Shown: positions 1 to 38,399 of the stretch, piece after piece
Numbering within the stretch: position 1 is the stretch's first letter
Layout of the letters: every line of letters starts with the position of its first letter
From: Flavobacteriaceae bacterium
GTDB lineage: Bacteria; Bacteroidota; Bacteroidia; Flavobacteriales; Flavobacteriaceae
Direction: 5' to 3'
Length of the DNA stretch: 38,399 bases
Assembly: GCA_023260435.1 (NCBI GenBank)
Contig: JALQVG010000090.1
Coordinates: forward strand, 1-38,399
Notes under the pieces: generated by a model
Told to the model about the DNA's origin: nothing
Databases searched by the model: none
Seen by the model: the letters and a program-made list of their open reading frames with translations, nothing else
Translations under genes and position numbers: made by a program

Positions 1-1775
1 TGTGCTCCCCGAGATGGACACCGTTCCATGCTCTGGAGCCGTGACCACCGAGTAGGTTAATGTATCCCCGTCCACATCAGTGGCTGTCAGAGCTACCTCT
101 ACCGAAGTGTCTTCATCTGTAGTGGCGCTGGCTGTGGCTGATATGGGGACGTCGTTGACCGAAGTGATGATCAGGGTAACGCTCGATGTATTAGAGTCTA
201 CTAGTCCATCGCTAGCTTTAAACGTAAAGCTATCCGATCCATTGTAGTTAGCTTCTGGAGTGTAGGTAGCTATGCTCCCCGTGATGGACACTGTTCCATG
301 TTCAGGGGTGGTGACTACCGAGTAGGTTAAACTATCCCCATCTGCGTCAGTGGCGGTGAGTTGGATTTCTGCCGAAGTGTCCTCAGCTGTATTGGCGCTG
401 GCTGTGGTTGATATGGGGACATCGTTGACCGAAGTGATGATCAGGGTAACGCTCGATGTATTGGAATCTACTATTCCGTCGCTAGCTTTAAATGTAAAGC
501 TGTCTGACCCAAAGTAGTTAGCCTCTGGAGTATACGTCGCGGTGCTCCCCGAGATGGACACCGTTCCATGCTCTGGAGCGGTAACCACCGAGTAGGTTAA
601 TGTGTCTCCGTCCGCATCAGTGGCTGTCAGAGCTACCTCTACCGAAGTGTCTTCATCTGTAGTGACGCTGGATGTGGCTGAGATAGGAGCGTCGTTGACT
701 GAGGTGATGGTCAAGGTAACGCTCGATGTATTAGAGTCTACAAGTCCATCGCTAGCTTTGAACGTAAAGCTATCTGATCCGTTGTAGTTAACCTCTGGAG
801 TGTAAGTCGCTGTACTTCCCGTGATGGACACTGTTCCATGCTCAGGGGCGGTGACTACTGTAAATGTGAGTGCATCAGCGTCTGCATCAGTGGCTGTGAG
901 TTGGATTTCCACTGAGCTGTCTTCAGATGTAGTAGCGCTGACTGTTGAAGCAACAGGAGCTTCATTAACAGAAACAATAGTGATTGTTATTGAAGCTGTA
1001 TTTGAATCTAACGCTCCATCATTAGCTTTGTAGGTGAAACTATCTGATCCAGAGTAGTTTGCCTCGGGAGTATAGGTCGCTGTGCTTCCCGTTATGGACA
1101 CTGTTCCATGCTCTGGCGCAGTGACTACTAAGTAGGTTAAACTATCCCCGTCTGCATCAGTAGCTGTTAATGGTATATTTGCCTGAGCGTTTTTCAATAT
1201 TCTTGCAACTAAAGTAGACGTGACAGGAGCGTCATTAACCGAGGTGATGGTCAAGGTAATGCTCGATGTATTGGAGTCTACCGTACCATCATTGGCTTTG
1301 TAAGTGAAACTATCTGACCCAAAGTAGTTAGCTTCTGGTGTGTAGGTCGCTGTACTTCCCAAGATGGACACTGTTCCATGCTCTGGAGCAGAAACTAACG
1401 AATAAGTTAAGTCATCCTCGTCCACATCAGTGGCTGTGAGTTGGATCTCAACTGAGCTGTCTTCAGCTGTAGTGGCGCTAGCTGTGGTTGAGACAGGAAC
1501 ATCATTCACAGGTTCAATGGTGATTGTAACGGATCCAACATTGGAGTCAGCTAGCCCGTCATTGGCCTTAAATGTAAAGCTATCTGATCCATAATAGTTT
1601 TGATTAGGTGTATACGTAGCTATATTATCAGTAATGGTAACTGTACCGTTTTGAGGCAATACATCTACAAAAAATGAAAGGGGATTATTATCTGCATCTG
1701 TTCCAGACAAGTTGACAACCACAGATTCGTCTTCACTGGTACTAATCGAAATATTTTGGACAATCGGCGCAGAAT
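1..1775 (-). repeat. Exact 270-bp tandem repeat (90-aa cadherin-like units)
   Basis: The codon for the His (Asn in the first unit) of the conserved (H/N)GTV motif has its first base at 1650, 1380, 1110, 840, 570, 300 and 30, a constant 270-bp step with no indel. Each unit encodes the same frame: an N(D/S)AP-like start, an LTATDxDGD-like stretch, EHGTVSI, TYTPEANY, GSDSFT(F/Y)KANDG and a DSNT end. The first-translated unit (about 1510-1775) is the most diverged. Units near the window edge are very similar at DNA level, and 1-270 resembles 541-810 more than it resembles its neighbour 271-540. The array continues past the window edge. Confidence 0.95.
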
Positions 1776-4700
1776 TATCTAAATTTGAATTACAATAAAT
1801 TGTTAGATTGTCTAGATTCCAAGTATCAGTTGGATCGATTGCATTCATCACCGTGTAATACTTTATCCATCCATCTGATTGCACGACTTTTTTCAACCCA
1901 AAACCAATAATTCCCTCTTCATATTCATTCCCAGAATTGTCGTTTAAAATTGATAAATTAAAGTTCCTGTGTCCCCAATTTGAGGAGCTGTCATCATAAT
2001 TCCAAGAATAAATTGCATGTTCAATGGGTATTGTACTTTCTGCAGGTTTATTGGCCAGGTAGGCAAGATTTTCAGCAAAACCGTAAAACTCTGTATTGTT
2101 TTTTATCACTTGGTTAGAGTCTAATCTTTCCCATGGTGAATCAGTTTGAACCCCATTGATACTTAAGGAAAGATTATGTGTCAATCCACTATTATTTTGT
2201 GCAAGTGCATCTGCATATATCTGAGCTATCTCTGAAACTTCAGAACCTACACCTTGAAATGGAGGTAATCCCCTGGCAACTCTCTCTGAATTCAAAATAA
2301 ATAATCCTTTTTCCTGAATCGAGAGCAAAAACCATTTTTCAATTTTTTCACTCTCTGAACATATAATACCCCCATTGGGGCATACTTTGATTTTAAATTC
2401 TTCAGGTATTTCAAATGATTTATATGCTGGATAAACTGATGAATCAAGATTTCTAGCAGCTGTGAAGTTTGCTTCGATATCCGCAACACTAACAGTTACA
2501 GTAGAGCCCGACCATGCTCTATCATTAAATCCAGATGGAATAGGCAAATAATTATTGTTGTTATCTTCGTTATAGTCGTTTAACGCGGATTGATTTATTT
2601 GATTAAGCTTTGGACCACATACACATTCAATACACTCTTCATCAACTCTGTTTGAATAAATCAATTTTCTAACACCATCATACTGAACAGCGTAAAGATC
2701 TTGAAGTTGACTTTCAGGTTGCCTTTCTGACTCTAAAAATACCGGCTCAGGATTGATAAACACATTTTTAAGCTTGCCATTAACATAATTTTCATACACT
2801 ATAACGTTTGACCAATTAACTGGTGTTATCACATTATAGTCAATCTGATAAGTGCCGTCTATTATTTTTGTTTGATTCTTAAATAAATTAAAATTGTTGT
2901 CTGTTATATATTCTACTGCATCAGTGATTTTGGTTTTACCCAATTGGTTAACCTTGTTTTTATATAGGTCTATTACCTCTGAAGTCATGCTAAATGTGTC
3001 AGGACCATAGTAATCCCCGGCAACATATGTTCCCTCCTTGAAAAAACTCCATTTTTCAAAGAAATTGGTAAAATCTTTAGAAGAAGCTTTAGCAACTAAA
3101 TATGTGAAATTCAACATGGCGTGTTCTACTTCCAAATCATTTTCCGGCTTACGTGCTAAATCATGAACTTGGGGGTAGAAATCATCAATACCAAGGACCT
3201 TTGTACAATAAAGGTATAATTGCCAAAACATAGCCATCTTATCAGGAAGTTCATCGGCAAATGAATTATTTTCTACGAAAAAAGTATTCCAAGATTGTTC
3301 ATAACGTGTTCCAAAATTATCCGTGGGATTTAATTCCTTACTTAGTTCATGACCCAACTTTTCCACCCATGCATAATATGCAGAAATGTTACAGGTAGTT
3401 TCAGTTAGGTTACCCCAGTTTAACGCCTGCCTTATTTGCATACTGTGACCCCACTCATGGACAGTTCCAAAAAAATCGTCTTTAAAAAGAGTTGAATTAA
3501 AATTTTTATCCAATGTAGGAACACCCTCCCAACTACCATTGGTATCAGATACATTGAAAAATACAGCATAAGGTGAAGCGTATTTATATTTTTTATAGAC
3601 CCCTGCAATATGACTGTGATTTGGTATTTCTTTACCGGGTATATCGATATGTCCATGTATTTTTCTGGCTAGATAATTTAGCTCATCATACATATCTATG
3701 AGGTCCTTACCATTATCAGTTAATTCTTTAAAGCCGCTTAACGGAAATGTAATTTGTACGTAATCACCTATTACATCATAGTATGGGTATTGAGCGATAT
3801 CTAACAGGCCTGTCCACTCCTCCCTGTTTCGTACTCTTCCATCAAAATATCCATTAACTCTACCATACATAAAATGAAGCTGTGCCTCTGGTTCATTTTT
3901 GTAATCTTCACTCCAATACTGAACGTAAAACAATCCGTTTTGTTCCGCTTTAATTAGGTTGACCCCTTTTTTAAGCGAATAGTATACCTGTTGATCATCC
4001 AAGGGATTTACTCTTGTGTCGAAAACTGACGGATCATCTGCCTTATGTGGCCAAAAATCAACTTGCAACAGGTCAACATCTTGGTCAGAAACCACAAAAA
4101 TTTCATCATCTTTGTTGAGATAAATACCAGTTACATTACTGCACCTACTCTGAGGGTATATTTTAAGTTCATTGGAAACTTTTGAGGGGTGTCGATAGGC
4201 TTTATACGATTGAACCCTAAAATCGTGAGAGTATGACTGATTATATACCTCCTTTGCATAATTTTTAAAAAAATCATTATCAGAAATTGCATCAATCTGT
4301 TCCAATGTAACGCCCTCTTTAAGTTGCGTAAACATGCTATCAGAAAAAATAGTAGTTGGATCAAATGTAGACTGACTTGATTCCCAGAAATCAATTTCTG
4401 CAACGGTAACCATATTGTTCTGTCCAGAAATAAATTTAAATTCAACACTGGAAACATTAGGATAAGTATTACCTAAGTCAATAGTGTAATAGAAGTTCTC
4501 CTCTTCAGAGTAAGCTCTATTGAATTGAGTAAACCCATTTCCAACATTATTAAAAACCTCCTCACTTGAAGAGTCACTATAAATAACTTTGATTATTAAC
4601 TCCTTCCAGTGACCATCAACATCTACTACATCTGTTCTGGGGTAATAATCCAATTTACTCAGATTTGATGGAGATTCAAAGTTGTACTGAAGGGTTACTG

Positions 4701-4935
4701 GAAAAGTAGTTCCATCTTTAATACTGTGGTACTCAGTGCCAAGATCATTGTCGTAACTGCTGGCAGGGGAATATTTTGTGGAAGTACTTTGATTGCGGTA
4801 TTCGCTTGAAGTAGCTGATAATATCTTTATTTCCTTATGCCCAGCAGGTGAGATTGGTGTGGGTAACGTTTGGCCATACAATGATATTGCAACAAAAGAT
4901 GCTAAAAAATAAACTAAAAATTTACTAACCTTCAT
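1..4935 (-). CDS. Giant secreted M60-like metallopeptidase with CAP domain and cadherin-like repeats (C-terminus cut by window edge)
   Basis: The frame is open for 1645 codons from the ATG at 4935 to base 1 with no stop. Order of parts: signal peptide (about residues 1-21, ending near LYGQ); discoidin/F5-8C-like domain (about 28-165); M60/enhancin-type peptidase domain (about 190-650) with zinc motif HEWGH at 493-497 and a Glu at 512, which fits the family pattern HExxH(8-28)E; a Cys-rich linker (ECIECVCG); CAP/SCP domain (about 877-1045) with LNSER, a conserved His, AEN and NWGHR motifs; then cadherin-like (Big_9 type) repeats of 90 residues from about 1053 to the edge. M60 enzymes commonly cut mucin-type glycoproteins, so a surface or secreted glycoprotein-degrading role is likely but inferred. 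A T9SS tail, if present, lies outside the window. The ATG overlaps the TGA of the TetR gene upstream. The first 3 kb is AT-rich while the repeat part is less so. Confidence 0.85.
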   Translation of the reverse strand, partial: MKVSKFLVYFLASFVAISLYGQTLPTPISPAGHKEIKILSATSSEYRNQSTSTKYSPASSYDNDLGTEYHSIKDGTTFPVTLQYNFESPSNLSKLDYYPRTDVVDVDGHWKELIIKVIYSDSSSEEVFNNVGNGFTQFNRAYSEEENFYYTIDLGNTYPNVSSVEFKFISGQNNMVTVAEIDFWESSQSTFDPTTIFSDSMFTQLKEGVTLEQIDAISDNDFFKNYAKEVYNQSYSHDFRVQSYKAYRHPSKVSNELKIYPQSRCSNVTGIYLNKDDEIFVVSDQDVDLLQVDFWPHKADDPSVFDTRVNPLDDQQVYYSLKKGVNLIKAEQNGLFYVQYWSEDYKNEPEAQLHFMYGRVNGYFDGRVRNREEWTGLLDIAQYPYYDVIGDYVQITFPLSGFKELTDNGKDLIDMYDELNYLARKIHGHIDIPGKEIPNHSHIAGVYKKYKYASPYAVFFNVSDTNGSWEGVPTLDKNFNSTLFKDDFFGTVHEWGHSMQIRQALNWGNLTETTCNISAYYAWVEKLGHELSKELNPTDNFGTRYEQSWNTFFVENNSFADELPDKMAMFWQLYLYCTKVLGIDDFYPQVHDLARKPENDLEVEHAMLNFTYLVAKASSKDFTNFFEKWSFFKEGTYVAGDYYGPDTFSMTSEVIDLYKNKVNQLGKTKITDAVEYITDNNFNLFKNQTKIIDGTYQIDYNVITPVNWSNVIVYENYVNGKLKNVFINPEPVFLESERQPESQLQDLYAVQYDGVRKLIYSNRVDEECIECVCGPKLNQINQSALNDYNEDNNNNYLPIPSGFNDRAWSGSTVTVSVADIEANFTAARNLDSSVYPAYKSFEIPEEFKIKVCPNGGIICSESEKIEKWFLLSIQEKGLFILNSERVARGLPPFQGVGSEVSEIAQIYADALAQNNSGLTHNLSLSINGVQTDSPWERLDSNQVIKNNTEFYGFAENLAYLANKPAESTIPIEHAIYSWNYDDSSSNWGHRNFNLSILNDNSGNEYEEGIIGFGLKKVVQSDGWIKYYTVMNAIDPTDTWNLDNLTIYCNSNLDNSAPIVQNISISTSEDESVVVNLSGTDADNNPLSFFVDVLPQNGTVTITDNIATYTPNQNYYGSDSFTFKANDGLADSNVGSVTITIEPVNDVPVSTTASATTAEDSSVEIQLTATDVDEDDLTYSLVSAPEHGTVSILGSTATYTPEANYFGSDSFTYKANDGTVDSNTSSITLTITSVNDAPVTSTLVARILKNAQANIPLTATDADGDSLTYLVVTAPEHGTVSITGSTATYTPEANYSGSDSFTYKANDGALDSNTASITITIVSVNEAPVASTVSATTSEDSSVEIQLTATDADADALTFTVVTAPEHGTVSITGSTATYTPEVNYNGSDSFTFKASDGLVDSNTSSVTLTITSVNDAPISATSSVTTDEDTSVEVALTATDADGDTLTYSVVTAPEHGTVSISGSTATYTPEANYFGSDSFTFKASDGIVDSNTSSVTLIITSVNDVPISTTASANTAEDTSAEIQLTATDADGDSLTYSVVTTPEHGTVSITGSIATYTPEANYNGSDSFTFKASDGLVDSNTSSVTLIITSVNDVPISATASATTDEDTSVEVALTATDVDGDTLTYSVVTAPEHGTVSISGST

Positions 4936-5510
4936 TCTTGAATTATTAATCTGATAAATGCCTCTTTTCTATTATCTAAGACTTTTTGATACTCAATATT
5001 TGATATGCCCAATAACTTAGGCCCCATGGAATTCATTAAAATTGGATAATTTAGAAAGGCCACAAACAATAGTAGAATCTGCCTAGAATCCTCAATTTTT
5101 ATTTGGTTGTTTTTAATCCCGGATTCGAATAATCGCAACAGTTTTTTTAAAGTAACAAAGTCAATATTCTTCTCAATTTGTTCATTGAGTTCAATATTTT
5201 GATGAGTAGCCACATAGACTTGTCTAAATGGAAATTTCAATGTGTATTTCTGATGTATTTCAAAAATGGATCTAATCTTATTTGATAACTCTTCATCTCC
5301 ATCCAGAATCTCAGTAATCAAATTATCCCTTTCAGTTCGAGTTTCACGAATGATAGTCAGTAATAATTGGTCAACACTTTTGAAATAATAGTATATAAGC
5401 GGTCGTTTAACCCCAGCAAAATCTGCTATATCATTTGAGGTTGAATCAAATTTGCCTTTTACAAAAAGAAGTTCAATCGCTGATTTCTTTATTTTTTCTA
5501 GAGAATTCAA
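4932..5510 (-). CDS. TetR/AcrR-family transcriptional regulator
   Basis: 192 residues. The N-terminal helix-turn-helix is typical of TetR: KIKKSAIELLFVKG, then SNDIADFAGVKRPLIYYYFKS (about 8-47). The rest is a helical ligand-binding and dimer domain with no recognisable ligand signature. The only usable start is TTG at 5510, because an in-frame TAA lies four codons upstream and there is no ATG nearby. The stop overlaps the ATG of the giant M60/CAP gene (ATGA), so the two are very probably co-transcribed and translationally coupled. A perfect palindrome just upstream (5542-5555) is a good operator candidate, suggesting autoregulation and control of the surface protein. The ligand is unknown. 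Confidence 0.88.
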   Translation of the reverse strand: MNSLEKIKKSAIELLFVKGKFDSTSNDIADFAGVKRPLIYYYFKSVDQLLLTIIRETRTERDNLITEILDGDEELSNKIRSIFEIHQKYTLKFPFRQVYVATHQNIELNEQIEKNIDFVTLKKLLRLFESGIKNNQIKIEDSRQILLLFVAFLNYPILMNSMGPKLLGISNIEYQKVLDNRKEAFIRLIIQE

Positions 5511-5518
5511 AGTGAAAA

Positions 5519-5555
5519 TTTACATTTTTGTAAAAATAGTAAATAGTTAACTATT
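5519..5555 (-). promoter_or_regulatory. Candidate TetR operator/promoter region
   Basis: There is a perfect 14-bp palindrome AATAGTTAACTATT at 5542-5555 and a second inverted repeat TTTACA-TTTT-TGTAAA at 5519-5534. Read on the minus strand, TATTTTTA (5531-5538) is one base off the Bacteroidota -7 box TAnnTTTG. The palindrome would then sit between the -33 and -7 regions, where a repressor would block transcription. The leader to the TTG start would be about 14 nt, similar to other promoters in this window. The assignment is inference. Confidence 0.45.
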
Positions 5556-5937
5556 ACCTAGAATAAATTAAATCTACTCGTTTAGTAAATTAGATAACGC
5601 TCTTGATAATTAGCGTTCTTACAAATAGAATTAAATATGATAATGCTCACCCAAAGGTTTTGATTATTGGTGAAACTCATTAAAATAATGTCATATTTTG
5701 AGCTAGTGAACAAAGGCCAAAAAGGTTATCTAGTAATATTACTCAACCATTCCTCAAGAAAAATTTTACTTTAAACCAAGGTGGTCTAATAGATTAAAAG
5801 AGTTGGAATTTTTTGGGTTTTTTCGAAATAGCAGAAAACGGAAAGCCATAGATAACCGACTTGTTTGTCATCTTGCATAACTAGACAAACCCGATTAAAA
5901 AATAATTACAGCACGAAAACTGTACAAAAAACAGTTT
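5556..5937. other. AT-rich intergenic stretch without recognisable gene
   Basis: No convincing reading frame on either strand. I see only weak structure: AACGCT/AGCGTT arms around 5596-5617, GTTTGTC/GACAAAC arms around 5869-5891, and AAACTGT/ACAGTTT arms around 5917-5938. None has the stem strength plus T-run of the clear terminators elsewhere here. It separates the accessory TetR/M60 block from tRNA-Leu. Confidence 0.5.
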
Positions 5938-5981
5938 AAAAAAATAAAGCCTCTTGATAATCAACTGATTAAAAAGAGGCT
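5938..5981 (-). terminator. Rho-independent terminator after tRNA-Leu
   Basis: Arms AGCCTCTT (5948-5955) and AAGAGGCT (5974-5981) form an 8-bp stem. On the minus strand it is followed by a T-rich run (5938-5947). It lies immediately 3' of tRNA-Leu. Confidence 0.8.
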
Positions 5982-5984
5982 CTG

Positions 5985-6064
5985 TACCTTGGGTGGGAAT
6001 CGAACCCACACTCCGAAGAACTGGATTTTGAATCCAGCGCGTCTACCAATTCCGCCACCAAGGC
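5985..6064 (-). tRNA. tRNA-Leu(CAA)
   Basis: About 80 nt on the minus strand without encoded CCA. Acceptor arm GCCTTGG pairs with CCAAGGT (one G-U at the end). The D-arm is GGCGGAATTGGTAGACGC. The anticodon stem CTGGA/TCCAG encloses loop TTCAAAA, giving anticodon CAA. An extended variable arm typical of class II tRNA follows, then T-arm GTGGG-TTCGAAT-CCCAC and discriminator A. It reads UUG leucine codons. Confidence 0.95.
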
Positions 6065-6077
6065 AAATTTGTGGAGG

Positions 6078-6085
6078 CAAAAGTA
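6078..6085 (-). promoter_or_regulatory. -7 box of tRNA-Leu promoter
   Basis: On the minus strand this reads TACTTTTG, an exact match to the Bacteroidota TAnnTTTG -7 element. The expected start of transcription falls about 7 nt before the first tRNA base. I do not see a clean -33 TTTG at the usual spacing. Confidence 0.6.
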
Positions 6086-6124
6086 AAAAGAAAAATCAAT
6101 TACGGCATTAAAATTCAAAGAATA

Positions 6125-6158
6125 TTTGAGGGGTGTCCCAAATAAATGTCTATTTTTG
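6125..6158 (+). promoter_or_regulatory. Promoter of prs operon (TTTG-N22-TATTTTTG)
   Basis: TTTG at 6125-6128 and TATTTTTG at 6151-6158 match the Bacteroidota primary sigma factor -33/-7 elements with a 22-nt spacer. The transcript would start near 6166, about 40 nt before the prs ATG. Confidence 0.6.
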
Positions 6159-6207
6159 CCACTCTAAAAAAGAAAGAAGTACAACCTATTGAACCGCAGC
6201 GTATTCC

Positions 6208-7149
6208 ATGCCTAACTCCATGCCAGAACCAAAGATATTTGCCTGTACTCAGAGTCAAGAACTCGGAGAAAAAATAGCACGCTCATATGGTTTACCCATG
6301 GGAAATGTCGCATTTTCACGCTATTCGGATGGTGAATACCAACCTTCTTTTGAGGAGTCTGTACGCGGATCACGTGTATTTGTGGTGGGATCTACACATC
6401 CAACAGCGGAGCACTTGATGGAACTGTTGTTGATGTTGGATGCAGCCAAAAGGGCTTCAGCTAGACATATCACCGCCGTGATGCCCTATTTTGGATGGGC
6501 AAGGCAGGACAGAAAAGACAAACCAAGGGTACCTATTGCTGCCAAATTAGTGGCCAAGATGTTGGAAGCCGCAGGAGCGACGCGCATCATCACTATGGAT
6601 TTACACGCAGATCAAATTCAAGGTTTTTTTGAAATACCAGTAGACCACTTATTCGGTTCAACCCTATTTTTACCATACTTACAACAGCTCAATTTAGAGA
6701 ACCTCACTATAGCCTCACCGGATATGGGTGGATCAAAAAGAGCCTACTCCTACTCAAAAGCTTTGGAGTCTGATGTGGTGATTTGCTATAAGCAACGCGA
6801 AAAAGCCAATGTGATTGCTCACATGGAACTTATCGGGGAAGTGACCGGTAAAAATGTAGTGTTGGTCGATGATATGGTGGATACTGCCGGAACCTTGACC
6901 AAAGCAGCTGACTTAATGATGGAACGCGGAGCTTTGAGTGTTCGCGCCATCACCACACACGCTATTTTATCAGGCAATGCCTACGAGCGCATTGAGAAAT
7001 CAGCATTGTTGGAATTAATTGTCACCGATTCCATTCCATTGAAGCAAACCTCACCCAAAATCAGGGTGATCGAGTCGGCTAAATTATTTGCCGACGTGAT
7101 GAAGAGTGTTCAGGAGAACCAATCGATCTCTTCAAAATTTATCATGTAA
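6208..7149 (+). CDS. prs: Ribose-phosphate pyrophosphokinase
   Basis: 313 residues, full family length. It makes PRPP from ribose 5-phosphate and ATP, feeding purine, pyrimidine, histidine, tryptophan and NAD synthesis in the cytoplasm. Visible signatures: the flexible-loop region with WARQDRK, the metal/ATP-binding segment around MDLHADQIQGFF, and the PRPP-binding loop VLVDDMVDTAGT (Asp pair at about 221-222). The start could be the first ATG or Met5 (MPEPKIF); the latter resembles other family members more closely, and the difference is small. It is followed after 16 nt by the L25 gene, so the two probably form one transcript ending at the terminator at 7823. Confidence 0.97.
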   Translation: MPNSMPEPKIFACTQSQELGEKIARSYGLPMGNVAFSRYSDGEYQPSFEESVRGSRVFVVGSTHPTAEHLMELLLMLDAAKRASARHITAVMPYFGWARQDRKDKPRVPIAAKLVAKMLEAAGATRIITMDLHADQIQGFFEIPVDHLFGSTLFLPYLQQLNLENLTIASPDMGGSKRAYSYSKALESDVVICYKQREKANVIAHMELIGEVTGKNVVLVDDMVDTAGTLTKAADLMMERGALSVRAITTHAILSGNAYERIEKSALLELIVTDSIPLKQTSPKIRVIESAKLFADVMKSVQENQSISSKFIM

Positions 7150-7165
7150 TTTTTAAACCACAATA

Positions 7166-7804
7166 ATGAAATCAATTACCATCAAAGGATCAGAAAGAGA
7201 AAGCGTGGGCAAAAAGGCAACGAAGGCCCTACGTAATGCTGGAAAGGTTCCTTGCGTTATTTACGGAGGGGATAAGCCATTGCACTTTTCAGCGGACGAA
7301 AAATCGTTCAAAAACTTAGTGTACACCCCCAACGCATACACCGCGGTAATTGACCTAGGTGCTGCTGGGAAATTTGACGCTGTTTTGCAAGACATTCAGT
7401 TTCACCCAGTAACCGATGCTATTGTACACGTAGATTTCTACCAATTATTCGAAGACAAGCCAGTAACCATGAAGATCCCTGTTCAATTGGTGGGGAACTC
7501 TCCAGGGGTACGCAGCGGTGGGCGTTTGGATTTCAGAATCCGTCGCTTGACCATCAAAGCGCTTCCAGCAAAACTTCCAGATTTCTTCAACGTAGATATT
7601 TCTAAATTGAAAATTGGTGGAAACATTTCTGTAGGCAGCCTATTGTCTGACGACTACACCATCATGCACCCTGCATCAAACATCATCGTACAAGTGAAAG
7701 CTTCCAGAACTTCTGGTAAAGGCGGAGCTGACGATGAGGATGAGGAAGAAGAAGGTGCTGAAGAAGCTCCAGCTGCTGAGGCTACTGAGGCTGCAGCGGA
7801 ATAA
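7166..7804 (+). CDS. rplY: 50S ribosomal protein L25/general stress protein Ctc
   Basis: 212 residues. It is the long two-domain Ctc/TL5 form: an N-terminal 5S-rRNA-binding L25 domain (about 1-90, ending near VHVDFYQL), a C-terminal TL5-type beta domain (about 95-180), and a very acidic, Ala/Glu-rich tail (about 190-212). The short L25 found in enterobacteria lacks the C-terminal domain. It binds 5S rRNA in the large subunit. The neighbours prs upstream and pth downstream form a familiar bacterial arrangement (prs-ctc-pth). A strong terminator follows. Confidence 0.95.
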
Positions 7805-7822
7805 TCAAATCCGATTCATTTT

Positions 7823-7858
7823 AAGCGCCTGGGGAATTCCTCAGGCGCTTTTTTTTTA
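7823..7858 (+). terminator. Rho-independent terminator after rplY
   Basis: Stem arms AAGCGCCTG (7823-7831) and CAGGCGCTT (7842-7850) are followed by eight T residues (7851-7858). It separates prs-rplY from pth. Confidence 0.92.
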
Positions 7859-7881
7859 CTTTTACGCGAGTCAATAGCAGT

Positions 7882-8466
7882 ATGAAGAAATTTTTAGTGG
7901 TAGGACTGGGGAACATAGGCCCCGAATATGCCGAAACCCGACACAACATCGGATTTAGGGTAGCGGATCAACTGGTAAAAGATTTGGGCGGCAGCTTTGA
8001 ATCCCAAAAACTGGGCAGTGTCGCTTGGACGAAACTCAAAGGCCAATCCATCGTGGTGCTCAAACCAAACACCTACATGAACCTCAGCGGAAAATCAGTC
8101 AACTACTGGATGCAACAGGAAAAAATCCCCTTGGAACAGATACTGGTCATCACCGATGACATTCACCTTCCCTTTGGTACTTTTCGCATCAAGGCCAGCG
8201 GAACTCATGGTGGCCACAATGGACTGCGCCATATTCAAGAAACACTCAATACAGCGCAATACGATCGATTTAGGTTTGGTGTAGGCGCTGAGTTTGGTGC
8301 AGGAAAACAAGTGGACTACGTATTAGGACAGTGGACAGCTCATGAACAAATCGGGTTAGCTATACGCATGGATAGCGCCGTTGAGGCGATTAAAACCTGG
8401 GCACTTGAAGGGTCTAGCAGAGCGATGAACCGATTCAATGGACCCATGCCTGAACCAGGCGTTTAA
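7882..8466 (+). CDS. pth: Peptidyl-tRNA hydrolase
   Basis: 194 residues, normal length for bacterial Pth. It releases tRNA from peptidyl-tRNA that drops off ribosomes. Key residues are visible: VVGLGN with N11, the catalytic His21 in ETRHNIGF, KPNTYMNLSG with Asn63/Asn67, and the TDDIHLPFG segment with Asp93. The substrate-binding stretch GTHGGHNGLRHI is also intact. It starts 24 nt after the rplY terminator, so it probably has its own promoter; TACTTTTA at 7857-7864 is near-consensus. Its stop overlaps, on the opposite strand, the stop of the lipoprotein gene by 4 bp. Confidence 0.96.
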   Translation: MKKFLVVGLGNIGPEYAETRHNIGFRVADQLVKDLGGSFESQKLGSVAWTKLKGQSIVVLKPNTYMNLSGKSVNYWMQQEKIPLEQILVITDDIHLPFGTFRIKASGTHGGHNGLRHIQETLNTAQYDRFRFGVGAEFGAGKQVDYVLGQWTAHEQIGLAIRMDSAVEAIKTWALEGSSRAMNRFNGPMPEPGV

Positions 8467-9152
8467 TCCAAAATCTTAAAGTCAAAAACAGGAGACAAGG
8501 CGGTGTTGCCTTGAGCGTCTTCTACCTTTACTTGCCAGTAATAAGTGGTTTGGGGAGCCACGGTGAGCTGGTAGGTATTGGCCAACGGGCTTATTAATCC
8601 CACCTCTTGTAAAGGAACAGGCTGGGTATCGACGTACAAGGTATACCTGGATAAATCCCCATCGGCATCCGCGCTCTGCCAAGAAAGCAACACTTGACCC
8701 GAGGAGGGTCTGGAAAATCGGCTGCCAGGAGTAGGCTGTAAGGCCGCGGGTGTTTGAGGCACCCCCGCAGTTAAGGTACCCGCCACAAAGAAAAACCTGC
8801 GTTCACTGAGCGAGGTCTCGGTCACCTGATTGTTGGAGGCGATGACTTGCCAAGAATAGGCTTTATACGTGGGTAACTTAAAAACAACCGTCGTTTGACT
8901 CACCACTTCAGAACGGATTTGGGTATTATCGATTTGGATTACAGAGACAGTATAGGCATCTGTATGGTCCGAAGGGGTCCAAGAAAAAGATACCGAGCGC
9001 GTACCGTCAGGCAGTAGCGGTCCGCTCGCACAAGATTCATCCACCGCTGGAGTCAATAGGGAAACAGGCCCTGGTGGACTGGGTTCTTGGGTACAAGAAA
9101 CCGCCAAAACAGCTGCCAGGCACCAGGCCCAAAACGTTACTTTTTGATCCAT
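8463..9152 (-). CDS. Lipoprotein with two fibronectin type III-like domains
   Basis: 229 residues. The N-terminus is a lipoprotein signal peptide ending in lipobox AVSC with Cys20. Two FN3-like beta-sandwich domains follow: about 40-125 (SVSFSWTPSDHTDAYTVSV, ending in a YSWQV edge strand) and about 140-228 (GQVLLSWQSADADGDLSRY, ending in YYWQVKVEDAQGN). No catalytic motif is seen. Its ATG lies inside the end of the upstream metzincin protease gene (16-bp overlap), so the two are expected to be made together. It may be an outer-membrane partner or surface anchor for the protease; that role is inferred from position only. Confidence 0.85.
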   Translation of the reverse strand: MDQKVTFWAWCLAAVLAVSCTQEPSPPGPVSLLTPAVDESCASGPLLPDGTRSVSFSWTPSDHTDAYTVSVIQIDNTQIRSEVVSQTTVVFKLPTYKAYSWQVIASNNQVTETSLSERRFFFVAGTLTAGVPQTPAALQPTPGSRFSRPSSGQVLLSWQSADADGDLSRYTLYVDTQPVPLQEVGLISPLANTYQLTVAPQTTYYWQVKVEDAQGNTALSPVFDFKILD

Positions 9153-12100
9153 TTATAGCTTTGTTTTTGATCTGCGATGATTAATTCAAGTATATATATA
9201 CCCTCGGGATATCCCGCCACTGGGATGGAGCGTGATTCCGGATCGGTTTCGGGATTCCACACTCCTTGGTCCACAAGGGTTCCAGACAGGTCCAAAATCC
9301 TCCACAGGCGCTCAACTTTAGGGAGTTGGGGCGCGTAAATATTCAGGTAGTTTTCGGCTGGATTGGGATGTAATACAGGGTCTGGACTGTAATACCACTC
9401 CTGCACAAATTCACCCTGACAAGGTAGATCGGTGTTGATTTTCAGGGTATTCACCCCTGGCTTAAACGGCCATGACTGCTGACCAGCCTCCGTGGCAAAT
9501 TCCTGCCCATTCAACGTGACCAGATAGCGTTCTGCACCTGAAAGCGTCACTTGCCATTGCATTCCATCAGCAGAAGCAGCCGTGAGCACACTCAAGGGCT
9601 GTGGCGCCCCGATGACCACAAGAAAACATTGCTGCTCGTAGGTCACGTCAGCATTTACGGCCCAAATACACAAGGTATAAATGCCTTGAGCTAACGACTC
9701 AAAAGCGTATTGACTCGTGAATGACACCTCCTTAACCAGGTTGTTTTCGCGATATAATTGGGCGTTGTATGGCAGGACAGATCTGGCTTGAATCAATACA
9801 CGGCCATCAGCGACATCCACACAAGACTGGGTTTTGGTGGTCAAACTATAATGGTTGGCTGGCAGGCGGTAAACGGGACATCCTTGACTGTTGACCTCAG
9901 CCCCTAGTGGTGTTCCCAAACACAAATCATCTCCGTCATCAAAAACACCATCCCGGTCGGCATCTGGCCTAATCGCTCCCAAAACACAGGCCTCTATGGA
10001 AAATGAACTAATGCTTCCGCCGTCCTGAGGATATTGATCCTCCACTTCAAGGACCCAAGTGCCCTGAAGCGATGTGCCTCTAAAAATAGAAAGCGGCGAT
10101 TGGGGCATGATGGTCCCCGTCAAGGCGGGAATGGTTGAATTACAGATCAACGGATTACCGTCATCAGAGAACACGACCGACATATTTCGGCCATCATCAC
10201 AAGGATTAGACACTAAAGGAAGACGCACGCCCTCTGGACTAACCAACGTGAGCACCAAATCTGACAGCCAGGTGTGGTTAATCCCCACACTGACTTTAAG
10301 CGACTCGATGGGCAGATCTATATCAAATGTGGTGGAAACACACTGGGTGTTGGCCTGTGCGGAGGCAATCGTTTTGGGCAACCCAACCCCTTGTTCGGTG
10401 ACACAAGTGGCTGCTCTGGTGGTGAACGAATAAATCGATCCAAATTCACCGTTGCTACACGCGTTAAACGGCTGAATCTGCCAGTAATAGGTGGTACCTG
10501 GATCCAAGTCGGGCAATCTAGTTCCCGCAGAATAAGTAATGGTGGTGCCCAAAGGTTGAGATCCATCCGCTTGTTTGGACCAGCGCACTTTATAACCAGA
10601 GGCATTGGTCAAAGGGGTCCAAGTCAAATTGACTTGAGTGTCTTGTTCTACTGCTTGATTTTGTGGGGTATTGGCCACCACAGCAGACCACACACCATTG
10701 TACACGCGAATTCGGTACGGAAGCGTCTGTGTTCGGGATCCCGCACTTGCCTTGAGGGTTACTGTGTAGGTACCCGCGGTTAAGTTAGGCGCCGTAGTCA
10801 CCTCAAGCTGTACCGCTGATTGATCTCCGGTAAGTTGGTTGGAGGTCAATTGAAGTCCTAATCCAGGTACAGATCCTTCCACAGACAAGTCAATCGGATC
10901 ACTAAAGCCAGCATCTCTGGTCAAAGAAGTGTATAAGGTCATGGTACCCCCTGTACAGGTGGACACGTCTAGCTGAGTGGGTTGCACGACAAATGACTGA
11001 GGCTGAATGGTAAACGAGACAGGACTTACAGAAAAAAATGCTCCGTCTACTGCAGCGACCATAATTCTGGCTTGCGCGGTATTGACCAGCGGAAGTACAA
11101 CGGATGATTGACCGTTGTTGGGCACTGCGTGGGCCAATAGGGTCGGAAAACTAATCCCCCCATTCGTGGATAACCAAATGGACACATTGGATTCCTGCAT
11201 GGATCCTCGGTCAGTTCCAGCTACCGACCAAAGAATCTCGGCTACTGCTCCAGACTGATATACCACATTGCTGGACGGGGTCTGAACCGCAAAAGGACCC
11301 GAATTAGGGTCGACCACTACTTCGGTCAATCCCTGTTCGACGCCTCCAGACACCGGATGATTATCCCGTACCGTCAATAAAAAATGGTACTTTCTAGGTA
11401 GCGCCGATAAGGTCTCCCAACCAAAGGAAACCGAAGGGGTTTCGTTGAGTAATCGCCCTTGGGCTATGGCAGAGAGTGCCGGAAAATAACGAGTACCTGT
11501 GGGTTGTGAAGGAAACGACCTAAAGGCAGGGCCGCTTAGGTTATCAGGACCAAACTGGTCTACACCCATCAAACCAGCATCAACTTGTTCCCAATTATAG
11601 GTCACCGTGGCGCTCTCCGAATCGACAGCAGCTCCTTTTAAGACAAATGGAGTCGCCTTGGGCACCAAGATGCGCTCGGCGATTTGGGTGATTTCAGGTG
11701 CGGTATTAGGCACAGCCGTCGAAACCCCACAGGCTTGGGAACTTAGATAATTAACGATTTGGATGATGGATATTCCATGGAAATAATCTGAAGACGAAAA
11801 CGCTACATTGTTGGTTCCTACCAATCCCGCGTAGCTCATAATCGTCGTTCCACTACCCGGTTCTACTTGGGCAATAGTACCTTCCGATTCATAGGCAAAA
11901 CTGTGGTTGGCACCCAATTGGTGACCTATTTCGTGTGCGACATAGTCAATGTCAAAACGCTCCCCTTCCGGATTGGCTCCAGAAGTAAACGCCGCTCCTT
12001 TTTTGCTGTCTTGGCACAGAGACCCAATATATCCCGCGTTTCCGTTATTGGATCCTTGATGAAAAAGGTGACCCAAGTCGTACAGCGTTGGGCCGATTAC

Positions 12101-12910
12101 CGAGCGCAATGTGGCCTCTATTTCCTCATTTAAATCACCGTTGCCAAATGGATCCAGGGTGGCGTCTGTGTAAATTACCTGAGTGGTTTGCTCGATGAGC
12201 TCCAATTTTAGCCCTAAATCGCGTACAAAAACCATATTGACTCGGGTCAAGGTGGCGTTGATCGCTTCCAAAGCACCAGCTACCGTTCCCCCGTGGTAGG
12301 TCGTATACTCCCCTGAAGCAGCCACCGCCATGCGAAAAGTGCGCAGATTAACCGGAGTTCCTACAGCCGTGGATGCGGTATTTTTGGCGCTGAGGGATCC
12401 TGATCCTTCCGGAGTGCCACAAAAAAAAGAAGGATCTGGCGCCTGGTATTTGGCGGTGTATTGGAGGTGTTTCCCTGTGCCTTTTACGGGGTCCATAAAC
12501 ACATACTCCTGCGCTCTGCCGTCCCAAATCGAAGCGTGAATTCCATGGGGACCCTGGCTAAACCACAAGTGTTGATCGGCTTTAGTAGGGTGTTGGGCTC
12601 GAAAACTTCTCAACTCAGGGAATTGGAGGCGTAATTCCTCGCTCAATGCGTCAAAGGGAGTAACCTCCCAGGCAGTCACCTCGCCCTGAGCATCTGGCAG
12701 GTACCAAAAATCCTGGGCTATTTTTTGTGCGGACACACCCCCACCTACCCCAGACCAAGTCCACCAACTCCGAATCGCTTCGGGAGATTGGGCGAGTTGT
12801 ATCTCAGCGGCATTGGAGGCTTCAACTTGCTGCCAGGGAGTTTGGGCCCAGGCCATAAAGGCGAAAAAAAAGAGGGAAATTGAAAAAAGGAACCTTAATT
12901 TTGTACGCAT
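9137..12910 (-). CDS. Secreted reprolysin-like metzincin protease with P-domain and T9SS sorting domain
   Basis: 1257 residues. Signal peptide of about 22 residues (cut near AWAQ). A propeptide region runs to about 190. The metzincin catalytic domain (about 190-400) has zinc motif HEIGHQLGANH at 326-336 and the Met-turn IMSY with Met358. After it come Ig/FN3-like beta domains, including one at about 743-835 (VNLTWTPLTNASGYKVRW). A proprotein-convertase-type P-domain follows (about 850-985, with HTWLSDLVLTLVSPEG and GTWVLEVED), then a calcium-loop-like segment DADRDGVFDDGDD. A type IX secretion C-terminal sorting domain closes the protein (about 1175-1257: LHPNPAENYLNIY to YKWIKK). It is expected to leave the cell through the T9SS, of which porV and gldJ are encoded in this window. 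The substrate is unknown. Confidence 0.93.
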   Translation of the reverse strand: MRTKLRFLFSISLFFFAFMAWAQTPWQQVEASNAAEIQLAQSPEAIRSWWTWSGVGGGVSAQKIAQDFWYLPDAQGEVTAWEVTPFDALSEELRLQFPELRSFRAQHPTKADQHLWFSQGPHGIHASIWDGRAQEYVFMDPVKGTGKHLQYTAKYQAPDPSFFCGTPEGSGSLSAKNTASTAVGTPVNLRTFRMAVAASGEYTTYHGGTVAGALEAINATLTRVNMVFVRDLGLKLELIEQTTQVIYTDATLDPFGNGDLNEEIEATLRSVIGPTLYDLGHLFHQGSNNGNAGYIGSLCQDSKKGAAFTSGANPEGERFDIDYVAHEIGHQLGANHSFAYESEGTIAQVEPGSGTTIMSYAGLVGTNNVAFSSSDYFHGISIIQIVNYLSSQACGVSTAVPNTAPEITQIAERILVPKATPFVLKGAAVDSESATVTYNWEQVDAGLMGVDQFGPDNLSGPAFRSFPSQPTGTRYFPALSAIAQGRLLNETPSVSFGWETLSALPRKYHFLLTVRDNHPVSGGVEQGLTEVVVDPNSGPFAVQTPSSNVVYQSGAVAEILWSVAGTDRGSMQESNVSIWLSTNGGISFPTLLAHAVPNNGQSSVVLPLVNTAQARIMVAAVDGAFFSVSPVSFTIQPQSFVVQPTQLDVSTCTGGTMTLYTSLTRDAGFSDPIDLSVEGSVPGLGLQLTSNQLTGDQSAVQLEVTTAPNLTAGTYTVTLKASAGSRTQTLPYRIRVYNGVWSAVVANTPQNQAVEQDTQVNLTWTPLTNASGYKVRWSKQADGSQPLGTTITYSAGTRLPDLDPGTTYYWQIQPFNACSNGEFGSIYSFTTRAATCVTEQGVGLPKTIASAQANTQCVSTTFDIDLPIESLKVSVGINHTWLSDLVLTLVSPEGVRLPLVSNPCDDGRNMSVVFSDDGNPLICNSTIPALTGTIMPQSPLSIFRGTSLQGTWVLEVEDQYPQDGGSISSFSIEACVLGAIRPDADRDGVFDDGDDLCLGTPLGAEVNSQGCPVYRLPANHYSLTTKTQSCVDVADGRVLIQARSVLPYNAQLYRENNLVKEVSFTSQYAFESLAQGIYTLCIWAVNADVTYEQQCFLVVIGAPQPLSVLTAASADGMQWQVTLSGAERYLVTLNGQEFATEAGQQSWPFKPGVNTLKINTDLPCQGEFVQEWYYSPDPVLHPNPAENYLNIYAPQLPKVERLWRILDLSGTLVDQGVWNPETDPESRSIPVAGYPEGIYILELIIADQKQSYKWIKK
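12896..12903 (+). promoter_or_regulatory. -7 box of ribF promoter
   Basis: TAATTTTG is an exact TAnnTTTG match, inside the first codons of the divergent protease gene. Transcription would start near 12910, which argues that ribF starts downstream of that point. Confidence 0.5.
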
Positions 12911-12960
12911 TCCGGGTTTATTATCTGGCTAAATTTACAACAATTCACTTTCCCAAAAAC

Positions 12961-13899
12961 TTGACCACCACAAAAGACATTCCGCTCTGGGGCCCAAATG
13001 AAGCAACAGCCATAACTATGGGTAGCTTTGACGGTGTCCATCTGGGTCATGTCGCTGTGATTCATCGACTGGTTACACTCGCTCAGGAACGGGGCCTAAG
13101 CCCCACCGTGCTCAGTTTTGATCCACACCCGAGAACTGTGCTTAAAGCGGAACAGCCTATGGAACTCTTGCACACCCAGCAAGAAAAATCAGCTCATCTA
13201 GAGGCATTAGGACTAGCTCATTTAGTGTTGTATCCATTTACTCCAGCACTAGCGCAAATGCCTGCCCGCCAATACGTAGAACAGGTTTTAGTCGGTGAGC
13301 TGAAGGCGGCATTAATTTTGGTGGGGTACGATCATCGGTTTGGTGTGGGTGGTCAAGCAGGTTATAACGAGCTCATGTCTTGGGGTCCTGAATTTGGCAT
13401 CGAAGTGGTTCAAATCGAAGCACAAAACAAGGATGGAGTGCCTATCAGCTCCAGTCAGATCAGGGCTGACCTAAAAGCAGGCCTTGTCGCTCAGGCAAAA
13501 CAAGCCTTGGGATACCCCTACCCTTTGAGCGCCCAGGTGATTCCTGGGAAAAAGTTGGGACGCACCCTCGGCTTCCCCACAGCCAATTTGGCCATAACCG
13601 ATCCATTAAAAATGATACCTGGCCAAGGAGTCTATTTGGTTCAGGTTACCTGGCAGAATCAGCGCAAATGGGCTATGGCCAATATCGGCACCAACCCAAC
13701 CGTAGATGGATTTCAACAACATATTGAGGCGCATATATTCGACTTAGACCAGGATTTGTACGGTCAAGAAATCACCCTGCACTTTGAGGAAAGACTTCGT
13801 GACGAAAAAAAATTTGACCACTTAGATTCCTTGAAATCTCAATTGACAGCAGATAAAAAACACGCCCTCGCACTAATTCAGCAAGTCGCTATAGGATAA
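12961..13899 (+). CDS. ribF: Bifunctional riboflavin kinase/FAD synthetase
   Basis: It converts riboflavin to FMN and then FAD. The N-terminal FAD-synthetase (nucleotidyltransferase) domain carries GSFDGVHLGH, DPHPRTVL and SSSQIRADL. The C-terminal flavokinase domain carries GRTLGFPTANL and GVYLVQV, with NIGTNPT near the end. The start is uncertain: the frame is open upstream to 12880 but contains no ATG before 13018, which lies inside the first motif. The 12880 codon is TTG and precedes the -7 box at 12896-12903. TTG at 12961 gives 312 residues, close to the usual family length. A residue stretch just upstream (TTIHFPKNL) also looks family-like, so a rarer start a few codons earlier is possible. 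Confidence 0.95.
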   Translation: MTTTKDIPLWGPNEATAITMGSFDGVHLGHVAVIHRLVTLAQERGLSPTVLSFDPHPRTVLKAEQPMELLHTQQEKSAHLEALGLAHLVLYPFTPALAQMPARQYVEQVLVGELKAALILVGYDHRFGVGGQAGYNELMSWGPEFGIEVVQIEAQNKDGVPISSSQIRADLKAGLVAQAKQALGYPYPLSAQVIPGKKLGRTLGFPTANLAITDPLKMIPGQGVYLVQVTWQNQRKWAMANIGTNPTVDGFQQHIEAHIFDLDQDLYGQEITLHFEERLRDEKKFDHLDSLKSQLTADKKHALALIQQVAIG

Positions 13900-13913
13900 A
13901 TGAGTCCTATAAG

Positions 13914-13943
13914 TGTGCATTATGGGCATAAAATGTACCTTTG
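13914..13943 (+). promoter_or_regulatory. Promoter of serS operon
   Basis: TACCTTTG at 13936-13943 matches TAnnTTTG exactly. TGTG at 13914-13917 is one base from the -33 TTTG, with an 18-nt spacer. The transcript would start near 13950, placing the serS start at the ATG at 13965 rather than at the TTG inside the -7 box (13941). Confidence 0.55.
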
Positions 13944-13964
13944 TGGCCCTATTGTATTGCTGTT

Positions 13965-15236
13965 ATGCTGTTACTTCAACAACTAAAAAATGATCAACAG
14001 GCGGTGATTGCCGCGCTGGCCAAAAGAAATTTGGAGGCTGCTCCTTTAATCGAGGAGGTATTGGCCTTGGACGAGCGCAGAAGAGCGCTGCAAACTGAGC
14101 TAGACCAGAACGCAGCCCGAGCCAACCAACTAGCCAAATCCATCGGTCAGTTGTTTCAAAGCGGAAAAGCCCAAGAGGCCGAAGCCCTGAAATCGGAAAC
14201 CGCTCAACTCAAAGACCTCAACAAACAGATCCAACAAGAGATGGATGCCTGCGCCCAATCTCTTCAAGAAAAATTATACCTACTTCCCAACACGCCTCAC
14301 CACAGTGTCCCCCATGGCAAAAGCGCTGAAGACAACGAAACCATCTTCGAAGCAGGCCGTATTCCTTCATTGCATCAAGATGCGATGCCGCATTGGGACC
14401 TGGCCAAAAAATACGACTTGATCGATTTTGAATTAGGGGTGAAAATTGCTGGAGCAGGATTTCCCGTATATAAGGGCAAGGGGGCGCGCTTGCAGCGCGC
14501 CCTTATCCAATTCTTCCTCGATTTTAATACCAAGGCGGGGTACACGGAAATTCAACCTCCGCATTTGGTCAACGAAGCCTCCGGCTATGGCACAGGACAA
14601 CTTCCGGATAAAGAAGGTCAAATGTACCATGTAGGTTTGGATGACCTTTACCTAATCCCTACAGCAGAGGTGCCTGTAACCAACCTCTTCAGAGATGTTT
14701 TGTTGGCACAAAATCAATTACCTGTGGCCTACACCGCATACACGCCCTGTTTTAGAAGAGAAGCAGGCAGCTACGGCGCTCATGTGCGCGGCCTGAATCG
14801 TCTTCACCAATTTGACAAAGTGGAGATTGTTCGCGTAGAACACCCCGAGCGTTCCTACCAGGCACTGGAGGAAATGGTGGATCACGTCAAAAAAATATTG
14901 GACGCCCTTCAACTTCCTTACCGCATCCTGAGATTATGCGGAGGAGATATGGGTTTCACCTCAGCGCTTACCTACGACTTTGAGCTATATTCGACCGCGC
15001 AAGAGCGTTGGCTCGAAATTTCCTCTGTGTCCAATTTTGAGACCTTCCAAGCCAATAGACTTAAATTGAGGTTCAAAGACGAAACAGGAAAAAATCAACT
15101 TTGCCACACCTTAAACGGAAGCGCTTTGGCATTGCCCCGAGTGCTCGCAGGTATATTAGAGAATTACCAGACCCCTGAAGGGATTCGCGTACCCGATGTG
15201 TTGGTGCCTTACACTGGATTTGACCTGATTTCATGA
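13965..15236 (+). CDS. serS: Seryl-tRNA synthetase
   Basis: 423 residues from the ATG at 13965. It charges tRNA-Ser (and tRNA-Sec where present) with serine. The N-terminal coiled-coil tRNA-binding arm spans about 1-110 (LLQQLKNDQQAVIAALAKRN, then long heptad-rich helices). The class II catalytic core follows, with motif 2 in CFRREAGSYGAHVRGLNRLHQFDKVE (key Arg and Glu residues) and motif 3 in NGSALALPRVLAGILENYQ. The start was chosen because an upstream TTG in the same frame lies inside the promoter -7 box, and because SerRS normally begins just before this LL..N..V pattern. The stop overlaps the DUF4286 start by ATGA. It is first in a five-gene run. Confidence 0.96.
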   Translation: MLLLQQLKNDQQAVIAALAKRNLEAAPLIEEVLALDERRRALQTELDQNAARANQLAKSIGQLFQSGKAQEAEALKSETAQLKDLNKQIQQEMDACAQSLQEKLYLLPNTPHHSVPHGKSAEDNETIFEAGRIPSLHQDAMPHWDLAKKYDLIDFELGVKIAGAGFPVYKGKGARLQRALIQFFLDFNTKAGYTEIQPPHLVNEASGYGTGQLPDKEGQMYHVGLDDLYLIPTAEVPVTNLFRDVLLAQNQLPVAYTAYTPCFRREAGSYGAHVRGLNRLHQFDKVEIVRVEHPERSYQALEEMVDHVKKILDALQLPYRILRLCGGDMGFTSALTYDFELYSTAQERWLEISSVSNFETFQANRLKLRFKDETGKNQLCHTLNGSALALPRVLAGILENYQTPEGIRVPDVLVPYTGFDLIS

Positions 15237-15544
15237 TCTACAACCTCACCTTACAAGTAGAAAACCAGCTCATCGATTCCTGGAAAACTTGGATGAATTC
15301 AGTCTTAGTTCCCGAGGTAAGCCCGTATACTGGTGGTGTTTCGCCTGCCCTTTACCGGGTGGTGTTAACCGACGAAACAGATACACAAACCTTTGCCTTT
15401 CAGATTCATTTTCCCGGCACAGAAAAGGCAGAGGTCTTTATCCAAGAATGCGCGCCAAAAATTGACGCCTTACTTCACCATGAATTCGGTGCGGGAGTCA
15501 TGCGATTTGCCACATGGCTCGAACCTCAAAGCTTAGCAGGATGA
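15233..15544 (+). CDS. DUF4286 family protein
   Basis: 103 residues, cytoplasmic, no signal peptide. It matches my recollection of the Bacteroidota family DUF4286: it begins MIYNLTLQVE, has a WMNSVLVPEV-like segment, and ends with a conserved (G/A)xxMRFxTWLE motif. The family fold resembles small ferredoxin-like or monooxygenase-like proteins, but no function is established to my knowledge. It overlaps serS upstream and rsmA downstream by ATGA, so its amount is probably tied to theirs. A link to translation or rRNA maturation is suggested only by this position. Confidence 0.85.
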   Translation: MIYNLTLQVENQLIDSWKTWMNSVLVPEVSPYTGGVSPALYRVVLTDETDTQTFAFQIHFPGTEKAEVFIQECAPKIDALLHHEFGAGVMRFATWLEPQSLAG

Positions 15545-16350
15545 AGGGACCCGTTCAGGCAAAAAAACACCTAGGCCAACACTTCCTAAATGACCTAGAT
15601 ACGGCCAAACGGATCGCCCATACCTTGACCCTTAAAGACACCCATAGAGTCTTAGAAATAGGACCTGGAACTGGGGTACTGACCCAATTCTTGTTAGAAA
15701 AACCAATCGATCTAGTCGCTTTAGATATCGATCGCGAATCGATCGACTACCTCAATGATCAGTGGGCGCCAGTTCAAGCCCAACTCATGCATCCCCAAGC
15801 GCAACTTCGCGTGGTGTACGGTGATTTTTTAAAAGCAGATATACAAGACTGGTTTGGCGGTCAACCCTTTAACATTACCGGAAACTTCCCCTACAATATT
15901 TCTACCCAAATCGTATTCAAACTATTGGCCTTTCGGGACCAAATTCCCGAGTTTTCTGGCATGTTTCAAAAAGAGGTAGCCCAGAGAATTTGCGCCTCTC
16001 CAGGGAGTAAAGTATACGGTATCTTATCCGTGTTGACCCAGGCGTTTTACGAAGCTACTTACTTGTTTACCGTTCCACCCGGGGTGTTTTCACCTCCTCC
16101 CAAAGTTGATTCTGGGGTGTTGTTGCTGCAGCGCAGAGCTTCCACGGACTTGGGCTGCGACGAAAAAAGGTTTTTTCAGGTGGTAAAAACTGCGTTTAAT
16201 CAGCGCAGAAAAACTTTGCGCAATAGTCTAAAAGCCTGTTTTCCTGATGGGTTTTTACCTAAAGATGCTATCTTTGACCAACGCCCAGAACAGTTGGGGG
16301 TCTCAGAATTTGTCGCATTGACACAGTTATTAGACCATGGCCACATTTAA
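15541..16350 (+). CDS. rsmA: 16S rRNA (adenine1518-N6/adenine1519-N6)-dimethyltransferase
   Basis: 269 residues. It dimethylates two adjacent adenines near the 3' end of 16S rRNA late in 30S assembly (KsgA). The N-terminus has KKHLGQHFLND. The SAM-binding motif is VLEIGPGTGVLTQFLL, and the catalytic motif is NFPYNIST (family N-[LIF]-P-Y). The C-terminal part has FSPPPKVDSGVLLL and FNQRRKTLRNSL. I chose ATG 15541 because it overlaps the DUF4286 stop (ATGA) and gives the normal length; an upstream ATG at 15514 would add nine atypical residues. The end overlaps mgtE by 14 bp. Confidence 0.97.
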   Translation: MKGPVQAKKHLGQHFLNDLDTAKRIAHTLTLKDTHRVLEIGPGTGVLTQFLLEKPIDLVALDIDRESIDYLNDQWAPVQAQLMHPQAQLRVVYGDFLKADIQDWFGGQPFNITGNFPYNISTQIVFKLLAFRDQIPEFSGMFQKEVAQRICASPGSKVYGILSVLTQAFYEATYLFTVPPGVFSPPPKVDSGVLLLQRRASTDLGCDEKRFFQVVKTAFNQRRKTLRNSLKACFPDGFLPKDAIFDQRPEQLGVSEFVALTQLLDHGHI

Positions 16351-17689
16351 ACTCACCGAAGCGCTCATCGAGCAAATACAAGGACTCATCGAAGCCCAGC
16401 AAGGTGATGCTTTGGTGGCACTGTTTGAAGACTACCACTTTGCCGACATAGCTGAAATCATCGATGAGCTCAGTGTGGAAGAAGCGACCTACCTGATCAA
16501 ACTCTTGGATTCTGAAAAAACATCAGACATCCTGACTGAATTGGACGAATACCTGAGGGAGTCCATTTTATCAAATCTCAGCGCACAAGAAATCGCCAGT
16601 GAGATCAATGAGTTAGACACCGATGATGCCGCTGACATGATCGCTGATCTACCCCAGGAAATGGTACAGCAGGTGATCCAAAGTTTGGATGACAAAGAGC
16701 ACGCGCAAGACATCGTCGACCTGCTGCGCTACGATGAGGATTCGGCTGGTGGATTGATGGCCAAAGAATTGGTTAAAGTCAACGAAAATTGGACCGTAGC
16801 CAAATGTGTCCGGGAAATGCGTATTCAAGCAGAACACGTGACCCGGGTTCACTCCATTTATGTGGTAGATGACCACGATGTACTCAAGGGTCGGCTGTCC
16901 CTAAAAGATCTACTAACCACCTCTACAAAAACTCACATTGCCGATATTTATATCCCCAAGGTTGACTTTGTTCATGTCAATGAAACTCCTGAGGGCGTCG
17001 CGCGCATCATGTCCAAGTATGACTTGGAGGCTATCCCTGTCGTCGATGAAGCACATCGATTGGTGGGTCGAATCACCATTGATGACATCGTAGATGTTAT
17101 TCGGGAAGAAGCGGAAAAGGACTACCAGCTCGCTGCTGGTCTTTCTTCCGATGTTGAGGCAGATGACAATATTTTGGATTTGACCAAAGCCCGAATTCCT
17201 TGGTTGTTTTTGGGTCTTTTGGGTGGGATTGGAGCAGCTGCCATTATGGGTGGGTTTGAATCCTTGATGAAAGACCACGCCATGCTGTTCTTCTTCAGTC
17301 CACTCATTGCCGCTATGGCCGGAAATGTGGGTGTACAGTCCAGCGCGATTGTGGTTCAGGCACTGGCCTCAGAGGGCCTCAGAGGCACGATGAGTCAACG
17401 ATTGCTCAAAGAAGTGGTGCTATCTCTACTCAATGGATCATTACTCGGTGGATTATTGCTTTTGGTGACTTGGGTCTGGAAAGGCAATATTCTCACCTCC
17501 ATGGCCATCTCCTTATCGTTGGTTTCCGTGACCTTATTTGCCGGAATCATTGGCACATTTATCCCCATCTTTCTTCACAAAAGAGGGGTTGACCCTGCGA
17601 TTGCTACCGGGCCATTTATCACGACATCAAACGACATTTTTGGCATCTTGATCTATTTCAGTATCGCCAAATTGATTTTGGGTATTTAA
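16337..17689 (+). CDS. mgtE: Magnesium transporter MgtE
   Basis: 450 residues, full length. Order: cytoplasmic MgtE_N superhelical domain (about 1-130, acidic repeats such as ELDTDDAADMIADLP); a CBS-domain pair (about 135-255: SIYVVDDHDVLKGRLSLKDLL and AIPVVDEAHRLVGRITIDDIVDVI); then a five-helix membrane channel domain (about 280-450: WLFLGLLGGIGAAAIMGGFE, PLIAAMAGNVGVQSSAIVVQAL, and a final PFITTSNDIFGILIYFSIAK). In this family the N and CBS domains sense intracellular Mg2+ and gate the channel. It sits inside the serS run, starting within rsmA and sharing one base with the next start (TAATG). Confidence 0.96.
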   Translation: MATFKLTEALIEQIQGLIEAQQGDALVALFEDYHFADIAEIIDELSVEEATYLIKLLDSEKTSDILTELDEYLRESILSNLSAQEIASEINELDTDDAADMIADLPQEMVQQVIQSLDDKEHAQDIVDLLRYDEDSAGGLMAKELVKVNENWTVAKCVREMRIQAEHVTRVHSIYVVDDHDVLKGRLSLKDLLTTSTKTHIADIYIPKVDFVHVNETPEGVARIMSKYDLEAIPVVDEAHRLVGRITIDDIVDVIREEAEKDYQLAAGLSSDVEADDNILDLTKARIPWLFLGLLGGIGAAAIMGGFESLMKDHAMLFFFSPLIAAMAGNVGVQSSAIVVQALASEGLRGTMSQRLLKEVVLSLLNGSLLGGLLLLVTWVWKGNILTSMAISLSLVSVTLFAGIIGTFIPIFLHKRGVDPAIATGPFITTSNDIFGILIYFSIAKLILGI

Positions 17690-18639
17690 TGAAGGGCGTC
17701 CTGCATATCGACAGTAATCACGAAGTATTGGCCCGTGGATTAAACCAGTTGGGGTACGAAAACACGTTTGATTACACGAGTTCTTCCGATGAAATTCTGG
17801 ACAAGTGGCCTGGATATACCGGTCTAGTGGTTCGTTCGCGTTTTTCGATTAACCAGTCATTTATCGATCGCGCCACGGGGCTTAAATGGATAGGTCGCGT
17901 GGGGGCTGGACTCGAAAACATTGATGTAGCCTATGCCCAAAGCAAAGGAGTGGCAGTCATTGCAGCTCCAGAAGGCAATAGAGGCGCGGTTGCGGAACAC
18001 GCATTGGGCATGTTGCTGTCGATGACCAACAAACTATGCGCTGCCGATCGAAGCGTGCGAGCAGGCATTTGGGATCGCGAGGGACATCGCGGATTTGAAA
18101 TTGCTGGAAAAACCATAGGGATTGTGGGTTATGGAGTGATGGGGCATGCTTTTGCCAAGGTATTAAGCGGATTTGGCTGTCGGGTGATTTGTACCGATAT
18201 CAAACCAGATTTGACGGACACTTGGGCGGAGCAGATTCCTTTAGCTGAGTTTTTAGCGCAGGTGGACGTATTGAGTTTGCACTTACCTCAGGCTCAGGAT
18301 ACCGATCACTGGCTCAATGCCCAGCGGATCGATCAAATCGCTAAGCCATTTTGGCTGATCAATACAGGTCGTGGAAAAACAGTGGACACCCATGCCGTTT
18401 TAGAGGCACTTGACCGAGGCCAGATACTGGGTGCAGCCCTAGATGTTTTGGAGTTTGAACCCAGTAGTTTTGAGGGTTTATTTCAAGGCCCAAATCCGCA
18501 CCCGACCCTAGTACGCTTGGTCCATCACCCCAAGGTACTGCTCTCTCCACATGTGGGCGGCTGGAGTGCTGAAAGCCATGTGAAACTCGCACAAACCATC
18601 GTCGACAAAGTAGCCGCTTGGGAAAAAAGTGCCTACTGA
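17689..18639 (+). CDS. D-isomer-specific 2-hydroxyacid dehydrogenase
   Basis: 316 residues. It is an NAD(P)-dependent dehydrogenase of the D-2-hydroxyacid/phosphoglycerate dehydrogenase family. The nucleotide-binding motif is GIVGYGVMGHAF. The catalytic triad is readable: Arg in INTGRGKTVDT, Glu in LDVLEFEP, His in LLSPHVGGWSAES. The substrate-domain segment SRFSINQSFIDRA and the RVGAGLENIDV loop resemble 3-phosphoglycerate dehydrogenase (serA-like). It lacks the C-terminal ACT domain found in many SerA proteins, so serine synthesis is plausible but unproven. It is the last gene of the serS run, and its end overlaps the oppositely oriented acyltransferase gene by 7 bp. Confidence 0.92.
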   Translation: MKGVLHIDSNHEVLARGLNQLGYENTFDYTSSSDEILDKWPGYTGLVVRSRFSINQSFIDRATGLKWIGRVGAGLENIDVAYAQSKGVAVIAAPEGNRGAVAEHALGMLLSMTNKLCAADRSVRAGIWDREGHRGFEIAGKTIGIVGYGVMGHAFAKVLSGFGCRVICTDIKPDLTDTWAEQIPLAEFLAQVDVLSLHLPQAQDTDHWLNAQRIDQIAKPFWLINTGRGKTVDTHAVLEALDRGQILGAALDVLEFEPSSFEGLFQGPNPHPTLVRLVHHPKVLLSPHVGGWSAESHVKLAQTIVDKVAAWEKSAY

Positions 18640-20432
18640 TTTAATGGGTGGTTGCCCCGCTCAATTTCTTTTTGAAACTCCTCCATCACGGGACGCACGG
18701 TTTCTTCGGGTATTTCTGAAATTTTGATGTACATCAAACCATCAATGGCATTGTTAAACAATGGGTCTACATTAAACGCTACAACTTTGGCGTTTTGCTT
18801 GATGTATTTTTTAATCAAGACGGGGAGCCTTAAACTTCCTGGCTCCACTTCCTCAATCAGTCGGTCGAATTTATTGAGATCGGCTTGAGTTTCATCAAAA
18901 ACAAACTCTTTATCCGCATCCTTGAGCTTGACCTTAAACTCCTTTTTAGGGTGGATGTATTGGGCTATGTAGGGATCCCAGTAATGGGATTTCATAAACT
19001 CAATCATCAAAGATTTAGAGAAATTGGAAAACTGATTGCTGATACTGACGCCACCCATTAAAAAATCGTGATTGGGATAGCGAAGCGTGGTGTGTATGAT
19101 CCCTTTCCACAAAAGAAAAAGCGGCATCGGTTTCTGCTGATACTCCGAGACAATATAGGCCCTGCCCATCTCAATGGTGCGCTGCATCATCGGGTAAAGC
19201 TCTGGCTCCATGCGGAACAAATCTTGTACATAGAACCCTTCAATCCCCTTGGTTGGGAAAATTTCTTGCCCAAAACCCATGCGGTAGGCGCCTACGACAC
19301 AGGCCCCTTCATGATCCCATAAAAATAGATGGTGGTAATAGGTGTCGTAGGTATCCAAGTCAATCGATTTGTTGGTCCCCTCTCCAATGGCTCTAAAAGT
19401 CAGTTCACGCTGACGACCGATTTCCTGCAACAGTCCCGGCATCTGAGGTGCTTGTGCCAAAAAGACCTCGTAATTCTTACTTTTTAAAAGGGATTTGCCC
19501 AGCTGCTGGAGGACGGCTATTTCACGGGCCAATAACTCAGGATCTTGAGCCCCGACAATTTTTCTGGGTATTTTGGGCAATTGAATCGTACTGGGCAACG
19601 TCAGACGTCTTCGCTCGTATACCTTGGAAAGCATTTCAGTTTTAAGTCGCAACAGCGCTCCGTACTCTTCTATGGTCGTTTCTTCTTCTTGTTGGGAGAC
19701 AGAAATAGGCTTTCCTATGCGGATGGATATTTTTCGAAAACGCTGTGTAAACATCTCTGACACCAAAGCAGCCGTGCGGAATGCAGGACCCAAACGGGCA
19801 ATCCTATAAAAGAAGGTGCTGTTTTTGGCATGAAAATAGACCGGAACTACAGGGACTCCAGCTTTTCTGATCAACTTTAATGCGGGAATATGCCAGGGCT
19901 GATCTATAGATTTATTTCCCATCCTTGTGGTGGCTACTTCACCAGCAGGAAAAATACCCAGGACACCTCCTTCTGACAGATGTGCCAAAGCTTGTTTAAA
20001 ACCCTGCAAACTGCTCGAAGCCTCTTTGTGGTCCTCAAATGGGTTAACCGGAAAAATATACGGGGCCAATGGAGTGACTCTAGACAACAAAAAATTGGCC
20101 ATTACTTTAAAATCTGGCCGCTGACTGCCTACTAACAACAAAAGTAAAATTCCGTCAATCCCACCCAGGGGGTGATTGGATACCACGACAAAGGGACCTG
20201 TTTTGGGAAAACGTTTTAGCTCCTGCTCGGGCCAGCGCACGTCTATTTCGAAGTAATCCATGACCGCCTGCATAAATGCGGGACCATCTAAATGTTTGTG
20301 GGCGTCATAGAAGCGATTTAACGCAGATATTCTGGTGATTTTTATCAACACCCATCCAGCCAAATGCCCCAGCAAACCCCAACGGGAAAGTCCACTGGCT
20401 TGCGCCATTTCTTTTGCACTGACCAAACTCAT
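18633..20432 (-). CDS. olsF: OlsF-like bifunctional acyltransferase (aminolipid synthesis)
   Basis: 599 residues with two acyltransferase parts. The N-terminal half (about 1-270) is a PlsC-like O-acyltransferase: motif NHPLGGIDG (His87, Asp93) and FPAGEVATTR at the second conserved block. The C-terminal half (about 330-560) resembles OlsB/GNAT-type N-acyltransferases: QRELTFRAIGEGTNKS, then DTYDTYYHHLFLWD, then ACVVGAYRMGFGQEI. This order matches OlsF, described in Flavobacterium and Serratia, where the C-terminal part adds a 3-hydroxy fatty acid to an amino acid and the N-terminal part adds the second acyl chain, giving ornithine lipids; glycine or other aminolipids are also possible here. 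His and Asp are separated by five residues, not four as in classical PlsC. Gene symbol by architecture only. Confidence 0.85.
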   Translation of the reverse strand: MSLVSAKEMAQASGLSRWGLLGHLAGWVLIKITRISALNRFYDAHKHLDGPAFMQAVMDYFEIDVRWPEQELKRFPKTGPFVVVSNHPLGGIDGILLLLLVGSQRPDFKVMANFLLSRVTPLAPYIFPVNPFEDHKEASSSLQGFKQALAHLSEGGVLGIFPAGEVATTRMGNKSIDQPWHIPALKLIRKAGVPVVPVYFHAKNSTFFYRIARLGPAFRTAALVSEMFTQRFRKISIRIGKPISVSQQEEETTIEEYGALLRLKTEMLSKVYERRRLTLPSTIQLPKIPRKIVGAQDPELLAREIAVLQQLGKSLLKSKNYEVFLAQAPQMPGLLQEIGRQRELTFRAIGEGTNKSIDLDTYDTYYHHLFLWDHEGACVVGAYRMGFGQEIFPTKGIEGFYVQDLFRMEPELYPMMQRTIEMGRAYIVSEYQQKPMPLFLLWKGIIHTTLRYPNHDFLMGGVSISNQFSNFSKSLMIEFMKSHYWDPYIAQYIHPKKEFKVKLKDADKEFVFDETQADLNKFDRLIEEVEPGSLRLPVLIKKYIKQNAKVVAFNVDPLFNNAIDGLMYIKISEIPEETVRPVMEEFQKEIERGNHPLNQ

Positions 20433-20451
20433 GAGTCACGAAATTTAGAGG

Positions 20452-20459
20452 CAAAGATA
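20452..20459 (-). promoter_or_regulatory. -7 box of olsF-like gene
   Basis: The minus strand reads TATCTTTG, an exact TAnnTTTG match, about 20 nt before the ATG at 20432. No clear -33 element. It lies between the aspartokinase stop and this gene, so olsF can be transcribed both from here and by readthrough. Confidence 0.5.
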
Positions 20460-20480
20460 CAAAAGGAACGGGCACTCGTG

Positions 20481-21731
20481 TTAAGCTACCACTAACTGTA
20501 CAGTTTCTTTGCCGCGCTGCTCCAAAAGAATCTCTTTATCTTTCTGAAGTTCCAAAATTGAGGGCTCATCAAAATGACGCACCGTATATAGGGATACATC
20601 AAATACGGCGGTCACCTTATATTTTTGCTCCAATACTTCCAACAATTCTTCTAAACGCTTAAACCGGTTGTCTACACATACCGAGAAACTGATGGCTGAG
20701 TTTTGAATCAGTTCCACTTTGATGTTGTATTGGTGAAAAAGCCTGAAGAGTTCACTCATGGAGTTCTCTACAATAAAGGAGAAATCTCGGGAAAAGAGTT
20801 TTAGAAGTACTTGTTCTTTCTTTACAATGAAGCAAGGCACCATAGGCGTAATGCCCTCCCCTTCGGAAACTGTGGTACCTGGCGCATGCGGGTCAATAAA
20901 TGACTTAACGTGCAAGGGGATCAATTTTCCTTGAAGTGGTTGAAGTGTTTTGGGGTGAATGACTGAAGCACCGTAAAAGGCAAGCTCAATAGCTTCTCTG
21001 TAGGAAATATGGTGCAAAAGTTCAGCGTTTTCAAAATATCTGGGATCTGCATTGAGTACGCCAGGTACGTCTTTCCAGATGGTCACCGACTCAGCGTCCA
21101 TACAATAGGCCAATATAGCCGCCGTATAATCTGAACCTTCTCGACCCAAAGTGGTGGTGAAATGATTTTCATCGGACCCTAAAAATCCTTGGGTGATGTA
21201 AAAAGGACCCTTAGTGAGTTTGGCGCTTACAGCCGAGGCTGTTTGCTCCCAGTCGACCTGAGCATCTCTGTAGTGATTGTCCGTCTTGATCAATCCACGT
21301 ACATCAAACCATTGATTATCCAACCCTTGGGTGTTCAGATACTCACTGAGTATCGTCGACGAAAGCAATTCCCCATAACCGACGATCTGGTCGTACACAA
21401 AATTGTATTTGGGTGACTTGTTGCGTTTAAAAAAATCTTCGATTTCTAAAAATAGTTGTGCCACCTTTTGATAAACCGGATGTTGGGCATCGGGAAACAA
21501 TTCAATAACTACGTCCATATGGTAGCGGCGAATCCCCTCAAGTGATCCCGTAATCCCGTATGGATGGGCCATATAGATCCCCACCAATTCCTCCATAGCA
21601 TTGGTGGTCTTACCCATAGCAGAAACAACCACTAGAGTCTGGTCATGACCAATTTCTCTTAATACATGTGCGACATTGCGCACACCAGCAGCATCTTTTA
21701 CCGACGCTCCTCCAAATTTAAATACCCTCAT
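20481..21731 (-). CDS. Aspartokinase
   Basis: 416 residues, a monofunctional aspartate kinase with no homoserine dehydrogenase domain. It phosphorylates aspartate, the first step to lysine/diaminopimelate, threonine and methionine. The N-terminal kinase motif is VFKFGGASVKDA, followed by VVVSAMGKTTNAM; the substrate/ATP segment is TTLGREGSDYTAA; WKDVPGVLNADPR and ASVIHPKTLQPL are further kinase-family blocks. Two ACT-like domains occupy about 300-395 (VLLKLFSRDFSFI and VELIQNSAISFSVCVD), so allosteric control by an end-product amino acid is expected. Its ATG overlaps the GNAT gene stop (ATGA), so the two are coupled. Confidence 0.95.
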   Translation of the reverse strand: MRVFKFGGASVKDAAGVRNVAHVLREIGHDQTLVVVSAMGKTTNAMEELVGIYMAHPYGITGSLEGIRRYHMDVVIELFPDAQHPVYQKVAQLFLEIEDFFKRNKSPKYNFVYDQIVGYGELLSSTILSEYLNTQGLDNQWFDVRGLIKTDNHYRDAQVDWEQTASAVSAKLTKGPFYITQGFLGSDENHFTTTLGREGSDYTAAILAYCMDAESVTIWKDVPGVLNADPRYFENAELLHHISYREAIELAFYGASVIHPKTLQPLQGKLIPLHVKSFIDPHAPGTTVSEGEGITPMVPCFIVKKEQVLLKLFSRDFSFIVENSMSELFRLFHQYNIKVELIQNSAISFSVCVDNRFKRLEELLEVLEQKYKVTAVFDVSLYTVRHFDEPSILELQKDKEILLEQRGKETVQLVVA

Positions 21732-22210
21732 GATTGATGTGGAAAAAAGTGAATTCCCTCTGTGCTGAGCTGAACCACATGCCAGTCTCTGAGCACTTTG
21801 GCTCCTTTTGATTCATAAAAATCGATGGCTGATTGGTTCCAGCTAAGCACTTCCCACGAAATACGGGCTACACCTTGTTGTGCCCCGTACCGTACCACAG
21901 CGCTTAACAAAGCACTTCCCAATCCCAAGCCGCGTTTTGATTCCTTAACAATTAAATCCTCTAGATGTAGCGACTTACCCTTCCAGGTCGAATATCTGGG
22001 ATATACTAAAGCCATACCTGCAATACCATCTTCAGTCTCTGCAACAAAACAGTGAAACCTCGGGGTCTCGGAACCAAACCCATCTTCGATCAGTTGTTCA
22101 AGGGTCAAGGTGACTGCATCTGGTTCACGCTCAAAAACAGCCAGCTCCACGATCAGCGCATGTACCGCAGGCATGTCTTGAACAACAGCAGGTCGGATAG
22201 AATAAGACAT
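21728..22210 (-). CDS. GNAT family N-acetyltransferase
   Basis: 160 residues from the ATG at 22210. The GNAT fold is readable: N-terminal SIRPAVVQDMPAVHALI; acceptor-side strands; the acetyl-CoA pyrophosphate-binding motif in SKRGLGLGSALLSAV (R/Q-x-x-G-x-G/A pattern); and the C-terminal NQSAIDFYESKGAKVL. It resembles diamine/spermidine N-acetyltransferase-like members (YPRYSTWKGKSLHLEDLIV), but the substrate cannot be assigned. An upstream TTG in the same frame (22231) lies inside the -7 box, which rules it out as a start. It precedes aspartokinase with an ATGA overlap. Confidence 0.9.
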   Translation of the reverse strand: MSYSIRPAVVQDMPAVHALIVELAVFEREPDAVTLTLEQLIEDGFGSETPRFHCFVAETEDGIAGMALVYPRYSTWKGKSLHLEDLIVKESKRGLGLGSALLSAVVRYGAQQGVARISWEVLSWNQSAIDFYESKGAKVLRDWHVVQLSTEGIHFFPHQS

Positions 22211-22228
22211 ATTGTTATAAATAAAACA

Positions 22229-22258
22229 CAAAGTTAAATATTTTTATTTGGTCTCAAA
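22229..22258 (-). promoter_or_regulatory. Consensus promoter of GNAT-aspartokinase operon
   Basis: The minus strand reads TTTG (22255-22258), 18 nt, then TAACTTTG (22229-22236). This is a near-perfect Bacteroidota -33/-7 promoter. Transcription would start near 22222, about 12 nt before the ATG at 22210. The -33 TTTG comes directly from the T-run of the terminator of the preceding gene. Confidence 0.75.
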
Positions 22259-22285
22259 AAAAACTCCGCTTCAATGGCGGAGTTT
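22256..22285 (-). terminator. Rho-independent terminator of TerB-like gene
   Basis: Arms AAACTCCGC (22277-22285 on the minus strand) and GCGGAGTTT (22261-22269) form a 9-bp stem with a 7-nt loop and a run of T on the minus strand. It sits just after the TerB-like gene's stop. Confidence 0.92.
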
Positions 22286-22308
22286 CACAAATTCAATCAC
22301 AAGCGTCA

Positions 22309-22728
22309 TTATTGCAACACTTGCTTGAAGTCTGAAAAGGAAATTTGACCATTAAACAGACTGCACCAGTGGTTTAACTGCTGTTCTATGCCTTGTGTCG
22401 GGAATCCTAGCGCAATGGCATATCGTTGAAGCAGTCTGCGCTCAACATCGTCCATTCTTCCATCGATATGACCCATTCTGAGTAAAGCGTACATGCGCTC
22501 TAAACGTTCCTCAGCGTCAATTACTGGAGTGACCACCGCTGAACCAGCACGCTCTTGTAGGCGCAACTGTTCCTCTTGGTTCCAGCCCATACGCTGGGCA
22601 ATTCGGTTCAATAAGGCTTGTTCTTGTTCACTGATTTGACCATCGACCTGAGCGATACGCACAAGGGACAAGTACAGGTTTTCATTGTTTTCAGATGAAG
22701 CAGAAGGATATAATTGTGCAATCGACAT
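22309..22728 (-). CDS. TerB-like (tellurite-resistance/DnaJ-associated) domain protein
   Basis: 139 residues, all helical, cytoplasmic. It has two TerB-type half-repeats, each with an acidic metal-binding-like loop: VDGQISEQEQALLNRIAQRMG (about 29-49) and HIDGRMDDVERRLLQRYAIALG (about 89-110). TerB-fold proteins occur in stress and phage-defence contexts, but isolated short ones in Bacteroidota have no established role. It is transcribed alone, divergent from mfd, and ends at a strong terminator. There is no other ter gene nearby, so tellurite resistance should not be assumed. Confidence 0.75.
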   Translation of the reverse strand: MSIAQLYPSASSENNENLYLSLVRIAQVDGQISEQEQALLNRIAQRMGWNQEEQLRLQERAGSAVVTPVIDAEERLERMYALLRMGHIDGRMDDVERRLLQRYAIALGFPTQGIEQQLNHWCSLFNGQISFSDFKQVLQ

Positions 22729-22746
22729 AAATCATATTTTAAAGCA

Positions 22747-22778
22747 CAAAGATAATGCATTGGCTACTTGTCCCCCAA
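22747..22778 (-). promoter_or_regulatory. Promoter of TerB-like gene
   Basis: The minus strand reads TTG (22776-22778), 21 nt, then TATCTTTG (22747-22754). The ATG at 22728 would follow the transcription start by about 12 nt. It overlaps the divergent mfd promoter. Confidence 0.55.
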
Positions 22779-22797
22779 TAGAGATGGACTATCTTTG
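22768..22797 (+). promoter_or_regulatory. Promoter of mfd (TTG-N19-TATCTTTG)
   Basis: TTG at 22768-22770 and TATCTTTG at 22790-22797, with a 19-nt spacer, match the Bacteroidota consensus. The transcript would start near 22804, about 9 nt before the TTG start at 22813. The 22768 TTG is in frame with mfd but serves as the -33 element. Confidence 0.6.
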
Positions 22798-22812
22798 CGC
22801 AAAATTTCATCC

Positions 22813-25800
22813 TTGTCAGAATTTTTGTTGCGCACGTACCTAGAAAATGCCCCCCACCTCATCGAGTTGGAGCAGGCACTGGCGCATCCTAATTCACCAG
22901 GTGAATCCATCAAAAAGACCCTTACCGGATGGGAAGGTTCTGTTGGCGCTTTGGTCTTGGGCCGACTGTTTCAAAAAAAAAATCGACCTATTTTATGGGT
23001 GCTGCGGGATCAAGAATCTGCGGCTTACGCCTACAATGATTTACAATTGTCTTTGGGCCCAGATCAAGTGCTCTACTATCCGGGGAGTTACAGGAAACCA
23101 TACCAAATTGAAGATACCGCCAATGCCAATGTGCTCTTGAGAACTGAGGTGTTAAAAAAGTTAAAAACGACTAAATACCCTGTTGTTGTTACTTATACGG
23201 CGGCACTATTAGAACAGGTAGTCGGAGAAAAATCAATGACTGAACAGACATTAAAACTGTCGGTTGGAGATAAGGTGTCATTGGACTTTATCAATGAAAC
23301 CCTCTTCGAATACCATTTTCAACGGGTGGATTTTGTGGCGGAACCCGGCACATTTTCCGTACGTGGAGGGATTATCGATGTGTTCTCTTATGCCCACGAA
23401 GATCCATACCGAATTGAGTTTTTTGGTGATGAGGTAGAAAGCATTCGAACCTTTGACCTTCAGACCCAATGGTCAAAAAACCAGGTAAACTCCATGGAAA
23501 TCATGGGAGATATCGATGATAAAAGTCTGGACATTCCGCGTGTTTCCTTTCTGAAGCATTGGCCCGCACATACCCTGCTGATCACCGAAAATCAAGACCT
23601 GATCGCACGTGATTTATCGGATTTATACCGACAAGCTGAACAAGTCTACACCAGTCATTTAGGACGTGGGGTAGCCCAACTTCCGCCACATACCTTGTTG
23701 ATCAGTGGGGAAGAACTGATCAAAGAATGGTCCACCTTGGACCAAATAGATGTGGTGGGACAAGTCTCCGATAAAAAGCCTGATTTTGTTTGGTCCACCA
23801 AACCTCAACCCGCTTTTCACAAGAAGTTTGATCTCTTAGTAGCTGACTTGCATCAAAAGCAAAGGGATGGTCTACACACCGTAATTGCTTGCGCTACAGA
23901 ACAACAGGCCCACAGGATGCGCGATATATGGGCGCAAATCGATCCAGAGGCAACATTTACGGCAGAGGTCATGACCTTGAGTCAAGGTTTTATCAGCCCA
24001 GAATTAAATTTAGTCCTCTATACGGACCACCAAATTTTTGAACGGTACCATAAATTTAAGCTCAAGTCACACAACACCAAAAAGGCCGCTGAGGCACTGA
24101 ACGCACTCAATAAATGGGAAATTGGTGATTATGTGACCCATATGGACCACGGAATTGGGAAATACGCAGGACTTCAGCGCATCGAGGTAGAGGGGCGCAT
24201 GCAGGAGGCGATTAAACTTATCTATGGAGATCGAGACATCCTCTATGTATCCATCCACGCATTGCACAAAATATCGAAGTACAATGGCAAGGAGGGCGCT
24301 GAACCCAAACTGTATAAACTGGGCTCGCCTGCATGGAAGGCTGTCAAAGAAAAAACGAAGGCCCGAGTTAAAAAAATTGCCTTTGACCTAATTCAAACCT
24401 ACGCGAAAAGAAAACTGAAAAAAGGGTTTCAATACGGTCCCGACTCCTATCTGCAGTACGAACTGGAAGCGTCATTTTTATACGAAGACACCCCAGATCA
24501 AAGCAAAGCTACCGCCGATGTAAAACAAGATATGGAAAGTGAACGACCGATGGATCGTCTGATCTGCGGTGATGTGGGTTTTGGAAAAACAGAAGTAGCT
24601 ATTCGCGCTGCATTTAAGGCGGCTGATAACGGAAAGCAAGTAGCCGTATTAGTACCCACGACCATACTCGCCTACCAACACTATAAATCATTCAGTCAAC
24701 GGATGGCTGATCTGCCTATTGAGATTGAATACCTGAATAGGTTCAGAAGCGCCAAAGAGAAAAAGGATATCCTGGAACGACTCGAACGAGGTCAAATCGA
24801 TGTACTTATTGGAACGCACCTAATAGTGGGACCTCAAATCAAATACAAAGATTTGGGTTTGCTGATCGTGGACGAAGAACAAAAATTTGGTGTATCTGTT
24901 AAAGATAAGTTGAAGTCATTGAAGGAGAATATCGATGTGCTCACACTCACAGCGACTCCAATCCCTAGAACCTTGCAGTTCAGTCTGATGGCCGCTAGAG
25001 ATCTTTCGGTGATTCAAACTCCCCCTCCCAATCGATACCCCATTGAAAGCGAATTAATTCGCTTCGATGAAGGAAAAATACGCGATGCTGTCGCTTATGA
25101 AATCAGTCGTGGCGGACAAGTGTTTTTTATCCACAACCGCATAGAAAACATCAAGGAAGTAGCGGGTATGATACAGCGATTGGTACCTGACTCGCGCATC
25201 ACCATCGCTCATGGTCAAATGGAAGGACACCAGCTGGAAGAACAAATGATCGCTTTTATGCAAGGCGACTACGATGTGCTGGTTTCTACCTCAATCATCG
25301 AAAGTGGTTTGGATGTATCCAACGCCAATACGATGTTGATCAATAACGCACAGAATTTTGGTCTGAGTGATTTACACCAAATGAGGGGTCGTGTGGGCAG
25401 AAGCAACAAGAAAGCCTTCTGTTATTTCATCACCCCACCCGAAATAGCCATGACCGAAGTTGCGCGCAAAAGACTAGAAGCCTTAACTCAATTCACCGCA
25501 TTGGGCAGTGGATTTCACATAGCGATGAAAGACCTTGAAATCAGGGGCGCAGGGGATTTATTAGGGGGAGAACAAAGCGGATTTATCAATGATATCGGTT
25601 TTGACACCTATCAAAAAATCATGCAAGAAGCGATCGAAGAGCTCAAGGAAAATAGCTTTGCTGAACTGTTTAAAGACGAGCCAAAAACCAAAAAAAATTG
25701 GGGCATCAGTGAAATACAAATAGACACTGACCTCGAATTGCGTTTTACCGAAGACTACATCAACAGCACCACTGAACGCCTGGCCATGTATGCTGAATTG

Positions 25801-26178
25801 GCTGCCATTGAAAATTTGGCCGACCTGAATACATTTGAAAGTCAATTAATTGATCGTTTTGGAGCGATGCCGGGGGTGGCCAAATCCTTGCTGCAATCAG
25901 TCGCACTAAAAATCAGGGTGATGCCTCTAGGGATTGAAAAAATAGTACTGAAGCAAGGAAAGATGTGGTGCTATTTTGTAGGTGATCCACAATCTCCTTT
26001 TTATCAATCAGATCAATTCCACAGTTTATTAAACCTGGTGGCGGCTAGACCTGGGCTTTGTGTGTTTAAAGAAAAAGACACCAGAAACGGCAAGCGTTTA
26101 ATGATCGTCTTTGATTCGATCAAGAGTGCAGCCAAAGCATACCAGGCCATCGATCAACTTTTAGCTACAGCTCCTTAA
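22813..26178 (+). CDS. mfd: Transcription-repair coupling factor
   Basis: 1121 residues. This ATP-driven translocase displaces RNA polymerase stalled at DNA lesions and recruits UvrA. Order: UvrB-homology region (about 1-320, with YYPGSYRKPYQ and FSVRGGIIDVFSYAHEDPYRIEFFGDEVESI); CarD-like RNA-polymerase-interacting domain (about 435-500: IGDYVTHMDHGIGKYAGL); RecG-like helicase core with Walker A GDVGFGKTE (about 586-594), Walker B IVDEEQKFG, TLTATPIPRTLQ and MRGRVGRSNKKAFCY; and a C-terminal UvrA-binding regulatory domain. No in-frame ATG exists near the start. TTG at 22813 is the first start downstream of the promoter and matches the family N-terminus. Its end overlaps the ACT-protein gene by 14 bp. 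Confidence 0.96.
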   Translation: MSEFLLRTYLENAPHLIELEQALAHPNSPGESIKKTLTGWEGSVGALVLGRLFQKKNRPILWVLRDQESAAYAYNDLQLSLGPDQVLYYPGSYRKPYQIEDTANANVLLRTEVLKKLKTTKYPVVVTYTAALLEQVVGEKSMTEQTLKLSVGDKVSLDFINETLFEYHFQRVDFVAEPGTFSVRGGIIDVFSYAHEDPYRIEFFGDEVESIRTFDLQTQWSKNQVNSMEIMGDIDDKSLDIPRVSFLKHWPAHTLLITENQDLIARDLSDLYRQAEQVYTSHLGRGVAQLPPHTLLISGEELIKEWSTLDQIDVVGQVSDKKPDFVWSTKPQPAFHKKFDLLVADLHQKQRDGLHTVIACATEQQAHRMRDIWAQIDPEATFTAEVMTLSQGFISPELNLVLYTDHQIFERYHKFKLKSHNTKKAAEALNALNKWEIGDYVTHMDHGIGKYAGLQRIEVEGRMQEAIKLIYGDRDILYVSIHALHKISKYNGKEGAEPKLYKLGSPAWKAVKEKTKARVKKIAFDLIQTYAKRKLKKGFQYGPDSYLQYELEASFLYEDTPDQSKATADVKQDMESERPMDRLICGDVGFGKTEVAIRAAFKAADNGKQVAVLVPTTILAYQHYKSFSQRMADLPIEIEYLNRFRSAKEKKDILERLERGQIDVLIGTHLIVGPQIKYKDLGLLIVDEEQKFGVSVKDKLKSLKENIDVLTLTATPIPRTLQFSLMAARDLSVIQTPPPNRYPIESELIRFDEGKIRDAVAYEISRGGQVFFIHNRIENIKEVAGMIQRLVPDSRITIAHGQMEGHQLEEQMIAFMQGDYDVLVSTSIIESGLDVSNANTMLINNAQNFGLSDLHQMRGRVGRSNKKAFCYFITPPEIAMTEVARKRLEALTQFTALGSGFHIAMKDLEIRGAGDLLGGEQSGFINDIGFDTYQKIMQEAIEELKENSFAELFKDEPKTKKNWGISEIQIDTDLELRFTEDYINSTTERLAMYAELAAIENLADLNTFESQLIDRFGAMPGVAKSLLQSVALKIRVMPLGIEKIVLKQGKMWCYFVGDPQSPFYQSDQFHSLLNLVAARPGLCVFKEKDTRNGKRLMIVFDSIKSAAKAYQAIDQLLATAP

Positions 26179-26824
26179 GGTTTTTGATCGTTTTAAAGGC
26201 TACATCCACATGTTGGTCATCGACGATGATGGTGAATTCGTTTGTGGTAGAAATCACTTCATAGAGCACAATCCCTTCCCAGGCCAATCGTTGGAATATA
26301 AAATAGTAAATTCCAGGCACTGACACGTTTTCCGAGGGAAGCTTTACTGTAATCGAAGATAAATTACTGGCTTTTTGTGTACACTTTTCAGCGGCAAATA
26401 ATTGCTCAATTACTGGATCTAAAATACTGCTCACCACGATATTAAGCTCGTTTACTCCTCGAGAGGAAGTATAAAAAACTTCCTTATTCTTGTTGACTTC
26501 TTTGAGTAAAACTGTCTGGTTCTCAAGAATGGTCTCAGAAACTAAAAAAGTAAAATCAGTGAGTGAAGAACGGACAGTGATCTCTCCGATTTCTTTTAAC
26601 ACCTTGACAATTTTATGGGTGGCGCGAAACTCCAAATCATCGGAGAGTCGTTTAAGTGCCATGACGATTGCGCCATTGCGAATATCCTTACCCAATGCCT
26701 CTTCAATCTCTGGCCTGATATACCGAGAAAGCGAAGTTAAATTGATAATGCCTTGAGAAAGTGCACTTTGCAAGAAAGGCTTCTTTTTGATGTAATTTTC
26801 TACAACAGAAGAAATCGTTTTCAT
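26165..26824 (-). CDS. ACT-domain regulatory protein, aspartokinase-C-terminus-like
   Basis: 219 residues, no signal peptide. The N-terminal part (about 1-75: LSQGIINLTSLSRYIRPEIEEAL, then GAIVMALKRL) looks like a small helical, possibly DNA-binding, segment. The C-terminal part (about 85-217) looks like two ACT-like repeats; the second (SSITVKLPSENVSVPGIYYFIFQRLAWEGIVLYEVIST, then TIIVDD and AFKTI) is very close to the ACT modules of aspartokinases. No kinase domain is present, so annotation as aspartokinase would be wrong. It could bind an amino acid and control expression or a partner enzyme; this is inference. It lies 4.4 kb from the real aspartokinase and converges on mfd. Confidence 0.7.
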   Translation of the reverse strand: MKTISSVVENYIKKKPFLQSALSQGIINLTSLSRYIRPEIEEALGKDIRNGAIVMALKRLSDDLEFRATHKIVKVLKEIGEITVRSSLTDFTFLVSETILENQTVLLKEVNKNKEVFYTSSRGVNELNIVVSSILDPVIEQLFAAEKCTQKASNLSSITVKLPSENVSVPGIYYFIFQRLAWEGIVLYEVISTTNEFTIIVDDQHVDVAFKTIKNLKEL

Positions 26825-26869
26825 GATTGTTAAAGTTTTGGTAAAAATAACTAATTGTTACAAATTAAA

Positions 26870-26877
26870 CAAATATA
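26870..26877 (-). promoter_or_regulatory. -7 box of ACT-domain gene
   Basis: The minus strand reads TATATTTG, an exact TAnnTTTG match, about 45 nt before the ATG at 26824. A -33 element at normal spacing is not evident. Confidence 0.4.
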
Positions 26878-26878
26878 A

Positions 26879-27235
26879 TCAGAAAAACAAAAAGGCGTCC
26901 TCCACATGATCTATGGCTACTGATGTGCCGACCAAGGAAATTCCAACAATGTCAAACCTCAAAACCTCGTCTATTTGATGCAAACACGCATAAAAGTTAG
27001 CAGCTCTGATTATATGCCGTTGCTTTACTTTAGTGACACTGCTGAGTGGATCGATGAGAATTGCCCCCTTTCTGGTGCGCACTTCCACAAATACCAAACA
27101 GCCATATCCGCGAACAATCAAATCAATTTCTGCGTGGTGGTGTCGGTAATTGCGCGCTACTATGGTGTAACCACAGGCGCATAAATGGCGAGCCGCTAGA
27201 TCTTCACCCCATTGACCAAGATATTGCGTAGACAT
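26879..27235 (-). CDS. YraN family (UPF0102) endonuclease-like protein
   Basis: 118 residues, the usual size. It begins with the family pattern LGQWGEDLAARHL and has the predicted nuclease core HAEIDLIVRGYGCLVFVEVRTRK, where Glu/Asp, Glu and Lys/Arg form a restriction-endonuclease-like site. KQRHIIRAANFYAC follows. The role of YraN is not firmly known; it is often found near replication or RNase HII genes, but not here. The -7 candidate upstream (TATCTTG) is degenerate. A 65-bp gap without a clear terminator separates it from the prenyl synthase gene. Confidence 0.9.
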   Translation of the reverse strand: MSTQYLGQWGEDLAARHLCACGYTIVARNYRHHHAEIDLIVRGYGCLVFVEVRTRKGAILIDPLSSVTKVKQRHIIRAANFYACLHQIDEVLRFDIVGISLVGTSVAIDHVEDAFLFF

Positions 27236-27300
27236 GACTACACAAGATAACTCATGCGCTTAAAGGGAGGTATACTATACGTTTAGCGGGAGAAAAGAAA

Positions 27301-28278
27301 CTATAAGGGGCGATCTACTACGTAGTTAACCATCTCATATAAAGACTTCTTCGCAGGAGAATCCGGGTAATCAGCGATTAAGGACAAGGCCTCATCTCGA
27401 TAGGTGTGCATGCGCTTAATGGCGTAATCCATGCCCCCTTTTTCTTTAACCCAAGCGATGAGTTCTCGCACTTTCTTGCGGTCAGTATTGTGTTTTTTTA
27501 CCACACCCAACATCCACTTGCGCTCCGCTAAAGTCGCGCGTTCCATAGCGTAAATAAGTGGCAAAGTCATCTTTTGTTCTTTAATGTCGATCCCAGTGGG
27601 CTTACCTATTTGGGACTTCCCGTAATCAAACAGGTCATCTTTGATCTGAAAGGCCATCCCACATGCCTCACCAAAATCACTAAAACGCTGAACTTCTTCA
27701 GCTGATGCTCCTACGGAAGCAGCGCCTAAAGCACAACAAGCCGTAATTAAAGAGGCTGTTTTTTGGCGGATTATGGATAAATAAACAGCTTCTGTAATAT
27801 CTAACTTTTTGGCTTTTTCAATTTGAAGCAGCTCTCCCTGGCTCATTTCGCGCACAGCTACTGAAATCAACTCAAGTAGATCAAAATCTTTGTGCTCTAT
27901 GCAGAGCAACATACCTTTGGAGAGCAAATAGTCCCCCACCAACACAGCAATTTTATTTTTCCATACCGCATTAATGGAAAAAAAACCACGACGCTTATCG
28001 CTGTCATCCACCACATCGTCGTGTACTAAACTAGCGGTATGAATCAGTTCAATAACTGAAGCACCTCGATAGGTACGGTCTTGCACCTCACCCTGACCCG
28101 CCAATTTCGCACATAGAAAAACAAACATGGGCCTCATCTGTTTTCCTTTGCGCGTAACGATATAGTAGGTAATTCTATTTAGCAAGGGCACCTGAGAAGC
28201 CATCGAATCATAGAACTTCTTTTCGAAAAGTTCCATTTCGGCTTCGATGGGTTGCTTGATCCGTTGAACGGTGCTCAT
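27301..28278 (-). CDS. Polyprenyl diphosphate synthase (trans, IspB-like)
   Basis: 325 residues. It condenses isopentenyl diphosphate onto an allylic diphosphate to make a long all-trans chain, probably the menaquinone side chain in this group. The first Asp-rich motif lies in LVHDDVVDDSDKRRG and the second in FQIKDDLFDYGKS. KGKQMRPMFVFLC is the IPP-binding segment near the N-terminus, and GKPTGIDIKEQKMTLPLIYA follows the second motif. Chain length cannot be told by eye. It lies downstream of pdhC behind a terminator, so it is probably transcribed separately. Confidence 0.93.
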   Translation of the reverse strand: MSTVQRIKQPIEAEMELFEKKFYDSMASQVPLLNRITYYIVTRKGKQMRPMFVFLCAKLAGQGEVQDRTYRGASVIELIHTASLVHDDVVDDSDKRRGFFSINAVWKNKIAVLVGDYLLSKGMLLCIEHKDFDLLELISVAVREMSQGELLQIEKAKKLDITEAVYLSIIRQKTASLITACCALGAASVGASAEEVQRFSDFGEACGMAFQIKDDLFDYGKSQIGKPTGIDIKEQKMTLPLIYAMERATLAERKWMLGVVKKHNTDRKKVRELIAWVKEKGGMDYAIKRMHTYRDEALSLIADYPDSPAKKSLYEMVNYVVDRPL

Positions 28279-28338
28279 AAGATTTTAGGGTTGGGGTTAA
28301 AATTAAGGATTAAAGCGCATTTTACTTGGGAAAAGAGC

Positions 28339-28365
28339 AAAAAAAACCGCTCATAAAGAGCGGTT
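28339..28365 (-). terminator. Rho-independent terminator after pdhC
   Basis: Arms AACCGCTC (28358-28365 on the minus strand) and GAGCGGTT (28345-28352) are followed by a T-run on the minus strand (28339-28346). It ends the pdhA-pdhC transcript. Confidence 0.92.
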
Positions 28366-28385
28366 CATTTTTAGTTCAAAACATA

Positions 28386-29972
28386 TTAGGCCAGCATGGT
28401 AACTGGGTGTTCTAAATAAGTCTGTAAGGTTTGTAAGAACTGAGCACCTGTTGCTCCGTCAACTGTTCTATGATCACAAGCTAATGTCAACTTCATGGTG
28501 TGTCCCACAACAATTTGACCTTTTTTAACCACAGGTTTTTCCACAATCGCTCCGACAGAAAGTATGGCAGAGTTAGGTTGATTGATGATGGAGGTAAACT
28601 CTTGAATACCAAACATACCCAAGTTGGATACGGTAAACGTGCTTCCATCCATTTCTTGCGGGGTCAATTTTTTAGATCGAGCCTTACCGGCCAAATCTTT
28701 GACTGCTCCACCGATCTGGGTTAAGCCCAGACGGTCAGCAAAAGGAATAACTGGAACCACCAGTCCGTCTTCCACGGCGACGGCAACACCCATATGTACA
28801 TGTTGGTGGTAGATGGTTTGTTCGTCTTGCCAGCTGGTATTTACTTGAGGATGCTTGGTCAACGCCATAGCTGTAGCCTTTAACACCATATCGTTAAACG
28901 ATACCTTTGTATCGGGCATGGTGTTGATCTGGGCTCTAGAAGCCATCGCTTCTTCCATATCAACCTCAATAGTTAAGTAGTAATGAGGAGCAGTAAATTT
29001 AGAGGCAGATAAACGTTTAGCAATTACCTTGCGCATCTGTGAGTTTTTCACACCTTCACTGTGGACGGCACCTGAAGCGGACGCTGAAACGCTGGCCTGA
29101 GGAGCTGCAGCAGCAGAAGGGGTAAATCGTTCGATATCAGCTTTGATAATTCTTCCAAACTCGCCAGAACCCTGAACTAAGGATAGATCAATGCCTTTGT
29201 CGGCAGCCATTTTCTTGGCCAAAGGTGAGGCAAGTATTCTAGAACCAGCTGCAGCTGATGCAACCGCTACTGGAGCAGATGCTGTGGCAGGTGCTGCTAC
29301 AGCTGCAGGCTCAGACGAGGCAACAACTGGAGTTGATGCTGAGGCTGGAGCGCCAGAAAGCAAGGCCGATACATCTGTTCCTTGTGGCCCTATAATGGCC
29401 AATACACTGTCCACAGGGGCGGATTCGCCGGCTTGAAGACCGATATGCAAAAGGGTCCCTGCGTAAAAAGATTCAAATTCCATGGTGGCTTTGTCTGTTT
29501 CGATCTCGGCCAACATATCTCCTTCTTTTACAGAGTCTCCTACTTTTTTCAGCCAGGTCGCCACTGTACCCACCTCCATGGTATCGCTCAAACGCGGCAT
29601 GGTGATCACCTGAACCCCTTGAGGCACAGCTGCAGGAGCTGATGCGGGTGTTGGTTGTACTGTTTCAGCCAGAGGAGCAGATGCCGCCTGTGTGGCAGCC
29701 GGCGCTCCTGAAAGGTAGGCGCTGATGTCTTCTCCTGGCGCACCAATGATGGCCAAAAGAGCATCTACAGGTGCGGTTTTCCCCGCCTCGATGCCGATGT
29801 GCAACAGAGTCCCTGCGTTAAATGATTCAAATTCCATGGTGGCTTTGTCGGTTTCGATTTCCGCCAAAATATCACCCTCCTTCACTGTATCCCCCACTTT
29901 TTTCAACCAAGAGGCTACTGTTCCCTCTTCCATGGTATCGCTCAATCGGGGCATATTAATTACTACGGCCAT
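28386..29972 (-). CDS. pdhC: Pyruvate dehydrogenase E2, dihydrolipoamide acetyltransferase
   Basis: 528 residues. It is the core of the pyruvate dehydrogenase complex, transferring the acetyl group from lipoyl to CoA. Two lipoyl domains lie at about 1-78 and 120-196, with lipoylated Lys43 and Lys161 in ETDKATMEF; the two are almost copies, also at DNA level, 354 bp apart. Ala/Pro/Ser-rich linkers follow. The peripheral-subunit-binding domain (ILASPLAKKMAADKGIDLSLVQGSGEFGRI) spans about 245-285. The catalytic domain (about 305-528) ends with the active-site motif DHRTVDGATGAQFL. The start is 4 nt after the pdhA stop. No E1-beta gene is adjacent, which is common for this Bacteroidota arrangement. 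Confidence 0.96.
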   Translation of the reverse strand: MAVVINMPRLSDTMEEGTVASWLKKVGDTVKEGDILAEIETDKATMEFESFNAGTLLHIGIEAGKTAPVDALLAIIGAPGEDISAYLSGAPAATQAASAPLAETVQPTPASAPAAVPQGVQVITMPRLSDTMEVGTVATWLKKVGDSVKEGDMLAEIETDKATMEFESFYAGTLLHIGLQAGESAPVDSVLAIIGPQGTDVSALLSGAPASASTPVVASSEPAAVAAPATASAPVAVASAAAGSRILASPLAKKMAADKGIDLSLVQGSGEFGRIIKADIERFTPSAAAAPQASVSASASGAVHSEGVKNSQMRKVIAKRLSASKFTAPHYYLTIEVDMEEAMASRAQINTMPDTKVSFNDMVLKATAMALTKHPQVNTSWQDEQTIYHQHVHMGVAVAVEDGLVVPVIPFADRLGLTQIGGAVKDLAGKARSKKLTPQEMDGSTFTVSNLGMFGIQEFTSIINQPNSAILSVGAIVEKPVVKKGQIVVGHTMKLTLACDHRTVDGATGAQFLQTLQTYLEHPVTMLA

Positions 29973-29975
29973 CTG

Positions 29976-30974
29976 CTATAATTTATGAGGAATAAATGGA
30001 TAGTTTTCTTGTTCATACACCATGTCGTACATCTGTTGTACCGGTGGGTATGGAGATTCTTCAGCAAAACGCTCGCACTGCTCGACCAAATCTTTAACTC
30101 GTAAATCAATAGCCTCAATCTCAGCTGCTGTAGCGTACTTGTTTTTCTTGATGATGTCCAATACTTGGGTGATTGGATCTATTTTTTTGTATTCTTCTAC
30201 CTCTTCCTTGGTTCTGTAGTGCTGGGCATCAGACATGGAGTGACCTCTATATCGGTATGTTTTCATCTCCAAGAAGGTAGGTCCTTCTCCTTTTCTAGCG
30301 CGTTGAATCGCTTTGTCTACCTCTTTGGCCACCTCAACAGGATTCATCCCATCTACGGGTCCGCAGGGCATTTCATAACCCAACCCTAATTTCCAAATAT
30401 CCGTGGTGTACGATGTTCTGGCTACGGAAGTACCCATCGCATATCCGTTGTTTTCACAGATAAAAACTACTGGGAGCTTCCACAACATCGCTAGGTTAAA
30501 CGTTTCGTGTAAAGAACCTTGGCGCACAGCACCGTCACCCATATAGCAAAGTGTCACCCCTTTACGACCAAAATATTTATCCGCAAAGGCGATTCCAGCT
30601 CCTAGAGGAATTTGCCCCCCTACGATTCCGTGTCCTCCATAAAATCCGTGTTCTTTGGAAAAAATGTGCATCGAACCACCCATACCTTTAGAGGTACCGG
30701 TCACTTTTCCGTACAGCTCTGCCATGACTGCTTTGGGATCAACCCCCATACCAATAGGCTGTACGTGGTTTCTGTAAGCAGTGATCATTTTATCGTGCTC
30801 AAGATCCATGGCGTGTAAAGAACCTGCCAAAACTGCTTCTTGACCGTTGTATAAATGCAGGAATCCCCTTACTTTTTGTTGAATGTACACAGCGGCGAGC
30901 TTGTCCTCAAACCTTCTCCAAAACTGCATGTCTTCATACCACTTCAGGTAAACCTCTTTTGTAATCTTTTTCAT
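29976..30974 (-). CDS. pdhA: Pyruvate dehydrogenase E1 component, alpha subunit
   Basis: 332 residues from the ATG at 30974 (MKKITKEVYLKWYEDM). It decarboxylates pyruvate with thiamine diphosphate as an alpha2beta2 enzyme. The thiamine-binding motif runs from GDGAVRQGS to CENNGYAMGTS. The phosphorylation-loop region RGHSMSDAQHYRTKEEV is present, and HNHVQP-like and GGSMHIF/GGHGIVGGQIPLGAG segments are typical. A longer frame from 31022 was rejected: its ATG is upstream of the promoter -7 box and the extra residues are not family-like. The beta subunit is not in this window. Transcribed with pdhC. Confidence 0.96.
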   Translation of the reverse strand: MKKITKEVYLKWYEDMQFWRRFEDKLAAVYIQQKVRGFLHLYNGQEAVLAGSLHAMDLEHDKMITAYRNHVQPIGMGVDPKAVMAELYGKVTGTSKGMGGSMHIFSKEHGFYGGHGIVGGQIPLGAGIAFADKYFGRKGVTLCYMGDGAVRQGSLHETFNLAMLWKLPVVFICENNGYAMGTSVARTSYTTDIWKLGLGYEMPCGPVDGMNPVEVAKEVDKAIQRARKGEGPTFLEMKTYRYRGHSMSDAQHYRTKEEVEEYKKIDPITQVLDIIKKNKYATAAEIEAIDLRVKDLVEQCERFAEESPYPPVQQMYDMVYEQENYPFIPHKL

Positions 30975-31009
30975 AGGGAATCTGGATTGCTTCTGTCGTT
31001 TCTGGGCGT

Positions 31010-31017
31010 CAAAAATA
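31010..31017 (-). promoter_or_regulatory. -7 box of pdhA-pdhC promoter
   Basis: The minus strand reads TATTTTTG, an exact TAnnTTTG match, with a TTG about 18 nt upstream. Transcription would start near 31003, about 29 nt before the ATG at 30974. Confidence 0.6.
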
Positions 31018-31072
31018 CGCATTAAATTTTTTTCCCAATCAAAAAAAGAAGCAAATAGACAGATAATTATCC

Positions 31073-32227
31073 CTACAAACCAGCACCAGACCCTAGCGAA
31101 GAAAGATCAAAAGAGACCGAAAACCTCAAGGTGTTTTCCAAGGGGTTGCGCACCTGGGCAGTAGATATTAGATAAGCCAGATCAATTTGGGCATTTTTCA
31201 AACCAAACCCAGCGCCCAGGGTGACGTATTTTCTGAAACCCTTATCTCTATGCTCACTCAGGTAACCGGCCCTCATGGCCAGCTTTTGGAATACGACATA
31301 CTCCAAACCAGTAGACCAAACCACCTCTTTTAGCTCCTCAGCTATGCCCCCAGGGGCGTCTCCAAAGGAACGCAATGCTCCCGAGAAGAAATCTATATCT
31401 TGATAGAGACTCAAATCCGTACCATCGACAAAACCATCGTCGTTTAGATCTTTTGGCGTGGGTACCATCAATTTGTTTAGCTCAAATACCCAGGAGAGTC
31501 GACTGTCTGGTCCGTAGTCCCAATCATAACCGATACCCACCCCGAGGTTGGTGGGAATAAACAGGGATTCGCCGGTAGAATCATAGGCTATTTTAGGCCC
31601 CAGGTTGGACAAATTAAATCCCCAAATCCAACGCCCGTCATGCCCTTGTTTCGGCAACCACGGACCTTGTCTGTACGCGGAAATATCTACAGCAAAAGTC
31701 TGGGCTGCACGGGTATCTACTTGGGTTGACTGAGGTATCTTGAGGTTAGAACGCACATATCTACCCCCTACAGACATACTAAAAAACGGGCTCAACTGCA
31801 GGGCATAGGCACCCTCTACGGCAATTTCATTGGGTTTGGCCAATGCGCCCGGATCAGAGGCAAACTGCCTCAATTCAATCTCACCCAGGGTAAAATAGCG
31901 CAATCCCAAAGAAAAAGCAGATCGATCATCGATGCGTTTGGCATACACGCCACTCAACAAATTGATGTCCGTTATCACGCTTTCCAGGTAAGGGGTGTAG
32001 CCCACACCTATTTGCTGTTCCCAAGGCACGAAAGCCAGTTTAGCTGGATTCCAGCGGATCGAATAGACGTCTGGCGCAGTCACAATACCCGCATCCCCCA
32101 TCCCCGATGCGCGGGCGTCTGAAGGGATCGTCAGGAAAGGCACCGCTGGGTTGATGATGCGGTCGTTAAAATTTTGGGCAAATGCACCTGCACTGATCAA
32201 CAGTGCCATGGCCAATAAATTTCTCAT
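31073..32227 (-). CDS. porV: T9SS outer membrane protein PorV (LptO)
   Basis: 384 residues from the ATG at 32227 (MRNLLAMALLISAGAFAQ signal peptide). It is a FadL-like outer-membrane beta barrel: an N-terminal plug segment AVPFLTIPSDARASGMGDAGIVTAPDVYSIRWNPAKLAF, alternating strands such as FSLGLRYFTLGEIELR and FSMSVGGRYVRS, and a final strand LRFSVSFDL. PorV shuttles T9SS cargo from the SprA translocon to the cell-surface attachment complex and is needed for most T9SS substrates, such as the metzincin encoded at 9137-12910. It lies divergent from gldJ; porU is not between them. A longer frame from 32269 would put the signal peptide internal, so it was rejected. Confidence 0.92.
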   Translation of the reverse strand: MRNLLAMALLISAGAFAQNFNDRIINPAVPFLTIPSDARASGMGDAGIVTAPDVYSIRWNPAKLAFVPWEQQIGVGYTPYLESVITDINLLSGVYAKRIDDRSAFSLGLRYFTLGEIELRQFASDPGALAKPNEIAVEGAYALQLSPFFSMSVGGRYVRSNLKIPQSTQVDTRAAQTFAVDISAYRQGPWLPKQGHDGRWIWGFNLSNLGPKIAYDSTGESLFIPTNLGVGIGYDWDYGPDSRLSWVFELNKLMVPTPKDLNDDGFVDGTDLSLYQDIDFFSGALRSFGDAPGGIAEELKEVVWSTGLEYVVFQKLAMRAGYLSEHRDKGFRKYVTLGAGFGLKNAQIDLAYLISTAQVRNPLENTLRFSVSFDLSSLGSGAGL

Positions 32228-32376
32228 GAACAGGATTTGGGCTACACAAAAAACGGAAAATTCACCCATCTATTGTGCAGAAATCTGGAATATTACCAAA
32301 ACAACAAAATAAAACGCTTCGGTCAGCGTTGATCTAAAAAAAGAAAGGCAGTCCTTATATTATACCCCTGGAATGC

Positions 32377-32384
32377 TATATTTG
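32377..32384 (+). promoter_or_regulatory. -7 box of gldJ promoter
   Basis: TATATTTG is an exact TAnnTTTG match. The expected transcription start is about 14 nt before the gldJ ATG. The -33 element is not a clean match. Confidence 0.55.
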
Positions 32385-32404
32385 TACCACTAATCACTTT
32401 TGTA

Positions 32405-34060
32405 ATGATGCATACCAGACGTGCGGTTTTTTTAGCGGCAACTTGCTCAGCACTATTGGCCTTGGGAAGCTGTAAGAACAGCGCCTCCAAAAACGAATCA
32501 AGAGCTACTGGATGGAGTTTAAACGACAAAAACAGTCCTTTGAGCCAACCCAAAAGTAGCCAAGCGCAAAAAACTGGACCTGGATTGGTCTTTATCGAAG
32601 GGGGGTCCTTTGTAAAGGGACGTGTTCAAGACGATATCATGCGCGACTGGAACAATACCCCTACCCAACAACACGTCCAGTCTTTTTACATGGACGAAAC
32701 AGAGGTAACCAACGCCATGTACCTGGAGTTTTTAGAGTATATCAAAGCTGTTTACCCACCTTCTAACCCTAAATATGACGGTATTTACCAAAGCGCCTTA
32801 CCCGACACCTTGGTGTGGCGCAACCGACTTTCTTACAATGAGGATTTGGTAGAAAACTACTTGAGACATCCCGCCTTTGCGGATTTCCCAGTCGTAGGTG
32901 TGAGCTGGTTACAAGCACAGAGATTTGCCCAGTGGAGAACCAATCGTGTGAATGAATTACTCTTGGAAGAAAATGGCTTCCTGGAAAAAGACGCCAGATT
33001 TAAACCTCTGGAAAATGAGATGGTGGCCTTTGACACAGAGGCCTATTTAAAAAATCCAAATGCAGCGTATGGAGGTGCTATTGATTCTTTGGCCAGAAGA
33101 GCCTCCAGAGATACCATCCCTTCTTTTGCCAAATTAAGCGATGGCGTTTTGTTACCCGCTTATCGACTACCCACGGAGACAGAATGGGAATACGCCGCTC
33201 AAGCCCCTGGCAGTCAGCGCGAATTCAACAATTATAAAGGAAGAAAGAAATTTCCCTGGGAGGGAAATCAAACTAGAGATACGGACCGCAGAGTATTGGG
33301 CGATCAGCTGGCCAACTTCAAAAAAGGCAAAGGTGACTACGGCGGTATTGCCGGTTGGTCAGAAGATGGTGGCTCTGTCACCACACCTGTGAAAATGCAT
33401 CCAGCCAATGATTTTGGCCTTTACGGTATGGGAGGCAACGTAGCTGAATGGGTGGCTGACGTGTACCGACCCATCATCGACAGCGATTACAGCGACTTCA
33501 ATTATTACCGAGGTAATGTATTCCAAAAAGCAGCTATCGGTAAGGATGGAAAAGTGGCTGTGCTCCAGGAAGGAATCGAATTTGACACACTTCCCAACGG
33601 CAAATTATCGGTAAAGAGATTACCTGGCGAAGTAGTCAAAGTACCTGTAGGTAATGAAGATACCTTTATGCGCTTCAATTATTCAGAAAGCGACAACAGA
33701 AACTTTAATGACGGTGATTTGGCCTCCTCCAGAGGATACAACCGCTACAACGAAGAAAACACCGACAAAAACCGCATGTACAACGCGCCCAAACCTTTGG
33801 TCGCCCGCGACAGCACCGGTGGGTTGATTTTGGAATACGACAAATCCAATAACCGAAGCTCCATGATTACCAACGATGTGCGCGTCTACAAAGGCGCCTC
33901 GTGGAAAGATCGAGCTTACTGGCTGGATCCTGCTCAAAGAAGGTATATGCCAGAGTATATGTCTACTGATTTTATCGGGTTTAGATGCGCTATGTCTTAT
34001 TTAGGCAGCAAACCTAAGTCCCTGAACCGTACCCCAAAAAGCAAAACGGCCAAAAAGTGA
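32405..34060 (+). CDS. gldJ: Gliding motility/T9SS lipoprotein GldJ
   Basis: 551 residues, near the length of known GldJ. The lipoprotein signal ends in ALGSC with Cys23. The body is a formylglycine-generating-enzyme (SUMF1)-like fold: GPGLVFIEGGSFVKG, YMDETEVTNAMYLEF, FPVVGVSWLQAQRFAQWRTN, RLPTETEWEYAA, GLYGMGGNVAEWVADVYRP, then GASWKDRAYWLDPAQRRY and GFRCAMSY. The FGE catalytic Cys pair is not evident, as expected for GldJ/GldK. GldJ stabilises other Gld proteins and the GldK-N ring of the T9SS. The length and the murF neighbour favour GldJ over GldK, which normally heads a gldKLMN run. ATG at 32405 or 32408 are both possible. Confidence 0.9.
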   Translation: MMHTRRAVFLAATCSALLALGSCKNSASKNESRATGWSLNDKNSPLSQPKSSQAQKTGPGLVFIEGGSFVKGRVQDDIMRDWNNTPTQQHVQSFYMDETEVTNAMYLEFLEYIKAVYPPSNPKYDGIYQSALPDTLVWRNRLSYNEDLVENYLRHPAFADFPVVGVSWLQAQRFAQWRTNRVNELLLEENGFLEKDARFKPLENEMVAFDTEAYLKNPNAAYGGAIDSLARRASRDTIPSFAKLSDGVLLPAYRLPTETEWEYAAQAPGSQREFNNYKGRKKFPWEGNQTRDTDRRVLGDQLANFKKGKGDYGGIAGWSEDGGSVTTPVKMHPANDFGLYGMGGNVAEWVADVYRPIIDSDYSDFNYYRGNVFQKAAIGKDGKVAVLQEGIEFDTLPNGKLSVKRLPGEVVKVPVGNEDTFMRFNYSESDNRNFNDGDLASSRGYNRYNEENTDKNRMYNAPKPLVARDSTGGLILEYDKSNNRSSMITNDVRVYKGASWKDRAYWLDPAQRRYMPEYMSTDFIGFRCAMSYLGSKPKSLNRTPKSKTAKK

Positions 34061-35334
34061 ATTTTACGTCCTTAGAAGAGCTATACGCCTCCTTTTTAAA
34101 ACACCCTAGTGTTTGTACCGACAGCCGTAAAATCACTCCCAATTGCTTGTTTTTTGCCTTATCAGGCCCAAATTTTGATGGGAACTCATTTGCCTCAGCA
34201 GCCTTGGAAGCAGGAGCAGCTTTCTCCATCATCGACAAACCCGACTTTTATATCGACGGACAAACCCTGTTAGTGCCCGATGTACTGACCGCGATTCAGG
34301 ATCTGGCCAAACACCACAGAAACCACCTGAACATCCCCATTATTTCCCTTACCGGAAGCAATGGAAAAACAACTACCAAGGAATTGATCGCTGCTGTTTT
34401 GGCACAAAAATTCAAAGTAGTAGCCACCCAAGGAAACCTGAACAACCACATAGGAGTACCCCTCACCCTGCTCTCTATGAGTACAGACACAGAAGTTGGG
34501 GTGGTAGAAATGGGCGCCAACCATCAAGGAGAAATCAAGATGCTTTGCGATATAGCGCAACCCAATTTCGGATACATCACCAACTTTGGCAAGGCCCACT
34601 TGGAAGGATTTGGAGGTGTTGAAGGAGTCATCAAAGGCAAATCAGAGCTCTACCAGTCCATCACGGAACGCCATGAGCATATTTTCTATCGCGCAGAGGA
34701 CCCTATTCAAGAGGAAAAACTAGCTAGCTACGCCAACAAAACCTCTATTGATCCAGGGCAATTTCCCGAGATTGAATTGAGTCGAAAAGAACCCACCTTG
34801 GTGCTGAGCTGGTCTGGATTGTCAATCAAAACTCAGTTATTTGGTGATTATAATTTTATCAACCTTTGCGCCGCCATCAGAATCGGAACTTATTTTGGTG
34901 TACCCATACAAAAAATTGCCGAGGCCCTGAGCATCTACACACCGAATAACAATAGATCTCAAACGCTTAAAAGGGATCAATACACCTTGGTACTGGATGC
35001 TTACAACGCCAATCCAAGCAGTATGTCAGCCGCACTAAAACACCTCTCTCAAATCGAAGCCCCGAAAAAAACAGCCATTCTTGGCGATATGTTTGAATTG
35101 GGTTCCTCAGCTGCAGAGGAACACCAACACATAGCAGAGTTGGCGACCTCGATCGGGATCGATCAAGTGATCTTAGTGGGCAATCACTTTGCAGCAACAA
35201 ACACCTCCGCCAAAACATTTAGCGATATTGAGCAACTCAAAATAGCACTTGCTGACATGGATCTTTCGAACCATTGGGTGCTCATCAAAGGATCCAGAGG
35301 TATGGCACTGGAACGTTTACTCGAGGTTATTTAG
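34057..35334 (+). CDS. murF: UDP-N-acetylmuramoyl-tripeptide:D-Ala-D-Ala ligase
   Basis: 425 residues. It adds D-Ala-D-Ala to UDP-MurNAc-tripeptide, the last cytoplasmic step of the peptidoglycan precursor. The N-terminal substrate domain has VCTDSRKITPNCLFFALSG. The ATP loop is SLTGSNGKTTTKEL, followed by TQGNLNNHIGVPLTLL and EMGANHQGEI. The central domain includes FGKAHLEGFGG. The C-terminal domain has LDAYNANPSSMSAAL and LGDMFELG, then LIKGSRGMALE. The start is GTG overlapping the gldJ stop (GTGA), implying coupled translation. The end overlaps the opposite-strand kelch-regulator gene by 8 bp. Confidence 0.96.
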   Translation: MNFTSLEELYASFLKHPSVCTDSRKITPNCLFFALSGPNFDGNSFASAALEAGAAFSIIDKPDFYIDGQTLLVPDVLTAIQDLAKHHRNHLNIPIISLTGSNGKTTTKELIAAVLAQKFKVVATQGNLNNHIGVPLTLLSMSTDTEVGVVEMGANHQGEIKMLCDIAQPNFGYITNFGKAHLEGFGGVEGVIKGKSELYQSITERHEHIFYRAEDPIQEEKLASYANKTSIDPGQFPEIELSRKEPTLVLSWSGLSIKTQLFGDYNFINLCAAIRIGTYFGVPIQKIAEALSIYTPNNNRSQTLKRDQYTLVLDAYNANPSSMSAALKHLSQIEAPKKTAILGDMFELGSSAAEEHQHIAELATSIGIDQVILVGNHFAATNTSAKTFSDIEQLKIALADMDLSNHWVLIKGSRGMALERLLEVI

Positions 35335-36661
35335 CTCTCCAGGCAAACCTTTGCTTGTCTATGGTGTAAATAATGATACGTTTGTCTCGCTCTGATTTAT
35401 GGGACTCAATAAGATCCTGTTCGATTTTAAATACCGTTTTCAATTTATAATTCAGCTCGCTGATCACCAGGTTTTTAGTGCGCATATTGTGCGAATAATT
35501 GTGTTCTGGGTTTTCAATCAACTTCATCAAAGAACTGGTCTCAACCCCTGATTCTGCAGCCAACAAGCATTCGAGCACTTCTACTTGTACTTGGTCAAGT
35601 TTATAAAAAACTCGCTTGTACACGAGACCATCGTTTCTGAGCAAAGCACTATTGGCCATGGATTTGGTTCTTTTGTACACCCTATATCCAATGAATCCAA
35701 ATAAAACTACGGGCAAAACCATCAAAAGCCAAGGCCAATGGTTCTTTTTATAAAAAGGGTACTCCTCAATAACGGGGCCGAAAAACTCATCTTCTAATCG
35801 AGTCTCTAAAAAATGCATGTTGACATTATTGGCATTCATCAACAAGTAAAAGGTACCGTTGTGGAACTTGCTGATTCCTTTGCCGAGAATCTTTTTGTGA
35901 ATAGTGTTTTGACGATATTTACGAACTTTATTGTTAAAAGGGTCAAACACATATAAAAAAGGGTCGCTTTGCAGGATTAACTTGTCCTGATACATCATGT
36001 AGAAATTCTCTTCCATGGAATGGATATCCATCTGAATTTCCCCCAGATTTTCCCAAACCATTTTATCCAAGTCATACTGCCAAACGTCGTCTGTATTGAC
36101 ATCAGTGACTAAGTCCCTTTGATCAAGTGTATTACCTCCAAAAACAATTACTTTATTTCCATTATACACAATACGATTATCCTTGGTCCCTTCCGGTATC
36201 TCCTGCGTATTAATTGGAGGCACTACGTCCCACTCCCTTATATCAGTATCGTACTTGGTGAAGAAATTACGGTTCGACCAAAATCCATAACCCCCGTATC
36301 TGTAGATGTGATTATTGTGAACAAATTGTGTGGAATTTATCTGCATTCTATGCTCAAACGATCGATCGATGCGCTGCAAACTATCGTTTTGTAACTTCCA
36401 AACATAGCCCCCTAAACTCTTGGTAAAATAGATGCCATCAGACAACACCTCCATTTTATCAAATCTAAAACCATCCTCAACTCCTCTGTAAAAGGGACGT
36501 CGCTTAAACTCTATTTGTTCCGCGGAACTTACATAGATACTATTTTTAGTAAAAACGTACACACTGTCTTTATAAATAGCCATATCCATGATTTCATCGG
36601 AGGGAAACTGTGCATAGAGTGAGTAGGTTGCCAGGTAAGCCAAAAACAGTATTCTCTTCAT
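35327..36661 (-). CDS. Membrane-anchored kelch-like sensor with C-terminal probable winged-helix domain
   Basis: 444 residues from the ATG at 36661 (MKRILFLAYLATYSLYAQ signal peptide). The periplasmic part (about 20-300) has kelch/beta-propeller-like repeats: DGIYFTKSLGGYVWKLQND, HIYRYGGYGFWSNRN, KVIVFGGNTL-type and DDVWQYDLDKMVWENLG blades. One transmembrane helix follows (about 308-328, WPWLLMVLPVVLFGFIGY), then a basic stop-transfer stretch and a cytoplasmic domain of about 105 residues. That domain resembles a winged helix: LDQVQVEVLECLLAA, then RTKNLVISELNYKLK, and an ESHKSERDKRIIIYTI wing-like end. This would be a one-component transmembrane regulator. The ligand and targets are unknown; the divergent plug-like gene is the obvious candidate. 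A longer frame from 36733 would bury the signal peptide. Confidence 0.75.
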   Translation of the reverse strand: MKRILFLAYLATYSLYAQFPSDEIMDMAIYKDSVYVFTKNSIYVSSAEQIEFKRRPFYRGVEDGFRFDKMEVLSDGIYFTKSLGGYVWKLQNDSLQRIDRSFEHRMQINSTQFVHNNHIYRYGGYGFWSNRNFFTKYDTDIREWDVVPPINTQEIPEGTKDNRIVYNGNKVIVFGGNTLDQRDLVTDVNTDDVWQYDLDKMVWENLGEIQMDIHSMEENFYMMYQDKLILQSDPFLYVFDPFNNKVRKYRQNTIHKKILGKGISKFHNGTFYLLMNANNVNMHFLETRLEDEFFGPVIEEYPFYKKNHWPWLLMVLPVVLFGFIGYRVYKRTKSMANSALLRNDGLVYKRVFYKLDQVQVEVLECLLAAESGVETSSLMKLIENPEHNYSHNMRTKNLVISELNYKLKTVFKIEQDLIESHKSERDKRIIIYTIDKQRFAWRAK

Positions 36662-36779
36662 AGTGCAACTTGTTTGAACTAGTATTAATATCGCGCAACT
36701 AAATATACAAAAACTGGATACTATTGTACCCATAGGAAACTACTCACTGAAATAAAATAGGTATCTTAGAAAAAAAGTC

Positions 36780-37223
36780 ATGAAACAAGCCTTATTATTA
36801 CTCGCATTTTTGGCTGTCACCGGGACATCTACAGGTCAATCCAACACACAGGATCCTGTCAGAGACACCATTGCACTGAAAGAAGTCAAGGTGACCAAGG
36901 TGAAAAAGAAAAAAGTAAAAGCGAACGCCTATATAGATGTTAACGCCAGCAGCCTTTTTCAAGCCATCAGAGCACATATGGGCAATGCGCGACTCGTAAA
37001 TAACAAAGTAATTTTATTGGCTGATCGAAGATATGCACCTACCACAGGTTCCCCTTACGCTATTTGGGTAGTCGATGGAGCTATTATCGGTGAAGAACTC
37101 CCCGCGCTTGACTTTAACAGCATCACAAAAGTTCGGGTACTTAAAACCATTATAGAAACAGAACCTTATGGATTTAGAGGTGCCTCAGGTGTCATCGAAA
37201 TAACTACCTCTAGAGAACACTAA
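36780..37223 (+). CDS. Small secreted protein resembling a stand-alone TonB-receptor plug domain
   Basis: 147 residues. A signal peptide of about 19 residues ends near TSTGQ. A short basic stretch (KVTKVKKKKVKAN) follows. The rest (about 50-145) resembles the plug of SusC/TonB-dependent receptors: YAIWVVDGAIIGEELPALD, then NSITKVRVLKT, then EPYGFRGASGVIEITT, parallel to the receptor pattern VDG...I..I.VLKda...YG.rGanGVI.ITT. There is no barrel and no carboxypeptidase-like domain; the stop is followed by a tRNA, so it is not a truncated end of a longer visible frame. Similar short proteins occur in Bacteroidota as far as I recall, without known function. It is divergent from the kelch sensor with 118 bp between them. 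Confidence 0.75.
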   Translation: MKQALLLLAFLAVTGTSTGQSNTQDPVRDTIALKEVKVTKVKKKKVKANAYIDVNASSLFQAIRAHMGNARLVNNKVILLADRRYAPTTGSPYAIWVVDGAIIGEELPALDFNSITKVRVLKTIIETEPYGFRGASGVIEITTSREH

Positions 37224-37273
37224 TTTACTGTATAATCACGCTGAATATAAGTGAGTACAGCTGAGCAGCACCA

Positions 37274-37303
37274 ACAAAAAAAGCCACCCGAATGGATGGC
37301 TTT
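37274..37303 (-). terminator. Rho-independent terminator after tRNA-Val
   Basis: Arms AAAGCCATCC (37294-37303 on the minus strand) and GGGTGGCTTT (37280-37289), with one G-T pair, are followed by more T on the minus strand. It could also stop transcripts of the plug-like gene from the other side. Confidence 0.85.
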
Positions 37304-37310
37304 GTTACTG

Positions 37311-37385
37311 TGGGCCCTACTGGGTTCGAACCAGTGACCCCCTGCTTGTAAGGCAGGTGCTCTGAACCAGCTGAGCTAAGAGCCC
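37311..37385 (-). tRNA. tRNA-Val(UAC)
   Basis: 75 nt on the minus strand without encoded CCA. Acceptor GGGCTCT pairs with AGGGCCC (one G-U). D-arm GCTCAGCTGGTTCAGAGC. Anticodon stem CCTGC/GCAGG with loop CTTACAA, giving anticodon TAC. T-arm CTGGG-TTCGAAC-CCAG region and discriminator A. It reads GUA-type valine codons. Confidence 0.96.
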
Positions 37386-37415
37386 GAATGCTTTTCCTGA
37401 CCGGAGAAGCGAGTG

Positions 37416-37445
37416 CAAATATAAGATAGATTTTGTGATGCCAAA
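37416..37445 (-). promoter_or_regulatory. Consensus promoter of tRNA-Val
   Basis: The minus strand reads TTTG (37442-37445), 18 nt, then TATATTTG (37416-37423). This matches the Bacteroidota -33/-7 consensus. The transcript would start about 24 nt before the mature tRNA. Confidence 0.72.
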
Positions 37446-37462
37446 AGAAAAAGCAAAAAATA

Positions 37463-38399
37463 TTACACGACTTCTGCAACGACAAAGGTACTTCCACCCA
37501 CATAAATCAAATCTTCGGTAGCTGCCTGAGTTTTTGCAGCTTCAAAGGCTTGATTTACAGAGCTGTACGCTGATCCGTGCAGTCCGTGTAATTGAGCAAT
37601 GTCCTGAAGTAATGCTACTGGAAGTGCACGCATCATCTGTGGCGCACAAAAATAATAATGGGCTGTCTTGGGGAATAGCGGCAAAACAGCGGACAAATCT
37701 TTGTCTTTGACAAATCCAAGTACTAGATGTAATCGCCTGTATGGGGTGGCCTGTAGCTGCTGAAGCGTTAAAGTTAATCCATCCACATTGTGGGCTGTAT
37801 CTGCGATACAAGTTGGATGAGTGGACAGCACTTGCCAGCGACCTTGAAATCCAGTTAATGTCTGTACTTGACTTAATCCAGCACGAACATGTTCTTCGGT
37901 GATTCCCCATGCCTTGGCTAAATGTTTGAGGACGCTCAATACACCTTGGATATTTTTCTTTTGGTAGCTACCCTGGAGATCACAGGGGTAATCTGGATGC
38001 ATTTGCTGATCCGCAAAAACGATCGCAACACCGGCCTGTTTGGCACAACTTAAAAAAACATTTTTTACTTCATCTTGAGTCTGTGAGATCACTACAGGAA
38101 CACCCGGCTTGATGATTCCGGCTTTTTCAGATGCGATCTCAACCAGGGTATGGCCTAGTAAATCCATATGATCCCAACCTATGTTGGTAATCAACGAAAT
38201 CTCCGGAATAATGATGTTGGTGGCATCTAGTCTACCGCCTAAACCAACTTCAATCACGGCGATATCTACCTGCTGTTGAGCAAAATAATCCAAAGCCATT
38301 CCTACGGTCAGCTCAAAAAAAGACAACTGGTTAGCCTCAATAAAATCCTTGTTTTGGGCGATAAAATCAACAACGAATGATTCTGGAGCCATGCGGCCG
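37463..38399 (-). CDS. folC: Folylpolyglutamate synthase/dihydrofolate synthase (N-terminus cut by window edge)
   Basis: The frame runs in from the right edge; codons before Met at 38392 read Gly-Arg, matching the family NGRM-type stretch, so this Met is internal and not the start. 311 residues are visible. Seen: APESFVVDF, then FELTVGMALDYF, then IAVIEVGLGGRLDATNII, NIGWDHMDLLGHTLVEIASEKAGIIKPG, a GFQGRWQ segment and ADTAHNVDG, ending LIYVGGSTFVVAEVV. The ATP P-loop (GTNGKGS-type) lies outside the window. It adds glutamate to dihydropteroate and folates, using ATP. It is upstream of tRNA-Val on the same strand; the tRNA has its own promoter. Confidence 0.93.
   Translation of the reverse strand, partial: GRMAPESFVVDFIAQNKDFIEANQLSFFELTVGMALDYFAQQQVDIAVIEVGLGGRLDATNIIIPEISLITNIGWDHMDLLGHTLVEIASEKAGIIKPGVPVVISQTQDEVKNVFLSCAKQAGVAIVFADQQMHPDYPCDLQGSYQKKNIQGVLSVLKHLAKAWGITEEHVRAGLSQVQTLTGFQGRWQVLSTHPTCIADTAHNVDGLTLTLQQLQATPYRRLHLVLGFVKDKDLSAVLPLFPKTAHYYFCAPQMMRALPVALLQDIAQLHGLHGSAYSSVNQAFEAAKTQAATEDLIYVGGSTFVVAEVV

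Follow-up and report, generated by a model that had tools for sequence, protein, structure and literature searches.

A putative T9SS-exported, horizontally acquired M60 glycopeptidase with apparently altered sugar recognition and a CAP-like accessory domain in a Flavobacteriaceae genome

Peptidases of the M60 type serve as tools for mapping O-glycoproteins, and most of those studied come from animal-associated bacteria and read O-linked GalNAc. At one end of a contig of 38,399 bp from a Flavobacteriaceae bacterium, which at its full length is the window analysed here, lies a gene in which such a peptidase is followed by a putative CAP domain and a long row of repeats, and this raises the question of what an M60 enzyme of such a build would cut, how it would reach its target and where it came from. 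As far as sequence comparison can tell, the reading that we prefer, with a probability of roughly 0.6, is that of an M60 glycopeptidase that is exported by the T9SS, was acquired horizontally, recognises sugar in an altered way and has CAP as an accessory domain.

The M60-CAP gene fills positions 1..4935 of the minus strand and encodes a probably secreted, multi-domain protein of at least 1645 aa. The single frame of at least 1645 codons that had been claimed is indeed open from 4935 to 1 and exits at the contig end, with the 3' end missing. On inspection of the sequence, residues 1-21 (MKVSKFLVYFLASFVAISLYG; 4873..4935) look like a signal peptide. They are followed by a discoidin or CBM32-like domain (residues about 42-185; 4381..4812), for which the F5/8-C profile stays below its cut-off (24.3 bits against 28.2, with E 3.7e-5 on the excised piece), whereas phmmer matches it, at E 3e-21, to N-terminal stretches of further M60 proteins from Bacteroidota. 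This domain is probably a glycan holder on the target.

How rare is this architecture? A genome scan of 84,980 species, relying on short peptide patterns that distant relatives may escape, returned one relative, the ortholog L004 from the Flavobacteriaceae MAG SFB_South_Co_17, which is 72% identical in the best segment. Like the window protein, it has a discoidin-like region, an M60 domain with Phe at the position discussed below and a CAP domain, but it has no repeats and bears a T9SS tail directly after CAP. Its frame is interrupted once (L004:1169-1184), between the discoidin-like and M60 domains, perhaps by a sequencing error. Relatives with M60 and CAP together were found neither in 148 other genomes of the family nor in 11 other genomes of the genus, true relatives of the CAP module were found in none of 394 other genomes of the class, and a CAP domain occurred in 0 of 24 other M60 proteins from the order and the phylum within the sequence fetched. 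In collections of phages and plasmids, a single plasmid match, of 22%, turned up over the peptidase. Two matches to the CAP module were set aside as unrelated: that in G863 is a Big_9-type repeat protein, and a viral one (L023) is weak and lies in a frame of 171 aa. Moreover, CAP is not among the partner domains listed in a 2012 survey of 415 M60-like proteins (PMC3267712), and the earlier suspicion that M60 and CAP are seldom combined has thus been confirmed at this scale. The discoidin-M60 proteins of a related genus in the same order (L005-L018) share with the window protein the N-terminal discoidin-like region, the M60 domain and mostly a T9SS-type tail, but they have two discoidin-like regions, keep the Trp treated below, showed no CAP domain and form a separate clade (99/98 support).

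The CAP/SCP domain, at residues about 868-1036 (1828..2334), was placed by profile comparisons. Pfam makes no PF00188 match in the window protein, and in L004 the match remains below the cut-off (E 0.033; 15.5 bits against 21.1); TIGR04320 (PgrA) reaches E 2.9e-4 in the window protein and 7.6e-7 in L004, which is also below the family cut-off. When a CAP profile of the two proteins was compared by hhalign with 28 Bacteroidota CAP domains, the score was 33.5 (E 4e-5), as against a maximum of 19.7 in 150 column shuffles, 11.2 for the reversed sequence and 10 to 16 for other parts of the protein. In the profile alignment, H920, E955 (in AENL) and H989 (in WGHR) match the first CAP histidine, the Glu-Asn pair and the Gly-His motif. 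Since the profile match exceeds the shuffle controls, the assignment of residues 868-1036 as a remote CAP homolog is well supported at the level of sequence, and the CAP domain proposed earlier stands by the agreement of TIGR04320, the PF00188 match in the ortholog and the shuffle-controlled hhalign score, in spite of the missing Pfam call. AlphaFold models of residues 637-1056 and 860-1050, with two sequences as input, had low pLDDT of 31 and 34, so that the fold itself is only presumed. The top library match of the region is to the PgrA/SEC10 surface-exclusion proteins (TIGR04320), which are likewise long surface proteins but, unlike the window protein, belong to Gram-positive conjugation and have no peptidase. 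What is more, the CAP region is 80% identical between the window protein and L004 and the peptidase about 76%; conservation of the CAP part is thus no lower than that of the peptidase, which points to functional constraint, and CAP is a conserved core part, most likely acting as a ligand- or surface-binding accessory. PF00188 matches on two further contigs of the same genome (C121 and C113) are weak and were rejected as aminotransferase-like false positives.

The peptidase itself is clear. M60-like_N (residues 252-353; 3877..4182; PF17291, E 1e-6) precedes the Peptidase M60 catalytic domain (residues 368-630; 3046..3834), which matches PF13402 at E 2.8e-21 with 76.7 bits against a curated cut-off of 25.8 and also aligns with BcM60C. 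When the domain was aligned with BcM60C and 21 further M60 domains, the HEWGH zinc and catalytic motif fell at H493-H497 (3445..3459) and the third zinc ligand E512 together with the sugar-site N516 at 3388-3402; the ligands H493, H497 and E512 and the base E494 are intact in both the window protein and L004, so the M60 peptidase with HEWGH...E that had been read from the letters was correctly recognised. Behind the catalytic domain lies a post-peptidase region (residues 641-762; 2650..3015), which in its first part can be aligned to the C-terminal portion of BcM60C. Adhesins often contain tandem-95 repeats and discoidin domains, and these, together with the altered sugar pocket described below, speak for a protein that is mainly an adhesin, in which M60 and CAP would be binding modules on a repeat stalk and catalysis would be secondary or absent. 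That neither member has lost any zinc or catalytic residue, and that L004 keeps the peptidase without any repeats, makes such an adhesin very unlikely.

Turning to the substrate, AM0627 and BT4244 hold the GalNAc beside the cut by a Trp, an Asn, an Arg and an aromatic residue, the Trp of this G1' site being Trp321 in AM0627 and Trp570 in BT4244 (PMC9325726). In the window protein the Asn is kept as N516 and Tyr453 is plausible for the aromatic position; the GalNAc-contacting Arg is not clearly aligned, its position falling on Ser532 beside Lys533, and in place of the expected Trp stands Phe489 (3469..3471), four residues before HExxH, so the complete Trp/Asn/Arg/aromatic set is not present. 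Phe is found in L004 too. Of the other M60 domains sampled from the clade, 21 of 21 retain the Trp, a count that leaves out three divergent M60 matches (L014, L015 and L078), and so do BT4244, AM0627, ZmpB, ZmpC and IMPa. BcM60C and BcM60K (PDB 9pl8, 9pl7) and BT4244 (5kd2, 5kd8) share with the window protein M60-like_N plus M60, at E 2.7e-57 and about 32% identity for BcM60C, as well as HExxH with a third Glu, the sugar-site Asn and an alignable post-peptidase region. The window protein differs from these three by Phe for Trp, by a longer insert before the catalytic helix and by the attached CAP domain and tandem-95 repeats. In the tree, the window protein and L004 are closest to the Bacteroides-type enzymes, a grouping with weak support (86/64), and sit on a long branch of 1.75 changes per site.

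Because the GalNAc-binding Trp is Phe in both proteins, mucin specificity is not to be assumed; the M60 homology behind the earlier term "mucin-cutting" is real, but the specificity in that term cannot be read from homology alone. Glycan recognition is probably altered, toward a preferred O-glycan other than plain animal-mucin GalNAc or toward a looser dependence on sugar, on a Phe/Trp reading that rests on alignment and for which other residues could compensate. An ordinary mucinase, which would cut fish or invertebrate mucin beside O-GalNAc as BT4244 and AM0627 do, with Phe489 harmless and CAP neutral, would agree with the facts that the nearest solved relatives are mucin O-glycopeptidases, that Asn516 and the zinc site are retained and that M60-like proteins are most often partnered by discoidin/CBM32, a domain tied to mucosal niches (PMC3267712). 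The loss in both members of a Trp otherwise so constant, the alignment of the Arg position to Ser532 and the long branch of the pair are at odds with it, and we regard it as unlikely. An altered, non-mucin pocket may be taken further, to a new branch of M60 glycopeptidases in which the Trp of the GalNAc pocket was changed to Phe for a different O-glycan, e.g. on microbial or algal glycoproteins, with CAP built in as a module that binds ligand or substrate; this we offer as a tentative possibility, somewhat doubtful at present.

The C-terminal part, from about residue 1054, consists of seven Big_9/Cadherin_4 stretches by Pfam, which are tandem-95 repeats by NCBIfam (E 3.6e-99). Six full repeats and one cut by the contig end occupy 1..1776, in keeping with the "at least six" counted before; "cadherin-like" was a fair label for them, with tandem-95/Big_9 being more exact. 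L004 has no repeats and keeps discoidin, M60 and CAP, which argues for M60 plus CAP as the core and for a stalk that can be dispensed with: the stalk noted earlier as part of the enzyme is real here but nonessential, and the repeats would be an optional extension that could serve as a stalk. Their composition is uneven, as fourfold-site GC is 0.33 in repeat 1 and has climbed to 0.56 by repeat 7. This shift, the end of the contig within the repeats, the lack of repeats in L004 and the presence of a second tandem-95 gene in the genome could all be explained if the AT-rich M60-CAP part had been joined to the repeats as an assembly chimera at a repeat collapse. However, the reading frame is continuous over the junction, and repeat 1 shares the AT-richness of the M60-CAP part and has an identity of only 56-59% with the remaining repeats, hence no long identical stretch exists at the junction; a chimera is therefore highly improbable. 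The second gene, on contig C52 (21801-24404; L043:6739-12999), encodes tandem cadherin-like repeats in a protein of more than 2087 aa that nears the contig end and also holds several other extracellular-looking stretches; it was considered as a part of the M60-CAP gene and rejected as a separate protein.

As for the origin of the gene, GC in the M60-CAP part is 35% overall and about 0.2 at fourfold sites, in comparison with 46% and 0.45-0.55 in neighbouring genes. Directly upstream lies a gene of 30% GC for a TetR-type regulator (4932..5510, minus strand; Pfam TetR_N, E 5e-7), whose stop overlaps the M60 start in ATGA. The AT-rich stretch starts directly behind a tRNA-Leu (CAA) at 5984..6064 on the minus strand, which marks the edge of an AT-rich variable region that includes 5511-5983. 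In seven congeneric genomes (L097-L103) this tRNA-Leu is conserved beside a PRPP synthetase gene and the AT-rich cargo behind it differs in most, comprising an AcrB-type efflux system, a heavy-metal ATPase region common to two of them and a two-component-propeller protein; in one relative the frame of a large serine recombinase (L097:6209-7876) extends into the tRNA-Leu. Because the tRNA-Leu is conserved while the adjoining cargo varies, the site is, on this comparison, a hotspot for imported DNA in the genus. The M60-CAP part and the TetR gene apparently arrived there by horizontal transfer, on an island of which one end is visible within the window. The locus of L004 has unrelated neighbours and no upstream TetR gene, which fits a mobile gene.

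Putting these parts together, the protein would be led by its signal peptide to the periplasm and then leave by type IX secretion; the discoidin domain would bind the target glycan, CAP would perhaps bind lipid or another surface ligand, as in eukaryotic CAP biology (PMC4921858), and the tandem-95 repeats would supply reach as a stalk. By homology with characterised enzymes (PMC13355702), M60 would cut a glycosylated peptide backbone, zinc being bound by H493, H497 and E512 and E494 acting as the base. The Phe489 pocket with Asn516 may read another O-glycan or depend less strictly on sugar. TetR would regulate the M60-CAP gene. The novelty lies in an M60 plus CAP core that needs no repeats in the ortholog, in the change from Trp to Phe in both proteins and in the placement of an AT-rich gene at a hotspot. 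If the pocket is truly changed, the protein is a candidate O-glycoprotease of new specificity, and it also provides a tractable setting for asking what bacterial CAP domains do.

With respect to export, the C-terminus of L004 is a Por_Secre_tail type IX sorting domain (E 1e-12), the genome of the window encodes SprA (E 5e-131) and the window holds another T9SS cargo, which makes T9SS export of the window copy plausible; the surface or secreted location supposed earlier is likely in view of the signal peptide, the tail of L004 and SprA. Contig C45 begins with a T9SS-tailed fragment that came into question as the missing 3' end; it contains no tandem-95 repeat and was therefore not taken as linked to the gene. 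The second secreted protease on the contig is a reprolysin-like M12B metalloprotease with P-domain, fn3 and T9SS sorting tail, at 9137-12910 on the minus strand. Further along, at 32405-34060 on the plus strand, lies a gene for an FGE-sulfatase-domain protein, possibly a gliding/T9SS lipoprotein of the GldJ/GldK type.

Follow-up and report, generated by a model that had tools for sequence, protein, structure and literature searches.

The window, the whole 38,399-nucleotide stretch of DNA from a marine member of the Flavobacteriaceae that we analyzed, encodes a 147-residue protein that resembles the plug of a SusC-type TonB-dependent receptor and has no barrel. The sequence comparisons strongly support a receptor-derived plug identity, and hydropathy predicts that the protein is exported. 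Barrel-less plug copies of this kind are kept by purifying selection. We tentatively favor the explanation, at somewhat less than an even chance, that the exported plug works on the TonB network from within the periplasm, with a kelch-propeller protein encoded beside it as the likeliest partner or controller. The mechanism of such a free plug is one that we infer. The relevant features are as follows.

36780 to 37223, + strand: gene of the barrel-less plug protein (ATG start, 147 aa)
36780 to 36839, + strand: signal-peptide-like N-terminus, residues 1 to 20, hydrophobic peak at 4 to 18 (hydropathy; cleavage site placed by eye)
36864 to 36899, + strand: TonB-box-like segment DTIALKEVKVTK, residues 29 to 40 (motif L.EV.[VIL]; compare the Bt1763 Ton box)
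36897 to 36923, + strand: lysine-rich linker KVKKKKVKA, residues 40 to 48 (K/R count across stand-alone plugs)
36933 to 37217, + strand: plug-like domain, residues 52 to 146 (HHalign; TIGR04056 and TIGR04057)
36662 to 36779, no strand: upstream region shared by the divergent plug and kelch genes (exactly 118 bp)
35327 to 36661, - strand: kelch-propeller protein of 444 aa with a signal-peptide-like start, one transmembrane (TM) segment and a conserved cytoplasmic domain (Kelch_2, 4.8e-7)
35675 to 35734, - strand: TM segment of the kelch protein, residues 310 to 329 (hydropathy 1.77 at residue 311)

The preliminary description treated positions 36662 to 37223 as one span, which comprises the 118-bp intergenic region and the plug open reading frame (ORF). 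Its account of a secreted, plug-like product without a barrel is upheld: the start is signal-peptide-like, the signature motifs that it quoted are present in the 147-aa protein, the frame is closed by a stop, no barrel match was found, and tRNA-Val comes next. We also found no CarboxypepD_reg domain in the protein, and the computed pI of its mature form is 9.7. The length given for the shared region was likewise exact. The roles that it suggested, namely blocking receptor plugs, binding ligand, and signaling, are putative. In this region we looked for TTG-N17-23-TAnnTTTG, which we take to be the promoter pattern, and its strict form is absent from positions 36662 to 36779.

The plug-like reading is borne out by sequence-profile homology to SusC-type plugs. 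NCBIfam TIGR04056 (SusC/RagA) matches residues 90 to 144 (E 6.5e-6), and TIGR04057 also matches the protein (E 6.6e-5), both weakly. Pfam Plug (PF07715) gave no match to it even at E 10, and the top PDB sequence matches were SusC homologs below significance (0.061; 0.017 in a second search). When a profile of the 16 genus members was compared by HHalign with 14 receptor plugs, residues 52 to 146 aligned with a probability of 97.7 (E 2.1e-12), against a maximum of 0.4 in 30 column-shuffled controls. The 14 plugs were the usable frames out of 27 receptor loci, and 10 of them had been retrieved using the window protein itself; against only the four Pfam-selected receptors the result was lower, at 75.8% (E 2.3e-5), and against each of these singly it was 91.3, 11.7, 0.3, and 0.4. 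What we regard as the strongest argument for plug identity is a bridge to unambiguous SusC N-termini. The genus profile finds two proteins, L127 (2.5e-20) and L128 (3.6e-17), that consist of a signal peptide, CarboxypepD_reg, and plug and then end; L128 covers positions 1 to 204 of the 981 in the SusC model (E 7.8e-22), with Pfam Plug above cut-off. AlphaFold, run on three sequences, returned no usable model of the plug protein (pLDDT 36).

The protein had been called an orphan, a label that does not hold, as it is a member of a barrel-less plug family with 16 copies in the genus and relatives outside it. The genus copies are spread over 11 of 12 genomes, and the sole genome without one, G006, is 82% complete. 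Relatives of the window plug share 95% identity with it in G005 and 81% in G003. A search of 299 family genomes returned more short-frame relatives, mostly in genomes of 1.1 to 2.1 Mb, and 20 stand-alone loci outside the genus were read in detail. Our table of 36 stand-alone plugs excludes L129 and the first ORF of L130, and the counts take nothing from an order-wide search using lipoprotein plugs, which was swamped by full receptors. Across the family the invariant part is the plug motif (DG, YG..G..GVI.I); no gene neighborhood is common to all of its members. Some of the plugs outside the genus are lipoproteins, judged by the N-terminus, some share a neighbor such as pirin, and there is a gradual transition between the family and proteins that are clearly a SusC N-terminus lacking the barrel. 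With the class taken as an export signal and a plug, no barrel, and an intact selected frame, the window protein is a member. The family is a defined gene set in which free-plug function can be tested.

Several loci deserve mention in their own right. At L131:4199-7383 and L133:3616-6782 (- strand), the stop of a lipoprotein plug gene and the start of the next gene, which encodes a T9SS-secreted subtilase with a PKD domain, overlap, and L135:6403-7222 (- strand) holds a tandem pair of lipoprotein plug genes that are 52% identical and above the Pfam Plug cut-off. A 220-aa frame at G003:C16:93234-93560 has a strong Pfam Plug match and may be either a stand-alone plug or a contig-edge fragment. 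A viral scan gave two matches, of which L148 was inspected and looks spurious.

Relative to a SusC/RagA-type TonB-dependent receptor, the window protein has some 95 residues of plug homology, a preceding TonB-box-like segment, and predicted export, but it lacks the 22-stranded barrel and CarboxypepD_reg, does not reach Pfam Plug, and carries a Lys-rich linker. Like the barrel-less plug ORFs of other Flavobacteriaceae (L126 to L135), it consists of a signal (or, in those, a lipoprotein signal) and a plug and nothing else; unlike it, some of those ORFs pass Pfam Plug, are lipoproteins, or keep CarboxypepD_reg, and their neighbors differ. ORFs of this type are presumably what NCBI names “TonB-dependent receptor plug domain-containing protein.” The isolated FepA plug (Usher et al. 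2001, as cited in PMC11658791) is also a plug without a barrel, but it is a laboratory construct that behaved as unfolded, whereas the window protein is the product of a natural gene. A free, selected plug of this sort would show, in a natural setting, whether plugs can fold and act in the absence of a barrel. Our literature search, in which subscription journals were mostly outside coverage, turned up no study of naturally occurring barrel-less plugs and none of kelch/TM regulators of TonB receptors, both of which are weak negatives.

The divergent, single-TM kelch neighbor that the preliminary description reported is confirmed by the kelch matches and TM segment listed above. Its cytoplasmic domain is strongly conserved (HNYSHNMRTKN), yet this part had no Pfam match and AlphaFold gave no confident model of the C-terminal domain (pLDDT 45). 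With a domain that is conserved and has no assigned family, the earlier term “regulator” describes a putative role. Near a kelch paralog at L152:2189-3758 (- strand), two small ORFs resemble the kelch cytoplasmic domain (HHalign 89.8 and 55.2; shuffled controls at most 8.2).

The preliminary description took a lack of adjacency in other genomes as refuting the pair; on that check, a kelch gene adjoins the plug gene in 6 of the 16 genus copies and 6 of the 12 genus genomes. In three of these genomes (the window's, G005, and G003) the two are divergent, with a gap of 118 bp in each; in the other three (G001, G009, and G011) they are co-directional, with gaps of 101, 101, and 60 bp. Pairing is recurrent within the genus, but it does not extend further: none of the 20 stand-alone loci outside the genus has a kelch gene beside the plug, and only 2 of 10 outside plug-bearing genomes have a kelch match at all, on another contig. 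A second observation also speaks against the pair as a conserved unit: the plugs of the divergent and co-directional groups do not form one clade (p-AU 0.0004, on a tree of 23 of the 41 rows of a first tree, the tested group having been chosen after that tree was seen). The kelch orthologs do form a clade (support 100/99), which also holds those of G002 and G004, where there is no plug neighbor. Since the kelch genes are orthologous and the two plug groups are not one clade, the slot has held two plug lineages beside kelch. This non-monophyly counts against a fixed kelch-plug pair, and we take the sensing pair to be a lineage-level association that is suggestive only.

Among the 26 kelch copies in the genus, 6 are beside a stand-alone plug, 6 are upstream of a receptor, and 14 are neither. 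The receptor-associated copies lie directly upstream of a plug-bearing receptor ORF on the same strand, five at 23 to 69 bp and one at 583 bp; the five represent one conserved slot, in which one receptor is broken, and the sixth represents another. By our own grouping there are 12 kelch slots, 3 of which have a plug gene (p 0.0015 to 0.011, post hoc and assuming a rough 2% to 4% chance per slot). This co-occurrence gives the best indication of a connection between kelch proteins and TonB receptors.

The same arrangements bear on an alternative, the two-gene sensing system of the preliminary description, in which the plug would be the periplasmic input of the kelch/TM protein, the propeller binding the plug and the cytoplasmic domain altering gene expression. 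We consider this unlikely, though a serious contender. The recurrent adjacency in two arrangements, the occupation of the slot by both plug lineages, the two further slots in which a kelch paralog immediately precedes a full receptor, and the presence of a plug gene in 3 of the 12 slots are all consistent with it, but 10 of the 16 genus plugs and all of the outside loci are without an adjoining kelch gene, and the G002 and G004 orthologs are without a plug. The post hoc naming of the AU group also weighs against it, as does the C-terminal domain, for which DNA binding is only putative.

The TonB-box-like segment would link the protein to the TonB network. In the window protein, LKEVKV at residues 33 to 38 fits L.EV.[VIL]; the Ton box of the SusC protein Bt1763 is DEVVVTG, according to PMC7782687. 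The motif lies near the N-terminus in 8 of the 36 stand-alone plugs, namely the seven of the window's clade and G189C9. Within residues 19 to 50, it occurs in 12 of 495 ORFs of the same loci, including 7 stand-alone plugs and 2 complete receptors; both receptors read DTTALNEVVLTA, and the motif is found in receptors beside kelch paralogs. The other 28 plugs, among them the copies nearest exbB/exbD and one behind an M56-TonB_C gene, have no such motif, which rules out TonB binding as a function common to all of the family. In other clades, a Lys/Arg-rich segment replaces the motif, and 28 of 36 plugs contain a 20-residue stretch with 8 or more K/R. In members that lack a TonB box, this polybasic segment may hold the protein at the envelope instead.

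The basic segment also suggests an envelope role unrelated to TonB, in which a small, basic, periplasmic plug-fold protein would use its Lys-rich tail to bind an acidic envelope component such as lipid or peptidoglycan. The Lys/Arg-rich stretch is commoner than the TonB box and the mature window protein is strongly basic by its computed pI, but the invariant plug motif suggests that a plug-type surface is in use, and we see this role as fairly improbable.

Flavobacteria have many TonB receptors and few TonB motors shared among them, and four members of the genus have 16 to 25 Plug matches per genome. For the shared motor, a plug that is free, under selection, and equipped with a TonB box would suit as a decoy or a load sensor. 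In the explanation that we favor, the exported plug would stay in the periplasm as a free plug, where it would occupy or report on the TonB network and import nothing. Within the genus, the neighboring kelch/TM protein, whose paralogs precede complete receptors, would be its likeliest partner or controller and might read the plug. SusC proteins make a plug outside a barrel plausible: when the transporter is closed and empty, the plug is fully out of the barrel, although the authors consider this expulsion likely non-physiological (PMC7782687). Because most family members have no TonB box, a TonB-network mechanism should be treated with caution. The narrower proposal that the free plug gauges the workload of TonB by docking its TonB box, with the kelch TM protein as readout, is doubtful in our view. 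If it were such a TonB-load messenger, the soluble plug would be what is left of a receptor cut down to the part that moves and put to new use, and kelch proteins would be a new class of monitors in marine flavobacteria, watching over both complete and reduced TonB receptors.

A free plug might instead enter a plug-less barrel encoded elsewhere, making a split receptor. SusC plugs do exit the barrel as a unit in vitro (PMC7782687), and a plug-less barrel-like protein was found in 16 of 20 genomes searched, including the window's. However, that protein reaches well beyond the genus, its barrel matches are weak (E 4e-7 in G009, 2e-4 in G011), and the other plug-less barrel matches in four genomes are in short frames, near contig starts, or interrupted by stops, all of which leaves a split receptor quite improbable. 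The full-length candidates from the four genomes searched proved to be one widespread barrel-like family. Examples of this outer membrane protein are at L145:2293-4038 (- strand), L146:2392-4251 (- strand), and G000:C102:4308-5534; its N-terminus reads ESVTVVKNYAP, and it adjoins a repeat-rich gene that is TPR-like by eye.

We give only a very slight chance to the plug being a decaying, functionless receptor remnant. In G009, the receptor beside a kelch paralog is in two pieces, a plug-bearing ORF of 220 aa and a barrel stretch interrupted by stops (L149:3593-5670; receptor remains at G009:C7:346995-347960), possibly a route from receptor to stand-alone plug or possibly an assembly error, and the kelch-adjacent plug of G011 no longer has a signal peptide. 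Decay would fit both cases, but it is contradicted by the selection test, in which dN/dS was 0.05 to 0.12 among pairs with dS below 1 (plug, 0.10 to 0.12 for G000/G005; pairs with dS above 1, the plug and kelch of G000/G003, are not relied on), and by the retention of at least one copy in 11 of the 12 genus genomes.

The plug and kelch genes sit in a slot with the following flanks.

37310 to 37385, - strand: tRNA-Val (tac), a conserved landmark of the slot
37463 to 38398, - strand: folC-like gene of the Mur ligase family, named from its Mur ligase domains, a slot flank with its 5' end past the window
34057 to 35334, + strand: murF-like gene, the other slot flank (Mur_ligase_M/C)
32405 to 34060, on the kelch side: FGE-domain gene, which we take to be gldJ-like
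31073 to 32269, on the kelch side: PorV match

In G001, G008, G009, and G011, nhaD, exbB, exbD, a TonB-like gene, folC, tRNA-Val, and the plug lie on one strand (ExbB, ExbD, and the other families were tested on the G009 copies). The TonB-like gene (P0003) was named by eye and had no TonB match in Pfam or NCBIfam. The window's genome has matching nhaD-exbB-exbD-TonB-like genes that continue past the end of contig C16, which is consistent with, though does not prove, the same slot order. The porV and gldJ-like genes within 6 kb could recall the type IX secretion Plug subunit that closes the SprA translocon (6H3J; PMC7463736), with which the window protein shares a name, a predicted periplasmic place, and such neighbors, but this identity has next to no chance, as there is no sequence match and the sequence points to TonB receptor plugs. 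A comparison of the family profile with PDB sequences at E up to 10 found SusC homologs and no T9SS Plug chain.

In G004, a BlaI gene and the gene of an M56 peptidase with a TonB_C domain precede another plug copy, at a distance of 111 bp. This arrangement and the one-strand order with exbB and exbD tie plug genes to TonB-type genes and count in favor of the TonB-network explanation. At L042:3142-5554, BlaI, an M56-TonB_C fusion, and a stand-alone plug stand in a row, a candidate protease-sensor/plug unit. At the far end of the window, positions 30 to 4935 (- strand) encode a very large protein with tandem-95 repeats (NCBIfam NF012211, 1.1e-97) that runs off the window start.
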